DNA of 64,000 bases, from the NCBI RefSeq assembly GCF_003752025.1, contig NZ_RJKR01000008.1, forward strand, positions 186,001 to 250,000. Reading direction: 5' to 3'. Origin of the DNA: Curtobacterium sp. PhB115 (GTDB taxonomy: Bacteria; Actinomycetota; Actinomycetes; Actinomycetales; Microbacteriaceae). A program made the position numbers and the translations under genes. The notes below the pieces were generated by a model. It was not told where the DNA came from and ran no database searches. It saw only the letters and a program-made list of their open reading frames with translations. This document shows positions 1 to 64,000 of this stretch, piece by piece. Within the stretch, counting starts at the first letter, position 1; the number at the start of each line of letters is the position of its first letter.

Positions 1-180
1 GGCATCGCGATCCTCGTGGACCAGCTCGGCGCCGACGACCCAGCCTCCATCGTCTGGGGCGTCGTGGCGTCGGCGGTGCTGGCCGTCGTGCACCTCGCCT
101 ACCAGGTTCGGGCGTACGCGTCGGCGCACGAGTTGATCGCCCGGTCGGAGGCGCTCGACGACCGTGCCGCGCAGCGCTGA
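1..180 (+). CDS. C-terminal end of a membrane protein (5' end outside window)
   Basis: The reading frame is open from the first base and stops with TGA at 178-180, giving the last 59 residues of a protein. The visible part holds one hydrophobic stretch (about residues 19-33 of the fragment, IVWGVVASAVLAVVHLAY) followed by a charged tail ending in DDRAAQR, as expected for a last transmembrane helix and a cytoplasmic tail. The family cannot be named from this fragment. It is followed at 47 bp by a small membrane protein on the same strand. Confidence 0.6.
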   Translation, partial: GIAILVDQLGADDPASIVWGVVASAVLAVVHLAYQVRAYASAHELIARSEALDDRAAQR

Positions 181-226
181 CGCGGACGCCGAACGCGGTG
201 GCTCCGCCTCGGGTAGCGTCACGCGC

Positions 227-481
227 ATGCTCGAGACGAAGCAGCGCAGCATCCTCGAACGGCTGGTCGGCAAGCCCCTCCCGTGGCTCGGATGGGCGTG
301 GGTGGTCCTCGCAGCGATCTGGCTCGTCCTCGCCTTCGTCGACCCGTCCGGATTCCACACCACGATGGCGATCACCTGGACGATCCTCGCGGCCGTCCAA
401 CTCGGTTCCGTCCACCTCGCCCGCCGGCAGGAACGGCGACGCATCCAGGGCGAGGACACGGGCAAAGACTCCGCCGCGTGA
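227..481 (+). CDS. Small two-helix membrane protein, unknown function
   Basis: An 84-residue protein with two hydrophobic segments, around residues 18-40 (WLGWAWVVLAAIWLVLAFV) and 47-65 (MAITWTILAAVQLGSV), and an Arg-rich C-terminal tail that should face the cytoplasm. The frame is open further upstream to 164. The ATG at 227 was chosen because a TAGCGT box at 214-219 lies exactly 7 nt before it, the arrangement of a leaderless actinobacterial promoter. I do not recognise a family. Confidence 0.65.
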   Translation: MLETKQRSILERLVGKPLPWLGWAWVVLAAIWLVLAFVDPSGFHTTMAITWTILAAVQLGSVHLARRQERRRIQGEDTGKDSAA

Positions 482-560
482 CATCGTCGACGATGGCCGC
501 CCGAGCGCAGGTGACGGCGACCCCGTCAGGGTGGCTTGTGCCCTGAGGCAGAGTGGGAGC

Positions 561-899
561 ATGGTCAGTACAGCTCCGAACACGATCCACTTCCACCGCC
601 AGCACCACGAAGCGATCACGAGCGGCGAGAAGGTCACCACCGTCCGGTGGAACGAGTCCGTACCGGTGGGAGCCGCGATCTTCGTCTTCGACGAGCTTCC
701 GGCGGCCGAGGCTGTCGCCGGAACCGTGACCGCCGTGCGGCAGTACCGGCTCGACACCCTCACGGCCGAGCAGGCGCACCAGCCGCCAGGCACCGACATG
801 CAACTCTTCGCGCAGCAGCTCCGAGAGAACCACTACCCGGACATGCCTTCCGACGCGCTGGTCGAGGTGGCCCGACTGGTCACGATCGTCCGCGCCTGA
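561..899 (+). CDS. ASCH-domain protein
   Basis: A 112-residue protein resembling the ASCH fold (a PUA-like RNA- or nucleotide-binding fold that includes the N4-acetylcytidine amidohydrolase YqfB). The supporting pattern is an early IHFHRQHHEAITSGEKVTTVR segment, matching the family's substrate pocket signature where a Lys-Thr/Val-Thr-x-Arg stretch follows an Ile-x-Gly/Ser loop, then a beta-rich middle (AAIFVFDE, GTVTAVRQYRLDTLT). The ATG at 561 starts the conserved part; the open frame upstream is shadow. A role in modified-nucleoside turnover or RNA binding is inference from the fold only. Confidence 0.6.
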   Translation: MVSTAPNTIHFHRQHHEAITSGEKVTTVRWNESVPVGAAIFVFDELPAAEAVAGTVTAVRQYRLDTLTAEQAHQPPGTDMQLFAQQLRENHYPDMPSDALVEVARLVTIVRA

Positions 900-917
900 C
901 GCTGACAGCGCCGGAGT

Positions 918-1403
918 TCACCAGGAGTCGCGGTACGAGATCTCCATGTGCTCGGTCGAAACGGGTGTCAGTTCGAGATCGAGCCCAGCGGCCCCCAACC
1001 GTCGCAAGACTTCCGCCGGCACCGTGAAGGTGTTCTCCTTGTGGTCGGTGATGAGGAACGCCGACAACGTGATCTCGTAGCCCTCGTCGCGCAGACCTGC
1101 GAACAGATCCGCCGCGTTGTGCGGCAGCAGCTGCAGGACCCACTGCACACGACCCCAAGGGTCTTGCCCGTACTCAGCGCGGATCTCGTCGACGTGAAGG
1201 ACGCTGAACAGGTTCCAGATTGACACGTCGAAGACGCGGGGACCGTCACCCTGGAGGTCCCCGATCTCGTACAGCTCGTCCGGAGTGACGCCCATCAGTT
1301 GTGTCACGTGCGCCGAGGAACCCCGCTGGCCGTGGATGCTCAGCTCCACCTGGATGCTCTTGATCACTCCGGCAGTGTCCCACTCACGCTGTGCCGAGAT
1401 CAC
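918..1403 (-). CDS. DUF4279-like protein
   Basis: A 161-residue cytosolic protein with GTG start and an AGGGGG ribosome site just upstream. The N-terminal segment (VIKSIQVELSIHGQRGSSAHVTQLMGVTPDELYEIGD) and the end (VPAEVLRRLGAAGLDLELTPV) match the layout of DUF4279 proteins, in which an N-terminal beta strand, a 'lgl.pt' turn and a C-terminal 'lp.e.l..la..g..l.ld' strand are typical. Function is unknown for the family. It converges on the ASCH gene with only 18 bp between the stop codons. Confidence 0.5.
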   Translation of the reverse strand: MISAQREWDTAGVIKSIQVELSIHGQRGSSAHVTQLMGVTPDELYEIGDLQGDGPRVFDVSIWNLFSVLHVDEIRAEYGQDPWGRVQWVLQLLPHNAADLFAGLRDEGYEITLSAFLITDHKENTFTVPAEVLRRLGAAGLDLELTPVSTEHMEISYRDSW

Positions 1404-1474
1404 GGCCCCCTGACACGGTGACGTCCGCTCATCGATCGGGTACCGGGTGGTCTCGCGGGGAGTCGACCCGGCGG

Positions 1475-2686
1475 TCAGATTCTCCTCTGCCTCGCCGCGA
1501 CGGTCGCGAGCAGGGTCGTGGGGATGAGAGTGAGTGCCACGATGCCAGCTCCGATCAGTGCAGGACCGGCAACTCCGGTGGTGTCGAGCAATACGCCGAC
1601 GAGTGCGGTCCCGATGGCGGTACCGAGGTTGAACGCGGACACCGTGAGCGCGGACCCGAGCGGTGCTGCATCGCCGGCAGCGTGCACGGCGGTGTGGATC
1701 AGGACGCCGTTCGCGCTGAGTCCGAAGAGGCCGAGGACGGCGACGAGGACCGCGGTGAGGATCGGCTGGTCAGTGACGAGTCCGATGAGTACGAGCAGGA
1801 CCGTGCTGGCCGCAGGGGTCACGATGGTGACCAGTCCGGGCCGGGCGTCGCCGAGGCGGCCACCGAGGAGCGTGCCGATGAAGGACCCGACACCGAACGC
1901 CGTCAGCACGACCGGCACGAGGCCGGCCGCGATGCCAGCGCGGTCGGTCAGCACCGGGGCGATGTACGAGTAGGCGGAGACGACGCCGCCGCTGGTCGTG
2001 ACGCAGGCGAGGAGTGTGAGCCAGAGCCGTCCGGAGCGGAGCCCACTGAACTCGCCACGGATCGAGATGTGTCCACCAGTCGCGGCGTCGCGGGGAACGA
2101 ACCGGGCGACGAGCACCGCGAGGACGACTGCGGCGGCGGCGATGGCCCAGAAGGTGCCGCGCCAACCGACTGCCTGGGCGAGGAACGCACCGAGGGGCAC
2201 CCCGAGGACGGTGCCGAGGGAGCCGCCGGCCCCGACGACGCCCTGCGCACGAGAGCCGAGCTGCGGGCCTGCGGCGCGGGCTGCGACGACGGACGCGACG
2301 GACCAGAACGCTCCGGTCGCGAAGGCGGTCACGAGCCGGGCGATCAACAGGACGGTGAAGCCTTCTGCGAGTGCGACGACGAAGTGGCCGGCGACGAACA
2401 GTGCCAACGCGAGCAGGAGCGCCCGGCGCTTCGGGAGGCGGATGGTCAGCAGCGTCATCAACGGGGAACCGATGATCATGCCGATCGCGAAGACCGTGAT
2501 GAGCAGTCCTGCGCGGCCGAGCGAGACGTGCAGGTCGGCGGCAACTCCGGGGAGGATGCCGGCGATGACGAACTCGGTCGTGATCATCAGGAACGTGCCG
2601 ACAGCGAGGACCGGCACGACGATCGGGAGTCGCTGCGCGCCAGCGGTCACGCGGACGGGTACGCGGGTGGAGGTCGGTGCGTTCAT
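1475..2686 (-). CDS. MFS transporter, DHA1 (arabinose/chloramphenicol efflux) type
   Basis: A 403-residue major facilitator protein with the usual 12 helices for this length. The first helix carries the TTEFVIAGILPGVAADL motif of the DHA1 drug:H+ antiporter branch (CmlR/AraJ-like), followed by a loop-2/3 basic motif (TIRLPKRRALLLA) and motif C-like GTVLGVPLGAF. It probably exports small hydrophobic compounds; the substrate is unknown. The frame is open 273 bp further upstream, but that part is Arg-rich shadow sequence, so the ATG at 2686 (MNAPTSTRV) is taken. No regulator gene is adjacent. Confidence 0.85.
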   Translation of the reverse strand: MNAPTSTRVPVRVTAGAQRLPIVVPVLAVGTFLMITTEFVIAGILPGVAADLHVSLGRAGLLITVFAIGMIIGSPLMTLLTIRLPKRRALLLALALFVAGHFVVALAEGFTVLLIARLVTAFATGAFWSVASVVAARAAGPQLGSRAQGVVGAGGSLGTVLGVPLGAFLAQAVGWRGTFWAIAAAAVVLAVLVARFVPRDAATGGHISIRGEFSGLRSGRLWLTLLACVTTSGGVVSAYSYIAPVLTDRAGIAAGLVPVVLTAFGVGSFIGTLLGGRLGDARPGLVTIVTPAASTVLLVLIGLVTDQPILTAVLVAVLGLFGLSANGVLIHTAVHAAGDAAPLGSALTVSAFNLGTAIGTALVGVLLDTTGVAGPALIGAGIVALTLIPTTLLATVAARQRRI

Positions 2687-3100
2687 CGGAGGGGTCTCGT
2701 TTCGGGAATCGCGGCGTCGGCGCGTCTGGGCGGAGCGCGCATTGCGCGTTACCCGGTCGCGGCGCGTGTGGCGTGGCGTGGCGTGCTGGAGACTTTCGGC
2801 GCCGGAGGAGTGGCGGCGGACGTTGTGGGCGGCCCAACGGGCGGGGAACTCGTGACTGCGGGAACGCTCACCGAAGCGGTCGGCGATCCCGGGACGGTGT
2901 GGGAAACGTCTGCGGGTCCCGAGCTGCTGGACGCCGGCTCGGTCGTCCATGCCACCCACCGTAGAGCGGCTGTCCGGACGGTAGAGAGGTTCTGCTGGAC
3001 CCCGTTTCCGCGGGGTCTCACTCCCTCTTGCCGAAGACAGCGAGCCTGTTCGGGACGATCAGCTTGCTGGCTGCTCGCCGCTACCAGATCGACGGCAGGA
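2687..3100. other. Spacer upstream of MFS gene
   Basis: About 410 bp with no convincing gene. It contains the promoter side of the minus-strand MFS gene, including a GGTAAC box next to a GCGC/GCGC inverted stretch near 2740-2760. A 7-bp GC hairpin with a 6-nt loop lies at 2998-3017 (gaccccg / cggggtc) and could act as a terminator for the minus-strand small frame ending at 3101. Nothing else recognisable. Confidence 0.35.
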
Positions 3101-3244
3101 TCAGGGCAGGTCGTCATCCTCGAGCGCAGCGCCTTGCCGGTCATCCCTCGACACGATCTCCAACCGCAGTGAAGCGAGTTCGTCCGATCGGAGCATGCTG
3201 CGGAACATCGGCAGCAGCAGAGCGACGACCTCCGACACCTGCAT
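3101..3244 (-). CDS. Possible 47-aa hypothetical protein
   Basis: A short frame (MQVSEVVALLLPMFRSM... ending LEDDDLP) with protein-like composition: a hydrophobic helix followed by an acidic end. It sits between the MFS gene and the SRPBCC gene on the minus strand. No ribosome site or relative is recognised. It may be chance, or the tail of a decayed gene, because the same frame stays open upstream to 3538 across the start of the SRPBCC gene. Confidence 0.2.
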   Translation of the reverse strand: MQVSEVVALLLPMFRSMLRSDELASLRLEIVSRDDRQGAALEDDDLP

Positions 3245-3346
3245 GATCTGGCCCACGGGCTCAAACGAGCGTTCGCGAGCGGGACTTCGAGGTGGCGAGA
3301 CCGCGAGGACGCGATGCTCGGCGATGGCCAACGCTACTGTCGAAGC

Positions 3347-3976
3347 GTGGGGACCAGGGGCATCTACGTGGAGACGGTCATCGACGCGGACCTCGATCGG
3401 GTGTGGGCCGCGACGCAGGACCCCGAGCAGCACGTTCGCTGGGACGTTCGCTTCTCCGAGATCGTGCCGGAGCCCGCGCAGGACGGTGAGCCGACACGAT
3501 TCAGGTACGTCCGACGCTCGGCTGTGCACGACGTGCACGGCAGCGGGGTGAGCATCGGGGAACGGCGGCGTCCCGATGGTTCCCGCACGTCGGCGCTGCG
3601 CTTCAGCACTGCCGACCGGCTGTCACCGATCCGCACGGGCCGCGGCTACTGGCGGTACGCCCCGACCGGGGACGGCCGCACCCGCTTCATCACCGGCTAC
3701 GACTACGACGGCGGGTGGGGTCCGCTCGACCTGGTGGTTCGGCCGCTCCTCGGATGGGCGACCGCCTGGAGCTTCGACCGGCTCCGCATCTGGCTCGAAG
3801 GCGGGCCGGAGCCGGAGACCTGGCCGCTCATCTCGGCGCTGCAGCCCTGGCGACGGGGCCGGCCCCGAGCCTCCCGGACGCTCCGCGCACCCGCTGGCGG
3901 TCCGCGCCGGCGCCACCATCTCCACGACGCGCCAGCCACGCTGGCAGCGCTGCCCGAGCCAGGAGGCGACCGATGA
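3347..3976 (+). CDS. SRPBCC-family protein
   Basis: A 209-residue protein whose N-terminus (YVETVIDADLDRVWAATQDPEQHVRWD) is the classic first strand and helix pair of the SRPBCC/START-like ligand-binding fold, followed by strands around RFRYVRRSAVH and GYDYDGGWGPL. The last 40 residues are Arg/Pro-rich and probably disordered. The GTG at 3347 is preferred over the ATG at 3314 because a TACTGT box (3335-3340) lies 6 nt upstream, which suggests a leaderless transcript starting at the GTG. Its stop overlaps the start of the DUF4166 gene by 4 bp, so the two are probably translated together; this pairing suggests a shared role with a lipid-like ligand, which is inference. Confidence 0.75.
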   Translation: MGTRGIYVETVIDADLDRVWAATQDPEQHVRWDVRFSEIVPEPAQDGEPTRFRYVRRSAVHDVHGSGVSIGERRRPDGSRTSALRFSTADRLSPIRTGRGYWRYAPTGDGRTRFITGYDYDGGWGPLDLVVRPLLGWATAWSFDRLRIWLEGGPEPETWPLISALQPWRRGRPRASRTLRAPAGGPRRRHHLHDAPATLAALPEPGGDR

Positions 3977-4644
3977 CGTCAGTGTTCGAGGAGGCGCTCG
4001 GCGCCGACTTCCAGCGGCTGCACCCGATGATGCGCCGACGCTTCGGGGTCGGACTCGACGCCGCCGAAGCCTGCATCGGCCGCGGCGTCATGTCGTCGAT
4101 CCGACGAGGCCCGTGGTGGACCGTGCCGTTCTTGCAGATCGGTCGGCTGCGCAACATCCTCGTGCCGGACGTCGGCGATGACGTGCCGTTCACGATCGAG
4201 AACTACCCGTACCGCGACCGGCTCGGACGCGAGACTGTCACGTTCGTCCGCACGTACGCGACGAAGCCGGGCCGGACGGCACGCTTCGACGCAACGATGG
4301 TGCTCGTCGACGGCAGGGTGCTCGACTACCTCGGGACCCATCAGCACCTGGCGGTCGACCTCGACCTCGACGTCGACGAACGGGGCGGCCTCGTGCTGCG
4401 CTCCGACGCGCAGCGGTTCCACGAGGGGCCGGCCTCGTTCCGGTTCCCGATGCTCCTGAGCGGTCGCGCGACCCTGCACGAGTGGTGGTCCGACGAGGAC
4501 CAGGCATTCCACGTCGACCTCGAGGTGCACAACCGGGTGTTCGGATTCCTGTTCGGCTACCGCGGGACCTTCACGTGCGAGTGGACGCCCGCCACCGACG
4601 CACCCACCCGGTTGAAGCCTGTCCGGACCGAAGCACGCACCTGA
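3973..4644 (+). CDS. DUF4166 domain protein
   Basis: A 223-residue protein matching DUF4166: it opens with FQRLHPMMRRRFGVG, contains a GRGVMSSIRRGPWW turn, and has a long beta-rich C-terminal half (LVDGRVLDYLGTHQHLAVDL, FHVDLEVHNRVFGFLFGYRG). The family is predicted to bind a lipid or other hydrophobic ligand but has no established reaction. The start codon overlaps the stop of the upstream SRPBCC gene (ATGA), with a GGAGG ribosome site at 3962-3966 inside that gene. Confidence 0.8.
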   Translation: MTSVFEEALGADFQRLHPMMRRRFGVGLDAAEACIGRGVMSSIRRGPWWTVPFLQIGRLRNILVPDVGDDVPFTIENYPYRDRLGRETVTFVRTYATKPGRTARFDATMVLVDGRVLDYLGTHQHLAVDLDLDVDERGGLVLRSDAQRFHEGPASFRFPMLLSGRATLHEWWSDEDQAFHVDLEVHNRVFGFLFGYRGTFTCEWTPATDAPTRLKPVRTEART

Positions 4645-4725
4645 CGCAGGACCCAGCAACCGGAACTGTCCACCGCCGCCATGACTCTGCGGGGGCTGGC
4701 TGTGACCGCATGTCATCGTGGACGA

Positions 4726-5547
4726 ATGACGTTCACGGAGCCGTTGCCCGACGAGCCGGAGATTCCCCTCGTCGGCGGGGACGTCACGGAGGGTCTGGTT
4801 CGGAAGGGCTGGACGGTGCGGAGACCGGTCAGTCCGTCATCAGCACGAGTGCAGCGACTCCTCGAGGAGCTCGAGCGCCGAGGGTTCGACCACGCACCCC
4901 GGTACCTGGGCGCCGACAACGAAGGGCGCGAGGTCCTCACCTTCGTCCCCGGCGAGGTCGCTGCTAGACCCTGGCCGACATGGGTCGGTGACGACCGTCG
5001 CGCTGAGAGCGTGGCTCGTCTTCTGCGGCGCTACGACGATGCCGCGGAGCAGGTAGGACTCCCCGCATGGGCCCGCGCCGCGTCCGACCCCCCAGCCTTG
5101 GCCTCGGCAGGTCCCGCCACCCTCATCGGACACAGGGACATCACGCCGGAGAACGTCGTGTTCCGCGATCACGAGGCCGCGGCGCTGATCGACTTCGACC
5201 TCGCGCGTCCAGCCGCACGTGTGGAGGAGGTGGCGAACCTCCTGCTGTGGTGGGCGCCGTGGAGGCCCGAGCGCGACCGGCAGGAAGCGGTCCGCGCCAC
5301 CGATCCCTTCGCGCGCGGCGCGCTCCTGGTAGACGCGAACGGGTTGGATGACGACGGTCGGCGCCGACTCGTGCCCGTCTCTCGCGAGGTAGCGGACCGC
5401 TCATGGCACACCATGAAGCGCCGCGCTGACGATCTCGGCGGCGGCTGGCGACGGATGTGGGAGGACGGTTTGGGCGACGTCATCCTCCGCCGTCGAACAT
5501 GGCTCGCAGAGAACGAGGACGCCCTCGCGGCCGCCGTGCGCGGCTGA
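4726..5547 (+). CDS. Aminoglycoside phosphotransferase-family kinase
   Basis: A 273-residue protein of the APH/choline-kinase fold. The catalytic loop is IGHRDITPENVVFRD and the metal-binding loop is ALIDFDLARPA; both the catalytic Asp and the magnesium-binding Asp are present. An N-terminal lobe with a VTEGLVRKGWTVRRPV strand precedes them. Such proteins phosphorylate hydroxyl groups of small molecules; whether this one modifies an antibiotic or a metabolite cannot be told. The ATG at 4726 starts the conserved part; a weaker ATG at 4681 is in frame. It stands alone between the DUF4166 gene and a convergent exporter. Confidence 0.8.
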   Translation: MTFTEPLPDEPEIPLVGGDVTEGLVRKGWTVRRPVSPSSARVQRLLEELERRGFDHAPRYLGADNEGREVLTFVPGEVAARPWPTWVGDDRRAESVARLLRRYDDAAEQVGLPAWARAASDPPALASAGPATLIGHRDITPENVVFRDHEAAALIDFDLARPAARVEEVANLLLWWAPWRPERDRQEAVRATDPFARGALLVDANGLDDDGRRRLVPVSREVADRSWHTMKRRADDLGGGWRRMWEDGLGDVILRRRTWLAENEDALAAAVRG

Positions 5548-5583
5548 ACCGCGTGCGCCACGCTGTTCCGGATGGGGGATCCG

Positions 5584-6831
5584 CTACCGAACGGCGTTCG
5601 TCCTGAGTGGTGAGCACATCGCCACGACGACGGCGCCAGCGAACACGAGGGTCACTGCGAGGAGGGCGACGCCGTCCCCGGCGACGGTCATGAGAGCACC
5701 GCCACTCACTGCTCCCGCAGCCGCAAGGGTTCTGTTCGCGCTGCGCATCGTGCCGTTCATCCGACCGAGAAGCGCGTCGGGTGTGACGGTCTGGCGAAGG
5801 CTCATCTCGTTCGCGTTCTCGCAGCCCGCGGCAGCGCCGTGCACGGCGAAGGCGGCGAACAAGACCGCGACGGTCGCCGGTGGTGCTGCGACGCCGAGGC
5901 CAACGGTGGTGAGCGTGATGGCCGCCCACGCGATCGGGTAGGCGGCTCGAGCGGCGATGATCGTCCGGCCGGCGCCGAAGCGGGCGCCGAGGCGCGGTGC
6001 CGCAGTGGCGCCGAGGAGCATCGCGATGCCGCTGACGGCGAGGATGCCCCCGTACACGGCCGCTGGGAGCGCGAGGGTGCGGAGCGCGAGTGTCGCGAAG
6101 ACCGTCAGTCCGGCGGCGTTGGCGAGGAACCAGAGGTGCGTGGACAGCGCCAGGGGTGCGAGCGTCGCATGACCGTACGTCCACCGCAGACCGTCAGCGA
6201 TGTCGTTCAGCAGCCGCGCGCCCGCCACGCGTGCTGCCGTCTGCTCGACGACGCGGACCCGGGCGATGAGGACAGCGTCGACGAAGTAGCTCACCGCGTC
6301 GAGCGCAATCGCCATCGGAGCGGTCGCGATGCTGACCAGGACACCGCCGAGAGCCGGGCCCACCGTCTGCGCTGCCGCGTCACTCTGGTCCACCCGTGCA
6401 TTCGCCGCCAGCAGGAGAGGACGAGGGACGATCCGAGGGAGGAGGGACTGCGTCGCGGCGAATCCCACGACGGACAAGATGCCGAACACGAACAACGCCG
6501 CCGCCGTCACCCAGAGGTTCAAGAGCCCGGTCAACCAGAGCACCGGGATCGCGCCCAGGCACACGCCACGACCGACACTCGCCCAGATCAGGAGTGGCTT
6601 GCGCCGGAAGCGATCGACGGACGCGCCGATGATCAGACCGAACAAGGCGTACGGCAGGAACTGGGCAGCGTTCACCAGGCCCAACTCGAACGGGCTGGCG
6701 TGCAGCACCGTGACGACGAGGACCGGTACGGCGACCGCGCTCACCGCTGATCCGAACGACGAGACGGTCGCGGCTGACCAGTACGGGCGGAACCCGGGCA
6801 CTCGACGCAGTGTGGTCACGTCGTCGCCCAT
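5584..6831 (-). CDS. MFS transporter, EntS/MFS_3 type
   Basis: A 415-residue exporter resembling the EntS/MFS_3 branch: FRPYWSAATVSSFGSAVSAVAVPVLV in helix 1, a SVDRFRRKPLLIW loop 2/3 motif, LLAANARVDQSDAAAQTVGPALGGVLV after helix 4 and TPDALLGRMNGTMRSANRTLA before helix 11 are typical of these proteins. They export siderophores, macrolides or peptides; the substrate here is unknown. The gene ends 37 bp from the convergent phosphotransferase. Confidence 0.85.
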   Translation of the reverse strand: MGDDVTTLRRVPGFRPYWSAATVSSFGSAVSAVAVPVLVVTVLHASPFELGLVNAAQFLPYALFGLIIGASVDRFRRKPLLIWASVGRGVCLGAIPVLWLTGLLNLWVTAAALFVFGILSVVGFAATQSLLPRIVPRPLLLAANARVDQSDAAAQTVGPALGGVLVSIATAPMAIALDAVSYFVDAVLIARVRVVEQTAARVAGARLLNDIADGLRWTYGHATLAPLALSTHLWFLANAAGLTVFATLALRTLALPAAVYGGILAVSGIAMLLGATAAPRLGARFGAGRTIIAARAAYPIAWAAITLTTVGLGVAAPPATVAVLFAAFAVHGAAAGCENANEMSLRQTVTPDALLGRMNGTMRSANRTLAAAGAVSGGALMTVAGDGVALLAVTLVFAGAVVVAMCSPLRTNAVR

Positions 6832-6949
6832 GCCCCAACGCTGGCAGACCGCGACGCTGCGAGCAAGGCAGTTCGCACCGGTGCAGCACCGTGCAGGTCG
6901 CCCGGCTCCCCGGCTCGTGCCGGCAGCCGGTGGCCACGTGGACGGCGCG

Positions 6950-7309
6950 TCAGCGGCGATCGCTGAGCTGCTGCATCCAGTCCTCGGGTAGGCGGTCCGC
7001 CGGACCGGGGACGGACTGGTGGCGTGGATGGCTCTGCGGGTCGGCGAGGCGGGGACCGTCGACGTAGTCCTGTGACACGAAGTCCCAGAACCAGTCCTCG
7101 CCGGGCTCGAAGGACTGCATGACCTCGTGCCCGGTGGTCGCGAAGTGCGCCGTCGCGTGACGGTTCAGCGAGTCGTCGCAGCAGCCGACGTGACCGCAGG
7201 CGGCGCACCGGCGCAGGTGCACCCACCACGAGCCGGTCTCGTCGCACTCCACGCAGCCGGTTCCCGACGGTGGCACGGTCGGGGAGATCATCTTCGCGAG
7301 GTCGGTCAT
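6950..7309 (-). CDS. UBP-type zinc-finger protein
   Basis: A 119-residue protein with a zf-UBP domain: Cys pair GCVECDETG near residue 18, then CAACGHVGCCDDSLNRHATAHFATTGHEVMQSFEPGEDWFWDF, giving the Cys/His ligands and the conserved HF..T.H..M.S.E.GE.W.WC-like stretch (here WFWDF). Bacteria lack ubiquitin, so the finger probably binds another C-terminal peptide or simply structures the protein. The start at 7309 is preferred over 7318 by conservation, with AAGG 8-11 nt upstream of the earlier codon. It is divergent from the ALDC-like gene across 150 bp. Confidence 0.85.
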   Translation of the reverse strand: MTDLAKMISPTVPPSGTGCVECDETGSWWVHLRRCAACGHVGCCDDSLNRHATAHFATTGHEVMQSFEPGEDWFWDFVSQDYVDGPRLADPQSHPRHQSVPGPADRLPEDWMQQLSDRR

Positions 7310-7460
7310 ACCGCACACCTTGCTCCGATCCGGCGGATCGCGCGAGAGTCGTTCGACTCGAAGGCAACCGGCGAGACCGGAGAAGAGTCAAACGGCGCTA
7401 CTCGGTCCCGATGCCCGTTCCTATCGTCGAAGCCGACGGGACTCGTGAGGAGCGTGCGGC

Positions 7461-8072
7461 GTGCAGGACATGGGTGACGAGGTGTCGGCCGTCGAGGCGC
7501 TCCGCCGGTGGGCGCACTGGCCCCGTCCGTCGGAGACGACCGTCGCGGAGCTCCTCCGGCACGGGACCCTCGGCATCGGCGCACTCGCGGACGCGGGCGA
7601 CGAGGTCGTCGTGGTCGACCGCCAGGCCGTCCGGCTCCGGTCCGACGGCACGGCGTCCCCGGCGGACGATGCGGACCGGGTGCCGTTCGCGATGACCACG
7701 ACGTTCTCGCCCGACCTGGCGATGACCGTCGGTTCCGTCGGCTCGCGTGCGGCACTGGAGGAACTGATCGACGACGCGCTGCCGCCTGGGGACTTCGTGG
7801 TGGCGGTCCACGCGACGGGCCGGTTCGGTCGGGTCTGCACGGGGGTCGGCCCGGTGCAGACGGTCGAACACCGCACGACCACGGGCAGTCTGGTCGGGTT
7901 CCGGGCGCCACGGTCATCGGGAGTCCAAGGGGCCGACCACCACCTGGTCTTCCTCGACACCGCCCAGCGGCACGGGGGATCGCTCGTGGACTTCGACGAC
8001 TTCAGCGGACGAGTGGAGCTGGGGTTCTCGACCGCAGCGCGGTTGTCGACTGCTCCGAGAACCGAGCCGTGA
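7461..8072 (+). CDS. Alpha-acetolactate decarboxylase-like protein, altered metal site
   Basis: A 203-residue protein related to alpha-acetolactate decarboxylase (BudA/AldC), the enzyme making acetoin from acetolactate. Family features are the LLRHGTLGIGALADAGDEVVVVD and RLRSDGT segments, the PFAMTTTF strand, EHRTTTGSLVGFRAP and HHLVFLDTAQRHGGSLVDFD. Known enzymes hold zinc with three His in YHxHF and GGHVLDF. Aligned here, the first His is kept (H161) but the other two are V163 and S174, although H160 and H171 lie nearby. The protein may be inactive, or may bind metal differently. GTG start with a GAGGAG ribosome site 9 nt upstream. The 3' end overlaps the convergent LAL regulator by 71 bp. 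Confidence 0.7.
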   Translation: MQDMGDEVSAVEALRRWAHWPRPSETTVAELLRHGTLGIGALADAGDEVVVVDRQAVRLRSDGTASPADDADRVPFAMTTTFSPDLAMTVGSVGSRAALEELIDDALPPGDFVVAVHATGRFGRVCTGVGPVQTVEHRTTTGSLVGFRAPRSSGVQGADHHLVFLDTAQRHGGSLVDFDDFSGRVELGFSTAARLSTAPRTEP

Positions 8073-10878
8073 GTTCCCGGCGAGAGGACACGCCCCACTT
8101 CGTGTAGACGTGGCGCACGTGGCTGATGACCGTGTGGGTCGAGATGAACAGGTCGGATGCGATCTGCTGCGTGGTCAGGCCCGCCGCGATCCGCTCGACC
8201 ACCTGGAGCTCGCGGGCGGTCAGCCCCGTGACGGCCTGCTCCGTCGTCGCCGCCCGGTAGGTGGCACCGGCTTCGCGCAGGCGCCGGCGAACGCGTTCGG
8301 CGTCGCGGGTCGCCGCAGCCTCGTTGCAGAGCCGGGCGGACTCCTGCCAGGCCTCCACCGCTTCGGGCAGCGACTCGGTTCGGACGAACTGCCCGAGGTC
8401 CTCGAGCGCCGCCGCGAGCACCAGGCGTCTGGGAACGGTGCGCAGGAGTGCCACGGCTTGCCGGAGGCTCTCCGCGGACTCGTGGACCAGACCGTGCACG
8501 TGGAGCCAGATCCCGGCGCAGAGGTCGTTCTCCGGGTTCGCCTCGGCCCGACGGCGCGCGACGTCCTCGATCCGTGTGACCCGGTCGTGGCGGCCACCCC
8601 GGAGCGCGATCCGCACCAGGTGGACGTCGTCCGAGAAGTCCGCGGGGCTCGACATCGAGGACACCGGGTCCTCCAACGTCTGCCACGCTGCCTCGGAGAG
8701 GGCGACGGCGTCGTCGGCCGCGCCGCACGCGTCGGCCTCGAGCGCGAGCAACCACGTGCCGGCCCGCTCGAAGGTGGGGTCCGAGCGGAGCGCATCGGCG
8801 AAGTGCCGGTACCGCTCCACCGCGGCACGGTCGGCCTGGGCGAGCGCGACACGGAACAGGACCGCCCCGGCGGTGAGCGCCGCGAAGCCCCCGAGCTCGA
8901 GGTCCTGCGCCAGGTCCAGTACCGACTCGGCGAGCGTCTTCGCCTCCTCCAAGGCACCGAGGTCGAACAGCACACGGGTCCGGAGCATCATCCAGGACGC
9001 CATGGCGCGAGCCAGGTGGTTACTCCGGGTCTCGATGGCGTTCGCCTCCGCGATCCGCGCGGCTCGCTCGGTCTCACCGAGCGAGTTGGCGAGGAACGCG
9101 ACCCAGAGTCCCTCCGGCAGCCAGGTCGTCGACGACCGCTCGAGTCCGGCCATCCGGCCCATCGCCGAGGTGATCAGCCGGGTGGCGTCGGCGAACCGTG
9201 TTTCGTTGAACGCGAGGACCGAGGCGCTCGCCTCGAACGTCGCGAGCGCGGCGGGGTCGGCTTCGGGTCCGGTCGACTCCAGTGCGGTCCGGAGGTCCTC
9301 GTGGCGGCCGGAGTGGGCGAGGTTCAGCGCACGCAGGGCGAGCAGGCGGGAGCGGAGGCCGGCGCTCACCCCCGGGAGTCGCAACGCCGCCTCGACGGAG
9401 TGCAACGCGTCCGCCGCGGAACTCTCGGTCTGCAACCGTGCGAGGGCGAGGCGCAAGCGTGCGTCGTCCTCGGGCTCGAGCTGTCCACCCACGTCCTCCA
9501 TCAACGCTCGCGCGTCGGCCACGCGCCCGCTGTGCCAGAGCAGTGGCAGCACGTCGGCGACGACCGCCGGCATCGACGGGGTGCCGCGGGCGAGGTCGGC
9601 CGCGCGGAGGGCGAGCACGCTCGCCTGCTCAGCGTCCGTCTCGGCGAGCTCGATCGCGACGGTCCGGAGCAGGTCAGTGGCCCGGAGGTCTCCGGGCTCC
9701 GCGACAGCGGCGATGCGTGATGCGACGGAGAGTGGCTCGACCCCCTGACGCAGGAGCTCCTCGGCTCCCTGCCGGATCAGGACGTCGCGGACGGCGAGCG
9801 GGATCATCGACTCGGCCGCCTCCCGGATGACGTCGTGCCGGAAGGCGAGGCGTTGCCCTTCGTCGACGAGGACACCGGCGCCGATCGCCTCCTGCACCTC
9901 GGGCAGGAGCTGGTGCACGGGGCGCTCGAGCAGGGCGGCGAGCGCCTGCACGGTGAACGCCCGCCCGAGGACCGCGCCGACCTGGACGACCTGCTGGGTC
10001 GGGCGCGACAACCGGCGCAGGGTCTCGCGGACGGAAGCGCCGAAGGTCACGGGCAGCCCGGGCCGCGGCATCGTCGCCGTGCCGTCGGCGAAGTCCAGCA
10101 GGTCCTCCTCGACGAGGCCACGCACCAGTTCGACGACCAGGAGCGGTGTGTTCTCGGCGCGGTCCGCCGCCTGCAGGACGGTCCGGTCCGGTTCCGCCCC
10201 GAGGAGGTCGGCGATCATCGCGGCCGTCGCGTCGACGTCGAGGGGGTCCAGGTCGAGGACCCGCCCCTTCGTCGCGAGGTCGTCGACGGTGGCCGCGACC
10301 GATGGGTCCTCGTCCTCCGTGCGCACCGCGAGGACCCAGAGGACGGGGACGTCGGCCAGACGACGGGTGAGGGACCGCAGCACGGCGAGGGTCGTGGTGT
10401 CGCACCACTGGAGGTCGTCGATGGCCACGACGACGCCGGTCGCCGACGCCGCCCGCTCGAGGTCGTCCTGGAGCTGCTGCAGGAGCCAGTACCGGGCTTC
10501 CGGGTCGCGGGCGATCGACCCGAACCGCGTCCGGTCGACGATCGGGCGTTCCCCGGTCCCGAAGGCGTCCATGACCGGTGCGAGCGGGATCAGCCGGGCA
10601 TCCCGGTCGGTCCGCGCCTCGGCGACGCGGAACCCGGAACCGGTGGCGAGCCGGACGGTCTCCTGGAGGAGGCGGGACTTCCCGATGCCGGACGCACCCC
10701 GGAGGAGGACGACTCCGCCGGCACCGCGGCGCAAGCGTGCCAGCGCGTCCGCGATGGCCGTCTGTTCGGTCGCACGTCCGCGGATCGGACCGTCGGTGTC
10801 GCGCGCCGCGAGCACCGACGGGAGGGACGTGCCCTCTCGCGGGAGGTACTCCTCGTTCGTCAACACGGCGGCCACCAA
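8002..10878 (-). CDS. LAL-type LuxR-family transcriptional regulator
   Basis: A very large regulator of up to 958 residues. An N-terminal AAA ATPase part has a Walker A loop GASGIGKSRLL (about residues 57-67) and a Walker B region VVVAIDDLQWCD (about 150). A long TPR-like alpha-helical middle follows. The C-terminus is a LuxR helix-turn-helix: LTARELQVVERIAAGLTTQQIASDLFISTHTVISHV. This is the LAL (MalT-like) layout: ATP and a ligand or protein inducer control DNA binding. The start is uncertain among TTG 10878, GTG 10875 and GTG 10866; none has a strong ribosome site. Regulated genes are unknown; the divergent MFS gene at 11134 is the nearest candidate. Confidence 0.85.
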   Translation of the reverse strand: MVAAVLTNEEYLPREGTSLPSVLAARDTDGPIRGRATEQTAIADALARLRRGAGGVVLLRGASGIGKSRLLQETVRLATGSGFRVAEARTDRDARLIPLAPVMDAFGTGERPIVDRTRFGSIARDPEARYWLLQQLQDDLERAASATGVVVAIDDLQWCDTTTLAVLRSLTRRLADVPVLWVLAVRTEDEDPSVAATVDDLATKGRVLDLDPLDVDATAAMIADLLGAEPDRTVLQAADRAENTPLLVVELVRGLVEEDLLDFADGTATMPRPGLPVTFGASVRETLRRLSRPTQQVVQVGAVLGRAFTVQALAALLERPVHQLLPEVQEAIGAGVLVDEGQRLAFRHDVIREAAESMIPLAVRDVLIRQGAEELLRQGVEPLSVASRIAAVAEPGDLRATDLLRTVAIELAETDAEQASVLALRAADLARGTPSMPAVVADVLPLLWHSGRVADARALMEDVGGQLEPEDDARLRLALARLQTESSAADALHSVEAALRLPGVSAGLRSRLLALRALNLAHSGRHEDLRTALESTGPEADPAALATFEASASVLAFNETRFADATRLITSAMGRMAGLERSSTTWLPEGLWVAFLANSLGETERAARIAEANAIETRSNHLARAMASWMMLRTRVLFDLGALEEAKTLAESVLDLAQDLELGGFAALTAGAVLFRVALAQADRAAVERYRHFADALRSDPTFERAGTWLLALEADACGAADDAVALSEAAWQTLEDPVSSMSSPADFSDDVHLVRIALRGGRHDRVTRIEDVARRRAEANPENDLCAGIWLHVHGLVHESAESLRQAVALLRTVPRRLVLAAALEDLGQFVRTESLPEAVEAWQESARLCNEAAATRDAERVRRRLREAGATYRAATTEQAVTGLTARELQVVERIAAGLTTQQIASDLFISTHTVISHVRHVYTKWGVSSRRELTARFSEQSTTALRSRTPAPLVR

Positions 10879-11133
10879 ATCTCGTCGGGTGGCAGGAGTC
10901 TATGAACGGACCGGACGTTCCCGACTGGCCCTGCGACTACCCCAGCCGGGTCCGCGGATGCGCGGTGCGGCGCGTCACGGGAGCAGGTGCACGCCGGAAC
11001 CGCGGGTCGCCGGCTCCGCTGGGGCGTGCGGGACGGGAGGGTGTCCCTCGGAGGACCACGACGTCGCAGCGCCACCCGACGTTCGAGCCGATTGACGCTT
11101 GGGCGCATCTCCGGCGGAGAGGATCCTCGAGGG

Positions 11134-12357
11134 ATGTCGACTCTCGGAGAAGGTTCCGCGCCCGCAAGGCTCCCGACGCTCCGACACAGCGTCGGGTTCT
11201 GGGTCGTCGCCGTCGCGTTCACCGCGGTGATGGCGTACTCGACCGTCCCGACCCCGCTCTACGGACTGTACGAGGCAGCCGACGGCTTCCCGCCGTTCGT
11301 CGTGACGTTCGTGTTCGCGGCGTACGCAGTCGGTGTCGTCGCGGCGCTCTACTTCGCCGGTCACCTCAGCGACGTCGTCGGTCGCCGTCGGATGATCCTG
11401 ATCGCGGTGGGCGTCGAGATCGTGGCTGCGGTCGTGTTCCTCGTGTGGTCGGAACTCCCCGGCCTGCTCGTCGCTCGGTTCGTCAACGGCGCGGGGGTCG
11501 GGCTCCTGACCGCGACCGCGACCGCGCACATCAGCGAGCTGCGGTCCCGTGCCCGTCCGGACGAGGACCCGGCGAACGCCGTGACGGTCTCCGGGATCGC
11601 GAACCTCGGCGGCCTGGGGCTGGGGCCGCTCATCGGCGGGCTCTTCGCCGAGTTCCTGCCCGCCCCGCTGCTCTTGCCGCACCTGGTGTTCCTGGTGCTG
11701 TTCGTGGTGTCGCTGGTCGCGCTGCTCATGGTGCCGGAGACCGTCACGCGTCCGGCCGAGTCGCGTCCTTACCGTCCGCAGCGGATCTCCGTACCGCCGG
11801 CTGCGCGTCCGACGTTCGTCGCCGCGGGTGCCGCAGCGTTCTCGGCGTTCGCGGTCTTCGGGTTGTTCACGTCGCTCGCACCGACGTTCCTCGTCGTGTC
11901 GCTCCACGAGACCGACCGGTTGGTGGCCGGGGCGGTGTCGTTCTCGGTCTTCGCGGCGGCGTGCGTCGCACAGGTGCTGTTCCGTGGGTTCTCGATCCGC
12001 CGGCAACTGCGGCTGGTGCTCACGCTCATGCCGGCTGGCCTGGTGTTGCTGTCCGCCGGAGCGCTGCTCGCGTCGCTGCCCCTCTTCGCCGTCGGGGGAG
12101 TGGTCTCCGGTGCCGGTGTCGGCCTGCTCTTCCGGTGCGCGCTCGCTCGGGCCGGGGCCACGAGCAGTCCCGAGACGCGTGGCGAGGTCCTCGCAGCGGT
12201 GTTCCTCATCGGGTACGCGGGGCTGTCCGTCCCGGTGCTGCTGGTCGGGGCCGCGCTCTTGGTCTTCGCACCAGCGACGGTCCTGGTCGCGTTCGCCGCG
12301 CTCCTGCTGGTCGCGGTGCTCGTCTCCGCGACGCGGCTCCTGCACCAGGACCGGTGA
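11134..12357 (+). CDS. MFS transporter
   Basis: A 407-residue 12-helix MFS protein. It shows a loop 2/3 motif (GHLSDVVGRRRMILIAV), a helix-4 to helix-5 stretch FVNGAGVGLLTATATAHISEL and a conserved ISG-type motif near GIANLGGLGLGPLIGGLF. It resembles the branch annotated as YcaD or purine/drug efflux in actinobacteria; the substrate is unknown. The ATG at 11134 follows GGAGAGG; the frame upstream to 10987 is Arg-rich shadow. The last codons and the stop lie in an 18-bp tandem repeat. The gene lies between two LAL regulators. Confidence 0.85.
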   Translation: MSTLGEGSAPARLPTLRHSVGFWVVAVAFTAVMAYSTVPTPLYGLYEAADGFPPFVVTFVFAAYAVGVVAALYFAGHLSDVVGRRRMILIAVGVEIVAAVVFLVWSELPGLLVARFVNGAGVGLLTATATAHISELRSRARPDEDPANAVTVSGIANLGGLGLGPLIGGLFAEFLPAPLLLPHLVFLVLFVVSLVALLMVPETVTRPAESRPYRPQRISVPPAARPTFVAAGAAAFSAFAVFGLFTSLAPTFLVVSLHETDRLVAGAVSFSVFAAACVAQVLFRGFSIRRQLRLVLTLMPAGLVLLSAGALLASLPLFAVGGVVSGAGVGLLFRCALARAGATSSPETRGEVLAAVFLIGYAGLSVPVLLVGAALLVFAPATVLVAFAALLLVAVLVSATRLLHQDR

Positions 12358-12449
12358 ACGGCACCAGGACCGGTGAACGGCACCGGGACCGGTGAACGGC
12401 ACCGGGACCGGTGAACGGCACCAGGACCGGTGAACGGCACCAGCGCCGG
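12342..12449. repeat. 18-bp tandem repeat, six copies, spanning a stop codon
   Basis: Six consecutive 18-bp units of the form GCACCAGGACCGGTGAAC, starting at 12342, 12360, 12378, 12396, 12414 and 12432. Copies 3 and 4 have G for A at the seventh base and copy 6 has GC for GG in the middle. The first unit encodes the last residues of the MFS protein (HQDR) and includes its TGA stop. Each unit holds the palindrome ACCGGT. The array ends 27 bp before the convergent LAL regulator gene. Confidence 0.95.
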
Positions 12450-12476
12450 TGAACGAAACCGGTACCGGCACCACCC

Positions 12477-15083
12477 CTACTGCTGCCCGCCCAACCCGAG
12501 GAGCGCATCCCGCAAGCCCGCTCTGGTGGTCACGCCGAGCTTCGGGAACAGGCGGTACAGGTGACCGCTCACCGTGCGCGGTGACAGGTAGAGCTGGTTC
12601 GCGATCTGCTTGTTCGTGAACCCCGCCGCAGCCAGCGACGCGACACGACGTTCCTGCTCACTGAGCTCGACGGACGGGTCGACGGCCGTCGTGGACGGGA
12701 CACCGGCTCCGCCGGCGACGCGCAGCTCACCCTCGGCCCGGGTCCGCCAGCGCGTGGCGCCGAGGACCTCGAAGGTGCTCGCGGCGAGCCGGAACTGGGT
12801 CCGCGCCTCGAGCGAGTGCATGCTCCGTCGGAGCCAGTCGCCGTAGGCCAGCCGCACCCGCGCGACCTCGAACGGTGCGACCTCGCTCTCGACGGTCGCG
12901 AGTGCTTCCTCGAACAGGGACCGGGCATCGGCGCCGGTGTCGAGGACGGCTCTGGCGGCCTTGAGGATCATCGACCGCCGCGGGGTGGTCTGCGCGCCCT
13001 GCGCGCGTTCGGCCGCGACCACGAGGGAGACACCGTGGTCGGTCAGGCGGAGCCGGGCGGCGGACTCGACGGCGTCGAGCAGCTCGATCGGCCCGTAGCT
13101 GTTCTCCAACCACCTGCCCACGGCGGGCGGTCGCGTCGCTGAGCGGGCGTAGGCCTCCTCGAACCGTCCGGTGGCGACGTCGAGCGACGACCGGGCGTGG
13201 TCGGCCGCTCGGGCCACGAGCGGCGCACCGTGCTGGAGCGCCCACCGGGTGGCGCTGTCCGCCTTCTCGGTCGCGGCCTCGCTCTCGCCCTGCAGCGAGT
13301 GGATCAGGGCCTGCAGCGCTTCGGCCAGCGCGACGAGGGTCCCGGCGCCCCACTGCTCGGCGCGCTCGCGGACCTGTTCGAACGCCCGGCTCGCGGTCGT
13401 GAGGCGGCCGGCCTGGTACGCGGTGACGGCCTCGCGGCAGGTCGTGAAGTACCCGAGGAGCCCGTCGTTCCCGCTGCGGCGGAGCATCGCGTCGACGAGT
13501 TCGCGACGCGGGTCGGTCGCGTCGAGCAGCGTCCACGCGACGTGCAGCGCAACGGCCTTCCACGGTTGCGCGTCGGCCGCCGAGATCCGCGCTTCGCGGT
13601 ACATCGCGTCGCGATCGGCGTCGGGACGGTCGGGGTCGAGGCAGTCCTCGACGAGTCGCAGCACGGGGTCGAGGTCACGTTCCGCGGTGATCGCGAGTGC
13701 CTCGTCCCACCACGAACCGTCACCGCGGAGCCAGCAGAGCACGAACAGGGCGACGACGAGCACGTCGTCGTCGCCGTCGGGGCGTTCGAGTGCCGTGAGG
13801 ACGGCGCGCTTCCCGGCCCGGACGTCACCGGTCCGGAGCGCGCGGACGAACTCGAGCGCGCCGACGAGGGCGGGCTCCTGGCGTTCGTCGCGGAGCGCGG
13901 CCCGCTCGGCCTCGGCATCGACGAGTCCGAAGTCGCCGGTGAACGCCCCGATCGCCGCGGCACGTGCGCGGAGCCGGGCCCGACGGGTGTCGGACGAGGT
14001 CAGGCGGGCCGCCTCGAGGAGCGCGGTGGCGGCGTCGTCCGGGCGGCGGAGCCGGAAGGACTCGTCGACGAGGGCGATCAGCCGGGGGACGAGGCAGTCG
14101 TCGTGCCTGGGGGACGCGGACGCCTCTGCGAGTACCCGGAGCCGCTCCGGCACGCCCGTCGAGGCCGCGACCAGCGACCGGACACGGCGGAGCTCGGCCG
14201 GGGGTGTCGTCGCGAGGAGGTGCACCCGGACGAACGGGTCGCGGAACGCCGGTCCCGACGCACCCTCGACGACCAGCGGGCGCAGGCCCGCGTCGAGGAC
14301 CGGTGCCGCCTGTCCGTCCCATGCGACGTCGTCGGCGAACTCGACGGATGCGACCGCGAGGACCAGGGCCGCTTCGCGCGCTCCGTCGGAGAGCCCGTCC
14401 AACGCGTGGGCGGCAGCGTCGGTCGTGGGACCGAGGCGTGGGTAGGACGTCGGGAAGGACGCGGAACGATCGGCTGCTGGCGCGGACGACCACGCCGCGC
14501 CGACCGCGTGCAGGAGGAACGGGTTGCCCTCCGCCAGGCGGAGCAGCATCGCGATCCGGGTCGCGGGGAGATCGACCCGGTCGCGACGCAGCAGGTCCTC
14601 CGCGGCAGCGTCGTCGAGCGGACGCAGCGGCACGTACTGCAGGTCGATCCACCCGGGCACGCTGCGACGGTCCTCGACCGCGACGACGCACACGACGTCG
14701 GTCTCGTGCACCAGTCCGGTGAACACCGTCTGCAGCGTGCTCCTGGCACTCTCGGCGAGCGCGTCGAAATCGTCCACGAGCACCACGGTCCGGGCCGTGC
14801 GGTGTGCCTCGACGTCCTGCACGAGCGACAGCCACTGCCCGAGCGACGACGCGGCGATCACCGGGTCGCCGCCGGAGGACCGCAGCTCGACGACCCCGTG
14901 GCCGTCCGCGCGTGCTGCGGCCGCGATGCTGGCGAGCGCATGGGACTTGCCCGACCCGCGCGGCCCCTCGACGACCACGAACCGGTCGGTGGTGCTCGAC
15001 GAGGCGTGGATCGCCCGTCGGAAGACGTCGTCGTCGTGCAGGGTCCCGCGCATCGTTCGCGCGTCCGGGATGCTGATGCTCAT
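12477..15083 (-). CDS. LAL-type LuxR-family transcriptional regulator
   Basis: An 868-residue regulator with the same layout as the one at 8002-10878 but clearly different in sequence. The Walker A loop is EGPRGSGKSHALA (about residues 39-51), the Walker B strand is VVLVDDFDALA (about 100), then a long helical repeat region, then a C-terminal LuxR helix-turn-helix (LSEQERRVASLAAAGFTNKQIANQLYLSPRTVSGHL). A good AGGAGCC ribosome site precedes the ATG. It is divergent from the aquaporin-DyP-encapsulin operon across 157 bp, so it is the best candidate regulator of that operon; this is inference from position only. Confidence 0.87.
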   Translation of the reverse strand: MSISIPDARTMRGTLHDDDVFRRAIHASSSTTDRFVVVEGPRGSGKSHALASIAAAARADGHGVVELRSSGGDPVIAASSLGQWLSLVQDVEAHRTARTVVLVDDFDALAESARSTLQTVFTGLVHETDVVCVVAVEDRRSVPGWIDLQYVPLRPLDDAAAEDLLRRDRVDLPATRIAMLLRLAEGNPFLLHAVGAAWSSAPAADRSASFPTSYPRLGPTTDAAAHALDGLSDGAREAALVLAVASVEFADDVAWDGQAAPVLDAGLRPLVVEGASGPAFRDPFVRVHLLATTPPAELRRVRSLVAASTGVPERLRVLAEASASPRHDDCLVPRLIALVDESFRLRRPDDAATALLEAARLTSSDTRRARLRARAAAIGAFTGDFGLVDAEAERAALRDERQEPALVGALEFVRALRTGDVRAGKRAVLTALERPDGDDDVLVVALFVLCWLRGDGSWWDEALAITAERDLDPVLRLVEDCLDPDRPDADRDAMYREARISAADAQPWKAVALHVAWTLLDATDPRRELVDAMLRRSGNDGLLGYFTTCREAVTAYQAGRLTTASRAFEQVRERAEQWGAGTLVALAEALQALIHSLQGESEAATEKADSATRWALQHGAPLVARAADHARSSLDVATGRFEEAYARSATRPPAVGRWLENSYGPIELLDAVESAARLRLTDHGVSLVVAAERAQGAQTTPRRSMILKAARAVLDTGADARSLFEEALATVESEVAPFEVARVRLAYGDWLRRSMHSLEARTQFRLAASTFEVLGATRWRTRAEGELRVAGGAGVPSTTAVDPSVELSEQERRVASLAAAGFTNKQIANQLYLSPRTVSGHLYRLFPKLGVTTRAGLRDALLGLGGQQ

Positions 15084-15240
15084 CGATGGCTCCTGGTCTC
15101 GTCGGCTGCTCCGGACGCTAACGGGGTGACCGAGGGCGCCACATCCCCCGGGGACGGCAGCGGCATCCCCCGTCGGCCGAGTCGGCAGAGCGGGTCATCC
15201 GACTCAGGCGTGGGTGGTCCGGGGCTGCGACGCTCGGGAG

Positions 15241-16049
15241 ATGACCTTCCCGGACGCGCCGAGACCGGCGACCCCCACCCGCGCGGGCAAGTGGGCCGCG
15301 GAGACCGCCGGGACCTTCGTCCTCGTCCTCGGTCTGATCGGGACGGCCACGTTCTCCGCCACGGCCGACGCCGCCGCGGGCGCCGCAGCGGGCGGCGCCG
15401 ACTCCACTCCGGCCCCGGTCGGGATCCTCGGGGTCGCGATCGCCCTCGGTGTGAGCGTGATCGTCGGGGCGTGTGCGTTCGGCCCGGTCTCCGGAGGGCA
15501 CTTCAACCCCGCGGTCTCCGTCGGGCTCGCAGTGGCGGGACGGCTCCGGTGGCGCGAGGTGCCCGGCTACGTCGTGGCGCAGCTGGTCGGCGGACTCCTC
15601 GGGGCGGCGTGCGTCCTCGGTCTCGTGGCCGGACGTGGCAGCGGAGCGGTGCGGGAGCTCCTCGCCCGGGGCTTCGCGTCGAACGGGTACGGAGCGCACT
15701 CGCCGAGCGGTGTCGCCCTGCCGTCCGCGCTGCTGGTCGAGGTCGTCGGGACGGCGGTCTTCGTGTTCGTGATCCTCGGCGTCACCAACGCCCGATCAAC
15801 CCCCTCGATCGCCCCGATCCCGATCGGCATCACGTTGACGCTGCTGCTGCTCGTCGCGATCCCGATCGACAACGCGGGCTTCAACCCGGCGCGGTCCGTC
15901 GCGACGGCGGTGTTCGCCGGCGGGCCGTGGGCCGCGCAGCTCTGGCTCTTCGTGCTCGCGCCGCTGGCCGGTGCGGTCATCGCCGGAGCGACGAACCGGG
16001 TGCTCTTCGAGACCGCGGCGTCGGCTCCGGTGCCGCAGCGGGTGGAGCG

Positions 16050-16053
<4 letters not shown>
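15241..16053 (+). CDS. Aquaporin-family channel with non-standard selectivity filter
   Basis: A 270-residue MIP-family channel with six helices and two NPA half-helices: GGHFNPAVS (NPA 89-91) and GFNPARS (NPA 215-217). It aligns closely with AqpZ in the second half (GFASNGYG.HSP segment at 144-155). The four ar/R filter positions, Phe-His-Thr-Arg in AqpZ, are here Leu69, Leu203, Ala212 and Arg218, which should make a wider, less polar pore than a strict water channel. It is first gene of the aquaporin-DyP-encapsulin operon; the stop overlaps the DyP start (ATGA). Carrying hydrogen peroxide for the peroxidase is a reasonable but unproven idea. Confidence 0.9.
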
Positions 16054-17167
<1,114 letters not shown>

Positions 17168-17171
<4 letters not shown>

Positions 17172-18100
17172 ACCACCTCCTCCGAGAACTCGCACCGTTC
17201 GGCGACGACGCCTGGGCGATGCTCGATGCCGAGGCACGCGACCGGCTCGTCCCCGCCCTGACCGCACGCCGGGTGGTCGACTTCGACGGCCCCCGCGGCT
17301 GGCAGTACTCCGCCGTCGACCTGGGCCGGACCGAGCCCGTGACCGGGCCCGACAGCCGGACCGAGCCCGTGACCGGGCCCGACAGCCGGACCGAGCCCGT
17401 GACCGGGCCCGACAGCCGGACCGAGCCCGCGACCGGGGCCGAGACCCGGACCGAGCCCGCGACCGCCAGCACCGCCAGCACCGCCGGCATCGTCGCCCGA
17501 CGCCGCAGGGTCCTGCCCCTCTGCGAGGTCCGCGCGACGTTCACGGTCCGCCTCGAGGAGATGGTCGACTTCTCCCGCGGCGCCACCGACGTGGACCTGA
17601 CCGACCTCGACCAGGCGGCTCTGCGGCTCGCGGCGCACGAGAACCGGGCCACGCTCCGCGGCTGGACCGAGGCCGGCATCACCGGTGTCGGTGCGGCTTC
17701 GACGCAGCGGTCCCAGACCCACGACGGCACTCCGGAGTCGTTCCGCACGGCGGTCACCGCGGCCGTCGCGGCACTGCGCGACGCCGGCGTCGCCGGGCCG
17801 TACGCGCTCGCCTGTGGGCCCGTCGACTGGGCGGAGATCGTCGAGACCGACGACGGCGGGTACCCGCTCCGCAAGCAGCTCGAGGGCATCACCGGCGGCG
17901 ACGTCGAGCGCACCCCCGGCATCGACGAGTCCGTGCTGATCAGTCAGCGCGGCGGTGACTTCGTGCTCACCGTCGGCGAGGACCTCAGCCTCGGGTACCT
18001 GCACCACGACGCCGACGCGGTGACCCTCTACGTCGAGGAGTCGTTCGCCTTCCGGGTGAACACCCCGGAAGCCGCAGTGGTCCTGCGCCGAGCGCTCTGA
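17168..18100 (+). CDS. enc: Encapsulin shell protein with repeat-expanded E-loop
   Basis: A 310-residue family 1 encapsulin (HK97-fold nanocompartment shell, linocin M18 type). Diagnostic segments are MNHLLRELAPFGDDAWAMLD at the start, RRVVDFDGPRGWQYSAVDLG (35-53), VLPLCEVRATF (115-125), GPYALACGPVDW, YPLRKQLEGI and the end RGGDFVLTVGEDLSLGYL / VTLYVEESFAFRVNTPEAAVVL. Typical family members have about 265 residues. The extra length lies at residues 54-103, five copies of a 10-residue RTEPVTGPDS-like unit placed where other encapsulins have the E-loop that clasps the neighbouring subunit. AAGGA ribosome site at 17154-17158; start overlaps the DyP stop. The last 73 bp overlap the convergent VOC gene. 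Confidence 0.95.
17327..17476. repeat. 30-bp coding tandem repeat in encapsulin E-loop
   Basis: Five in-frame 30-bp units encode RTEPVTGPDS three times exactly (54-83), then RTEPATGAET (84-93) and RTEPATAST (94-102). The first three units are identical at DNA level; the last two have diverged, the usual sign of recent expansion at one end. The encoded peptide is Pro/Thr/acidic and probably unstructured. Confidence 0.95.
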
Positions 18101-18501
18101 CGGCCGGCGCTCGACGGGACGACCACCGGGGTGAACCGGTCGCGTCGTGCCGTCACGAGCACGGTGTTCGCCCACGGGTCGGCGATCGGCAGTGCCGACC
18201 GCACCGCCCGCCCGGCCGGGGCGGTGCTCTGCCGCAGCACCGGGTCGAGCGTGTGCCGCAGGGTGGTCACGTGTGCCTCTTCGGCGCCCGGACCGCTGAG
18301 GACCACGAGCCGGGTGCGGGCGCGCCCGACCTCTGCGCCGGCGAGGTGGACCGCGGCCAGGTCGCCGGAGCGGACGAAGCGGACCGCGCGCAGCTGCGTC
18401 AGGTGCGCCCACCACGTGACAGCCGCGGCGATGTCCGCCACCACGACGGTCTGCACCCCGGTCGGCCGGAGCGCGACGGCTGGTGTCCTGGCCACGGTCA
18501 T
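18028..18501 (-). CDS. VOC-like (glyoxalase fold) protein
   Basis: A 157-residue protein with the vicinal-oxygen-chelate layout: VQTVVVADIAAAVTWWAHL near residue 17 (the 'V.D...A..FY..vLG' helix), VHLAGAEV strand, and IADPWANTVLV near residue 110, equivalent to 'DP.GN...l'. Metal ligands are not obvious, so catalysis is uncertain. It starts inside the SnoaL-like gene stop (ATG 18501, TGA 18500-18498). Its 3' end runs 73 bp into the encapsulin gene on the other strand, so the last 20-30 residues (Arg/Ser-rich) may be non-essential. Confidence 0.6.
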   Translation of the reverse strand: MTVARTPAVALRPTGVQTVVVADIAAAVTWWAHLTQLRAVRFVRSGDLAAVHLAGAEVGRARTRLVVLSGPGAEEAHVTTLRHTLDPVLRQSTAPAGRAVRSALPIADPWANTVLVTARRDRFTPVVVPSSAGRQSARRRTTAASGVFTRKANDSST

Positions 18502-18884
18502 CCCTGCAGCTGTCGCCAGCTGGTGATCTGGAAGTGGTGCACCTCGAAGCAGGCGAGGCTCATCAGGGTGCGTTCGTCCTCGCCGGGGAAGCGGATCCGG
18601 AGCGTCTGGTCGAGCAGGACCATCGAGCCGCTCGCCGCCACCCGGTTCGGGACGATCTCGAACAGCTCGAAGCTCTCCAGGATGGCCTGGCACAGGCGCA
18701 GCACCTCGGTGCGGCCGTGCACGCGGCTGCAGGTGCTCGGCTGGTAGACGACGTCCGCGTCCAGGAACGGCACGAGCTGCTCGACTTCCCGGGCCCGGAA
18801 GTTGTCGAGGAAGTCGCGGACGACGAGTTCGTTCTCGATCGACGCGGTCATCTTCGCGACGGCGTCGTCAATGGGTTCCAACAT
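18498..18884 (-). CDS. SnoaL-like / NTF2-fold protein
   Basis: A 128-residue protein of the SnoaL/ketosteroid-isomerase-like fold: VVRDFLDNFRAREVEQLVPFLDADVVYQPS is the usual helix pair leading into the cone-shaped pocket, with CQAILESFELFEIVPNRV and strand pairs after it (MVLLDQTLRIRF, CFEVHHFQITSWRQL). It resembles limonene-epoxide-hydrolase-like members, but the catalytic Asp/Arg set cannot be confirmed. A GGAGGGAAG ribosome site precedes the ATG at 18884. The gene begins 17 bp inside the lipoprotein gene and overlaps the VOC gene by 4 bp, so the three form one operon. Confidence 0.75.
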   Translation of the reverse strand: MLEPIDDAVAKMTASIENELVVRDFLDNFRAREVEQLVPFLDADVVYQPSTCSRVHGRTEVLRLCQAILESFELFEIVPNRVAASGSMVLLDQTLRIRFPGEDERTLMSLACFEVHHFQITSWRQLQG

Positions 18885-19485
18885 GGTGCTTCCCTCCGGG
18901 ATCGGTGACGAGGTCGGTGACGAGGTCGGTGACGGGGTCGGTGACGGGATCGGTGACGGTGATGGTGACGGTCGTGGCGCCACGACGGGCGACCGGCGCC
19001 GCAGCGGGCGCGGTCGGCAGCAGGTCCGTGTACTCCGGCAGCAGCCCGTTCAGCACCGGGACCTCGAGCGTCCGTCCGGCCCGTCCGCCGGCGTCGACGA
19101 ACACCCGCAGCAGAGCCCCGGGCCGGGCGTCCGTGTCCTCCAGGAGCATCTGCTCGTCGCCGGGCCTGGTGCCCCGGAAGACGGTCGCCCCGGGGCGGAC
19201 GGGCAGGACCTGCGTGACGTGTCCGACGGTCGTCGGGTACGAGAACCGGACGTCCGCCTGGCGTTCGCCGGCGTTCAGCACGGTCATGCTCAGGCTCACC
19301 ACGTCGCCGTCCCGGGTCAGCGCGATCGCGTTCCGGACCTCGACGTGGCCGACGTCCGCGTTCGTGCCGTTCACGACCTGCTTGATGTCCTTCGTCTCCT
19401 GCGGGGTCGTGAACGTGCAGCCGCCGAGTGCGGCGGCGAGCACCGCCACCGTGACGGCGGACGCGATGCGCATGGTGCGTTCCAC
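18868..19485 (-). CDS. Secreted lipoprotein with repeat tail
   Basis: A 205-residue lipoprotein. The signal peptide ends in the lipobox LAAALGGC (Cys at about residue 23). The mature part has a beta-sandwich pattern (VGHVEVRNAIAL, VVSLSMTVLNAGERQADVRFSY, LRVFVDAGG, VPVLNGLLPEYTDLLPT). This is the pattern of a common actinobacterial lipoprotein often misnamed 'DNA modification methylase'; the real role is unknown. GTG 19485 follows an AAGGAG site by 5 nt and is preferred over ATG 19473. The tail (VTDPVTDPVTDLVTDLVTDP) comes from a 12-bp tandem repeat, and the gene's last 17 bp are the start of the SnoaL-like gene. Confidence 0.8.
   Translation of the reverse strand: MERTMRIASAVTVAVLAAALGGCTFTTPQETKDIKQVVNGTNADVGHVEVRNAIALTRDGDVVSLSMTVLNAGERQADVRFSYPTTVGHVTQVLPVRPGATVFRGTRPGDEQMLLEDTDARPGALLRVFVDAGGRAGRTLEVPVLNGLLPEYTDLLPTAPAAAPVARRGATTVTITVTDPVTDPVTDLVTDLVTDPGGKHHVGTH
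18901..18972. repeat. 12-bp coding tandem repeat
   Basis: Six 12-bp units of the form GTCGGTGACGAG (plus strand), with changes at three positions, encode the Val-Thr-Asp-Pro/Leu tail of the minus-strand lipoprotein. The array lies just upstream of the SnoaL-like ribosome site, so its length also sets the spacing between the two genes. Confidence 0.9.
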
Positions 19486-19570
19486 GGGGTCTCCTTCGCG
19501 TTCGGTGAGGATCCGATCCTCCGAGGCCGACGCGGCTTCCCGAGTCGGTCAAATGACCGCTTCGGCGGTC

Positions 19571-19613
19571 GGACGGGAGGCGCGGGGCGGGCCCGCCACG
19601 GGCCTCCAGGCCG
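19571..19613. repeat. REP-like palindromic element, copy A
   Basis: A 43-bp GC-rich imperfect palindrome in the 190-bp spacer between the lipoprotein and DUF1275 genes. It reads GGACGGGAGGC, then a GGCGGGCCCGCC centre, then GGCCTCCAGGCCG. It matches the element at 23540-23582 at most positions, and shorter relatives occur elsewhere in the window (34349, 46112, 49712, 49793, 56427). Confidence 0.85.
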
Positions 19614-19676
19614 CTTCGTCCCGTCTGCAGGACCCGGTGCCGGCCACCGGGACCGGCCACGGACCGGCGCGCGGCG

Positions 19677-20393
19677 TCACCGTGCGCGACGGAGCAGGAC
19701 GACCGAGGCGACCGCCACGAGCAGCAACGGCAGCAGTGGTGCCACCGGCGGCACCAGGTGTGCGAGGGTGGTGCCCGCGACGGCGCCGCCGACCAGCGCG
19801 ACGACGACGGCTGCCTGCACCGCCCGTGCACCGCGGCGGCGTTCGGCGAGTCCCTCCATCAGGCTCGTCAACGTGCCCGTGACGAACGTCGTCGTGAGAC
19901 CGGACGCCCCGGAGAGCCGCTTCGCCAGGACGGTCTGGACCCCGAGCGCGGCCGCGGACAACGCGACGAGGACGCAGCTCCAGACGAGTGGGACGGGTGC
20001 TCCGTCGACGCTCCACACGGCGATCCACACGCCGACGAGGGCGCACTGCGCGGCGAGTGCGGTGCCGGCCAGCACGCCGATCGACCGACGCGGGTACCGG
20101 TTCCCGGTGACGGGGGCTGGTGAGGCCCGGAACCCCCAGTAGGTCGCGGCGGCGAAGACGACGACGGCGGTCGAGGCACCCGCCAGGGTCACCGGCCACC
20201 CCGGGCGCGTGAACATGCCGGCGAGCACCAGGTTGCCCGTCATGTTGGCGGTGAAGATCCCGCCGAGCTGCAGGAAGGCGAAGGCGTCCGCCGCTCCCGA
20301 CGCCACGGCGAGCAGGACCAGCGCCACGTGCACGCCTGAGTCGGACGGGGGAGCGTGGTGCTCGGGGATCGCGGTGCGCGGTTCGGATGTCAT
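19677..20393 (-). CDS. DUF1275 (YoaK-like) membrane protein
   Basis: A 238-residue integral membrane protein with about six helices. Hallmarks of DUF1275 are GAADAFAFLQLGGIFTANMTGNLVLAG in the first third, GVQTVLAKRLSG in the middle and TTTFVTGTLTSLMEGLA in the last third. The family has no proven function. The ATG at 20393 is chosen at the start of conservation; the frame upstream is shadow. It is divergent from the PrsW gene across 153 bp. Confidence 0.9.
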   Translation of the reverse strand: MTSEPRTAIPEHHAPPSDSGVHVALVLLAVASGAADAFAFLQLGGIFTANMTGNLVLAGMFTRPGWPVTLAGASTAVVVFAAATYWGFRASPAPVTGNRYPRRSIGVLAGTALAAQCALVGVWIAVWSVDGAPVPLVWSCVLVALSAAALGVQTVLAKRLSGASGLTTTFVTGTLTSLMEGLAERRRGARAVQAAVVVALVGGAVAGTTLAHLVPPVAPLLPLLLVAVASVVLLRRAR

Positions 20394-20546
20394 GCGCTCA
20401 GGTTCGTGCGCCGCGGGACGGCCGGGAAGCGTCGGATGGCCCGATCCGCGCCCGTGCCGGGGAAGTGAGTCACGCGACTCTGTCGTCGAGGGTCCGTGTG
20501 CTCCGAGAATGACCGGGACGCTGCCGATCACCCGACTGGAGCCACG

Positions 20547-21491
20547 ATGACGAAGCTGACGAACCCGACGAGCCCGACGAACCCGACGATCTCCGGTGCG
20601 ACCGCCGCGCTGCACCCGGACCGGCACCACCGACGCGGGTGGTGGTGGAAGACGCTGCTCGTCGGGTTCGCGCTCTGGGTCGTGACGATCGTCGTGACGG
20701 CCGCGACGGGCAACGTGAACCTGGTGCCGACGCTGGTCCTGCTGGGCAGCTTCCTCGTGCCGTTCTGCGTGGTGCTCTTCGCCGTCGAGCGGGTGCAGGG
20801 GTCGGTGAGCACCCTGCAACTCGTCCTCGCGTTCTTCGTCGGCGGCATCTGCGGCGTCCTCGGGGCGTCGGTGCTCGAGTCACGCCTGCACGAGAGCGTG
20901 TGGGTGTTCGTGGTGGTCGGGTTCATCGAGGAGTTCGTCAAGGGAGCGATCCTCGTGGTCGTCGGGTGGCGGGTGGTGCCGAAGACCGCTCGGCAGGGTG
21001 CGCTGCTCGGTGCGACGATCGGCGCCGGGTTCGCCGCCTTCGAGTCGGCCGGGTACGCCTTCAACGCGGCGATCAGCGCTGGCGGCATCGACCTGCCGTC
21101 GCTCCTGCAGACCGAGGTCGTGCGCGCCATCCTGTCGCCCGTCGGGCACGTGCTGTGGACGGCACTGCTCGGGGCTGTCGTGTTCGGCGTCGCCTCGCGG
21201 GGTGACCGGTTCCGCTGGTCGTTCGCCGTCCCGCTGGCGTACGCGGGGGTGGCGATGCTGCACGCGCTCTGGGACTCCACGTCGGAGATCGCGTCGACGC
21301 TCGCGCTGGTGCTGACGGGCAACGCGGCGGCGCTCCGGCGCGGGTTCCTGCCCAGTGGGATGGAGCAGGCGGTCGGGGACCTCGCGACGACGCTCTACGT
21401 CGTGGGCATCGCGGTGGACGCCGCGATCGGCGTGACGGTGCTCGTGCTGGTGCTGCGGCACGCGCGCACGGCGGCCCGGGCCCGCGGCTGA
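20547..21491 (+). CDS. PrsW-family intramembrane protease
   Basis: A 314-residue membrane protein with eight or so helices. The family's metal-site motifs are present: FIEEFVKG (EExxK, about residue 130), FAAFESAGYA (FExxxY, about 160) and two His in helices, PVGH and LHALWD. PrsW proteases cleave anti-sigma factors or other membrane proteins within the bilayer; the substrate here is unknown. The first 30 residues are a Thr/Asn/Pro-rich cytoplasmic leader. GGAG lies just upstream of the ATG. Confidence 0.85.
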   Translation: MTKLTNPTSPTNPTISGATAALHPDRHHRRGWWWKTLLVGFALWVVTIVVTAATGNVNLVPTLVLLGSFLVPFCVVLFAVERVQGSVSTLQLVLAFFVGGICGVLGASVLESRLHESVWVFVVVGFIEEFVKGAILVVVGWRVVPKTARQGALLGATIGAGFAAFESAGYAFNAAISAGGIDLPSLLQTEVVRAILSPVGHVLWTALLGAVVFGVASRGDRFRWSFAVPLAYAGVAMLHALWDSTSEIASTLALVLTGNAAALRRGFLPSGMEQAVGDLATTLYVVGIAVDAAIGVTVLVLVLRHARTAARARG

Positions 21492-21496
21492 CACGT

Positions 21497-21514
21497 CCCG
21501 CGCGGGGGCGCGGG
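21497..21514. terminator. GC hairpin between convergent genes
   Basis: A 7-bp perfect stem CCCGCGC / GCGCGGG with a GGGG loop directly after the PrsW stop and before the 3' end of the convergent monooxygenase gene. There is no T run, as is usual for actinobacterial terminators. Confidence 0.45.
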
Positions 21515-21558
21515 CGGGCGGCGCGCCTGGTGCGCACCGTCCGCCCCGTTCCCCGCTG

Positions 21559-22710
21559 TCAGACGCGTGCCGCGAACGGCAGCGAGCGGCCAAGCCGGAC
21601 CCCGTACTGCGCCACCGCACGCGCGACCTCGAGCCGGTCGCTGTCGTACGTCGCGAGCGCGGCCTCGAGCGGCCAGCGACCGAGGGCGTCGCTCAACGCC
21701 AGCGCGTCCCCGGCCGCCTTCGCCGCACCCATCGCGGTGTGCGGCCGGACGACCGCGGCGGCGTCGCCCGTCAGGACGACACGGTGCGCGGTCAGCGCCG
21801 GTGCGACGTAGTCGACGATGCCCTGCAGGAACGGTTCCGGCTCGGCCACCACGGCCGCGGCGAACGCCGTCGGGAGCTCGGCGACCGCATCGGCGCGCAG
21901 CTCGTCGCGGAGGAACTCCGGCAGGTCGCCCGGCGCCAGCGACTGGTCGGTGGCGCTCCGGCCGGAGTCCCGCATGATCCGCGCGAGCTGCTCCGCGGTG
22001 ATCGGCCGGTACCAGACCCAGTTGTAGCGACGGAAGCCGAACCCGGTGTCGCCGGCCGGCCCGGGCACGAGGTACCCGAGCATGTGCGAGCCGGGCCCGT
22101 TGTAGAACGCGAACCGTTCGAGGAGCACCGCGGCGGCATCGTCGTCGAGCGCACCCTCGGGGACGAGTCCCCGCCACGTGCTGTAGCCGACGTACTGGTT
22201 CGTGTGGTCCCGGGGTGCGACGAACTGCCGCACCACCGAGTTCGCACCGTCCGCGCCGACGACCAGGTCGAAGGAGCGGACCAGTCCGTCGTCGCAGACC
22301 ACCTCGGCGTGCGTGTCGTCCGAGCGGACCTCCTCGACGCGGTGGCCGAGCAGGTACTCGTCGTCGTCGAGGAGCTCCCGGAGCGTGACCCAGAGGTGGT
22401 CCCAGGACACCTGGGTCTGCGGCGTCCGGTCGCGCTGCACGACCCGGCCGGACCGGTCGAGCGTGATGCGCTCCGCCGCGACGACCCCGACGTCCGCGGC
22501 CTGGTCGAGACCGAGCCGGTGGAGCACGTCGTACAGGTCCTGCTGGGCGACGAGCCCGGCACCGCGTCGAGCGAGTCCCCGGGAGGACCGCTCGAACACG
22601 GTGACGTCGTGCCCGTCCTGCTTCAGCAGGGTCGCGACGAACAGGCCTCCGAGCGAGCCGCCGACGACGGCGACGCGACGGGGCGTGAACGAAGGGTGTC
22701 GAGTCGTCAT
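21559..22710 (-). CDS. FAD-dependent monooxygenase
   Basis: A 383-residue flavoprotein hydroxylase. The FAD-binding GxGxxG-like motif is VAVVGGSLGGLFVATLL (12-28), the DG motif is LVVGADGANSVVR (about 147-159) and the GD motif is VVLTGDAAAVVRPHTAMGAAKA (about 312-333). It is closest in layout to 2,6-dihydroxypyridine 3-monooxygenase-type enzymes, which use NADH and oxygen; the substrate is unproven. Its AGGAAC ribosome site overlaps the stop of the 34-residue gene upstream, so it is the third gene of a short operon. Confidence 0.85.
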   Translation of the reverse strand: MTTRHPSFTPRRVAVVGGSLGGLFVATLLKQDGHDVTVFERSSRGLARRGAGLVAQQDLYDVLHRLGLDQAADVGVVAAERITLDRSGRVVQRDRTPQTQVSWDHLWVTLRELLDDDEYLLGHRVEEVRSDDTHAEVVCDDGLVRSFDLVVGADGANSVVRQFVAPRDHTNQYVGYSTWRGLVPEGALDDDAAAVLLERFAFYNGPGSHMLGYLVPGPAGDTGFGFRRYNWVWYRPITAEQLARIMRDSGRSATDQSLAPGDLPEFLRDELRADAVAELPTAFAAAVVAEPEPFLQGIVDYVAPALTAHRVVLTGDAAAVVRPHTAMGAAKAAGDALALSDALGRWPLEAALATYDSDRLEVARAVAQYGVRLGRSLPFAARV

Positions 22711-22720
22711 GGTCCGGTTC

Positions 22721-22825
22721 CTACTCGAGGCGTCGCTTCTCGTCTTCCTCGGCCCGTCGTTTCTCTTCCTCGCGGGCCTCCTCGAGCTTCTCGATCGCTT
22801 CCTCGCGGGGCGTCTTGTCGGTCAT
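22721..22825 (-). CDS. 34-aa charged helical microprotein
   Basis: A 34-residue peptide beginning MTDKTPREEAIEKLEEAR and ending in Glu/Lys/Arg-rich sequence; more than half the residues are charged and the pattern predicts one long amphipathic or coiled-coil helix. It looks real: a GAGAGGA ribosome site precedes the ATG, the ATG overlaps the stop of the oxidoreductase upstream (ATGA), and its own stop contributes to the ribosome site of the monooxygenase. No family is recognised; a role as a small partner of one of the flanking redox enzymes is a guess. Confidence 0.65.
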   Translation of the reverse strand: MTDKTPREEAIEKLEEAREEEKRRAEEDEKRRLE

Positions 22826-23385
22826 CGTCGGTCCTCTCGTTGGGTGGTGGACGTGGTCTCCCGGGCTCCGGTCAGGAACGCGAGGACGTGTTGGACGACG
22901 TCGGCCGGCCCGATCGCGGGCGTGGCGCTGCCGCGCAGGACGAGCGCACCCCGCCACCGCATCTCCGCACGGTGCGCCAGGTGACGGAGGCGGTGGACCT
23001 CGGGATCGAACGCCAGGCGTTGCACGGCGTCGGGTTCGACGGCCGGCTCCTCGACGCCGCCGTGCGCCACGACGCCGAACGCGTGCTCCGGGTACCGCGA
23101 GCCGTCGAGCACCGCGTCGGACCAGGCCCGCGCCAACCGCGGGGCGCGGCGCCCGTGCACCGCGAGGAGCAGGACGACCTCGTCCGCCCGGGTCACGGCA
23201 CGACGTTCGGCGTCCGGGTCGAAGGCGTCGTGCTCGTACGTCGCGTAGAGGTCACGGACCGTCGCGCGGGGGACGTCGGCGACCGCGGCCACCAGGTGCT
23301 GGTCGAGGTGCGACAGCGGGAGCGCCGGATGTGCGACGACGAGGAGCAACCGGGTCGCCTCGACGGATCGGGTGTTCGCTCGCAC
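22822..23385 (-). CDS. NAD(P)H-dependent oxidoreductase, flavodoxin-2 (KefF/NQO1-like)
   Basis: A 187-residue protein with the quinone-reductase fold: LLLVVAHPALPLSHLDQHLVAAV at the N-terminus (FMN phosphate loop AHP..S..n), VRDLYATYEHDAFDPDAE, and ARAWSDAVL. The usual 'HPFYWYs.PA.lK.W' segment is changed to VHGRRAPRLARAW, so flavin binding may be altered. GTG start at 23385 with CGGAG upstream. It is the first gene of the operon with the 34-aa peptide and the FAD monooxygenase. Confidence 0.7.
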   Translation of the reverse strand: MRANTRSVEATRLLLVVAHPALPLSHLDQHLVAAVADVPRATVRDLYATYEHDAFDPDAERRAVTRADEVVLLLAVHGRRAPRLARAWSDAVLDGSRYPEHAFGVVAHGGVEEPAVEPDAVQRLAFDPEVHRLRHLAHRAEMRWRGALVLRGSATPAIGPADVVQHVLAFLTGARETTSTTQREDRR

Positions 23386-23539
23386 TGGCCGGCTCCGTTC
23401 CGCGTCTCCCGCGTCGCGTCTGGCGCATCGCTGGGTGTCCGACGAGGCTACGGAGGCCGCGCGATGCGCGGCTAGCGACGTTTGACCCGACGCGGGCGCG
23501 TCCCGCGAGCGGTTCGGGGGCTGTCGCTGCCGCGACGGC

Positions 23540-23582
23540 GGACGGGAGGCCCGTGGCGGGCCCGCCCCCGCCTCCAGGCCGA
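23540..23582. repeat. REP-like palindromic element, copy B
   Basis: A 43-bp imperfect palindrome of the same family as 19571-19613: GGACGGGAGGC, GGCGGGCCCGCC centre, GCCTCCAGGCCG. It lies in the 227-bp spacer between the oxidoreductase promoter and the end of ltrA. Confidence 0.85.
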
Positions 23583-23612
23583 CGGTCGGTCCCGTCGACC
23601 GCCGGGCGCGCG

Positions 23613-24779
23613 TCAGGCGAGTGGGCGCCGGCCCGGCCGTCGCTCGGCGACCTCGAGCACCACGACGATCGCCGCCACGAGCAGCGCCGTCGCGACCAGC
23701 GACGCACCGGGCACCCCGATCGAGGCGAGGATCAGCACGGCGAGCACCACCACGACGGTGTTCCAGCCGACCGACAGCGACGGCCGGAGCGCGAGCGCCC
23801 AGATCGCGAGCACGAAGAGCGCGACCGGCACCGCGATGGTGGCAGCGACGGACGCGTGCGAGAGGTCGGCCTCGCCGGCGTCCGCGCTCACCGCGACCTC
23901 GATGCCAGCCGGGATCGCCCCGGCGGCGGCGAACACGAAGTAGTGCCCGTAGCCGAACACGAGCGCGGTCGGCAGGCTCCTGATGTGCTCGTGCTGCTCC
24001 CGCGAGAAGTAGATCCACCAGAGCCCCGCCACGATCACGAGCCCGGCTGCCGCGAGCACGAGCAACGGTCCCATGTGGTCGGCGTGCGCGAGGCCGTCGA
24101 TGACCGCGTTCGCCGAGGCGACGAGCCCCTCGCCGAGCACGATCAGGGTGAAGAGCGCGTACCGCTCGGCGATGTGGTGCGTGTGCCACGGCGTCGTCTC
24201 GGAGGTCCCCTCGGCGATCGGCGGGACCAGCACCTCGAGCAGGACGAGGACCGGAGCGACGAAGGGCATCGACCCGTCCGGCAGCGCGAGCATGCCGACC
24301 CAGAGCGCCTGCACGATCACGATCCCGACGGCGTACCGGAGCGCGGTGCGGCGGTACCGCGGGGACGACGCCGCCACGCGGAGCCACTGCGCGACGAGGG
24401 CCAGGCGCATCACCACGTACCCGATGACCGGGATGGTGAAGTCGCCCTCCGTCATCGCGGCGTGCACCCCGGCGGCGAGCACGAGGACCCCCGCCATCTG
24501 CACGAACGTCATGATGCGGTACAGCCAGTCGTCGGTGTCGAACGAGTTGGCGAACCACGTGAAGTTCAGCCAGGCCCACCAGATCGCGAAGAACACCATC
24601 GCGTACGACAGGATCGCGGAGCTGACGTGGCCCTCGGTCTCGATCTCGTGCAGGTTCGTCGCGGCGAACCCGACCGCGACGACGAAGACCAGGTCGAACA
24701 GGAGCTCGAGGGGGCTGGCGGCGCGGTGGCCCTCGGCGGGGTCGCGGGGCGCCATCCGGCGCAGTCCGATCGTCGTCAC
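23613..24779 (-). CDS. ltrA: Low temperature requirement protein A family
   Basis: A 388-residue membrane protein with about ten helices. LtrA hallmarks: SPLELLFDLVFVVAVGFAATNL near residue 20, an AIWWAWLNFTWFANSFDTDDWLYR stretch near 65, HIAERYALFTLIVLGEGLVA in the middle, and GLWWIYFSRE later. The family was named from a Listeria mutant impaired in cold growth; the mechanism is unknown. The start is GTG 24779, or ATG 24755 if the longer N-terminus is not used. Confidence 0.9.
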   Translation of the reverse strand: MTTIGLRRMAPRDPAEGHRAASPLELLFDLVFVVAVGFAATNLHEIETEGHVSSAILSYAMVFFAIWWAWLNFTWFANSFDTDDWLYRIMTFVQMAGVLVLAAGVHAAMTEGDFTIPVIGYVVMRLALVAQWLRVAASSPRYRRTALRYAVGIVIVQALWVGMLALPDGSMPFVAPVLVLLEVLVPPIAEGTSETTPWHTHHIAERYALFTLIVLGEGLVASANAVIDGLAHADHMGPLLVLAAAGLVIVAGLWWIYFSREQHEHIRSLPTALVFGYGHYFVFAAAGAIPAGIEVAVSADAGEADLSHASVAATIAVPVALFVLAIWALALRPSLSVGWNTVVVVLAVLILASIGVPGASLVATALLVAAIVVVLEVAERRPGRRPLA

Positions 24780-24797
24780 TCGGTATGCCTACACGAG

Positions 24798-24828
24798 GAA
24801 CGGCCCCGGGCGGTACCCGGGGCCGTTC
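24798..24828. terminator. 13-bp perfect hairpin terminator
   Basis: Arms GAACGGCCCCGGG (24798-24810) and CCCGGGGCCGTTC (24816-24828) pair perfectly around a 5-nt loop. It lies downstream of the minus-strand transglycosylase gene and upstream of ltrA, so it should end the former. No U-tract follows. The 24829-24906 stretch between it and the gene is a GTGCGT/GCGCTC-rich simple sequence. Confidence 0.8.
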
Positions 24829-24906
24829 GTGTGCGTGCTCGTGCTGCGTGTGCGCGCTCGCGGTGCGTTCGTGCGTTCGTGCGTGCGTGCGCGCTCGCAC
24901 TCGTGC

Positions 24907-25788
24907 TCAGTAGAAGTTGCTGGCCTGCGAGTGCGCCCATGCGGAGCACGGGGTGCCGTACGCCGCGCTGATGTACTGCAGGCCCCACTTGATCTGGGTG
25001 GTGGCGTTGGTCTGCCAGTCGGAGCCGATCGTCGCCATCTTCGAACCGGGCAGCGCCTGCGGGATCCCGGTCGCGCCGCCGTTCGCGTTCACGGCCTGGT
25101 AGTTCCAGCCGGACTCCTTGGTCCACAGGTTGTCGAGGCACTGGAACTGGTCGGCGCCCCAGCCGTACTCCGACGACGCGAGCGAGGTCGCGGTCGCCTT
25201 CGCGCCCGCGACGGTGTTGCCGGCGGCGAGCTTCTCCGCGGCTGCGGCCGCTGCAGCAGCTGCGCGCTTCGCCGCCGCGGCCTTCGCGACGGCCGCGGCC
25301 TTCGCGTCGACGTCGCGCTTGTCCTGGGTGGCGCTGGCGGTGGCGACGTGCTCGACGGAGGTGACCGTCGTCGAGATGCGGCTCGTGAGCGCGGCGCCGG
25401 AGAGCTCCGGGTAGTCGCTGAGCGCATCGATGTGCCGTTCGAGCGAGGCGGTGTCGGTCTTGTCGTTCGCGGTCGCGACGACGGTCTTCGCGGTGGAGAT
25501 CGTCGCCGCGGCCTGCGCCCGGTCGAGCGCGGTGCCGTGCAGCGCCGGGTCGGCCGTGCCGTTCGCGGTCGCGCTCGCCGACATCGTCGGGACACCGAGC
25601 GCTTCGCCGATCGCGGGCTGGGTGCCGACGGTCACGGCGCCGCCGGCCACGGCGAGGACCGCTGCTCCGCCGACGATGAGCGTCGCGCGGTGCCGGAGTG
25701 CTCGGCGCATCCGGCGGGTGGGGGAGTCCAGGGCCTCACGTCGTGTCGAGGCGGTGGTGGTGGGGAGGTCCGAGGTGCGTCCTGTCAT
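24907..25788 (-). CDS. Secreted lytic transglycosylase-like protein
   Basis: A 293-residue exported protein. A charged N-terminus and a hydrophobic segment (residues about 32-52) form a signal peptide or anchor. The middle is a long Ala/Lys helical region. The C-terminal domain (SLASSEYGWGADQFQCLDNLWTKESGWNYQAVN, then GIPQALPGSKMATIGSDWQ and QIKWGLQYI) is the SLT-like fold found in actinobacterial cell-wall hydrolases, with Glu in TKESGW as the likely catalytic residue. It should cleave peptidoglycan outside the cell. Upstream is an unusually long leader; downstream a strong terminator. Confidence 0.85.
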   Translation of the reverse strand: MTGRTSDLPTTTASTRREALDSPTRRMRRALRHRATLIVGGAAVLAVAGGAVTVGTQPAIGEALGVPTMSASATANGTADPALHGTALDRAQAAATISTAKTVVATANDKTDTASLERHIDALSDYPELSGAALTSRISTTVTSVEHVATASATQDKRDVDAKAAAVAKAAAAKRAAAAAAAAAEKLAAGNTVAGAKATATSLASSEYGWGADQFQCLDNLWTKESGWNYQAVNANGGATGIPQALPGSKMATIGSDWQTNATTQIKWGLQYISAAYGTPCSAWAHSQASNFY

Positions 25789-26138
25789 CGATTCCGGTGG
25801 TTCGGCGGCTCGTGGGCGGACTTCCTGGACCAGCGCGCCGGGGGTGGTGCGGCGTGCTGGTGACGCGCGTCGGGTGCGGCAGTGCTGCGCAGCATCGCTG
25901 CGCAGCTGTGCTGGTCGCACAACGGTGACGTCGTCGTTGGGGGAGTCCGCGAGCCGGTGGGGACCGGACGGTGATGTGGGGCCCGTCCGTCCGCCGGGGC
26001 GGCCGTGGGGGACCGCCGGCTGGCGAAGTCGACACCCTCACCCGCGGACCTGGACGACGGGTCCAGGAACACTGGCAGAACGGTCCGTCCACCCGTTGGT
26101 AACGGTTCGGTAACGGCCCGATCAGGGGTCGATCGCGC
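25789..26138 (-). promoter_or_regulatory. Long structured leader of the transglycosylase gene
   Basis: A 350-bp gene-free stretch upstream of the cell-wall hydrolase. It holds a repeated GTTACCGAAC / GTTACCAAC pair near 26094-26115, a CCTGGACCCGTCGTCCAGG hairpin near 26048-26067, and a 10-bp palindrome GCTGCGCAGC present twice, 3 nt apart (25884-25893 and 25897-25906), which can fold as a 10-bp stem. Actinobacterial cell-wall hydrolase genes often carry a cyclic-di-AMP (ydaO) riboswitch here; I could not confirm its conserved core by eye. Confidence 0.4.
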
Positions 26139-26594
26139 TCAGGACGTGTGAGGTTCCTGGGTGCCCTCGCCCTGCGCGACGCGCTCGAGGGCGTCGAGGG
26201 CTCCGGCGATCGCATCGACGTCGGATTCGCCGAGTTCGGCGATGAGCTCGGCGACGATGCCGGTCCGGGTCGTCCTGGCCCGTTCGACCGCTTCGATGCC
26301 GGCTGGAGTCGCCGTCACCATGAAGGCGCGGCCGTCGCGCGGGTCGGCCTCGCGCTCGATGAACCCACGCTGCTCGAGCTCGGTCAGGATGCGGGTCATC
26401 GTCGGCTTCGTGACGACCTCGATCCGCGACAGGTCGCCGGGACGCAGCGGTCCCTCGCGCTGGATCGTCGCGAGCGCGGACACGATCCCGTAGCCGAGTG
26501 TGGCGGAGTCGGTGCGTGCCCGCCGGTTGATCCGCCCCACTGCGGCGGCCAGGCGTGCGGCGACCTCGGTGCGGTCCGTCGGGCGGGTGCTCAT
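26139..26594 (-). CDS. MarR-family transcriptional regulator
   Basis: A 151-residue winged-helix regulator: LSRIEVVTKPTMTRILTELEQRGFIEREADPRDGRAFMVTATPAGIE is the MarR recognition helix and wing with the DxRDGR motif. The dimerisation helices lie at both ends. CGGAGC precedes the ATG. The target is not evident: the downstream gene is the transglycosylase and the upstream gene is another regulator. Confidence 0.9.
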   Translation of the reverse strand: MSTRPTDRTEVAARLAAAVGRINRRARTDSATLGYGIVSALATIQREGPLRPGDLSRIEVVTKPTMTRILTELEQRGFIEREADPRDGRAFMVTATPAGIEAVERARTTRTGIVAELIAELGESDVDAIAGALDALERVAQGEGTQEPHTS

Positions 26595-26779
26595 GTGCTG
26601 CTCCGGGTGGGAGAACGGGTGGTCGCAGCGATGCTATCGGCTCACGGGCGCAGCAGACTGGGAGCGCCGTCCGCGCGTCCATCGGTCCCGAGACGGTCGT
26701 CCTGGAGGCCCGTGGAACGCAGACCGCCCGCCTCGCGTTGACGAGACGGACGGGTTCCTGTACGACGGTACAGCCGGAC

Positions 26780-27430
26780 TCAGCGCTTCTCGCCCGGCAA
26801 GAGGTGGATCGCCTCGGTCGCGAGCTCCGCGGCGATGTTGTCACCCGACTCCGTCGCCTCGCGCAGGCGGCGGAAGTCGGCGGTCATCTGGTCCCAGTCG
26901 ACGAGCTCGTCGAGGTTCGGCAGGCGGAGGCGGAAGGCCAGGCCGTCCATGGTGTCGCGGCAGACGCGCTGCAGGTTGTCGTTGCCGCACTCGGCGACGA
27001 AGAGCGCGAACACGTCGAGCGCGTCGTGGTTGACGGCCGGGACGTCGTGCGACTCGAACTCGGCGATGGTCTTGTCGAGCTGCGCCAGGACCTTCTTGCG
27101 GGTCCCGGCGGTCAGGCGCGGAACCGCGAGACGGACCACTCCGCCGAACAGGACGCCGAGGGTCTGCATCGCCTCGAGCACCTCGTCCGGGTCCGGAGTG
27201 GTGACCCGCGTGTACCGGTTCGGGGCCATCTCGATGAGGCCGGCGCGTGCGAGCTGGCTGAGGGCCTCGCGGATGGGGGTGCGTGAGACGCCGAGCCAGG
27301 CGATGAGCTCGTCGTCGTTGAGGCGCTCGCCCGGTTCCAGCGTGCCGTCCATGATCGCGGCGTGGATCTTGTGCCGGACGGTGTCGCGGAGCAGCTGGTG
27401 CTCGGTCGGGGCACTGGTGGGGACCGGCAT
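26780..27430 (-). CDS. GntR-family (FadR/FCD) regulator
   Basis: A 216-residue regulator with an N-terminal GntR winged helix (LRDTVRHKIHAAIMDGTLEPGERLNDDELIAWLGVSRTPIREALSQLARAGLIEM) and a C-terminal all-helical FCD-like ligand domain. A strong AAGGAG site lies 5-10 nt before ATG 27430; the GTG-initiated frame to 27478 is not needed. A CATATCAGGTAC stretch at 27480-27495 could be its own operator or -10 region. Ligand and targets are unknown. Confidence 0.88.
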   Translation of the reverse strand: MPVPTSAPTEHQLLRDTVRHKIHAAIMDGTLEPGERLNDDELIAWLGVSRTPIREALSQLARAGLIEMAPNRYTRVTTPDPDEVLEAMQTLGVLFGGVVRLAVPRLTAGTRKKVLAQLDKTIAEFESHDVPAVNHDALDVFALFVAECGNDNLQRVCRDTMDGLAFRLRLPNLDELVDWDQMTADFRRLREATESGDNIAAELATEAIHLLPGEKR

Positions 27431-27511
27431 GCGTTCTCCTTCGGGATCGAGCGCGGTCGATGCACGCGCACGGATCACCGTACCTGATATGCGACCGGCG
27501 TTGCGCTCGGA

Positions 27512-28069
27512 TCAGGGAGTGTCACGTGACGGTGCGGTCCGGTCGTCGCGGGCGTCGCGGGCGTCGCGGGCGTCGCGCTCATCGCGCTCGTCGCGTTGGT
27601 CGCGTTGGTCGTGTTCGTGCGTCATCCTGGTGGTCGCCGGGTCCTCCGTGCCGCCGTACCAGCGGTCGAGCACGGCCCGGAACGGTGCCGGGTCGGTCGC
27701 TGCCCGGGCGAAGAGCGTCATCGAGGACCGCAGCTTGATCGCGTCGATCCCGCCGAGCAGCTCGTCGGCCGAGCGGGCCGGAGCGGCCGCGACCACGGCG
27801 GCGGCCTCCAGGAGACGCGGGCCGAGCACCGGGTGCTCCAGGTACGCGCGGGCTTCGGGGAGCCCGGCGATGCCGTACCGCTCCGCGGTCGCGCTCCGTC
27901 CGAGACCGGCGAGCTGCGGGAACACGAACCACATCCAGTGCGTGCGCTTCCGGCCGCTCCGGAGTTCGGCGAGGGCGTCGTGTTGCACGCCCTGCTGCGC
28001 CCGGACGAAGCGGTCCAGGTCGAACAGGTGGCCCGCGTCGGTGCCGGCCGGCGCGTGCTCCTGACTCAC
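27512..28069 (-). CDS. DUF1810 protein with repeat tail
   Basis: A 185-residue protein matching DUF1810: LDRFVRAQQGVQHDALAELRSGRKRTHWMWFVFPQLAGLGRS, then ARAYLEHPVLGPRLLE and DAIKLRSSMTLFARA, ending with VLDRWYGG. The family is of unknown function; a link to calpastatin-like annotation is historical. The last 35 residues are a Glu/Arg/Asp/Gln-rich run (RDQRDERDERDARDARD) from a 9-bp repeat. GTG start overlaps the DUF2071 stop (GTGA), making it the third gene of the operon. Confidence 0.88.
   Translation of the reverse strand: MSQEHAPAGTDAGHLFDLDRFVRAQQGVQHDALAELRSGRKRTHWMWFVFPQLAGLGRSATAERYGIAGLPEARAYLEHPVLGPRLLEAAAVVAAAPARSADELLGGIDAIKLRSSMTLFARAATDPAPFRAVLDRWYGGTEDPATTRMTHEHDQRDQRDERDERDARDARDARDDRTAPSRDTP
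27544..27624. repeat. 9-bp coding tandem repeat
   Basis: Nine units of the form CGTCGCGGG, increasingly degenerate toward 27624, encode the charged RD(A/E/Q) tail of the minus-strand DUF1810 protein. The four units nearest the stop codon are nearly identical. Confidence 0.9.
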
Positions 28070-28857
28070 CGGACGACACCGCCCCAGGCGTACCGGACCG
28101 TGGTGCCGTCGAGCACGAGGAGCGAGTCCGGCTCGCGGTCGAACAGCCCCGGCATCCCGACGGCGTCCGGCAGGTCGCCGTCAAGACGGTCCAGCCGCGC
28201 CGAGCGGACCACGAGCGGTGGGTGCTGCCGCTGCCAGAAGAGCGTCTGCGCGAGGTACCGGGCGTGGATGCCGGCCCGGGTGGTGAGCTCGGCGGCCAGC
28301 GGGGTGTCGACGGGGTCGCCGGCGGTCACCCGGACCGAGGCTGCGTGCCGCGGACGAACCGTCTCCGCCGGGCGCTCCTGCCGCAGGGAACGCACCCACC
28401 GGACCGGGTGCCGCACCCGACCGGTGTGCCGGACCGAGCGGTGTGCCACGGTGTCCCCACGTCGGCGGGAGCCCGCGTGCGCGAAGGTGTACGGCACCCC
28501 GAGCAGGGCGTGCGCCGCGACGATGGCCGGCACATTGTCGGTGTCGACCGTCCGGTACGTCACCCCGCGACGCCCCTCGCCGTCCACCGTCAGGATCTCG
28601 ATCGTCACCTCGGTCATCGTGCCGAGCCGGCCGGCAGAGGGGAACGGCGGCACCCGGGTCTCGCGGAACACGTACGCCGTCAGCCCGACCCAGGCGCTGC
28701 CGTCGACGACGTCCGGGCGGGTGCCGCGGGGGACGAGCCGCTGGAGCGACTCCGGTTCGTGCCGCCAGTGTGCGAAGACCACGTCCTCCCATGCGTGCTG
28801 GGTCACCGGCCGGTGCAGCAGGGGGACGGCCGCCCGGGTCCACGACGGCTGGGTCAC
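28066..28857 (-). CDS. DUF2071 (YqjF-like) protein
   Basis: A 263-residue protein with the DUF2071 layout: LLHRPVTQHAWEDVVFAHWRHEPESLQRLVPRGTRPDVVDGSAWVGLTAYVF near the start, the mid strand IEILTVDGEGRRGVTYRTVD, a VPYTFAHA segment and a C-terminal TLFWQRQHPP. Function is unknown; the fold is acetoacetate-decarboxylase-like. The GTG start at 28857 overlaps the DoxX stop (GTGA). Confidence 0.8.
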   Translation of the reverse strand: MTQPSWTRAAVPLLHRPVTQHAWEDVVFAHWRHEPESLQRLVPRGTRPDVVDGSAWVGLTAYVFRETRVPPFPSAGRLGTMTEVTIEILTVDGEGRRGVTYRTVDTDNVPAIVAAHALLGVPYTFAHAGSRRRGDTVAHRSVRHTGRVRHPVRWVRSLRQERPAETVRPRHAASVRVTAGDPVDTPLAAELTTRAGIHARYLAQTLFWQRQHPPLVVRSARLDRLDGDLPDAVGMPGLFDREPDSLLVLDGTTVRYAWGGVVR

Positions 28858-29252
28858 GGCTTCGGCGCGTGCCGACCGACGCGCACGGCCCAGAGGACGA
28901 GCGGGGCCTGCAGTGGGAGCCGCAGCACGGACACCAGCCGCATCGCCCGACTCGACCGCGGGCTGTCCAGCAGGTCGTTCGCCATCTTGAGGTTCGCGGG
29001 GAAGACCGCCGCGAACAGGGCGGCTGCAGCCCACCCTGACGCGCGTCGGGTTGCCGGCACCAGGAGTCCGGCGGCGATGCCGAGCTCCGCGGCACCGGAG
29101 GCCACCGTCGTCAGGCGCGGAGGGAGTGCGTCCGGCACGATCCGGTCGTAGCCGCGGGGTCGCAGGAAGTGGGTGACGCCGGCTCCGCCGAGGATCACCG
29201 CGAGGAGGGTGGCAGTACGGGTCGCACGTCGGATCCGCTCACGTCGTCGCAT
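28854..29252 (-). CDS. DoxX-family membrane protein
   Basis: A 132-residue protein with four hydrophobic helices (TATLLAVILGGAGVTHFL, LTTVASGAAELGIAAGLLV, WAAAALFAAVFPANLKMA, LRLPLQAPLVLWAV) and the FPANLKMA motif common in actinobacterial DoxX-like proteins. Possible role in thiol or quinone-linked redox at the membrane, known only for distant members. It leads the DoxX-DUF2071-DUF1810 operon, whose genes overlap by 4 bp each. Confidence 0.85.
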   Translation of the reverse strand: MRRRERIRRATRTATLLAVILGGAGVTHFLRPRGYDRIVPDALPPRLTTVASGAAELGIAAGLLVPATRRASGWAAAALFAAVFPANLKMANDLLDSPRSSRAMRLVSVLRLPLQAPLVLWAVRVGRHAPKP

Positions 29253-29313
29253 GCCCCCATCGTGCTCGCCGGTCCTCGGAGGCACCCGGGCGTGCCGCTC
29301 AGGGGCGTGCTAC

Positions 29314-30606
29314 TCAAGTCAGTGCGGTCGCGACGAGGTCGAGCACCGCCGTCGCCACCTCGGCCTTCGTGCCGGAGGTCTCGCGGACCACCTCGCCGCC
29401 GGGCACCAGGACCTCGATGGCGTTCTCCTCGCGCTCGAACCCGGCCGTCCAACCGACGTGGTTCACCACGAGCAGGTCGGCGGGCTTCCTGGCGATCTTC
29501 GCGCGGCCGAGCTCGATGCGTGCCGCTCGGTCCGGTTCGGTCTCGGCGGCGAAGCCCACCACGATCTGGCCGGTGCGCCGGTTCGCGACGAGGTCGGCCA
29601 AGACGTCCGGGTTCCGCACGAGCTCGAGCGTCATCGTCTCGCCCTGCGCGTCCTTCTTGAGCTTCTCGGCGTGGACCTCGGCCGGTCGGTAGTCGGCCAC
29701 CGCGGCGGTCATCACGACGACGTCGGCGTCGACCGCTGCCGCGTGCACCGCCTCGGCGAGCTCGAGCGCGGACCCGACCGGCACGACCGTGGCATCGAGG
29801 TCCGCGAGGAGTCCGGCGTCGACGTTCGCCGCCACCAGGGTCACACTCGCACCCCGCTCCGCGGCGTCCGCGGCGATCGCGATGCCCTGTCGTCCGCTCG
29901 AACGGTTGCCGACGAAGCGGACGGGGTCGAAGGGCTCGCGGGTGCCGCCGGCACTGACCACGACCGAGACGCCGGCGAGGTCGCCCTGGTCGCCGCGTGC
30001 GCCGGTGGCGGCCGGGAGGCCCGGGTGGTCCCCGGCACGCCGGCCCGCGCTGGCAGGACGGTCGAGCACGGCGAGCGCGGCCCGGACGATGTCCTCGGGC
30101 TCCGCCATCCGTCCGATCCCCGCGTCGTCGCCGGTGAGGGCACCGACCACCGGGCCGACCAGGTGCACGCCGCGCTCGCGCAGGGTGGCCACGTTGGCGC
30201 GCGTGGCGGGGTGCTCCCACATCTGCGGGTGCATCGCGGGGGCGACGACGACGGGCGCCTCGGTCGCGAGCAGCGTGGTACCGAGCAGGTCCCCGGCCAG
30301 GCCGTTCGCCATCCGTGCCAACGAGTCGGCGGTCGCCGGGGCGACGATCACGAGGTCGGCGCGACGACCGAGCGCCACGTGCCGTACTTCGGCGACGTCG
30401 TCCCAGACGCTCGTCGTGACGGGGTTCCGGCTGAGGGCTTCGAGGGTCGGCAGCCCGACGAAGCGCAGGGCGCCCTCGGTCGGCACGACGTGCACCTCGT
30501 GGCCGCGCTTGACCAGGTCGCGGACCACACCGACGGCCTTGTAGGCGGCGATGCCCCCGGTGATCCCCACGATGACGGTCAGGGCGCGCTCTGCTGCTGC
30601 GTTCAC
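29314..30606 (-). CDS. coaBC: Coenzyme A biosynthesis bifunctional protein CoaBC
   Basis: A 430-residue enzyme of pantothenate-to-CoA synthesis. The N-terminal CoaC (phosphopantothenoylcysteine decarboxylase, FMN) shows GITGGIAAYKAVGVVRDL, HVALGRRADLVIVAPATADSLARMANGLAGDLL and APAMHPQMWEHPATRAN. The C-terminal CoaB (phosphopantothenate-cysteine ligase) shows VVVSAGGTREPFDPVRFVGN, VVMTAAVADYRP and EKLKKDA. The GTG at 30606 is chosen because TAGCGT (30614-30619 on the minus strand) lies 7 nt upstream, a leaderless arrangement. It is divergent from the TANGO2-like gene with only 40 bp between starts. Confidence 0.95.
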   Translation of the reverse strand: MNAAAERALTVIVGITGGIAAYKAVGVVRDLVKRGHEVHVVPTEGALRFVGLPTLEALSRNPVTTSVWDDVAEVRHVALGRRADLVIVAPATADSLARMANGLAGDLLGTTLLATEAPVVVAPAMHPQMWEHPATRANVATLRERGVHLVGPVVGALTGDDAGIGRMAEPEDIVRAALAVLDRPASAGRRAGDHPGLPAATGARGDQGDLAGVSVVVSAGGTREPFDPVRFVGNRSSGRQGIAIAADAAERGASVTLVAANVDAGLLADLDATVVPVGSALELAEAVHAAAVDADVVVMTAAVADYRPAEVHAEKLKKDAQGETMTLELVRNPDVLADLVANRRTGQIVVGFAAETEPDRAARIELGRAKIARKPADLLVVNHVGWTAGFEREENAIEVLVPGGEVVRETSGTKAEVATAVLDLVATALT

Positions 30607-30646
30607 GTCGATCACGCTACCGGGGGCACGTGCGAGGATCGACGGC

Positions 30647-31438
30647 ATGTGCACCGTCGTCGTCCGCGTCGACCCCGGGGCTGCGTGGCCCGTCACCGTG
30701 CTCGCCCTGCGGGACGAGTCCCCGGAGCGTCCGTGGGACCCTCCGGCGGCGTGGTGGCCCGATCGAGACCCGGAGGTCCGCGGTGTCCGTGACCGTACCG
30801 CCGGTGGCGCCTGGCTCGCAGCGTCCGACCGTGCCGGCCTGGCCGTGGTGCTGAACCGCGGCGAACCGGTGCCGAGCGCGGACGGCACGTGGACGACCCG
30901 CGGGGTGGTGCCGGTGGACGCCGTCGCCGACGACCTGCTGCCCGGGCACGACGGCACCCTGCCGACCACCCGCGCGTTCAACCTGGTGCGGGCGACGGCC
31001 GAGGGTGCAGCGGTGCTCACGTGGGACGGCACCCGCGTCCGGACGACCGAACTCGGAGCCGGGGTGCACATGGTCACCCACGGTGAGCCGGACGACCCCG
31101 CGTCGCCGCGCATCGGCCGGTGGCTCGAGGCCTTCCGCGCCGTCGACGCTCCGGTCGGACCGCCGGTGCTCGGCCCCTTCGACGAACTCCGGGCAGCGGA
31201 TGCCGGCGACGACCCCGGTGACGGGTGGGGCGGGTGGTTCGGGCTCCTCGCCGAGTCCGCGGAGCTGCCGGCCGACCACCCCGACGCCATCCTCCGCGAC
31301 GCGCACGAACGGGACGGCCACTTCGCGACGCTCTCGATCGTCGCCGCGGCGATCGGCCCCGGCCGCACCGTGCTCCAGCACGCCCGCCTGACCGAACCCG
31401 GTCGCCTGGACGGGTCCGTGGAGCTGCACCGCGCCTGA
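30647..31438 (+). CDS. NRDE / TANGO2-family protein
   Basis: A 263-residue protein of the NRDE (transport and Golgi organization 2) family, an Ntn-hydrolase-like fold with Cys2 right after the start Met (MCTVVVRVDP), which would be the nucleophile after Met removal. GGAWLAASDRAGLAVVLNRGEPVPS carries a variant of the NRDE motif (NRGE). HFATLSIVAA and GRTVLQHARL complete the family pattern. The substrate is unknown. ATG 30647 is followed directly by Cys, which fixes the start. Confidence 0.85.
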   Translation: MCTVVVRVDPGAAWPVTVLALRDESPERPWDPPAAWWPDRDPEVRGVRDRTAGGAWLAASDRAGLAVVLNRGEPVPSADGTWTTRGVVPVDAVADDLLPGHDGTLPTTRAFNLVRATAEGAAVLTWDGTRVRTTELGAGVHMVTHGEPDDPASPRIGRWLEAFRAVDAPVGPPVLGPFDELRAADAGDDPGDGWGGWFGLLAESAELPADHPDAILRDAHERDGHFATLSIVAAAIGPGRTVLQHARLTEPGRLDGSVELHRA

Positions 31439-31553
31439 CTCGGGCGGCCCGCCGGACGCGCCCCGTGCCTCCCGGCCGCGCGGGCCCGCCCCGCCCACCC
31501 GCGCTCCGCCCCCGCCCGCCCGTGCGCGGGCCCGTGCCCGCGCCCGCGCGCCC
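31439..31553. other. GC-only low-complexity spacer
   Basis: About 115 bp of nearly pure G/C with runs of CCCGCC and GTGCGCGGGCC between the TANGO2-like gene and the 144-bp repeat array. No gene or clear hairpin of unique design. Confidence 0.5.
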
Positions 31554-31985
31554 CGCAGTGTGCGAGGTTCCGCGCACTGTGCGACCCCGAAGTCGTCCCA
31601 CCGTGCACGAAACCTCGCACGGTACGGAACCGCCCCTCGCACCGTGCGACTTCGGGCGAACCGCCCCTCGCACCGTGCGACCCCGCGCTGCGCGCCTCGC
31701 AGTGTGCGAGGTTCCGCGCACCGTGCGGGGCCGAGTCGTCCCACCGTGCACGAAACCTCGCACCGTGCGGAACCACACCTCGCACCGTGCGACCCCGGCC
31801 GAACCGCCCCTCGCACCGTGCGACCCCGCGCTCCGCGCCCCCGCAGTGTGCGAGGTTCCGCGCACTGTGCGGCTCCGATGCCGTCGCACCGTGCACGAAA
31901 CCTCGCACGGTACGGAACCGCCCCTCGCACCGTGCGACCTCGGGGGAACTACACCCCGCACCGTGCGACCCCGCGCCGCGCGGCC
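31554..31985. repeat. Three tandem 144-bp intergenic units
   Basis: Three units begin with CGCAGTGTGCGAGGTTCCGC at 31554, 31698 and 31842, an exact 144-bp period. Each unit holds several copies of the palindrome CGCACCGTGCG (or the CGCACTGTGCG variant) and an inverted pair GTGCGAGGTT ... AACCTCGCAC, so every unit can fold into nested hairpins. The array fills the spacer between the ends of two convergent genes and stops 7 bp before the SDR stop codon. Confidence 0.95.
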
Positions 31986-31991
31986 CCGCGC

Positions 31992-32900
31992 TCAGAGCGG
32001 CGGACGCGTCCCGGTCAGGTCCTCGGCGACCGCCCAGAGCGAGCGGGCCAGGTCGGCACTCCGCGCTGACCCGGGGATCGACACGGTCGTCGTCGGCCCG
32101 GTCATCCCGAACGGCCCGGCGGGCCCGTAGTAGGCACCACCGACGGCCTTCGGCCCCACCGCCGCGTACAGCAGCGGCTCGGCACCCTGCTCGACCCCCT
32201 GGGTCCACGGCAGCGCGCGGTTGCTGGCGCGCACCGGCTTCGAGCGTCCGAGGGAACGCCCGGCCGACTGCAGGTTCGTGCGGGTGTAACCCGGGTGCGC
32301 CGCGGTGCTGACGAGGGACACGTCCGCCTCGACGGTCAGGCGGTGCAGGTGCAGCGCGAGCAGCAGGTCCGCGAGCTTCGACTGCCCGTACGCGCGCCAG
32401 CCGTTGTAGCCGCGCTCCCACTGCAGGTCCCCGAACCGGATCCGGCCGGGGATCGCGGCGAGGCTCGACATCGTCGCGACCCGGGGCGCCTCGGCGCGGA
32501 GCAGCGACGGCAGCAGCAGGTTCGTGAGCGCGAACGGGCCGAGGAAGTTCGTGCCGAACTGCAGCTCGAAACCGTCGACGGTCTCGAAGCGCTTCGGCGG
32601 CGCCATCACGCCGGCGTTGTTGACGAGGACGTCGACGGGGCGCTCCTCGTCGACGATGGTGGCGGCGAACCGGCGGACGCTCGCGAGGTCGGCGAGGTCG
32701 AGCTCGCGGACCTCGAGGTCGGCGCCGGGGTGCGCGGCGCGGATCTCGGCCGCGGCGGTGTCGCCCTTCTCGGTGCTGCGGACGGCGAGGACGACGTTCG
32801 CACCTGCGGCGGCGAGCCGAGCGGCGGTCTCCTTGCCGGTTCCGCTGTTGGCACCGGTGACGACGATCCGGCGTCCGGTCTGATCGGGGAGCTTCGGCAT
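31992..32900 (-). CDS. SDR-family oxidoreductase
   Basis: A 302-residue short-chain dehydrogenase. The NADP-binding motif is [17 protein letters not shown] (13-29), followed by [24 protein letters not shown] (NNAG), SSLAA and the catalytic YGQSK. The layout is that of retinol-dehydrogenase/light-dependent-protochlorophyllide-like SDRs; the substrate is unknown. The Gly in TGANSGTGK replaces the more usual Ile/Leu. ATG 32900. Confidence 0.9.
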
Positions 32901-32919
32901 GCGGGCGACCGTACACGCG

Positions 32920-33020
32920 GGGGCTGGCCGTGCGGCAACGGCCGAGCCAGCCCCCGGGGTTGGCCGTGCGGAAACAGCCGAGCCAGCCCGGGGCTGGCCG
33001 TGCGGACGCGGCCGTGCTAG
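32920..33020. repeat. 34-36 bp imperfect tandem repeat in divergent promoter region
   Basis: Two and a half units sharing GG(C/T)TGGCCGTGCGG begin at 32922, 32958 and 32992. Each complete unit also ends in GCCGAGCCAGCCC, so it can fold on itself (GGCTGG...CCAGCC). The array lies between the SDR start and the promoter of the flavin monooxygenase. Confidence 0.85.
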
Positions 33021-33052
33021 ATTGATGCAAACGCATGAACATGCACCTGCAT
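33017..33052 (+). promoter_or_regulatory. Promoter and nested palindromes upstream of the LLM monooxygenase
   Basis: A -10-like TAGATT at 33018-33023 is followed by nested inverted repeats: an outer GATGCA ... TGCATC pair spanning 33023-33052 and an inner GCATG-AA-CATGC. This A/T-richer stretch stands out from its surroundings and looks like an operator just downstream of the promoter. No regulator gene is adjacent. Confidence 0.5.
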
Positions 33053-33075
33053 CGACCTGCGACCAGGAGGAGACC

Positions 33076-34185
33076 ATGAGCAACGCATTCGGTACCGACC
33101 GCCCCTCGGACGTGCCGCCGCCCGCACCCGAGCGGATCGGCCCGCTGCAGCTCGGCCTCGACACCTTCGGCGACGTCACCGAACTCGCCGACGGCAGCCT
33201 GAAGTCCGACGCGCAGAGCATCCGCGACGTCGTCGACCAGGCGGTCCTCGCCGACCAGGTCGGCCTCGACTTCATCGGCGTCGGCGAGCACCACCGCGCC
33301 GACTTCGTGGTGAGCGCCCCCGAGGTCGTCCTCGCCGCCATCGCCGCCCGCACGGAGCGCATCCGCATCGGCTCCGCGGTCACCGTGCTGTCCTCCGACG
33401 ACCCGGTGCGTGTCTACGAGCGCTTCGCCACCGTCGACGCGATCTCGAACGGCCGCGCCGAGGTCATCCTCGGCCGCGGCTCCTTCACCGAGTCGTTCCC
33501 CCTGTTCGGCTACGACCTCGCCGACTACGAGGTCCTCTTCGAGGAGAAGCTCCAGCTCTGGGCAGCCCTCCGCGGTGGGGACGCCGTGACGTGGTCAGGA
33601 ACGAAGCGCGCGGCGCTCGTCGACCAGGACGTCTTCCCGAAGCTCGAGCACGGCGCCATCCCGACGTGGATCGGCGTCGGCGGCTCCCCGCAGTCGGTCA
33701 TCCGCGCCGCCACCTACGGCCTGCCCCTCTTCCTCGCGATCATCGGCGGGCAGCCGGCGCAGTTCGCCCCGTTCTCGCGGCTCTACCGTCAGGCGCTCGC
33801 GCAGCTCGACGTCCCGCAGCAGCCGATCGCGATGCACTCGCCGGGCTTCATCGCCGCGACCGACGAAGAAGCCGCCGACCGCTACTGGCCGTACCACAAG
33901 GCCGTCACCGACCAGCTCGGCCGGGAGCGCGGCTGGCCGCCCCTCGACGTCGCCGGGTACCGCGCGGGCCTGTCCGCCGGAGGCTCGCTCTACGTCGGCT
34001 CGCCCGAGACCGTCGCGCGGAAGATCGCGCGCAACATGCGGATCCTCGGGGTCTCCCGCTTCGACATGCGGTACGCGACGGGTCGCCTGCCGCACGACGA
34101 CATGATGCGCTCGATCGAGCTCTACGGCACGCAGGTCGCGCCGCGGGTGCGCGAGCTCCTGGCGGAGCCCGTCCCGGTCCCGTAG
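33076..34185 (+). CDS. LLM-class flavin-dependent oxidoreductase
   Basis: A 369-residue luciferase-like monooxygenase of the type with the motif [10 protein letters not shown] at the start, [65 protein letters not shown] and a C-terminal [15 protein letters not shown]. These enzymes use reduced FMN and oxygen; the substrate is not predictable. A perfect AGGAGGAG site (33065-33072) fixes the ATG at 33076. Confidence 0.92.
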
Positions 34186-34225
34186 CGGTCGCGGCTGGTC
34201 GGGTCCGCTGGTCGGGCGTTCCGGT

Positions 34226-34299
34226 CTGCAAGACACCGGTGTTCGTGCGGTGCACCGCGGTTCGCGGGTGTTCCGAGCGCGAACACCGGTGTTCTGCAG
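34226..34299. repeat. Long inverted repeat in spacer
   Basis: Two 20-nt arms, CTGCAAGACACCGGTGTTCG (34226-34245) and CGAACACCGGTGTTCTGCAG (34280-34299), are inverted copies with 18 of 20 matches, separated by 34 nt. Each arm also contains the palindrome ACACCGGTGT. It follows the flavin monooxygenase stop by 40 bp and may serve as its terminator or be a mobile palindromic element. Confidence 0.85.
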
Positions 34300-34348
34300 C
34301 TGGGCGGCGGGGCGGGCGGGAGCCGCGGGCGGGCAGGTGGGCGAGGTC

Positions 34349-34376
34349 GGCCTGGAGGCGCGGGGCGGCCCGCGAG
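34349..34376. repeat. REP-like element, partial copy
   Basis: GGCCTGGAGGCGCGGGGCGG followed by CCCGCG repeats the left half and centre of the elements at 19571 and 23540, but the right arm is missing. Confidence 0.6.
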
Positions 34377-34413
34377 CACCGGCTCACGGGGTGCGCCGGG
34401 TACGGTCCAGGGC

Positions 34414-35037
34414 ATGTCGTCACCTGGTGCGCTCCTCGAACGTCGGTTCCGTGGCCGGATCATGGGGGTCGGCACGACATCTGGCGTGCGGGTCGTCGTC
34501 GGGATGTGGGCGAACTCCCCGTTCGGCGCGTTCACCGACGTGTTCCTCGAGCTGCCCGACGGCACCAGCGTGCTGCTCGCCCCTGACGAGATCGTCGCCG
34601 CGTACGTCTCCGGCACCTACCGCTTCGACACCGTGTCGGTCGTCGACGTCCGGGCCCGCCGAACCGCCGCCGGCCTGGAGCTCGACGCCGGCGCGCTGCA
34701 GGTGTCCGTCGACGTCGGGGCCATCTCGCCGCTCGGCCGGGTGCTCCGCATCGTCCCGAAGTCGATCGCGCGCGATCCGCGCTGGCTCGCAGTGATCGAC
34801 CCCGTGGCGCGGCTCGTCGCTCCCGGTTCCGGTACCGCGGGCTCAGCGGGCAACGGCCGCCGTGAGTACTACGGCGTGACCGGGGCACACGACGTCACCG
34901 GCGTCCGGGGGACCTGGGCCGGAGAAGACCTGGGCGACCTCGCGCCGCTCGACCCGCCGGTGGCGTTCGGTTTCGCCTCGATGCCGAGGATCCCGCAGGT
35001 CGTCGACGTCGAGACGACGATCCGCGAGCCCGCCTGA
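34414..35037 (+). CDS. Conserved hypothetical protein
   Basis: A 207-residue soluble protein with a beta-rich N-terminal half (RIMGVGTTSGVRVVVGMWANSPFGAFTDVFLELPDGTSVLLAP) and an Ile/Val-rich middle (LQVSVDVGAISPLGRVLRIVPKSIARDPRWLAVIDPVARLV) typical of a conserved actinobacterial family of unknown role. A TACGGT box at 34401-34406 lies 7 nt before ATG 34414, so the transcript is probably leaderless. Confidence 0.7.
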   Translation: MSSPGALLERRFRGRIMGVGTTSGVRVVVGMWANSPFGAFTDVFLELPDGTSVLLAPDEIVAAYVSGTYRFDTVSVVDVRARRTAAGLELDAGALQVSVDVGAISPLGRVLRIVPKSIARDPRWLAVIDPVARLVAPGSGTAGSAGNGRREYYGVTGAHDVTGVRGTWAGEDLGDLAPLDPPVAFGFASMPRIPQVVDVETTIREPA

Positions 35038-35064
35038 CCCGTCCGCGTCCGGCCGACCGGGCCC

Positions 35065-35163
35065 GTGCGTGTGCATGTTCCGACGATCCACGAGGTGATC
35101 GACTCGTGGATCGTCGTCCGTTGCGCACGCATCCGGTGCGTGTGCATGTTCCGACGATCCACG
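35065..35163. repeat. 28-bp direct repeat with internal hairpin
   Basis: GTGCGTGTGCATGTTCCGAC plus the following GATCCACG occurs twice, at 35065-35092 and 35136-35163. The end of the first copy pairs with later sequence as a 13-bp perfect stem (CGACGATCCACGA 35081-35093 with TCGTGGATCGTCG 35104-35116, 10-nt loop), which could terminate the upstream gene. Confidence 0.85.
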
Positions 35164-35292
35164 CGTCGATCGTCCGGTGGAGTGTCGCTCGTTGCGGACG
35201 CATGGTGCGCGCCGGACCGGGCACGGGCGCTGCGAGCCGGGCGACCGCCGGGCGCTGCCCTGCCCGTGGGAGGTGTGCCGCGCCTCCAGGCC

Positions 35293-35415
35293 GAGGGGGT
35301 GGTGGCCCGTCTGCCGGACGCATCCAGAGTCGAGGGGGTGGTGACCCGTCTGCCGGACGCATCCAGAGTCGAGGGGGTGGTGACCCGTCTGCCGGACGCA
35401 TCCAGAGTCGAGGGG
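35293..35415. repeat. 39-bp tandem repeat, three copies plus a partial
   Basis: GAGGGGGTGGTGACCCGTCTG followed by CCGGACGCATCCAGAGTC is repeated at 35293, 35332 and 35371, with a partial fourth copy from 35410. The first unit has one base change. The array ends about 80 bp before the PPOX-type gene, in its upstream region, and no gene spans it. Confidence 0.95.
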
Positions 35416-35497
35416 CAGACTGGCCGGAACGGTACGGCCCCGCACAACCCGCGGTCGCACGTCGGGCACAACGGGGCGCACGACGCAAAGGAGCACC

Positions 35498-35986
35498 ATG
35501 ACCGACACACAGGAGCAGCGCGCCGCCATCTCGGACATCGTCCACGGCGCACACACGGCGCTGCTGACCACGGTGAGCGAGGACGGACAGCTGCACGCCC
35601 GCCCGCTCGCCGTGCAGGACAAGGCCTTCCACGGGACCCTCCGCTTCCTCGTGCAGGACGGCAGCGAGAAGGTCGAGGACATCGCGAGGAACCCGCACGT
35701 CAACGTCTCGATCGAGTCGCAGGGCGGCTACCTCTCCATCGCCGGCACCGCGACCGTCACCCAGGACGACAGCGTCATCGACGAGCTGTGGTCCCCGTTC
35801 GCCGAGGCCTGGTTCCCGGAGGGCCGCGACGACCCCTCGATCCGACTGCTCACGGTGTCGGGCGACTCGGTGGAGTACTGGACGCAGGACACCGGGCCGG
35901 TCGGCAGTCTGGTGCAGACCCTCAAGGCAGCGCTGGGCAAGCAGAGCCAGCCGGACACGGGCGACCACGGGACGATCGAGCTCTAG
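35498..35986 (+). CDS. Pyridoxamine 5'-phosphate oxidase-like FMN-binding protein
   Basis: A 162-residue protein of the FMN split-barrel (general stress protein 26-like) family: AALLTTVSEDGQLHARPLAV-type first strands (HTALLTTVSEDGQLHARPL), LRFLVQDGSEKVEDIARNPHVNVSIES and YLSIAGTATVTQDDSVIDELW, then AWFPEGRDDPSIRLLTVSG and VEYW. Members bind flavin and respond to stress or handle small redox molecules. AAAGGAG lies just upstream of the ATG. The upstream region carries the 39-bp repeats. Confidence 0.9.
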   Translation: MTDTQEQRAAISDIVHGAHTALLTTVSEDGQLHARPLAVQDKAFHGTLRFLVQDGSEKVEDIARNPHVNVSIESQGGYLSIAGTATVTQDDSVIDELWSPFAEAWFPEGRDDPSIRLLTVSGDSVEYWTQDTGPVGSLVQTLKAALGKQSQPDTGDHGTIEL

Positions 35987-36030
35987 GGGGCTGGCCGGGC
36001 CTAGCCGACGCCGGGCCGGCTGGCCGGGCT

Positions 36031-36096
36031 GGCCGGGGCCTGTCCGACGCCTGGCCGGGGCCTGTCCGACGCCTGGCCGGGGCCTGTCCGACGCCG
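36031..36096. repeat. 22-bp tandem repeat, three copies
   Basis: GGCCGGGGCCTGTCCGACGC plus CT repeats at 36031, 36053 and 36075, with more degenerate GGCCGGGCT copies before it. It sits directly before the bidirectional hairpin at 36095. Confidence 0.9.
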
Positions 36097-36138
36097 AACG
36101 ACGAAGCCGTTGTCGTGCGACGGCGGCTTCGTCGTTCG
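36095..36138. terminator. Bidirectional 15-bp hairpin terminator
   Basis: Arms CGAACGACGAAGCCG (36095-36109) and CGGCTTCGTCGTTCG (36124-36138) are perfectly complementary with a 14-nt loop. The right arm ends one base before the stop codon of the convergent mannosyltransferase gene, so it can end transcription from both sides. Confidence 0.85.
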
Positions 36139-37380
36139 CTACGGCGGGCCGAGCAGCCACAGCACCGCGACGAGCACGGGCTGCCCCGCGAGCGCCGCTG
36201 TGACGAAGGTCCACCGCATCCAGGGCTTCGCGACGAGCTCGGGTGACCCGAACAGCGGCGCCAACGGCATCAGCAACCGGGGCGTCGAAGCCATCGGCAA
36301 CGACACCGCGAAGATGTAGAGCGCGTACGCGGCCGAGTACAGCACCGTGGTCTGTCCGAGCCGCCGCGTGGACCGGCGGAGCAGCCACACCGGGTACCCG
36401 ACGAGCAGGAACACCACGATCAGGACCCCACCGACGCCGAGCCACCGCGCCGCGATGAGGAACCACGGGCTCAGCGGCATGAAGTCCACGCGACCGATGA
36501 AGTTCACCCACCAGGACATCTCGGTCTCGAGGTAGGCGTTCGGCGTCCCGGTGACGTGCGACGCGATGACCGGCCACGCCAGCCCCGCCGCCATCATCAC
36601 GAGCCCGGCGACGACGACCCGGAGCTGTTCGCGGAGCGGGAATGCCTCGAACACGCGGCCGTTCGACCGGCGTGCCCGGACGAAGCGGACGAGCGCGACG
36701 ACGCCCAGGACGAGCGGGATCGCCAGGGCCCCCGGGCGGGTGAACGCAGCCACGACGCCGAGCAGGGTGAGGAGCCAGTAGCGCCGGCGTTCGAGGGCGA
36801 GCAGCGCACCGAACGACAGCGCCAGGAACATGCTCTCCGCGTAGCCGACCTGCAGCAGGAACGACAGCGGGCCGCACGTGAAGAAGAAGACCGCCCACAT
36901 CGCGGCGGCGTCACCCGCGCGGTCACGGACCAACCGGTGCAGCAGGTAGGCGGCCAGCAAGCCCGCGAGCACGGCGATGAGTGGCGCGCCGACCTCGAAC
37001 GGCACCCCGGTCGAGGCGGTGAGCATCCGGATGGTGAACGGGAACGCGGGCAGGAACGCCCACGCGTTCTGCGCCACGTTGCCGGTGATGTCGAGCGGCA
37101 ACGCGTCCGGGTAGCCGTGCAGCGAGATCTGCTCGTAGTACTGGCCGTCCCACGCCGTCAGGAACGAGAGGAAGCCGTGCTCGTTGCCCCAGATCGCGTT
37201 GTCCGGCAGCGCCCGGCCGATGAGGGGGTACGCCAGTGCGAGCCAGAACGTCGACAGGATCCGTCCGCCGGTCCAGACGAGCAGCACCGCCGCCCACGCG
37301 GGCAGGGCGGTGACGGTGTCGAGCACACGTCGCCGGCCGTTCGCGAGGGCCTCGGTGGCCACGCCGTCGAGACGACTCAC
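36139..37380 (-). CDS. PIG-V-like mannosyltransferase (GT-C membrane glycosyltransferase)
   Basis: A 413-residue polytopic membrane protein. After helix 1 it has the loop WGNEHGFLSFLTAWDGQYYEQISLHGYPD, with the WDG..Y..I...GYP signature of PIG-V-type mannosyltransferases, then the AFLPAFPFTIRML segment (equivalent to FFPLYP). Such enzymes move mannose from a polyprenyl-phosphate carrier in cell-envelope assembly. About ten helices follow. The acceptor is unknown. Confidence 0.8.
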   Translation of the reverse strand: MSRLDGVATEALANGRRRVLDTVTALPAWAAVLLVWTGGRILSTFWLALAYPLIGRALPDNAIWGNEHGFLSFLTAWDGQYYEQISLHGYPDALPLDITGNVAQNAWAFLPAFPFTIRMLTASTGVPFEVGAPLIAVLAGLLAAYLLHRLVRDRAGDAAAMWAVFFFTCGPLSFLLQVGYAESMFLALSFGALLALERRRYWLLTLLGVVAAFTRPGALAIPLVLGVVALVRFVRARRSNGRVFEAFPLREQLRVVVAGLVMMAAGLAWPVIASHVTGTPNAYLETEMSWWVNFIGRVDFMPLSPWFLIAARWLGVGGVLIVVFLLVGYPVWLLRRSTRRLGQTTVLYSAAYALYIFAVSLPMASTPRLLMPLAPLFGSPELVAKPWMRWTFVTAALAGQPVLVAVLWLLGPP

Positions 37381-37578
37381 GCGGGTGCTCCTCGGCGTTC
37401 GGGCAGGGCTGACGACACCTAGCCAGGGTAGTCGCCCTCACCCTGGGTGATCCTCACGACGGCCTGGAGGCCCGTGGCTGCGTTCTGCATGGCGGAAAGC
37501 GGATGGTGGGTGGCCGGGTCCGGCAGCGGGCGTCCGCCTAGCCTGGAGTCTCCATCCACCGACCCTCGAGGAGCCACC

Positions 37579-37980
37579 GTGCCGAACTCCACCGCGCCGA
37601 AGACCGCCATCGTGACCGACAACGCCCCGAAGCCCGCTGGCCCGTACAGCCAGGGCATCGTGGCGAACGGGTTCATCTACACCGCCGGGTTCGGCCCGCA
37701 GGACCCGGCGACCGGTGCGATCGCCGACGACGTCGCCGGGCAGACCGCGCAGGTGCTGGCGAACGTCGCCGCTGTCCTCGCCGAGCACGGGGCGACGTTG
37801 GACGACGTGGTGAAGTCGACCGTGCACCTCGAGCACTCGGACCGCGACTTCCCGGCCTTCAACGAGGAGTACGCGAAGCACTTCACCCAGCCGTACCCGG
37901 TGCGGACGACGGTGCAGTCGCACCTCGCGAACATCCTGGTCGAGATCGATGTCGTGGCGGTGCTGCCGACCGGCGCCTGA
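37579..37980 (+). CDS. RidA-family enamine/imine deaminase
   Basis: A 133-residue RidA/YjgF protein: APKPAGPYSQGIVANGFIYTAGFGPQDPATG at the start, QVLANVAAVLAEHGATLDDVVKSTVHL in the middle and the catalytic Arg region YPVRTTVQSHLANILVEIDVVAVL at the end. RidA proteins hydrolyse reactive enamines made by PLP-dependent dehydratases. GTG 37579 follows a GAGGAG site; a TAGCCT box lies upstream. It converges on the operon containing a PLP-dependent enzyme (42273-43475), a functional link that is plausible but not shown. Confidence 0.9.
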   Translation: MPNSTAPKTAIVTDNAPKPAGPYSQGIVANGFIYTAGFGPQDPATGAIADDVAGQTAQVLANVAAVLAEHGATLDDVVKSTVHLEHSDRDFPAFNEEYAKHFTQPYPVRTTVQSHLANILVEIDVVAVLPTGA

Positions 37981-38089
37981 CCAGCGCTGGGGCGCTGCGG
38001 CGCCGGACCGGGCTGTGTCAGGCGGGCTGCGCCGGACCGGGCTGTGCCGGAGCGGGCTGTGTCAGGCGGACCGTGTCAGGCGGGTTGTG

Positions 38090-39715
38090 TCACCACCGCT
38101 CGTGCCGACGCAGTCCAGCTCCGGGTGTGGCGTGCGTGAGCCGTCCGTCGACGAGCACGGGGACCCCGGCGACGAGGACGTCGTCGATGCCCTCGGCCGG
38201 GCGCATCGGCTGGTCGTAGGTCGATCCCGCCGTGACCCGCTCGGGGTCCACGACGACGAGGTCCGCGACCGCGCCGGGCTCCAGGACCCCCCGTCGCCCG
38301 AGCCGCAGGCGCTCGACGGCCGTGGTCGACAGGTGCTGCTGGACCTCGAGCCAACTGAGTCGGCCGGTGCGGGCGAAGTCCTCCAGGTAGCGCGCGAAGG
38401 TGCCGTACGCCCGCGGGTGCGGGTGCGTCCCGACGAAGATGCCGTCCGACCCCGCCGTGTGCCCGGCCAGGCGGAAGAGCGGCGCGAGCTCGTCGGCGGT
38501 GCGGGGCCGGGGGACGCGCATCACTGCGGTGACCTGCAGGTCCGAGTCGACCAGGACGTCGAGGGCGAGGTCGACCGGGTCCGTCCCGGTGGCGTCTGCG
38601 GCCTCGGCGAGGGTGCGGCCTTGCAACGCGTGGAACTCCGCGGCGGGGACGTGCGACAGGGTGATCTGCTCCGCCCACCCGGTCCCGAGGTCAGCACGGG
38701 TGAGCACCCGGTCGAGCACCGCACCGCGCACCTGGGTTCGTCCGGCGTCGTCGGCGATCGCGAGGGCGAGGTCGTCGGTGCCGGGTCGGGCCAGGGCCGC
38801 CGGCAGCAGGAGCATCGACAGGATCGTGCAGCCGCGCGAGTACGGGTAGGCGTCGAAGGACATCGGCGCCCCGCTCGCGGCGAGCTCGTCGAGGGCGGTC
38901 ACCGCGAGGTCCACCGGTGCGTGCAGGTGCGACACGTGCGCCCGGACGCCCGAAGCGCGCACGATGTCCGCGATCTCGTCGAGGCCGGCACGAGCATTGC
39001 CCTCGTAGCCGCCCCGCATGTGCGAGACGTAGAGGCCGTCGGCCGCAGCGACCTCGGCGCAGAGGACGGCGAGCTCGTCCGTGTCGGCGAACAGCCCGGG
39101 TACGTAGTCGAGCCCGGTCGCGAGCCCGACGGCACCGGCCGCCAGGCCCTCACGCACCAGCGCCCGCATCGCCGCGAGCTGGTCGGCGGTCGCCGGTCCG
39201 GACTCGTCGCCCATCACCTGGTGTCGCACGGTGCCGGCGGGGACGAGCGTCGCCACGTTGAGCGGGGTGGTGCCGTCGTACGTCGCCAGGAGTCCGTCGA
39301 TGCCGCCGCCCCGGTAGGTCGGGTGCGGGCCGTCGATCGCGGCGAAGTAGGTGTCGGCGTACGAGCCGTCGCCGGGTGCCGGACCGACGCCGTCCTGGCC
39401 GGTGACGATCGTGGTGACGCCCTGCCGCAGGAGCGCGAGCTGGACCTGCTCGTCGAACACGAGCGAGCCCCCGTGCGAGTGCGCGTCCACGAACCCGGGC
39501 ATGACGAGTCGGCCGTCGCAGGCGACGACGTGCGCTCCGGCAGGGACGGGCAGGTCGGTTCCGACTGCGCGGACGGTGCCGCCCTCGACGAGGACGTCCG
39601 CACGGACCTGTTCCCCGTCGGCATCGAGTACCGAACCACCACGCAGCAGGACGGCCCCGGCGGCCCCTGCCGCGCCCGGGCTGCCCGTCATCAGCCGAGC
39701 ACTGCTGTCCGTCAT
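38090..39715 (-). CDS. N-acyl-D-amino-acid deacylase (D-aminoacylase) family
   Basis: A 541-residue amidohydrolase. Metal-site motifs are VMPGFVDAHSHGG near residue 75, SHMRGGYEGNA near 235, HVSHLHAP near 265 and GTHPHPRAYGTFARYL near 430; the C-terminus closes with LEPGAVADLVVVDPE. The family removes acyl groups from N-acyl-D-amino acids. It is the last gene of the five-gene operon and its ATG overlaps the aldolase stop. Between its stop and ridA is a 109-bp spacer with imperfect GGCTGTGTCAGGCGG repeats. Confidence 0.9.
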   Translation of the reverse strand: MTDSSARLMTGSPGAAGAAGAVLLRGGSVLDADGEQVRADVLVEGGTVRAVGTDLPVPAGAHVVACDGRLVMPGFVDAHSHGGSLVFDEQVQLALLRQGVTTIVTGQDGVGPAPGDGSYADTYFAAIDGPHPTYRGGGIDGLLATYDGTTPLNVATLVPAGTVRHQVMGDESGPATADQLAAMRALVREGLAAGAVGLATGLDYVPGLFADTDELAVLCAEVAAADGLYVSHMRGGYEGNARAGLDEIADIVRASGVRAHVSHLHAPVDLAVTALDELAASGAPMSFDAYPYSRGCTILSMLLLPAALARPGTDDLALAIADDAGRTQVRGAVLDRVLTRADLGTGWAEQITLSHVPAAEFHALQGRTLAEAADATGTDPVDLALDVLVDSDLQVTAVMRVPRPRTADELAPLFRLAGHTAGSDGIFVGTHPHPRAYGTFARYLEDFARTGRLSWLEVQQHLSTTAVERLRLGRRGVLEPGAVADLVVVDPERVTAGSTYDQPMRPAEGIDDVLVAGVPVLVDGRLTHATPGAGLRRHERW

Positions 39716-40371
39716 CGGCCGAGCGCTGCCACGAGTCGGGCGGCGCGCTCACGCAGGGCGCCGAGGTCGCCCGAGGTCAGGGCGTCCCCGACCAGCGGGG
39801 AACCGAGCCCGACGGCGACGGCCCCGGCGGCGAGGTAGTCGGCGGCGTCGTCGACCCCGATGCCGCCGGTCGGGATCACGTCGACGAAGTCGAGCGGGGC
39901 CAGCACCTGCTTGAGGAACGCCGGTCCGCCGAGCTGCGCGGCCGGGAAGACCTTGACCGCGCGGGCGCCGAGTTGCCACGCGCGGACGATCTCGGTCGGC
40001 GTCGCCGCCCCCGGGTACCAGCCGAGTCCGCGCTCGTGCGCCCGTTCCCCGAGGTCGGCGTCGAGGTGCGGGCTCACGGCGAAGGTCGCGCCGGCGGCGG
40101 CGGCCTCGTCGAGCTGTCGGACGTCCAGCACGGTGCCCACGCCGATCGACGCCGATGCGCCGTACCGCTCGACTGCCCAGGCGATGCCCTCTCGCCACCG
40201 CGGGGTGTTCGTGGTGATCTCGATCGCGGACACCCCGGCGTCGACCAGGGTCGCGATGACGTCCTCGACGTGGTCGCCGGTGCCACCGCGGAGGATCGCG
40301 ATCGCCGGACCGGCCTCGTGGCGGTGCCGGATGCCGGCGTGCCGTGCGGAGCTCGTGGTGCTGTTCGTCAT
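39712..40371 (-). CDS. eda: KDPG/KHG aldolase
   Basis: A 219-residue class I aldolase of the Entner-Doudoroff pathway, splitting 2-keto-3-deoxy-6-phosphogluconate to pyruvate and glyceraldehyde-3-phosphate. Motifs: AIEITTNTPRW (Glu for catalysis), GVGTVLDVRQLDEAAAAGATFAVSPH, and the Schiff-base Lys in RAVKVFPAAQLGGPAFLK; VDVIPTGGIGVDD follows. GAGGAAGAG precedes ATG 40371. The 82-bp gap to the kinase gene upstream carries a 30-bp repeat. Confidence 0.92.
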   Translation of the reverse strand: MTNSTTSSARHAGIRHRHEAGPAIAILRGGTGDHVEDVIATLVDAGVSAIEITTNTPRWREGIAWAVERYGASASIGVGTVLDVRQLDEAAAAGATFAVSPHLDADLGERAHERGLGWYPGAATPTEIVRAWQLGARAVKVFPAAQLGGPAFLKQVLAPLDFVDVIPTGGIGVDDAADYLAAGAVAVGLGSPLVGDALTSGDLGALRERAARLVAALGR

Positions 40372-40396
40372 GGTGCTCTTCCTCGAGTGGTCGGTG

Positions 40397-40456
40397 GTGG
40401 GCACGGTCTGGTCCCGCACGGTGTGGGTGGGCACGGTCTGGTCGCGCACAGCGTCA
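40397..40456. repeat. 30-bp direct repeat between kinase and aldolase genes
   Basis: GTGGGCACGGTCTGGTC plus CGCAC occurs at 40397 and 40427 with a 30-bp period; the second copy diverges at its end. It fills most of the only sizeable gap inside the operon. Confidence 0.8.
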
Positions 40457-41431
40457 GCGGTCGACGTGGTCGTGCACGGCGTGGTCGGTGTCCGACGGGT
40501 CGGGGGCGTGGTGCAGGGCGTCCGGGTCGGGCCGGCGCCAGTCGCTCTCGACGGTGCAGGCGAGGGCTCCGGCGTCGGCCGCGCGGTCGAGTGCCTCGGT
40601 CGCGTCCGCGCCGCCGAGCATCGCCGCGAGCCAGCCGGCGACGAACGCGTCCCCGGCACCGACCGGGTCGACCACGCGCACCGGAGTCGCCGGTCGCCGG
40701 AACAACACCCCGTCGATGGAGGCGACGGCCCCCCGGGAACCGAGCTTCACCACCGCACGACCACGGCCGAGGGCTGCGAGCTCGTGAGCCAGCGCTTCCT
40801 CGTCGTCGTCCTGTTCGTCGCGACCGAGCACGAGTCGGGCCTCGTCATCGCCGGCGAAGACCACCGCGGACCGCTCGGCGACCTGGCGGTAGTGGGACCG
40901 TGCGGCGTCCGGGTCGATGAGCTTCGGCCGGTGGTTGACGTCGAACGACACGGGGACGCCGGCGGCGTCGGCCCGGTCGAGCGCTGCCGCGACGGTGGCT
41001 CGTGCCGAATCCGAGAGGGCCAGCGTGATGCCCGTGACGTGCACGAGCGCCGCGGCCTCGACGACACTGCCCGGCAGGTCCGTCGCCGTGATGGCCGAGC
41101 CGGCCGATCCACGGCGGTGGTAGGTCACCCGGGTGCGCCCGTCGAGCAGGCGCTCCTTCATCATGATGCCGGTCGAGCGTTCGGGGTCGGCGACCGCGAC
41201 GACGTCGACACCCTCGCCACGGACGTCCGCGGCGACGCGGTCACCCGCGGGGTCCGTGCCGACGCGGCCGACCCACGTCGCGGGGACGCCGGCCCGGACG
41301 AGTCCGATCGCCACGTTGCTCTCGGCCCCGCCGGTGTCGACGCGCATGTGTTCGAGGTCCGGCACGGCTCCGACGTCGCGCCCGGTGAGGAGCAGCATCG
41401 TCTCGCCGAAGGTCAGCACGGGCCCGCTCAT
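40454..41431 (-). CDS. 2-keto-3-deoxygluconate kinase-like PfkB sugar kinase
   Basis: A 325-residue ribokinase-family kinase: FGETMLLLTG and the RVDTGGAESNVAIGLVRAGVPATWVGRVGTDPAGD N-terminal substrate region, FDVNHRPKLI, and the anion-hole motif VVDPVGAGDAFVAGWLAAML with the catalytic Asp. The sequence style and the neighbouring KDPG aldolase point to phosphorylation of 2-keto-3-deoxygluconate. The start overlaps the stop of the IclR gene (ATGA). Confidence 0.88.
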   Translation of the reverse strand: MSGPVLTFGETMLLLTGRDVGAVPDLEHMRVDTGGAESNVAIGLVRAGVPATWVGRVGTDPAGDRVAADVRGEGVDVVAVADPERSTGIMMKERLLDGRTRVTYHRRGSAGSAITATDLPGSVVEAAALVHVTGITLALSDSARATVAAALDRADAAGVPVSFDVNHRPKLIDPDAARSHYRQVAERSAVVFAGDDEARLVLGRDEQDDDEEALAHELAALGRGRAVVKLGSRGAVASIDGVLFRRPATPVRVVDPVGAGDAFVAGWLAAMLGGADATEALDRAADAGALACTVESDWRRPDPDALHHAPDPSDTDHAVHDHVDR

Positions 41432-42273
41432 CGGGCACCCCGTGCGAGTGCGAGCTGGGCAGAGGAGGACCCGAGTGCCACGGAGATCTCGTGCGCCGTG
41501 CGGACGACCCCGTCCCCGAGTTCGCGGACCGCCGCCGCCGGGAACCGGGACGCGAGCCCCGAGATGCTCATCGCACCGACGACCTGGTTCGCGTGGTCGA
41601 GCACCGGAGCGGCGACGCAGCGGATGTCCGGCTCGTTCTCGCGATCGTCGATGCCGTAGCCACGGCCGTGGGTGCGGTCGACCTCGTGTCGCCACCGGTC
41701 GTCGTCCGTGATCGTGTGCTCGGTCATCACCTCGACCGGCTCGGCGAGGACGCGCTCGAGCAACTCCGGTTCGCCGAACGCGACGATGGCCTTGCCGGAC
41801 GCCGTGTTCCGCATCGGGAGCCGGTTGCCGATGCGCGAGCCCATCCGGACGGTGCCACGCGTCTCGACCTTGTCGACGTAGACGATGTCCGTGCCGTCAG
41901 GGACGACCAGGTGGCACGTCAGGCCGGTCTGCTCAGCCGTGCGCCGGAGGAAGGGCGCGGCGGCGGAGCGCAGGTCGATGCCCTCGAGGTAGCTCTGCCC
42001 GAGCAGCAGTGCTCCGAGGCCGAGTGTGAACCCGGCGTCGGGTGTGCGGCGCAGCAGGTCGTTCTCGAGCATCGGCGCGGTGAGCCGGAGCACCGTCGAC
42101 TTCGAGGTGCCGAGTTCCGCCGCCAGCTCGGACAGGCTCACCGAGGTCGCCCCGCTCCGGGTGCGGTCGGCGATGCGGTCGAGCAGCCGGAGCCCCCGAC
42201 GGAGGGAGAGCGCGGCGTTCCGTGCGGGGCCGTCCCCCTCGATCGGCACGGGGGCCGGGGTCGTCGCGCGCAT
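41428..42273 (-). CDS. IclR-family transcriptional regulator
   Basis: A 281-residue regulator: N-terminal winged helix (RRGLRLLDRIADRT, LSELAAELGTSKSTVLRLTAPMLENDLLRR) and a C-terminal effector domain (FLRRTAEQTGLTCHLVVPDGTDIVYVDKVETRGTVRMGSRIGNRLPMRNTASGKAIVAFGE). It sits inside the operon, between the PLP enzyme and the kinase, and probably controls it in response to a sugar acid. ATG 42273 shares one base with the upstream stop; a GTG at 42282 is possible. Confidence 0.92.
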   Translation of the reverse strand: MRATTPAPVPIEGDGPARNAALSLRRGLRLLDRIADRTRSGATSVSLSELAAELGTSKSTVLRLTAPMLENDLLRRTPDAGFTLGLGALLLGQSYLEGIDLRSAAAPFLRRTAEQTGLTCHLVVPDGTDIVYVDKVETRGTVRMGSRIGNRLPMRNTASGKAIVAFGEPELLERVLAEPVEVMTEHTITDDDRWRHEVDRTHGRGYGIDDRENEPDIRCVAAPVLDHANQVVGAMSISGLASRFPAAAVRELGDGVVRTAHEISVALGSSSAQLALARGAR

Positions 42274-43475
42274 CAGAACCACGTCGCGATCGTTCGGAGG
42301 ACCGTGTCGTCATCGTCGATGACCTGGACCTCGCGCCACTTGTCGAAGACGGTGCAGGGGTGGGAGATGCCGAACACGACGACGTCGCCCGGCGTCAGCG
42401 CGGGGGCCCCCTCCGCCAGCGCGAGGTAGCAGTGCTGGTCGTCGAGGCGGGTGACGGTGACCGCCCCGGGCGGTGGGACGACCTGTGGGGCGTCAGCCGG
42501 GCCTCCTGGACGGGCAGGCCGGACCGACCGCACCACCGGCAGCCCCTCGTCGAAGGAGATGTCGCGTTTCCCGACCGCGACGAACGCGAGCCCGGGTTCC
42601 GGGCAACTCGTGACCCGACCCCAGACCTCGATCGCGGCGGTGAGCGAGCCCTCGGCAGGGTGTCGACCGAACGGCGTGCGCTCGGCGTAGAAGCCGTCGT
42701 CGTGTGTGAGGTACGCGCCGGAGCGCAGCAGGACGTCGAGGTCGTCAGGTCGGGCGGCGACGGCGTCGACGACGGCGTCGAACCAGGCGCTGCCGCCCAT
42801 GCTGAGCAGTGCGCGACCGCTGACCAGGTCACGGACGTCGGCCGCGACCGCGAGCACCCCCACGACGTACTCGCGGGCGGCGTCGACCCCGGGCAGCCCG
42901 CCCTCGTAGCCGGAGACACCGCGGAACACGAGCCCGGAGTCGTGGGCGACCTGTGCAAGGGAACGTGCGGCATCGGGGGAGCGGACCCCGGTGCGCCCGC
43001 CGGGGAACCCCATCTCGACCAGGACGTGGAGCTCGCCGTCGACGGAGTCCTGGGCGGCGACGGCGGCGGCCACCCCGGCATCGGAGTCCACGTAGCAGAG
43101 CACGTCGGCTTCCGGGTCGACGGCGCGACGTGATGCGAGCCATGCCAGCCCCGCGGGGTCGAGCGCCTCGTTCGCGACGAGGATGCGGTGGGTGCCGTGC
43201 TCCCACGCGACCATCGCCTGCTGGACCGAGGCGACCGTGACGCCCCAGGCGCCGGCGGCGGCCTGCCGTGCAGCGAGGTCCGGCGCCATGTGCGTCTTCA
43301 TGTGCGGCGCGAACAGCAGCCCGTGGCGCTCGACGTAGTCCTGCATGACCGCGGTGTTGTTCGCGAGCGCGGACTCCCGCAGGGTCATCACGGGCAGGTG
43401 CGCGTCGTCGAGGACGTGGCGCTGCGCCGGTGCTGCCGGGTCCGGTGCGCCCTTCGTGGTCACGCTGTCGGTCAT
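42273..43475 (-). CDS. PLP-dependent D-serine dehydratase / D-threonine aldolase-like enzyme
   Basis: A 400-residue fold-type III PLP enzyme. PLP Lys is in LLFAPHMKTHMAPDLA (about residue 59). The C-terminal domain carries the zinc pair His and Cys in GISHPCTVFDKWREV, as in DSD1-type D-serine dehydratases and related amino-acid ammonia-lyases. It leads the operon with IclR, KDG kinase, KDPG aldolase and D-aminoacylase. In that context it could be a D-glucosaminate ammonia-lyase producing 2-keto-3-deoxygluconate. A strong AGGAGG site precedes ATG 43475. Confidence 0.85.
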   Translation of the reverse strand: MTDSVTTKGAPDPAAPAQRHVLDDAHLPVMTLRESALANNTAVMQDYVERHGLLFAPHMKTHMAPDLAARQAAAGAWGVTVASVQQAMVAWEHGTHRILVANEALDPAGLAWLASRRAVDPEADVLCYVDSDAGVAAAVAAQDSVDGELHVLVEMGFPGGRTGVRSPDAARSLAQVAHDSGLVFRGVSGYEGGLPGVDAAREYVVGVLAVAADVRDLVSGRALLSMGGSAWFDAVVDAVAARPDDLDVLLRSGAYLTHDDGFYAERTPFGRHPAEGSLTAAIEVWGRVTSCPEPGLAFVAVGKRDISFDEGLPVVRSVRPARPGGPADAPQVVPPPGAVTVTRLDDQHCYLALAEGAPALTPGDVVVFGISHPCTVFDKWREVQVIDDDDTVLRTIATWF

Positions 43476-43624
43476 CGTCGAGCCTCCTGTCGTCGCGCTG
43501 CCCCCACGCTCCCGCTCGACGGGTCCGTGGGGCAACGCCACCCTCCTCATCATTCTGCAATGCACAAAGGCGCGCTCGGAAGGCGCGGGACCGACGTCGG
43601 TTGGGGCATAGCATTTGATGTGAC
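43476..43624. promoter_or_regulatory. Divergent promoter region with A/T-rich patch
   Basis: The 149-bp spacer between the catabolic operon and the MFS gene holds an A/T-richer patch at 43549-43570 (CATTCTGCAATGCACAAAG) containing a TGCA-A-TGCA palindrome, a good candidate operator for the IclR protein. A TAGCAT box at 43608-43613 could be the -10 of the MFS gene. Confidence 0.45.
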
Positions 43625-45058
43625 ATGGCGACGACGATGACGACGACATCCAGGCGACGGGCGGGCAGCACGGCGGTCGCCGTGCTCGTGGCGGGCACCT
43701 TCTTCATGGAGCTCCTCGACGGCACGATCCTCGCCACCGCGGCGCCGGCGATGGGGCGCGACCTCGGCGTCGACTCCGCCGCGGTCGGCGTCGCGATCAC
43801 CGCCTACCTGGTCACCCTCGCCGTCTTCATCCCGGTCTCCGGCTGGCTGACCGACCGCATCGGCTCCCGCACGGTCTTCGCCGGTGCCATCGCGCTCTTC
43901 ACGATCGCGTCGGCGCTCTGCGCGCTCTCCACCGGCCTCGTCGACCTGACGCTCTGGCGCATCCTGCAGGGGCTCGGCGGCGCGCTCATGGTGCCCGTCG
44001 GCCGGCTCGTCGTGCTGCGGAGCGCGGGGCGCGAGCAGCTCGTCACGGCGATCGCGATCCTCACCTGGCCGGCGCTCGCGGCACCGATCATCGCCCCGTT
44101 CGTCGGCGGCGTGCTCGTGGACACCCTGTCGTGGCACTGGATCTTCCTCATCAACATCCCGCTCGGCATCGTCGCCTTCGTCGCTGCCCTCGTGCTCGTG
44201 CCGCAGGAGCGCGCGGCGCAACGGGTGCCGTTCGACTGGTTCGGGTCGTTGCTCGCGTGCTTCGGCCTCGGCTCCCTCGTGGTGATGGCCTCGCTGCTCG
44301 CGCTCGACACGATCCCGGTGACCGCGGTCGTCGTGTCCGGCGTCGTCGGCGCCGTGTGCTGCTGGTTCGCCATCCGGCACTTCCGTCGGGCACCGCACCC
44401 GATCATGGGCCTCGAGGCGTTCCGGCTCGAGACCTTCCGGGTGTCGCACGCCGGCGGCAGCCTGTTCCGCCTCGCGGTGTCGGCCGTGCCCTTCGTGCTC
44501 CCGCTGCTCTTCCAGGACGCATGGGGGTGGAGCGCGGTCCTCGCCGGGTCCGCGGTGCTCTGGGTGTTCGTCGGCAACCTCGGCATCAAGCCGATGACGA
44601 CCCCGTTCCTCCGTTGGTTCGGTTACCGGCCGGTGATCATCGTGTCGAGTGCCGTGGCCGCCGCGAGCGTCGTCGCGATGGCCTTCATGACCGAGGACAC
44701 CCCGTTCTGGCTGCTCGCCGTGCTGCTCGTGGTGAGCGGTGCCGCGCGCTCGGTCGGCTTCACCGCCTACAACACCATCGCCTTCGCCGACGTCGAGCAG
44801 GCGGACATGACCCCGGCGAACACCCTGTCGTCGACGCTGCAGCAGACCGCGGCGGGCTTCGGGGTCGCCGTCGCAGCCGTCGTCATCCGTGCAGCCTCCG
44901 GCCTCGGCGGCGACGGCCCGTACACGGCGGCGTTCTGGGTCATCGCGGCGCTCCTCGTGGTGGCCTGCGTCGAAGGTGTCCTGATGAGTCGCACAGCAGG
45001 GGACACGGTCCGGCCGGCCCGCCGTGTCCGCGCCGACGGGAAGCGCGTCCGCGCCTGA
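43625..45058 (+). CDS. MFS transporter, DHA2 (14-helix) type
   Basis: A 477-residue exporter of the DHA2 family: MELLDGTILATAAPAMGRDLGV (the LDxTIVNVALP-like motif of helix 1), GWLTDRIGSRTVFAGAI, LTLWRILQGLGGALMVPVGRLVVLR and the WHWIFLINIPLGIVAF loop. The family pumps hydrophobic drugs or cations out with protons. It is divergent from the IclR operon and could instead share its regulator, but nothing in the sequence suggests sugar-acid uptake. Confidence 0.9.
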   Translation: MATTMTTTSRRRAGSTAVAVLVAGTFFMELLDGTILATAAPAMGRDLGVDSAAVGVAITAYLVTLAVFIPVSGWLTDRIGSRTVFAGAIALFTIASALCALSTGLVDLTLWRILQGLGGALMVPVGRLVVLRSAGREQLVTAIAILTWPALAAPIIAPFVGGVLVDTLSWHWIFLINIPLGIVAFVAALVLVPQERAAQRVPFDWFGSLLACFGLGSLVVMASLLALDTIPVTAVVVSGVVGAVCCWFAIRHFRRAPHPIMGLEAFRLETFRVSHAGGSLFRLAVSAVPFVLPLLFQDAWGWSAVLAGSAVLWVFVGNLGIKPMTTPFLRWFGYRPVIIVSSAVAAASVVAMAFMTEDTPFWLLAVLLVVSGAARSVGFTAYNTIAFADVEQADMTPANTLSSTLQQTAAGFGVAVAAVVIRAASGLGGDGPYTAAFWVIAALLVVACVEGVLMSRTAGDTVRPARRVRADGKRVRA

Positions 45059-45191
45059 CCCGCGGGCTGTCCGTTTCCGACACGGTCACACCCACGAAAC
45101 CCGGCAGGCGTTACAGTCTCAGCATCCGTTTGCCGACGCCGAGTACGGTTGCCGCGGCAGGGTGACCGGACCACCCGGACAGGAAGGCAGC

Positions 45192-45968
45192 ATGGCCGCG
45201 CCAGAGCAGCAGAGCACGATCGCCACCGACGCAGGCGTGCCTCCGACCGCCCTCCGGGTCGTCAGCTACAACCTCCGAGAGCACACCGCGAACAGCGAGC
45301 TCGCCGCACTGGCCGAGGCCTCGGATGCCGACGTCCTGTGTGTGCAGGAGTGCGACAGCAACGACCTCGCGCCGTCGATCGGCGGCCTCTCGCTCGCCGC
45401 GTCCACCCGCGCCAACCGACTCGGGCTCGCGATCTACAAGCGCGACGACCGCTTCGAGGTGCAGGACTTCAGCATCCACTCGCTGCAGAAGTCCCTGCAC
45501 GACCGCGTCCTCGCCCCTGCGCACGAGCGACTCATCGCGATGCACCTGCGTGACAACGAGGCTGACGCCGAGGTCATCGTCGCCTCGTTCCACGCCTCGC
45601 CGCTGACCGCGACGAACTCCCTGCGCCGCAAGCAGATCGAGGCCGCGCACCAGTTCGTCCGCGACCTGTCGAAGGACGCCCCGGCGATCATGGTCGGCGA
45701 CTTCAACTACCCCTGGTTCCAGACGAACCTGCGCCGGAAGATCGAGCAGCACGGCTTCGCGCTGTCCCTGTCCGACCAGCCCACGTACCTGCGCTACCGC
45801 AAGTTCACCGGGCACTTCGACTTCGCGACGAGCGTCGGGCTGCACATCGCCGGCGTCGAGACCCTGCCTGCGGGCATCTCCGACCACCGCCCGATCCTCG
45901 TCCGTGCGCACTACGAGCACCCCGGCGCGACCGGGACCGTCGCCACCGTGGAGTCCCCGGCCGCCTGA
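45192..45968 (+). CDS. Endonuclease/exonuclease/phosphatase-family protein
   Basis: A 258-residue protein with the EEP metal-phosphoesterase fold. Motifs: VVSYNLREHT, DVLCVQECDSND (metal Glu), IVASFHASP, IMVGDFNYPWF (GDFN) and ISDHRPILVRAHY (SDH). It has no signal peptide. Substrates of this fold range from DNA to phospholipids. An AGGAAGG site lies 4 nt upstream of the ATG at 45192. Confidence 0.88.
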   Translation: MAAPEQQSTIATDAGVPPTALRVVSYNLREHTANSELAALAEASDADVLCVQECDSNDLAPSIGGLSLAASTRANRLGLAIYKRDDRFEVQDFSIHSLQKSLHDRVLAPAHERLIAMHLRDNEADAEVIVASFHASPLTATNSLRRKQIEAAHQFVRDLSKDAPAIMVGDFNYPWFQTNLRRKIEQHGFALSLSDQPTYLRYRKFTGHFDFATSVGLHIAGVETLPAGISDHRPILVRAHYEHPGATGTVATVESPAA

Positions 45969-46361
45969 CCCGCGGGCATGTCGTCGAGCGGTCAGCAAGT
46001 GTCGGCCGGCGGTCCGGCAGGCGACACGTCGTGACCACTCCGCGGGCGACGGCGGGAAGTCGTGACTGCTCGGCGGGCGACGCTGGGCGCGCCGGTGGAG
46101 CCGGCAACGCACTGGAGGCCCGGTGCCGGTCTCGTGTACCGGCACCGGGCCTCCAGACGGTTGCGGCCACAGCACATGGCGAGGCGACGAAACGCGCCGC
46201 GCCCGCCGTCGCGTGGTCACGAACTGTCGGCCAGCGTTCCGCCGAGCGACACGTCGTGACCACTCGGCGGACGCGAGCGGGGAGTCGCGAGCCCGCGACG
46301 TGCCGAGGTCGCAGCACACGCCGCGCGCCGCGCGCCGCGCGCGGCGCGCCCGCGCCCCGCG
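45969..46361. repeat. Repeat-rich spacer with two hairpin element types
   Basis: Two related copies (about 45988-46040 and 46213-46265) share GCGACACGTCGTGACCACTC exactly at their right ends. The second copy has inverted ends GTGGTCACGA (46213-46222) and TCGTGACCAC (46254-46263). A third fragment lies near 46056. Between them is a perfect 19-bp hairpin (46112-46130 with 46138-46156, 7-nt loop) of the GGAGGC REP family. From 46320 the sequence becomes GCGC-only. No gene is seen. Confidence 0.85.
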
Positions 46362-47033
46362 TCAGCGACGCAGGGTCGCCCTCGCGAGACGGTTCCCGAC
46401 GAACTGGCCGAGCTGCACGATGACCACGATCGCAGCCACCGAGACGTAGACGATCCACCAGTCGTACCGCTGCGAGCCGTACGTGATCGCGTACTCGCCG
46501 AGGCCACCGCCACCGATCAACGCACCCTGCGCCGTCATGTCGACGATGCCGATGTAGATGAAGGTGTAGCCGAGGATGAGCGGTCCGAGGCCCTCGGGGA
46601 TGAGCACGGTCAGCAGGATCGAGACCGGGTGCGCACCTGACGCGCGAGCCGCCTCGACGACGCCGGGGTCCACCGCGAGCAGGTTCTGCTCGACGATGCG
46701 CGACACCGCGAACGCCGCCGCGAGCGAGATCGCGAAGGTGACCGCCGGCACGCCGATCGTGGTCTGCACCACCACGCGCGACAGCGGTGCGATGGCGGCG
46801 AGGAAGATCACGAACGGGATCGGGCGGACCAGGTTCACGACGACGTTGATGATCGTGTACGCGGTGCGGTTGCCGAGCAGGTTGCCCGGACGGGTCGCGT
46901 AGAGCAGCAGCCCGAGGGCGAGCCCGATGACGCCGGCGATGACGAGCGACACGAGCGACATCACGATGGTGTCGCGCATGGCGGCGAGGAAGACGTCGAA
47001 CGTGTCGATCACGCTCTGGAACGAGTTGTTCAC
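46362..47033 (-). CDS. metI: Methionine ABC transporter permease
   Basis: A 223-residue permease with five or six helices and the ABC coupling loop EAARASGAHPVSILLTVLIPEGLGPLI (EAA motif). The opening TFDVFLAAMRDTIVMSLVSLVIAGVIGLALGLLLY and VRPIPFVIFLAAIAPLSRVVVQTTIG are characteristic of MetI. GTG start overlapping the MetN stop (GTGA). It works with MetN and MetQ to import methionine. Confidence 0.95.
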   Translation of the reverse strand: MNNSFQSVIDTFDVFLAAMRDTIVMSLVSLVIAGVIGLALGLLLYATRPGNLLGNRTAYTIINVVVNLVRPIPFVIFLAAIAPLSRVVVQTTIGVPAVTFAISLAAAFAVSRIVEQNLLAVDPGVVEAARASGAHPVSILLTVLIPEGLGPLILGYTFIYIGIVDMTAQGALIGGGGLGEYAITYGSQRYDWWIVYVSVAAIVVIVQLGQFVGNRLARATLRR

Positions 47034-48112
47034 GCTGCTGCCTCCTCGTCGGTCGTGACGCCGTCGGCGCGGAGCGAAGCGACGGCGCGGTCGATGGCGT
47101 CCGGTGCACCAGCACCAGCACCAGCACCAGCGACCCCGCCGGCGACCCCGCCGGCCGTCAGCTCGTACGTCAACGACCCGATCCGCCGCTCACGGATCTC
47201 CCCGACCCCGCCGTAGACGAGCTCGGCGGTGACCCCGGCGGACCGGAACACGGCGTCGATCCGGTTCTGCAGCCCGGCCTCGTCGGTGATCTGCACGGTC
47301 ACCAGGCGTCCGGGGTGGCGTTCGCGCAGGCGAGCGAGCGTGTCGACCGACGGGCGGTCGTGCAGCGCGGTGCGGACGAACCGCTGCGCCGCACCCGTCT
47401 TCGGCGCCGAGAACACGTCGTACACGTCGCCGACCTCGACGACGCGGCCCTGCTCCATCACGGCGACGCGGTCGGCGATCTGCCGGACGGCGTCCATCTC
47501 GTGCGTGATGACGATGATCGTGACGCCGAGCTCCTTGTTCACCCGACGGAGCAGTCCCAGGACCTCGGAGGTGGTCTCCGGGTCGAGGGCGCTGGTGGCC
47601 TCGTCGGCGAGCAGCAGGTCGGGCGACGCCGCGAGTGCCCGGGCGATGCCGACGCGCTGCTTCTGGCCACCGGACAGCTGCTCCGGGTACGCGTAGGCAC
47701 GGTCGAGGAGCCCGACGAAGTCGAGCAGCTCCGCGACACGGCGGTCGCGTTCGTCCTTCGGGACACCGGCGACCTTGAGCGGGTACGCGACGTTGCCGGC
47801 GATGGTGCGGGACCGGAACAGGTTGAACTGCTGGAAGATCATCCCGATGTTGCGACGCGCCAGACGGCGGTCCCGCTCGGGGATCGCCGTCAGTTCCTTG
47901 CCGGCAACGGTGACGGAGCCCGACGAGGGGAGCTCGAGGGCGTTCACGAGCCGGACCAGGGTGGACTTGCCGGCACCGGAGTACCCGATGACGCCGAGGA
48001 CCTCTCCCTGGTGCACGTCCAGGGAGACGTCCTCGACGGCCACCACGGTCTCGCCGGTGTCGGCGCGGCGGTAGTGCTTCGAGACGCCGCGGAGTTCGAC
48101 GAGGACCGGCAC
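47030..48112 (-). CDS. metN: Methionine ABC transporter ATP-binding protein with expanded NIL loop
   Basis: A 360-residue ATPase: Walker A GYSGAGKST (43-51), Q-loop FQQFNLF, signature LSGGQKQR (about 147), Walker B LLLADEATSALD and H-loop THE. The C-terminal NIL domain, which binds methionine and inhibits transport, contains the expected VTVQITDEAGLQNRIDAVFR strand and helix. Its next element is interrupted by a Gly/Ala/Val run (GGVAGGVAGAGAGAGAP), encoded by short tandem repeats at about 47107-47160. GTG start overlapping the MetQ stop by one base. Confidence 0.95.
   Translation of the reverse strand: MPVLVELRGVSKHYRRADTGETVVAVEDVSLDVHQGEVLGVIGYSGAGKSTLVRLVNALELPSSGSVTVAGKELTAIPERDRRLARRNIGMIFQQFNLFRSRTIAGNVAYPLKVAGVPKDERDRRVAELLDFVGLLDRAYAYPEQLSGGQKQRVGIARALAASPDLLLADEATSALDPETTSEVLGLLRRVNKELGVTIIVITHEMDAVRQIADRVAVMEQGRVVEVGDVYDVFSAPKTGAAQRFVRTALHDRPSVDTLARLRERHPGRLVTVQITDEAGLQNRIDAVFRSAGVTAELVYGGVGEIRERRIGSLTYELTAGGVAGGVAGAGAGAGAPDAIDRAVASLRADGVTTDEEAAA
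47107..47160. repeat. 6- and 12-bp coding tandem repeats in metN
   Basis: CACCAG repeats about four times (47107-47130), followed by two 12-bp CGACCCCGCCGG-like units (47131-47155). On the minus strand they encode Gly-Val-Ala-Gly and Ala-Gly runs within the NIL domain. Confidence 0.85.
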
Positions 48113-49068
48113 TACTTCGCTGCCGCCGTCGCGTCCTGCTGCACCGTGGCGAGTTCCTTCTGCAGGTCGGCAGCGCTCTCGTCGCTCGGGACGGCGTCCG
48201 GGTAGTCCTTCGCGAAGACCTTCTGCACGGCGTCGTCCTGGAACAGCTTCGCGAGGGCGAGGTACGTCTTGTTGTCCTTGTCGGCGTCACGCACGGCGAA
48301 CACGTTCACGTACGGGGCGGCGGAGGCGCTCTTCGGGTCGTCCTGGAAGATCGCGTCCTTGGTGTCGAGCCCTGCCGAGGTGGCGTAGTTCACGTTGACG
48401 ATGGCGCCCTCGACGGAGCCCTGCTGCAGCGCGTTCGCGGTCTGCGAGGCGTCGAGCGTCTGCACGTCGACCTTCTTCGAGGTGATGTCGGCGGTGGTCG
48501 AGAACGCGTTGCCGCCGTCCTTGAGCTCGAGCAGGTCGGCGGCCTGCAGGACCAGGAGCGCACGTGCCTCGTTGATGGCGTCGTTCGGGATCGCGATCTT
48601 CGCGCCGTCGCTGAAGTCCGCCACGTCGGAGACCTTCGTCGAGTACAGCGGCAGCGGGTAGACGGCGGTCGCGCCGATCGGCTGCAGGTCGTCGTCCGAG
48701 GTGACGTTGTAGTTCGCCAGGTACTGGATGTGCTGGAACTGGTTGATGTCGATCTGCTTGTCCTTGAGCGCAGGGTTCGGCAGCGAGTAGTCGGAGAAGT
48801 TCTGGAGCTTCACGGTGACGTTGAGCTGCTCCTTGGCGGCCTTCACGTAGGTGTCCCAGTACGGCAGCGACTTGTCCGAGACACCGATCGACACGGTCTG
48901 CGGAGCGGCGTCGCCGGCGGCTGCGCCGGTGCCGTCGTTGCTCCCGGAGCGGACGACCCCGACGATGACGGCGACGACGATCGCGACGACGACGATCACG
49001 GCGGCGATGATCCAGCCGATCGGGCGCTTGCCCTTCGGCTTCTCGGGCAGTGCGGGGGCTGCGGACAT
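48112..49068 (-). CDS. metQ: Methionine-binding protein, membrane-anchored
   Basis: A 318-residue substrate-binding protein of the NlpA/MetQ family: VSIGVSDKSLPYWDTYVKAAKEQLNVTVKLQNFSDYSLPNPALKDKQIDINQFQH is diagnostic, with IAIPNDAINEARALLVLQ and APYVNVFAVRD further on. Instead of a lipobox Cys it has a charged start (EKPKGKRPIG) and a single hydrophobic helix (residues 18-41), so it is held by a transmembrane anchor. A GAGGAG site precedes ATG 49068. First gene of metQNI. Confidence 0.95.
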   Translation of the reverse strand: MSAAPALPEKPKGKRPIGWIIAAVIVVVAIVVAVIVGVVRSGSNDGTGAAAGDAAPQTVSIGVSDKSLPYWDTYVKAAKEQLNVTVKLQNFSDYSLPNPALKDKQIDINQFQHIQYLANYNVTSDDDLQPIGATAVYPLPLYSTKVSDVADFSDGAKIAIPNDAINEARALLVLQAADLLELKDGGNAFSTTADITSKKVDVQTLDASQTANALQQGSVEGAIVNVNYATSAGLDTKDAIFQDDPKSASAAPYVNVFAVRDADKDNKTYLALAKLFQDDAVQKVFAKDYPDAVPSDESAADLQKELATVQQDATAAAK

Positions 49069-49205
49069 GGGGTGCTCCTCGTGGGCGGTGCTGTGGGGGC
49101 GCCGCGGTGGTCCGCGGCGTGGAGTCGAGTGTGACGGGAGCGAGCGTCCGGTGCGAGTTGCGTTCCGCCGTGTTACACGCAGGCGACACGGGCAGACTCC
49201 GACGG
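49069..49205 (-). promoter_or_regulatory. metQNI upstream region
   Basis: The spacer contains an 8-bp stem CGCCGCGG / CCGCGGCG (49100-49107 and 49112-49119) between the metQ ribosome site and a TGTAACAC stretch near 49170, which could be a -10 or an operator half-site (GTGTTACAC is symmetric). A SAM riboswitch is common before methionine genes, but I do not see its core here. Confidence 0.4.
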
Positions 49206-49700
49206 GTGCGCAGCATCGAACTCGTCCTCGACGGCCCGTCGGACGCGGCGGTCCGGGCGCTCTGGCAGACCCTCGTCGCCGGGGAGCTGCCGAGCCTCGG
49301 ACACTCGGGTACGAACGACCCGCACGTGACGCTCGTCGCCGGCGAGGCACTGCCCGTCCCGACGGACCTGGGCGTCGCCGTGCCGGAGACCCTGCGCGTC
49401 GCCGGCATCCTGCTCTTCCCCGCCGGACCCGGTCGGCACGTGCTCGGACTCGGCGTGGTCATCGACGAGCCACTCGCCCGCTTCCACCGCGCGGTCGACG
49501 CCGCCGCTCCGGGATCGGTCGACTCGTCGCTGCCCGGCCGGTGGGCGCCGCACGTCACGCTCGCTCGGCGCATCCGCGACGTCGACCTGCCCGCGGCGCT
49601 CCGGGTCCTGACGGCCGACGCACCCCTGCCCGAGGTACTCACCGTAGCCGGTCTCCGTCACTGGGACGGGGATGCGAAGGTGGTCACCCGCCTGCGCTGA
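49206..49700 (+). CDS. 2'-5' RNA ligase-family (2H) phosphoesterase
   Basis: A 164-residue 2H protein with the two catalytic His motifs PHVTLVAG (about residue 40) and PHVTLARR (about 118) flanking a central cleft. The opening RSIELVLDGPSDAAVRALWQTL is typical of the LigT/2'-5' RNA ligase group, which opens 2',3'-cyclic phosphates on RNA or nucleotides. GTG 49206 is the only start that keeps the first strand complete; a CAGACT sequence, a weak match to TANNNT, lies 7 nt upstream. Confidence 0.82.
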   Translation: MRSIELVLDGPSDAAVRALWQTLVAGELPSLGHSGTNDPHVTLVAGEALPVPTDLGVAVPETLRVAGILLFPAGPGRHVLGLGVVIDEPLARFHRAVDAAAPGSVDSSLPGRWAPHVTLARRIRDVDLPAALRVLTADAPLPEVLTVAGLRHWDGDAKVVTRLR

Positions 49701-49711
49701 CGCGCCCTTGC

Positions 49712-49821
49712 GGACCGGCACCGGGCCTCCCGGTCGGCGCGGTTGCGCTGGTCCAGGGGCGCAGGGGGCGCAGGGGCGCAGGGGCGCGGCAGGGCCGGCC
49801 TGGAGGTGCGGGTCAGGCCCG
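49712..49821. repeat. REP-like fragments and GGGGCGCA tandem run
   Basis: The spacer after the 2H gene holds two fragments of the GGAGGC/GCCTCC family (49712-49735, ACCGGGCCTCCCGGT; and 49793-49821, CCTGGAGGTGCGGGTCAGGCCCG). A four-copy AGGGGCGC run lies at about 49755-49792. The second fragment reaches into the 3' end of the alditol oxidase gene. Confidence 0.6.
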
Positions 49822-51060
49822 CAGGACCCGCTCGCCGAACGCGGATGCGAACGTCCGGTCCGGGTCGGCTCGTGCGATCAGCGCACGGACGTCCGCCACC
49901 CGCGGGTACAGCGCTGCGATCGCGTCGCCGTCGAGGGAACTCATCTTCCCCCAGTGGGGGCGGCCGTCGAACGGGGCCAGCCGTGCCTCGAGGTCCGGCA
50001 GCAGCGCGGCGACCGCCTCCGGGTGCTTCTTCCAGGTGAAGGCGATGCAGAGCACGTCCTCGCCCTGGGTCGGGCTGAGCCAGAACGGGTCGGCGGCCAT
50101 CGTCCGCAGCTCGCACACGTGCAGGTGCGGCTGGATCCGGTCGGCGAGTCCGCGCAGGGCGTCGAGCGCGGCCGCCGCGTGCCGGATCGGGACGAAGTGC
50201 TCGCTCTGCACCTCGGACCCGTGGCTCGGCACGGACTCGATCGGGAAGTGCGGCAGTCGGTCCCACCACGGTCCGACCGACCCGTCCCGTGCGGTGTGGT
50301 GGCCGTCGCCGGGGGAGCCCGGCAGCCGGGGCGCGCCGAACAGCTCGTCGGGGGCATCGGCGTCGTCCGCGCCCGCGGGGAGCCGGGTCTTCACGAGCAC
50401 CTCGCTGATCTCGTCCCCGAACACCGTGTACGAGCAGACCGAGTACCCGGCGCCGTGGATGTCGGCGACGTGGTCGGTGAACGTGCTCCACGGGAACGGG
50501 CCGTAGGAGTCCTGTCGCATCCGGTACGTGGGCTCGAGGTCGAGCGTGACGCGGGTGACGATCCCGAACAGCCCGAGGTGCAGGACGGTGCCGGGGAACG
50601 CCGGGTCGGTGCGGTCGAGGGTGCGGAGGGAGCCGTCCGGCCCGAGCATCTCGAACGACCGGACGGCGGCGGACAGTGAGCCGAGCGTCGTCCCGGAGCC
50701 GTGGGTGCCGGTGGCGACGGCGCCCCCCACGGAGATGTGCGGCAGGGACCCCATGTTGTGCAGGGCGAACCCGGCGCGGTCGATGTCCGGGGCGACGACG
50801 CCGTACCGGGTGCCGGCACCGAGCGTCGCCGTCCGGTCGTCGGCGTCGATCACCAGGTCCGTCGGGATCCCGGTGAGGTCGAGCAGCACGCCGGGGCCGT
50901 CGGCGACGTCGTTGAACGAGTGCCGGGTGCCGAGCCCGTGCACCCGTGGTGCTCCGGCGACGATCTCGGCGGCCTCGGCGACGGTGCCCGGTCGGACGAT
51001 CCGCTCTGCCGTGTAGGTGAGCGTGCCGGACCAGTTGAGTTCGCTCGCCGTCGACCGCAT
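49813..51060 (-). CDS. FAD-binding alditol / sugar-lactone oxidase
   Basis: A 415-residue VAO-family oxidase: NWSGTLTYTAERIVRPGTVAEAAEIVAGAPRVHGLGTRHSFND is the alditol oxidase N-terminus with the FAD-linking His region, GSLPHISVGGAVATGTHGSGTTLGSLS the pyrophosphate loop, and a D-arabinono-1,4-lactone-oxidase-type C-terminus with HWGKM. Such enzymes oxidise xylitol, sorbitol or sugar lactones with oxygen and give hydrogen peroxide. ATG 51060 starts the conserved part. Confidence 0.9.
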   Translation of the reverse strand: MRSTASELNWSGTLTYTAERIVRPGTVAEAAEIVAGAPRVHGLGTRHSFNDVADGPGVLLDLTGIPTDLVIDADDRTATLGAGTRYGVVAPDIDRAGFALHNMGSLPHISVGGAVATGTHGSGTTLGSLSAAVRSFEMLGPDGSLRTLDRTDPAFPGTVLHLGLFGIVTRVTLDLEPTYRMRQDSYGPFPWSTFTDHVADIHGAGYSVCSYTVFGDEISEVLVKTRLPAGADDADAPDELFGAPRLPGSPGDGHHTARDGSVGPWWDRLPHFPIESVPSHGSEVQSEHFVPIRHAAAALDALRGLADRIQPHLHVCELRTMAADPFWLSPTQGEDVLCIAFTWKKHPEAVAALLPDLEARLAPFDGRPHWGKMSSLDGDAIAALYPRVADVRALIARADPDRTFASAFGERVLRA

Positions 51061-51103
51061 GCCGCCCACGATGCCACGTCGGGCAGTGGGCGGCACCGGG
51101 GGC

Positions 51104-52585
51104 TCAGTGCACGGGCGGGGGAGTCGGCGCACCCTCGGGCACGGCCGGACGCGTGACGAACACCGACGCCAGGATCCCGAACAGCGAGATGATCGCGCCG
51201 ACGAGGAATGCCGTCTTCACACCGGAGGCCGTCGCAGCGGCCACGGCGTCCGCTCCGGCTCCGGTCGCCGCCGTCGCCGCGCCGATCGTCAGCAGCGTGA
51301 CGAACAGCGCCGTGCCGGCGGCACCGGCGAGCTGCTGTGCCGTACCGAGGACCGCGCTGCCGTGCGAGTACAGCTTCGGCGGCAGGCCACCGAGTGCGGC
51401 GGTGAACAGTGGGGTGAAGGTCAGGGCCAGGCCGATGCTCAGCACGACGTGCGCGCCGAGGACGAACCACACGCTGGTGTCCACGCCGACGGTGGAGAGC
51501 GCCCAGAGCACGGCGCTGACGATGATCGAGCCCGGGATCAGCAGCACCCGCGGACCACGACGGTCGTAGACACGGCCGACGACGGGGGACAGCAGCCCCA
51601 TCAGCAGGCCGCCGGGGAGCAGCAGCAGGCCGACGTTCAGGACTTCGAGCCCGAGGACCCGCTCGAGGTAGATCGGCAGCAGGATCAGCGTGCCGAACAT
51701 CGCCATGAAGCTCAGCGCCATCGCGACGATCGGGACGGTGAAGCCGCGGGTCTGGAAGGTGCGCAGGTCGAGCAGGGCGCTGTCGGTGCGCTGCAGTCGG
51801 GTCTGACGGAGGATGAAGACCGTCAGGGCGACGGCACCGACGACGAGCGCGGTGACCGGGACGAACAGGCCGGTGGTGCCGGCCTCGCCGATGCTGGACA
51901 GGCCGTAGACGATCCCACCGAACGCGAACGCGGACAGGATCACCGAGAACACGTCGAGCGGTGCCCGGCGGGGCGTCGAGACGTTGCGGACCTTGAGCAT
52001 GCCGAGGATGAGCGCGGCGATCGCGATCGGCAGGACGAAGCCGAACAGCCAGCGCCAGTCGAAGGCGTTGAGGATGAGTCCGGAGATCGTCGGACCGATG
52101 GCCGGCGCGACCGAGATGACGATCGAGATGTTGCCCATGATGCGGCCACGGTGGGCCGGCTCGACCAGGGTGAGCACCGTCGTCATCAGGAGCGGCATCA
52201 TGATCGCCGTGCCGCTCGCCTGCACGATGCGGCCGACGAGCAGCAGCGTGAACCCGGGCGCGAGCAGCGCGATCAGGGTGCCGGCTGAGAACAGGCCCAT
52301 CGCCCAGATGAAGACGGGGCGGGTGTTGAACCGCTGCAGCAGGAAGCCGGTGATCGGGATGACGACGGCCATCGTGAGCAGGAAGCCGGTGGTGAGCCAC
52401 TGGCCGGTCGCGGCGCTGATGTCGAGGTCGTCCATGAGCCGCGGCAGCGCCACGCCCATGATCGTCTCGTTCAGGATGACGACGAACGCGGAGACGAGCA
52501 GCAGCCCGATCACGAGTCGGGTCTCGGCAGCGGTCGGCTGCGACACACTGCCCGTGCGGGGTGCGGAATCGACGGCCTGGGTCAT
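51104..52585 (-). CDS. MFS transporter, DHA2 (EmrB/QacA, LmrB-like) type
   Basis: A 493-residue 14-helix exporter: SAFVVILNETIMGVALPRLMDDLDISAATGQWLTTGFLLTMAVVIPITGFLLQRF is the LmrB/MDR signature of helices 1-2, then GRIVQASGTAIMMPLLMTTVLTLVEPAHRGRIMG and WRWLFGFVLPIA. Related proteins give lincomycin or dye resistance. AGGAGC precedes the ATG. It ends 43 bp upstream of the oxidase start on the same strand, so co-transcription is possible. Confidence 0.92.
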   Translation of the reverse strand: MTQAVDSAPRTGSVSQPTAAETRLVIGLLLVSAFVVILNETIMGVALPRLMDDLDISAATGQWLTTGFLLTMAVVIPITGFLLQRFNTRPVFIWAMGLFSAGTLIALLAPGFTLLLVGRIVQASGTAIMMPLLMTTVLTLVEPAHRGRIMGNISIVISVAPAIGPTISGLILNAFDWRWLFGFVLPIAIAALILGMLKVRNVSTPRRAPLDVFSVILSAFAFGGIVYGLSSIGEAGTTGLFVPVTALVVGAVALTVFILRQTRLQRTDSALLDLRTFQTRGFTVPIVAMALSFMAMFGTLILLPIYLERVLGLEVLNVGLLLLPGGLLMGLLSPVVGRVYDRRGPRVLLIPGSIIVSAVLWALSTVGVDTSVWFVLGAHVVLSIGLALTFTPLFTAALGGLPPKLYSHGSAVLGTAQQLAGAAGTALFVTLLTIGAATAATGAGADAVAAATASGVKTAFLVGAIISLFGILASVFVTRPAVPEGAPTPPPVH

Positions 52586-52728
52586 GCGGGGGCTCCTGGT
52601 GGATCACGACTGGTGGAACGAGGGGGCGCGGAACGCGCAGACAGGGCAACCGCCTGAGTGGATTCGATTATTCCGCGCCGCGCCGACATCCGCGGGTGCA
52701 CAGTCGGCGCGACCTCGCCGCAGCTGGC

Positions 52729-53010
52729 TCAGTGCAGGATCGCAAAGCCCTCGGCGTCGCCGTGCGGGACGACCGGCCGCATCTCCACGTCGGTCACGGT
52801 GGCCGAGGGTGGGCCGGTCCGCAGGCACTCCATCAGGGAGTCCACGGCGGGTGACGGCCCCTCGGCCTCGACTTCGACGGTGCCGTCGAACAGGTTCCTG
52901 GCGTACCCGACGAGATCGAGTCCGTCGGCCTTCCGTGCGGTCCAGTACCGGAAGCCGACCCCTTGGACGGTCCCCGACACCACGGCATGCATCCTCGTCA
53001 CCGTTGTCAT
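52729..53010 (-). CDS. acyP: Acylphosphatase
   Basis: A 93-residue acylphosphatase: RMHAVVSGTVQGVGFRYWTARKADGLDLVGYARNLFDGTVEVEAEG contains the VxGxVQGVGFR phosphate loop with catalytic Arg and the later Asn in GYARNL. It hydrolyses carboxyl-phosphate mixed anhydrides. The ATG at 53010 is preceded at 7 nt by TAGCGT (53018-53023, minus strand), a leaderless arrangement. Confidence 0.95.
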   Translation of the reverse strand: MTTVTRMHAVVSGTVQGVGFRYWTARKADGLDLVGYARNLFDGTVEVEAEGPSPAVDSLMECLRTGPPSATVTDVEMRPVVPHGDAEGFAILH

Positions 53011-53090
53011 GCCGCTCACGCTATCCAGGCCGGACGGTCCGGAGTTTTCGGTCCCGTGACGATCTGTTTCCGGTTCGTGACGCTCGGTGA

Positions 53091-53130
53091 TAGTGTCATT
53101 GCAACCCGAACACTTCGGGTCAACATGACA
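53091..53130 (+). promoter_or_regulatory. Putative NrtR operator overlapping the nad operon promoter
   Basis: A 37-bp palindrome at 53094-53130 has outer arms TGTCAT / ATGACA and inner arms ACCCGAA / TTCGGGT around a CAC centre; the four bases between them do not pair. A TAGTGT hexamer (53091-53096), a -10-like box, overlaps the left outer arm. NrtR proteins bind palindromes containing GTGTCA/TGACAC in nad gene promoters, so this is the likely autoregulatory site of the operon. Confidence 0.75.
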
Positions 53131-53152
53131 CGAAGTACGGGCAACGGTAGAC

Positions 53153-53851
53153 ATGGACGATCCAGCCATCCGCGTCGCGGTCTCGACCGTGATCGTCGCG
53201 CTGCGGCCGCACCCCGACACCGGGGCCCCGGCGCTGTGGATGCCGCTCGTCCGTCGTGTGGCCGAACCGTTCGAGGGATCCTGGGCGCTGCCCGGCGGAT
53301 GGGTTCGCCCGGACGAGGGACTCGACGACTCCGCCGCCGCACGACTGCGCGAGACGACGAACGTGCAGCCGCGGTACCTCGAGCAGCTCTACGCCTTCGG
53401 CGACGTCGGCCGGTCCCCGAGTCGGGTCGTGTCGATCGTGTACTGGGCGCTCGTGCACCCGGACGAGGCGAACGTCGTCCCCGACGACTGGAACGTCCGC
53501 TGGTTCCTGGCCGACGAGCACCCGCCGCTCGCCTTCGACCACGACCGCATCGTCGAGTACGCGCTCTGGCGCCTCCGCAACAAGATGTCGTACTCCCGGA
53601 TCGCGCAGGCGTTCCTGGGGGACCGGTTCACCCTCGCCGAACTCCGCGGGGTGTACGAGGCGGTGCTCGGGCGTGCGCTCGACCCCGCGAACTTCCGCCG
53701 GCAGGTCGAGAAGACCGACGCGATCCTGCCGACCGACGAGACCACGAGCGGGGGTCGGCACCGTCCGGCTCGGCTGTACCGCTCGAACCCCGACCTGGCG
53801 TACGCCGACAACGGCCCGCTCTCCACCAGCACCACGCAGCCCACTCGATAG
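53153..53851 (+). CDS. nrtR: NrtR-type NUDIX-related transcriptional regulator of NAD synthesis
   Basis: A 232-residue protein with an N-terminal NUDIX-like domain and a C-terminal winged helix. The NUDIX box is degenerate: GGWVRPDEGLDDSAAARLRETTNV lacks the REUxEE catalytic glutamates (RETTN instead), as in NrtR, where it senses ADP-ribose or NAD rather than hydrolysing. The C-terminal FTLAELRGVYEAVLGRALDPANFRRQVEKTDAILPT is the NrtR DNA-binding helix region. It sits directly before nadA (8 bp gap) and behind a matching palindrome, so it probably represses the operon. Confidence 0.92.
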   Translation: MDDPAIRVAVSTVIVALRPHPDTGAPALWMPLVRRVAEPFEGSWALPGGWVRPDEGLDDSAAARLRETTNVQPRYLEQLYAFGDVGRSPSRVVSIVYWALVHPDEANVVPDDWNVRWFLADEHPPLAFDHDRIVEYALWRLRNKMSYSRIAQAFLGDRFTLAELRGVYEAVLGRALDPANFRRQVEKTDAILPTDETTSGGRHRPARLYRSNPDLAYADNGPLSTSTTQPTR

Positions 53852-53859
53852 GAACCACC

Positions 53860-55131
53860 GTGTCCATCGCGACGACGATCGAACTCATCTCCAACGGCCA
53901 GGCCGGCGGCAGCACCTGCACGCCCGACCTCGCGATGCCCACGTGGGACTTCGACTCCCGCCCCGGCTACGGCCCCGGCTCCTCGATGACCGACGTCATC
54001 CCGACGAGCGCCCCGCGCCAGGGCGTGCTGCCCGACGAGTACAAGACGGCCCCCACCGACGAGCTGCACGAGCGCATCGAGCGCGCGAAGGCCACGCTCG
54101 GCGACCGGGTCGTCGTCCTCGGGCACTTCTACCAGCGCGACGAGGTCGTCCGGCACGCGGACTTCCTCGGTGACTCGTTCCAGCTCGCGAACGCCGCCCT
54201 GACGAAGCCCGACGCCGAGGCCATCGTGTTCTGCGGCGTGCACTTCATGGCCGAGACGGCGGACATCCTGGCCCGCGACGACCAGCGCGTCATCCTGCCG
54301 AACCTCGCCGCCGGCTGCTCGATGGCGGACATGGCCGACATCGACAGCGTCGAGGCGGCGTGGGCCGAGCTCACCGCCGTCTACGGCACCGAGCCCGACG
54401 CCGACGGCCGGGTGCCGGTCATCCCCGTCACCTACATGAACTCCGCGGCCGACCTCAAGGCGTTCTGCGGGCGCAACGGCGGCATCGTCTGCACCAGCTC
54501 GAACGCGGCGACGGTCCTCGAGTGGGCGTTCGAGCGGGGGCAGCGCGTGCTGTTCTTCCCGGACCAGCACCTCGGCCGCAACACCGCGAAGGCCATGGGG
54601 ATCAGCACCGACCTGATGCCGATGTGGAACCCCCGGCTGCCCGGAGGTGGCAACAGCGCCGACGAACTCGTGGCCGCGAAGGTCATCCTCTGGCACGGCT
54701 TCTGCTCGGTGCACCGCCGCTTCACGGTCGACCAGATCGACCAGGCTCGCCGTGAGCACCCGGGCGTGCAGGTCATCGTGCACCCGGAGTGCCCGATGGC
54801 GGTCGTCGACGCCGCCGACCACGCCGGCAGCACCGACCTGATCCGGAAGACCGTCGCGGCGGCCACCGAGCCCACGACGTTCGCGATCGGCACCGAGATC
54901 AACATGGTGAACCGGCTCGCCGCCGAGTACCCGCAGCACACGATCTTCTGCCTCGACCCGGTCGTCTGCCCGTGCTCGACGATGTACCGGATCCACCCGG
55001 GCTACCTGGCGTGGGTGCTCGAGGCGCTCGTCCGCGGCGAGGTCCTCAACGAGATCGTCGTGCCCGCCGACGTGCAGGCCGACGCCAAGGTCGCGCTCGA
55101 GCGGATGCTCGCCGCGAAGCCCCGAGCCTGA
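53860..55131 (+). CDS. nadA: Quinolinate synthase
   Basis: A 423-residue NadA, making quinolinate from iminoaspartate and dihydroxyacetone phosphate with a 4Fe-4S cluster. Conserved segments: VVLGHFYQRDEVVRHADFLGDSFQLA, the first Cys in VFCGVHFMAETADIL, the second in GIVCTSSNAA, FFPDQHLGRNTA, HPECP and the third in CLDPVVCPCSTMY. About 60 residues precede the conserved core, a common extension in actinobacteria. The start is GTG 53860 with AGGA before it; it follows nrtR by 8 bp. Confidence 0.97.
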   Translation: MSIATTIELISNGQAGGSTCTPDLAMPTWDFDSRPGYGPGSSMTDVIPTSAPRQGVLPDEYKTAPTDELHERIERAKATLGDRVVVLGHFYQRDEVVRHADFLGDSFQLANAALTKPDAEAIVFCGVHFMAETADILARDDQRVILPNLAAGCSMADMADIDSVEAAWAELTAVYGTEPDADGRVPVIPVTYMNSAADLKAFCGRNGGIVCTSSNAATVLEWAFERGQRVLFFPDQHLGRNTAKAMGISTDLMPMWNPRLPGGGNSADELVAAKVILWHGFCSVHRRFTVDQIDQARREHPGVQVIVHPECPMAVVDAADHAGSTDLIRKTVAAATEPTTFAIGTEINMVNRLAAEYPQHTIFCLDPVVCPCSTMYRIHPGYLAWVLEALVRGEVLNEIVVPADVQADAKVALERMLAAKPRA

Positions 55132-55163
55132 CCCGCGAGCCCGAACGACCGAGGGAGACCACC

Positions 55164-56822
55164 GTGCACGTCGTCATCGTGGGGTCCGGCATCGCCGGGC
55201 TGACCGCAGCGATCCGCGCGAGTGCCCGCCACGACGTCACCCTGGTGACGAAGGGCGCGCTCGCCGACAGCGCCACCGCGTACGCCCAGGGCGGTGTCGC
55301 CGTCGCGCTCGGCGCCGACGACTCCGCAGCGCTCCACCAGGCGGACACCCACGTCGCGGCGGCCGGCAGCGCCGACGCCCGCGCGGTGGAGGTCCTCTGC
55401 ACCGACGGGCCCGCCCGCGTCCGCGACCTGCTCGCCCTCGGGGTGCCGTTCGACCGCTCCACCGACCCGGCGTCCCTCGACCGGTACGGCGACGACCTCG
55501 CCCGCGGTCGTGAGGCCGCACACGGTCGCTGGCGGGTCGTCCACGCCGACGGTGACGCGACGGGTGCGGCGATCGAGCACACCCTCATCGCCGCCCTGCA
55601 CCGCCAGCACGTCACGATCCTGGAGCGCACCTGCCTGACCGACCTCGTCGTCCGTGACGGCGCGGTCGTCGGTGTCGACGTGCTCGACCTGCTCGGCGAA
55701 CCCCGCCGCATCGACGCCGACGCCGTCGTGATCGCCTCCGGGGGAGCGGGGCACCTGTACCGCGAGACCACCAACCCGCTCGTCGCCACCGGTGACGGGA
55801 TCGCCGCCGCATGGCGCGCCGGAGCGGTCGTCGCCGACCTGGAGTTCGTGCAGTTCCACCCGACCCGGCTCGCGGTCCCCGGTGGTGGTCTCGTCTCCGA
55901 GGCCGTCCGTGGCGAGGGCGCCGTGCTCCGCGACGCAGCCGGTCGACGCTTCATGACGGCGGTGCACCCCGACGCCGAACTCGCCCCGCGCGACGTCGTC
56001 GCCCGCGGCATCGCCGCCGCCATGCGGGAACAGGACGGCGCACCCGTGCTCCTCGACGCGACCGGCCTCGGCGCCGACCGCCTGACCCGCCGCTTCCCCG
56101 GACTCACCCGCGCCACCCGTGCCGCCGGGTTCGAGTGGACCCGCCAGGGCGTGCCCGTCGCACCGGCCGCGCACTACTCGATGGGCGGCATCGCCACCGA
56201 CGCCGAGGGGCGCACCAGCCTGCCAGGACTCCTCGCGATCGGCGAGGCCGCCTGCACCGGCGTCCACGGAGCGAACCGCCTGGCCTCGAACTCCCTGCTC
56301 GAGGGACTCGTCTTCGCGGTCCGCGCAGCGGACGCGGTCGCCGGGCCCAGACCCGGCCTGCTCCGCCTGCGGGGGAACGCAGACCTCGACGTGACCAGCG
56401 TTCCCCGCGCGGCGGACGTGATCCGCGCCTCCCCCGGTCAGACCTGGCCTGGAGGCACGGATCGCCGTGACCCGACCGCCGACGTCCGTCAGGCGGTCCA
56501 GTCCGTCATGACGGACCGCGTCGGCCTGCTGCGAGACGCAGCCGGACTGGCGAGCGCGCGACGCGAGCTCGCCGCGCTGACGACCGCGCCCACCGGAGGC
56601 GTCCGCGAGCACGAGGACCGTGCCCTGCTCGACCTGGCACGGCTCGTGGCGCTCGCGGCCGAGACCCGCACCGAGTCCCGTGGTGCGCACGCCCGCACCG
56701 ACCACCCCGACACCGACCCCGCAGCCCGGGCCTCGTACGCCTGGGTCGCCGCACCCGTCGACGAGCCCGTCGACGAACACGTCGACGAACCCGCTGTCGT
56801 CCCGCAGGAGGTACCCGCATGA
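55164..56822 (+). CDS. nadB: L-aspartate oxidase
   Basis: A 552-residue flavoenzyme giving iminoaspartate for NadA. FAD motif VHVVIVGSGIAGLTAAIRA at the start; YAQGGVAVAL; the catalytic and FAD region VVADLEFVQFHPTRL, GGLVSEAVRGEGA; and YSMGGIATDAEGRTSLPGLLAIGEAACTGVHGANRLASNSLLEGL. The late TESRGAHARTDHP motif is present. Two oddities: an ASPGQTWPGG stretch encoded by a GCCTCC...GGAGGC palindrome (56427-56456), and a C-terminal PVDE PVDE HVDE repeat (56754-56789). GTG 55164 with GAGGGAGA before it; the stop overlaps nadC (ATGA). Confidence 0.96.
   Translation: MHVVIVGSGIAGLTAAIRASARHDVTLVTKGALADSATAYAQGGVAVALGADDSAALHQADTHVAAAGSADARAVEVLCTDGPARVRDLLALGVPFDRSTDPASLDRYGDDLARGREAAHGRWRVVHADGDATGAAIEHTLIAALHRQHVTILERTCLTDLVVRDGAVVGVDVLDLLGEPRRIDADAVVIASGGAGHLYRETTNPLVATGDGIAAAWRAGAVVADLEFVQFHPTRLAVPGGGLVSEAVRGEGAVLRDAAGRRFMTAVHPDAELAPRDVVARGIAAAMREQDGAPVLLDATGLGADRLTRRFPGLTRATRAAGFEWTRQGVPVAPAAHYSMGGIATDAEGRTSLPGLLAIGEAACTGVHGANRLASNSLLEGLVFAVRAADAVAGPRPGLLRLRGNADLDVTSVPRAADVIRASPGQTWPGGTDRRDPTADVRQAVQSVMTDRVGLLRDAAGLASARRELAALTTAPTGGVREHEDRALLDLARLVALAAETRTESRGAHARTDHPDTDPAARASYAWVAAPVDEPVDEHVDEPAVVPQEVPA
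56427..56456. repeat. GCCTCC/GGAGGC palindrome inside nadB
   Basis: GCCTCC (56427-56432) and GGAGGC (56451-56456) form the ends of an imperfect palindrome of the same style as the intergenic REP-like elements, including the CCTGGAGGC core. It is in frame and encodes ASPGQTWPGG in the linker before the C-terminal helical domain of NadB. Confidence 0.55.
56754..56789. repeat. 12-bp coding tandem repeat at the NadB C-terminus
   Basis: Three 12-bp units (CCCGTCGACGAG, CCCGTCGACGAA, CACGTCGACGAA) encode PVDE PVDE HVDE near the end of NadB, after the conserved enzyme core. Confidence 0.92.
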
Positions 56823-57697
56823 CAATCGACCCCGGAACCATCCCGCCGCACGCCCTGCGCCGGGTCATCGTCACCGCACTGGAGGAGGACGCGCCCTGGG
56901 GCGACGTCACCAGCGAGACCCTCATCCCCGCCGACGCGACCGCGACGGCGACGCTCGCGGCGCGTGAGCCCGGCGTGCTGAGCGGCGGTGCGGTGTTCGT
57001 CGCCGTCATGCACACCGTCGACCCGTCCATCACGGCGGTCGTGCACGCAGCGGACGGGACGACGTTCGCCGCCGGAGACGCCCTCGCCACCGTGACGGGT
57101 CCGGCGCGTGCGGTGCTCCGTGCCGAGCGCGTCGCCCTCAACCTGGTGCAGCGGATGTCCGGCATCGCGACCGCGACCGCGGCGTACGTCGCCGCGGTCG
57201 AGGGCACCCGCGCGCGGATCGTCGACACCCGGAAGACGACCCCGGGCCTCCGTGCGATCGAGCGGTACGCGGTGCGGTGTGGCGGCGGGCAGAACCACCG
57301 CACGTCGCTCTCCGACGCGGTGCTCGCGAAGGACAACCACCTCGCGGTCCTGCTCGCCGGCGGCACCCCGATCGGGACGGCGATCACGGCCGCCCGGAAG
57401 CGCCTCGGGCACACCGTGCACGTCGAGGTCGAGGTCGACCGCATCGACCAGATCGAACCGGTGGTCGCCGCGGGCGTCGACACGATCATGCTCGACAACT
57501 TCACCACCACCGAGCTCGAGACCGGCGTCGGCATCGTGGCCGGGCGGGCGCTCGTCGAGGCGTCCGGCGGGGTGTCCCTCGACACCGTCGCGGCGATCGC
57601 GGCCACCGGGGTCGACGTCATCTCGGTCGGGGCGCTGACGCACTCGGCGCGCGCGCTCGACCTCGGGCTCGACGTCGCGGTGGCAGCCGGGGACTGA
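56819..57697 (+). CDS. nadC: Quinolinate phosphoribosyltransferase
   Basis: A 292-residue NadC, turning quinolinate and PRPP into nicotinate mononucleotide. Motifs: EEDAPWGDVTSETLIP, RVALNLVQRMSGIATATAAYV, RIVDTRKTTPGLR, YAVRCGGGQNHRTSLSDAVLAKDNH, HVEVEVD, DTIMLDNF and EASGGVSLDTV. Full length for the family. It is coupled to nadB by a 4-bp overlap and followed by the desulfurase after 2 bp. Confidence 0.97.
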   Translation: MTIDPGTIPPHALRRVIVTALEEDAPWGDVTSETLIPADATATATLAAREPGVLSGGAVFVAVMHTVDPSITAVVHAADGTTFAAGDALATVTGPARAVLRAERVALNLVQRMSGIATATAAYVAAVEGTRARIVDTRKTTPGLRAIERYAVRCGGGQNHRTSLSDAVLAKDNHLAVLLAGGTPIGTAITAARKRLGHTVHVEVEVDRIDQIEPVVAAGVDTIMLDNFTTTELETGVGIVAGRALVEASGGVSLDTVAAIAATGVDVISVGALTHSARALDLGLDVAVAAGD

Positions 57698-57699
57698 GC

Positions 57700-58875
57700 G
57701 TGTTCTACCTGGACCGGGCGGCCACCACGCCCGTCCGCCGCGAAGTGCTCGAGGCGATGTGGCCGTACCTCACGGGAGTCTTCGGCAACCCCTCGTCGAC
57801 CCACGGCGTCGGCGACGAAGCCGCGCGCGGGCTCGCCGCCGCACGGAAGCAGGTCGCGGAGGTCCTCGGCTGCCGACCGGCCGAGGTCGTCTTCACCACC
57901 GGGGGCACCGAGGGAGCGAACACCGCGGTGAAGGGCATCGCCCTCGCCGAGCCGCGCGGACGCCACGTCGTGACGAGCGCGATCGAACACGAGGCGGTCC
58001 TGGAGAGCTGCGCGTACCTCGCTCGGTTCCACGACTTCGACGTCACGGTGCTGCCGGTCTCGCCGGACGGCCGCGTCGACCCGGCGGTGCTGCGCGACGC
58101 GCTCCGGCCCGACACCACGCTCGTCTCCGTCGCCCATGCCGACAACGAGATCGGGACGGTGCAGGACATCCCGGCGCTCGCCGCGGTCGCGCACGAGGTC
58201 GGAGCCCGCTTCCACACCGACGCGGTGCAGTCCGCGCCGTGGCTGCCCGTCGGGCTCGACGTGCTCGGGGTCGACGCGCTGTCCCTGTCCGGCCACAAGC
58301 TCGGGGCGCCGAAGGGCACGGGGGTGCTCGCGGTCCGGGCCGGGGTGCGCGTCGAACCGCTGCTGCACGGTGGGGGACAGGAGCGCGGACGACGATCGGG
58401 CACCGAGGACGTCGCCGGTGCCGTGGCGGTCGCGACGGCGCTCGGGCTCGTGTCGTCCGGCGGTGCCGGCGCGGCTGGTGCGGCCGGCGCGGCTGGTGCG
58501 GCCGGCGCGGTGTCGCGCGCGTCCGCCGTCCGTGACGCCGTGCTCGACGGGGTGCTCGCCGCCGTCCCCGGGGCGTTCGTCACCGGGTCGCGGGAGCACC
58601 GGCTCCCCGGGCACGCGTCGTTCTGCTTCCCCGGTGTCAACGGTGAGACCGTGCTGCTCGAGCTGGAGCAGCGGGACGTGGTCTCGTCCTCCGGGAGCGC
58701 CTGCGCCGCGGGCAGCACCGAGGCGTCGCACGTGCTCACCGCGCTCGGGATCCCGGAGGACGTCGCCCGGACCGCGCTGCGCCTGACCTTCGACGCCGGG
58801 CTGCAGCCGTCGGACGCCGCGGTCGTCGTGAGGGCCGTCGCCGATGCCGTCGAGACCGTCCGCGCACTCGGCTAG
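57700..58875 (+). CDS. Cysteine desulfurase (NifS/IscS-like) of the nad operon
   Basis: A 391-residue PLP enzyme that takes sulfur from cysteine. Motifs: YLDRAATTPVRREVLEAM, NPSSTHGVGDEA, VFTTGGTEGANTAVKG, HTDAVQSAPWL, the PLP Lys in LSLSGHKLGAPKGTGVL, and the catalytic Cys in SSSGSACAAGSTEASHVL. In actinobacterial and Bacillus nad operons such an enzyme builds the NadA iron-sulfur cluster (established context). An Ala/Gly insertion (GGAGAAGAAGAAGAAGA) from an 18-bp repeat (58465-58511) lies between the large domain and the Cys loop. GTG 57700. Confidence 0.93.
   Translation: MFYLDRAATTPVRREVLEAMWPYLTGVFGNPSSTHGVGDEAARGLAAARKQVAEVLGCRPAEVVFTTGGTEGANTAVKGIALAEPRGRHVVTSAIEHEAVLESCAYLARFHDFDVTVLPVSPDGRVDPAVLRDALRPDTTLVSVAHADNEIGTVQDIPALAAVAHEVGARFHTDAVQSAPWLPVGLDVLGVDALSLSGHKLGAPKGTGVLAVRAGVRVEPLLHGGGQERGRRSGTEDVAGAVAVATALGLVSSGGAGAAGAAGAAGAAGAVSRASAVRDAVLDGVLAAVPGAFVTGSREHRLPGHASFCFPGVNGETVLLELEQRDVVSSSGSACAAGSTEASHVLTALGIPEDVARTALRLTFDAGLQPSDAAVVVRAVADAVETVRALG
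58465..58511. repeat. 18-bp coding tandem repeat in the desulfurase
   Basis: GCCGGCGCGGCTGGTGCG is repeated exactly at 58465 and 58483, with an 11-bp third piece from 58501. It adds an Ala-Gly run to the protein without frame change. Confidence 0.92.
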
Positions 58876-58954
58876 GGTGTACTAGACGTTCTACTCCATC
58901 TCTGGGTACGTGTCCCCCCTTCTGCGGACACGAAATCTGCGTCAGAGTGTTCAC

Positions 58955-59221
58955 ATGGCAAACGTGATGGTGACTCGGGCAGGACGGGACGACCGCTTCC
59001 GAGCGGTGCAGCTCCTCCCCGCTCCCGCGACCCTCGTCGCGCTCGCCCTGGCTGCGCAGCACGACCTCGGCACCGCCCCGCTCGGGCTCATCGCCGTCGT
59101 CGGTGCCCTCGCGACCGTCGGGAGTGCCCTGCTCCCCATGATCCGACCCGCCGCCGATCGACGATCGATGCCCGCACCGATCGAGACGGACCGGTACCGA
59201 GAGGACACCGAACACCCTTGA
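58955..59221 (+). CDS. Small two-helix membrane protein
   Basis: An 88-residue protein with two hydrophobic segments (LLPAPATLVALALAAQ and LGLIAVVGALATVGSALLPMI) and a charged C-terminal tail ending in TEHP. No family is recognised. The region before it (58876-58954) is relatively A/T-rich (GTACTAGACGTTCTACTCC) and contains a GTGTCC...GGACAC hairpin, so it has its own promoter rather than being the end of the nad operon. Confidence 0.55.
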   Translation: MANVMVTRAGRDDRFRAVQLLPAPATLVALALAAQHDLGTAPLGLIAVVGALATVGSALLPMIRPAADRRSMPAPIETDRYREDTEHP

Positions 59222-59459
59222 GGTCCACCACCGTCCGGATCCTCCCCGCTCAGGGGACCGGGCGGTGCACCAGACCGGACGCCGACCCCCTGATCGACGT
59301 CCGGCGCGGGGCGCGACGTTCCCCTGTCGTCGTGTCCCGCCGCACACCGCGACCCGCCGTGGGCCGACGTCGACCCCTGAACGACGTCCGTTCCCCTGCA
59401 GCCCACGGCGGGTTCCCGGTGCTCCCCATCCGCGCCGGCATCCGCGCTAGCGTCGTTGC
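59222..59459. other. Spacer with 13-bp inverted repeat
   Basis: About 240 bp without a gene. ACCCGCCGTGGGC (59352-59364) and GCCCACGGCGGGT (59401-59413) are perfect inverted copies 36 nt apart, and the loop contains GACGTC-type symmetric pieces. CGACCCCTGA(A/T) and GTTCCCCTG each occur twice as direct repeats. At the right end TAGCGT (59448-59453) is the promoter of the next gene. Confidence 0.7.
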
Positions 59460-59750
59460 ATGCCCTCGTACCGTGTGACCATCGCCGTCGGTGCGCTCGC
59501 CGCGGGCACGGCGCCCGACGCGGTCCTGCCGGCGGCCGCGAGACTCGTCAGCGGCCACGCCGTCGTCGAGGCGCAGGACGTCCGGCTGCTCCGAGGGGTC
59601 CCGTGCGCGGTCGTCCGCTTCGAGGCCGAGGACGACGCCACGGCCGCACACGTCCGCGACGCCACGGTCCTCGGACTGCGCGACGTGGTCGAGATCCGCT
59701 CCGACGTCGTCACCCGGCGCGAAGGAGCACGGTGGATCCCGGTCGCCTGA
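59460..59750 (+). CDS. Conserved hypothetical protein, 96 aa
   Basis: A compact 96-residue protein (MPSYRVTIAVGALAAGTAPD..., ending RREGARWIPVA) with alternating strands and helices, suggestive of a ferredoxin-like fold: strand YRVTIAVG, helix APDAVLPAAARLV, strand HAVVEAQDVRLL, strand PCAVVRFEAE, helix ATAAHVRDATVLGL. Function is unknown. TAGCGT lies 6 nt before the ATG, indicating a leaderless mRNA. Confidence 0.7.
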   Translation: MPSYRVTIAVGALAAGTAPDAVLPAAARLVSGHAVVEAQDVRLLRGVPCAVVRFEAEDDATAAHVRDATVLGLRDVVEIRSDVVTRREGARWIPVA

Positions 59751-59754
59751 CCCG

Positions 59755-60222
59755 TCAGGTGGTGCGGGTCGCCGGCTCCGGGGTGCCCGGCCAGAGGTAG
59801 TCCAGGTCGTCGGGCGCGTCCGGGAACAGCTCGCGGTAGTGCTCCGGCGCCTTCTGCACCAGCTTCGACCGATGCGACTCGTGCAGGGCCTCGTCGTCGT
59901 TCCACGGCGGGAGCGGCACGTCGCCGCGCTCGTACGCCGCGAGGTCCTCCGGCACCCGCCCCAGGTCGAGCAGGGTCTTCTCCAGGCAGGTGTCGACGTG
60001 CCCGCGTTCGAGCCACACCCGGCACGTCGCGTCCTGGTACGACATCAGCGCCGGTCGGTAGCCGCGCCACATCGCCGTCACCGGGTGGTGCTGCCAGCCG
60101 TACCCCGGCAGGGTCAGCGCCCGCATCACCTGCAGCGTCTCGACCCGCTGCTTGCCGAGTCGCCGGTCGTCGAGGCTCTCGGCCGAGGCCCGGAAGTCCG
60201 CGTACGGCAGGAAGGTCTGCAT
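59755..60222 (-). CDS. MSMEG_6728-family protein (pyrimidine-dimer glycosylase-like)
   Basis: A 155-residue protein matching the MSMEG_6728 family: MQTFLPYADFRASAESLDDRRLGKQRVETLQVMRALTLPGYGWQHHPVTAMWRGY. The start resembles T4 endonuclease V-type pyrimidine-dimer glycosylases (DDRRLGKQRVE), but repair activity is not proven for this family. TACCGT lies 7 nt upstream of ATG 60222 on the minus strand, so the mRNA is probably leaderless. Confidence 0.88.
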   Translation of the reverse strand: MQTFLPYADFRASAESLDDRRLGKQRVETLQVMRALTLPGYGWQHHPVTAMWRGYRPALMSYQDATCRVWLERGHVDTCLEKTLLDLGRVPEDLAAYERGDVPLPPWNDDEALHESHRSKLVQKAPEHYRELFPDAPDDLDYLWPGTPEPATRTT

Positions 60223-60311
60223 GGCGCGGACGGTACGCCGACGGCACTGGCACCCGACACATGTCGTCACACGCGAACCGCCCGGACGGCAGGCGTGTGA
60301 GCATCGATCGC

Positions 60312-60908
60312 ATGAGTGGAGAACTGGTCGTCGGCGTCAGCGGTAGCCCCTCCGACCCGTCGCGGACGTCGACCCTGGTCCGAGCGACGGTGGCCCGGCT
60401 GGGCGAGGAGATCGAGGACGCCCGCACCGAGACCATCGAGATCGGACCGCTGCTGGCCGACCTCGGTGCCGCCTCGACCCGCGAGGCGATGTCCGAGCGG
60501 ACCCGGCGCGCGCTGGAGACCGTCGAGGCCGCCGACGTCCTGGTCGTCGGGAGCCCTGCGTTCCGCGCCGCGTACTCCGGCGCGTTCAAGCTCTTCTTCG
60601 ACTGGATCGGGCAGTACGACCTCGTCGACACCCCGGTCCTGCTGACGGCCACCGGTGGCAGCGACCGGCACGCACTGCTCGTCGAGCACCAGATGCGACC
60701 GCTGTTCGGCTTCTTCCAGTCCACAACCCTGCCGATCGGGGTGTTCGGCAACGAGCGCGACTTCACCAAGCGCGAGGGTGGCTACGACATCGGCAACGTG
60801 GACCTCGAGCTCCGCATCGACCAGGCCGTGCGCCGGGCGCTCCCGATCATCCGCGGCGGCTTCGCCACGGCAGGCCTCACCGACGTGCGGCGTCCCGCCG
60901 ACTTCTGA
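60312..60908 (+). CDS. NAD(P)H-dependent FMN reductase
   Basis: A 198-residue flavodoxin-fold reductase of the SsuE/MsuE type: VVGVSGSPSDPSRTSTLVRA (FMN phosphate loop), VEAADVLVVGSPAFRAAYSGAFKLFFDWI and LLTATGGSDRHALLVEHQMRPLFGFFQS. Such enzymes supply reduced FMN to two-component monooxygenases. The luciferase-like enzyme at 33076 could be a partner, although it lies far away. ATG 60312. Confidence 0.9.
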   Translation: MSGELVVGVSGSPSDPSRTSTLVRATVARLGEEIEDARTETIEIGPLLADLGAASTREAMSERTRRALETVEAADVLVVGSPAFRAAYSGAFKLFFDWIGQYDLVDTPVLLTATGGSDRHALLVEHQMRPLFGFFQSTTLPIGVFGNERDFTKREGGYDIGNVDLELRIDQAVRRALPIIRGGFATAGLTDVRRPADF

Positions 60909-60941
60909 CCCGCCGCGCCCGGCGGCGGCGCCCGCCGCGCC

Positions 60942-61001
60942 GCACAACCAAAGTGCATCGGAACCGTGGGAATCCGCGGTTCCGATGCACTTTGGTTGTG
61001 C
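60942..61001. terminator. Perfect 25-bp hairpin between convergent genes
   Basis: The left arm 60942-60966 (starting GCACAACCAAAGTGCATCGG) and the right arm 60977-61001 (ending CACTTTGGTTGTGC) are fully complementary over 25 bp with a 10-nt loop. The arms are much richer in A/T than the surrounding DNA. It lies 34 bp after the FMN reductase stop and 38 bp before the stop of the convergent dehydrogenase, so it can act as a bidirectional terminator; its length and base composition also fit a mobile palindromic element. Confidence 0.9.
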
Positions 61002-61039
61002 CCGACGTCGCCGCGCGCCGCGCCGCCGCGAGGGCCCGC

Positions 61040-62092
61040 CTACGGCGCGGGGACCGCCACGGTCTCGCCGGACGCCGCCGACCGCCGCGCTGCGTCGAGC
61101 ACCTCGACCACGTGCACCGCGTCGTCCACGGGCACCGGCACCGAGCCGAGGCCCCGTACCGCACGGCCGAACCGCTCGTAGTAGTCCGTGTAGGAACTCT
61201 GCGCCGAAGGCACCTCGACCGTGCCGGACTCCGTCGTCAGCGTCCCCGGCGACGGCTCGATGCCCCAGCCCGATCGGTCGTCCGACGGCGATGCCCCCGC
61301 GACCGCAGCCTGCGCCTGCACGTCGGTGCTCGTGGCCTCGTACGTCCCGTCCACCCCGTCGAGGCGGAGTCGTCGCGCCGGCAGCCACCCGGCCTTGTTC
61401 GACGTGAGCACGGACTCGACACCGGACACGTGGGTCGCGGTCAGCGTGAACCCCGCGTCGATGGGTCCGTCCTGGTCGCGGCCGAGGCTGCGGGCGTCGC
61501 GGAGGTCGAGCGTGCACGACACCCGCGCGATCGGCCCGAACAGTGACACGGCCTGATCGACCAGGTGCGAGCCGATGTCGGAGAGCACCCCGCCACCGAT
61601 CCCGGTCGCGATGCCGTGCCGCTCGACCATGTCGAAGCGTGACCAGAAGCGCAACGGCGTCCCGATCTGCCCCGAGTCGAGCACGCCGCGCAGGGTGACG
61701 AGGTCGGTGTCCCACCGGCGGTTGTGGAACGGCGTGATCAGCACGCTGGCGTCGGCCGCGGCCTGCCGGATCGCGCGCGCGGTCTCCGGGTCCGGGGCGA
61801 ACGGCTTGTCCGCGACGACGGCGACACCGGCTGCGATCGCTTCGAGCACGAGGTCCCGGCGGGTCGACGGGGGAGTGGTGATGACGACAGCGTCGACGCC
61901 GGCCGTGATCAGCGCACCGAGGGAGTCGTGCACGGGGACGCCCGGCACGTCACCCTCGAGCTGTTCCCGCTTCGCCGCGGAGCGCGCGACGACGCCGACG
62001 AGTTCGACGTCCTCCGCGTCCAGGAGGAAGGGGCGGTGGAACGCCCGCCCTCCGATGCCGTAGCCGACGAGACCGATGCGCACTTTGTCCAT
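61040..62092 (-). CDS. Gfo/Idh/MocA-family oxidoreductase
   Basis: A 350-residue NAD(P)-dependent sugar or sugar-acid dehydrogenase: RIGLVGYGIGGRAFHRPFL (dinucleotide loop GxGxxG), AVVITTPPSTRRDLVLEAIAAGVAVVADKPFAPDPETA with the catalytic Lys in DKP, and GGGVLSDIGSHLVDQAVSLFG with the conserved Asp/His. The overall style is close to YdgJ/YvaA-type scyllo-inositol dehydrogenases. ATG 62092 is preceded by TAGGTT at 7 nt (62100-62105, minus strand), so it is probably leaderless. Confidence 0.92.
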   Translation of the reverse strand: MDKVRIGLVGYGIGGRAFHRPFLLDAEDVELVGVVARSAAKREQLEGDVPGVPVHDSLGALITAGVDAVVITTPPSTRRDLVLEAIAAGVAVVADKPFAPDPETARAIRQAAADASVLITPFHNRRWDTDLVTLRGVLDSGQIGTPLRFWSRFDMVERHGIATGIGGGVLSDIGSHLVDQAVSLFGPIARVSCTLDLRDARSLGRDQDGPIDAGFTLTATHVSGVESVLTSNKAGWLPARRLRLDGVDGTYEATSTDVQAQAAVAGASPSDDRSGWGIEPSPGTLTTESGTVEVPSAQSSYTDYYERFGRAVRGLGSVPVPVDDAVHVVEVLDAARRSAASGETVAVPAP

Positions 62093-62120
62093 ACATATGA
62101 ACCTAGGCGCGTCGCCCGCT

Positions 62121-62561
62121 TCAGAGCAAGGACGCGACGTGCGCGACCGCGAGTCGGTAGCCGTCGGCACCCGCGCCGGCGATGACCGCCGTCGCAGCGG
62201 TCGCCACGTGATCGACGTGCCGGAACGGCTCACGCTTCCACGTGTTCGACAGGTGCACCTCGACCACCGGGACGGAGAGGGCCTCGACCGCGTCGTGGAG
62301 CGCGACGGAGGTGTGGGCGTAGGCAGCGGGGTTGATGACGACGGCAGCGAAGTCGTCGAGCGCCTCGTGCAGCCACTCGACCAGCTCGCCCTCGCGGTTC
62401 GTCTGCCGGAAGTCGGCGTCCAGGCCGTGCACCGCCGCCTCGGTGTGCACGATCGCCTCGAGTTCGGCGAGCGTCACGGTCCCGTACTGCTCCGGATCGC
62501 GCCGTCCGAGGATGTCGAGGTTCGGTCCGTTGAGGACGAGGATGCGCACCGGGTCGGTCAT
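62121..62561 (-). CDS. aroQ: 3-dehydroquinate dehydratase, type II
   Basis: A 146-residue type II dehydroquinase of the shikimate pathway: RILVLNGPNLDILGRRDPEQYGTVTLAELE (catalytic Arg and Tyr loop), FRQTNREGELVEWLHEA, VVINPAAYAHTSVALHDAV (substrate Asn/His/Thr), EVHLSN and FRHVDHVA. Normal length. TACGCT lies 6 nt before ATG 62561 (62568-62573, minus strand), indicating a leaderless mRNA. The gene ends 28 bp before the dehydrogenase start on the same strand. Confidence 0.96.
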   Translation of the reverse strand: MTDPVRILVLNGPNLDILGRRDPEQYGTVTLAELEAIVHTEAAVHGLDADFRQTNREGELVEWLHEALDDFAAVVINPAAYAHTSVALHDAVEALSVPVVEVHLSNTWKREPFRHVDHVATAATAVIAGAGADGYRLAVAHVASLL

Positions 62562-62700
62562 GGATCGAGCGTACCGACGTGCTCGGAGCCATGACGTCCG
62601 CGATGTATACCCCGGCTATGTGAACGGTCACAATTCGGTGTAACGTTCCCGTCCGGGTCGGCTGAGTTGCCGACTGCAACACACTGACGTGGAGATGTGA
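62562..62700 (+). promoter_or_regulatory. Divergent promoter region of aroQ and the symporter
   Basis: The 139-bp spacer holds the leaderless aroQ promoter at the left. On the right is a GTGAACGGTCAC inverted repeat (62620-62631, GTGA/TCAC) followed by a TAACGT -10-like box at 62640-62645 for the symporter. The inverted repeat just upstream of the box looks like an operator. Confidence 0.5.
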
Positions 62701-64000
62701 ATGGTTCTCGCTGCAGCGAACACAGGGATCCGGCTCGATCTGGGCTGGGTCGACTACGTGATGGTGATCGTGTACTTCGCGGTCGTCATCGGGATCGGGT
62801 TCACCGCCCGGAAGCAAGTCCGCACGAGCATGGACTTCTTCCTCTCGGGTCGGTCGATGCCCGCGTGGATCACGGGCCTCGCCTTCGTGTCCGCGAACCT
62901 CGGCGCGACCGAGATCCTCGGCATGGCCGCGAACGGCGCCCAGATCGGCATGGCGACCCTGCACTACTACCTCGTCGGCGCGGTGCCGGCGATGGTGTTC
63001 CTCGGGCTCGTGATGATGCCCTTCTACTACGGCTCCAAGGTCCGCAGCGTGCCGGAGTTCATGCTCCGTCGCTTCGGCAAGGCCCCGCACCTGGTGAACT
63101 CGATCGCGTTCGCGGTGTCGAACGTCCTCATCGCGGGCATCAACCTCTACGCGATGGCCATCGTGATCGAGGCGATGCTCGGCTGGCCCGAGTGGATCGC
63201 CATCATCGTCTCCGCGGGCTTCGTCCTCGTCTACATCACCCTCGGTGGCCTCTCCAGCGCGATCTACAACGAGGTCATGCAGTTCTTCGTGATCCTCGCC
63301 GGGCTCATCCCGCTGACGATCGTCGGTCTGCACCGTGTCGGCGGCTGGGACGGCCTGAAGTCGGCCATCGTCGAGACCCAGGGCGTGCAGCACCTGCAGG
63401 CGTGGGCGGGCACCGGCTTCGGCGACGTCACGAACCCGATCGGTGCGAACTGGCTCGCCATCGTCCTCGGCCTCGGCTTCGTGCTCGGCTTCGGCTACTG
63501 GACCACGAACTTCACCGAGGTGCAGCGCGCGTTCTCGGCGAAGAACATGTCCGCCGCCCGTCGCACGCCGCTCATCGCCGCGATCCCGAAGCTCTTCATC
63601 CCGGCCATCGTCGTGGTCCCCGGCCTGATCGCCGCGGCCGTCGTCGGCAACCAGTTCGCCGACGGGTCGCTCACCTACAACGACGCGATCCCGAAGCTCA
63701 TCCAGATGTACCTGCCGACCGGTGTGCTCGGCGTCGCCGTGACCGGTCTGCTCGCCTCGTTCATGGCGGGCATGGCGGCGAACGTCTCCTCGTTCAACAC
63801 CGTCTTCACGTACGACATCTGGCAGCGCTACATCAAGCCGAACATGCCCGACATCCACTACCTGAAGACCGGGCGCTGGGTGACCGTCGTCGGTGTCCTG
63901 GTGGGCATCGCGACCGCGTTCATCGCCGCGCAGGCGTCGAACATCATGACGTACATGCAGACGCTGTTCTCGTTCTTCAACGCGCCGCTGTTCGCCGTGT
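62701..64000 (+). CDS. Sodium:solute symporter family transporter (3' end outside window)
   Basis: The first 433 residues of an SSS-family transporter with about eleven helices in view. Diagnostic stretches: VDYVMVIVYFAVVIGIGFTARK, the SxDFFLSGRSMPAWITGLAFVSANLGATEILGMAANGAQIG signature (helices 1-2), GGLSSAIYNEVMQFFVILAGLIPLTIVG, and MAGMAANVSSFNTVFTYDIWQRY. It resembles SglT-like sodium/sugar co-transporters. A GGAG site 10 nt before the ATG supports the start. The frame is still open at the last base. Confidence 0.93.
   Translation, partial: MVLAAANTGIRLDLGWVDYVMVIVYFAVVIGIGFTARKQVRTSMDFFLSGRSMPAWITGLAFVSANLGATEILGMAANGAQIGMATLHYYLVGAVPAMVFLGLVMMPFYYGSKVRSVPEFMLRRFGKAPHLVNSIAFAVSNVLIAGINLYAMAIVIEAMLGWPEWIAIIVSAGFVLVYITLGGLSSAIYNEVMQFFVILAGLIPLTIVGLHRVGGWDGLKSAIVETQGVQHLQAWAGTGFGDVTNPIGANWLAIVLGLGFVLGFGYWTTNFTEVQRAFSAKNMSAARRTPLIAAIPKLFIPAIVVVPGLIAAAVVGNQFADGSLTYNDAIPKLIQMYLPTGVLGVAVTGLLASFMAGMAANVSSFNTVFTYDIWQRYIKPNMPDIHYLKTGRWVTVVGVLVGIATAFIAAQASNIMTYMQTLFSFFNAPLFAV

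Follow-up and report, generated by a model that had tools for sequence, protein, structure and literature searches.

The encapsulin gene of Curtobacterium sp. PhB115 carries a tandem array of five 10-residue units within its E-loop. We read it, with a probability of roughly 60%, as a DyP-associated family 1 encapsulin in which in-frame self-duplication has extended the E-loop, giving a flexible loop tolerated by a shell that still assembles. The array is real and, within our survey, unique. The gene lies in a window of 64,000 nucleotides, the whole stretch of DNA that was analysed, and all positions refer to this window.

Repeat array in the encapsulin gene

The open reading frame at 17168-18100 on the forward strand codes for a 310-residue family 1 encapsulin, which belongs to the family by its match to PF04454 (Linocin_M18) at 226 bits (cut-off 24.3) and whose best match among PDB shells has an E value of 3e-61. 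The features of the gene are as follows.

17168-18100, forward strand: family 1 encapsulin shell protein, 310 residues (PF04454 Linocin_M18; PDB shells)
17327-17476, forward strand: five tandem units of 30 bp (10 residues), residues 54-103, in the E-loop (sequence, TRF)
17348-17473, forward strand: net 42-residue insertion relative to the orthologue of G055, residues 61-102, its placement within the repeat being ambiguous (alignments)
17486-17533, forward strand: downstream E-loop strands, residues 107-122 (GIVARRRRVLPLCEVR), by an offset of 43 to T. maritima

The units read, in order, RTEPVTGPDS three times, RTEPATGAET and RTEPATASTA. Units 1 to 3 are the same at the DNA level; set against unit 1, 4 of 30 bases are changed in unit 4 and 9 of 30 in unit 5. 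The sequence-only reading had reported five such repeats at these residues, flanked by SAVDLG and VLPLCEVRATF, and both the repeats and the flanks are exactly as it described. An independent TRF call covers 17325-17465 (period 30, 4.7 copies, 96% matches, score 247). Self-match at period 30 is 0.90 over 120 positions and the maximum in 1000 codon shuffles of the reading frame is 0.54, so the array is not a chance arrangement. The 30-bp period is divisible by 3. Relative to the repeat-free Curtobacterium orthologue G055 (268 residues) the protein is longer by 42 residues, in agreement with the earlier estimate of about 40 extra residues.

The array is made up to 84% of P, T, S, G, E, D and A and has no aromatic residues, a composition that fits disorder. 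With the charge-hydropathy boundary formula for disorder, the array scores 0.37 against a boundary of 0.442 and falls on the disordered side, composition alone being no proof of disorder, and the remainder of the protein (0.488 against 0.433) does not. The description of the extra residues as Pro/Thr/acidic holds for the array, whose net charge is -4, but the terminal ARRRR leaves the 61-residue loop as a whole neutral.

Location of the array within the E-loop

A repeat-free orthologue (locus L003, Curtobacterium sp. VKM Ac-1376) aligns in a single stretch to all 27 matched PDB sequences, one of which (2e0z) stops short of the loop. The window protein, on the other hand, aligns to 23 of 26 PDB sequences in two stretches that omit the array segment. 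By these alignments the array is within the E-loop, as had been proposed; the contrary case, in which the repeats lie outside it, was checked in the same way and does not hold at the sequence level. The normal E-loop length had been put at about 20 residues and was measured as about 18 (17-19 in 25 of 25 shells).

Past the array, residue numbers run 43 ahead of those in the encapsulin of T. maritima, a family 1 shell with a ferritin-like cargo (query 113-307 equals chain 70-264). In that encapsulin, E-loop strand 66-70 pairs with strand 75-79 of another subunit in an intermolecular sheet (PMC8086157). Carried over by this offset, the strands fall on residues 109-113 (VARRR) and 118-122 (LCEVR) of the window protein. 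The array accordingly lies ahead of the sheet-forming strand, towards the hairpin tip. The sheet-forming strands are identical to those of G055 except for V109 (T in G055), and the residues upstream of the array are also retained. An AlphaFold model built from two sequences had a mean pLDDT of 33.2 and a pTM of 0.20 and was discarded.

At its hairpin tip every subunit would bear some 42 additional residues as a flexible loop of Pro/Thr/acidic character, probably at the outer face of the shell. As the sheet-forming strands are kept, assembly of the shell would still be expected, and the extra loop is probably tolerated. The surface position, the disorder and any effect on the pores are what we infer for this loop; a function for it is possible and unsupported.

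Distribution among related genomes

On direct alignment the E-loop segment has 61 residues here and 17-19 in all 25 other shells measured. Of the 26 shells taken for this alignment, one, L104, was not recovered by tblastn and is excluded from the count; its profile match spans 256 codons. According to PMC8346489, a shorter E-loop is what family 1 shells "generally appear" to have, a tendency and not a criterion, from which the present loop departs. Encapsulin was found in 7 of 66 Curtobacterium genomes (one genome per species), and the repeats are absent from all six other encapsulins of the genus. In the wider samples it was found in 32 of 398 (family), 34 of 396 (order) and 39 of 396 (phylum) genomes. 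The matches come from 105 distinct genomes, or 103 once G000, the genome under study, and G980, a partial match below the cut-off, are left out. A comparable insertion was found in none of these 103 other genomes, the six Curtobacterium included, whose matches exceed the cut-off and cover the loop (in G688 the match begins at profile position 22 and the loop is still covered). All their matches are unbroken, the longest running over 256 codons (253 profile positions at most), as against 294 codons here. Beyond its own phylum the survey comprises the PDB shells and the plasmid matches listed (20 of 63); in these plasmid matches the matched stretch is 774-792 bases, as expected without an insertion. 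Three scans of viral contigs gave no relative. In the open-access literature matches listed, as far as their excerpts show, no family 1 shell is described with a tandem-repeat E-loop.

Origin of the array

The segment from LG to VLPL reads RTDPVTGGAGDGITARRRR in G055, RTDAVTGGVADGITARRRR in G007 and G008 and RTEPVSATVTGIAARRRR in G057, with 17-residue forms in G034 and G009. The native first strand of this segment is RTDPVTG in G055, RTDAVTG in G007 and G008 and RTEPVS in G057, and unit 1 of the array starts with its counterpart RTEPVTG. Since unit 1 opens with the native strand, the array looks like a duplicate of resident loop sequence. Slippage or unequal recombination probably produced an in-frame tandem duplication of the E-loop's own first-strand segment, a frame-keeping and probably recent expansion, and tandem arrays abound in this genome. 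The 150-bp array has a single further match in the genome (58 bp at 79%), unlike what a copied mobile repeat would show, and an origin from a dispersed element is disfavoured.

TRF arrays with a score of at least 80 number 59 and 58 per 400 kb in two samples of this genome, against 19 in G055, 23 in G008, 38 in G007 and 50 in G009, the samples being chosen contig stretches and not random ones. For arrays of at least 3 copies and a period of at least 9, the counts are 24 and 22 here, 6 in G055, 10 in G008, 12 in G007 and 24 in G009. The window itself, with 11 arrays, is close to the genome average. G009 combines a normal loop with array counts nearly equal or equal to those found here; array richness therefore does not explain the expansion, and as a sole cause it is weakened. 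Three other arrays of the window were seen in passing. A 12-bp array with TDPV-type repeats (18897-18971) codes for the C-terminus of a lipoprotein-like minus-strand reading frame. A 19-bp tandem array (12342-12468) lies just beyond the minus-strand reading frame 12477-15083 and has a stop in each plus-strand frame. In a 145-bp repeat array (31537-31989) the palindrome TCGCACCGTGCGA occurs five times, where shuffles give an expectation of 0; palindrome-like letters occur in arrays elsewhere in the genome, and TCGCACCGTGCGA is perhaps a dispersed palindromic element.

Overall, the array is best read as the outcome of an ordinary mutational process in an unusual place. It would be young, weakly constrained, and tolerated rather than essential.

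Cargo gene and genomic neighbourhood

The genes upstream of the encapsulin and the parts of the likely cargo are listed here.

15214-16053, forward strand: aquaporin (MIP) gene, start codon uncertain (PF00230, E value 6e-35)
16050-17171, forward strand: DyP-type peroxidase, likely cargo (PF20628 and PF04261 on 16128-17171; frame and junction inspected)
17038-17124, forward strand: cargo-linker array of 6-bp type (TRF, 15 copies, 72% matches, score 79), coding for NTDTDTDTDTDTDRDRNTDTDRHRDD as part of a longer run
17124-17168, forward strand: cargo C-terminus GLGIGSLRRTEGHTS with the targeting-peptide-like LGIGSL (motif present in relatives)

The stop of the aquaporin gene overlaps the DyP start and the stop of DyP overlaps the encapsulin start, each as ATGA. 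LGIGSL is a motif that we take to be the encapsulin targeting peptide, and LG[IL]GSL is present at the cargo end in 6 of 6 Curtobacterium relatives; with DyP as the likely dedicated cargo and this putative C-terminal targeting peptide, the locus has the organisation of a cargo operon. The distance from TFFAP to LG[IL]GSL is 51 here and 29-60 in the six relatives. From this spread, the cargo linker varies freely in length; the shell loop, this genome aside, does not. Among 20 loci taken with about 2 kb of sequence ahead of the encapsulin, 15 have DyP there. At the remaining five (L088, L090, L093, L100 and L104) no DyP relative was seen within about 2 kb, and there may be another cargo there.

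A tblastn search for the aquaporin found none at the other six encapsulin loci of Curtobacterium (12 kb apiece), and its top match elsewhere in the genus is 58%. A 70% identical aquaporin is present upstream of DyP-encapsulin in L087, from another Microbacteriaceae genus (1 of 20 loci, about 2 kb upstream). The aquaporin might pass peroxide to DyP. Promoter and terminator scans of 15050-18700 gave nothing.

Selection and alternative explanations

NG86 estimates of dN/dS over the orthologue-aligned codons are 0.106/0.592 (about 0.18) against G055, 0.127/0.579 (about 0.22) against G007, 0.144/0.674 (about 0.21) against G034 and 0.269/0.640 (about 0.42) against G057. Judged from these codons, the encapsulin is under purifying selection across the genus. 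Such selection, and the intact frames of shell and cargo, are also what one would look for if the array were a selected surface or pore-lining brush, a Pro/Thr/acidic loop kept because it alters the shell's flux, its stability or its binding to partners. There is a precedent in family 2B, where E-loop insertions are positioned over the two-fold pores, blocking them in part (PMC12407261), and retention of the frame would be equally expected under selection. However, the array is shared by 0 of 6 Curtobacterium orthologues, arrays are common in this genome, and all four base differences between units 1 and 4 change the amino acid, although these are very few sites. We therefore regard a selected brush as unlikely.

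An expansion that does harm, in which the long loop disturbs dimerisation or the assembly state and the shell is altered or fails, appears less probable again. In the M. tuberculosis shell, E-loop pairing is predicted to be the strongest of the contacts (PMC11830004), and the system described here looks dispensable, with the shell gene in few genomes of the genus and, in G008 (L018), in-frame stops in both the DyP and the encapsulin (codon 45) frames; relatives hold intact copies. These stops indicate that the DyP-encapsulin system can be lost in the genus. Against harm are the nearly unchanged sheet-forming strands and the low dN/dS relative to G055, which is averaged over the whole divergence and says little about the time after the expansion.

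A more speculative variant, to which we give a slim chance, is an E-loop that is ambiguous in register and tunable in length. Every unit repeats the native first strand (RTEPxT), so any of the five copies could pair with GIVARRRR. Loops of mixed size could then occur within a shell, copy number would be an evolvable dial, and the loop would be paired with the cargo-linker array; if so, copy number could tune shell contacts or pores over evolution. Least probable is a copy-number artefact of assembly, a real array with a wrong count of identical units, for although there are three identical 30-bp units in a 13-contig assembly, the identical part is just 90 bp inside a 298-kb contig, units 4 and 5 are diverged and not simple duplicates, and the frame is kept.

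Comparison with known encapsulin systems

The tolerated self-duplication that we favour can be set against three known cases. With the family 1 DyP encapsulins (e.g. the mycobacterial and Klebsiella PDB shells) the window locus shares PF04454, a DyP gene directly upstream and a LGIGSL-type cargo tail. The stop/start overlap of DyP and encapsulin is also that of M. tuberculosis (PMC11676171). The difference is the E-loop, 61 residues with tandem repeats as against 17-19. With family 2B it shares an insertion within the E-loop; there the inserted part folds as a cyclic-nucleotide-binding-like domain and has a linker for which disorder is predicted (PMC8346489, PMC12407261). Here the shell is of family 1 and its insert a low-complexity array. 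The protein has neither such a domain nor any second Pfam domain, PF04454 being the sole match at an E-value cut-off of 0.001.

The closest engineered case is M. xanthus EncA with a 20-mer inserted at G58/V59, in which particles still form; clefts around the three-fold axes show additional density, and the fraction of T=3 particles is lower (PMC11308774). As particle types were altered, full tolerance is not assured, and the result also lends some weight to a damaging expansion. By the N-terminal offset (query 10 equals chain 11, a gapless stretch being assumed), G58/V59 corresponds to about window residues 57/58, roughly the same part of the E-loop. The EncA insert is man-made and of 20 residues, whereas the one described here is natural, loop-derived and of 42 residues, a natural counterpart of engineered loop insertions in encapsulin shells. 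Because the family 1 E-loop is near-constant in the surveyed shells and makes a main shell contact, this insertion offers a ready test of the loop's tolerance, and the array suggests a natural display site on the encapsulin shell.
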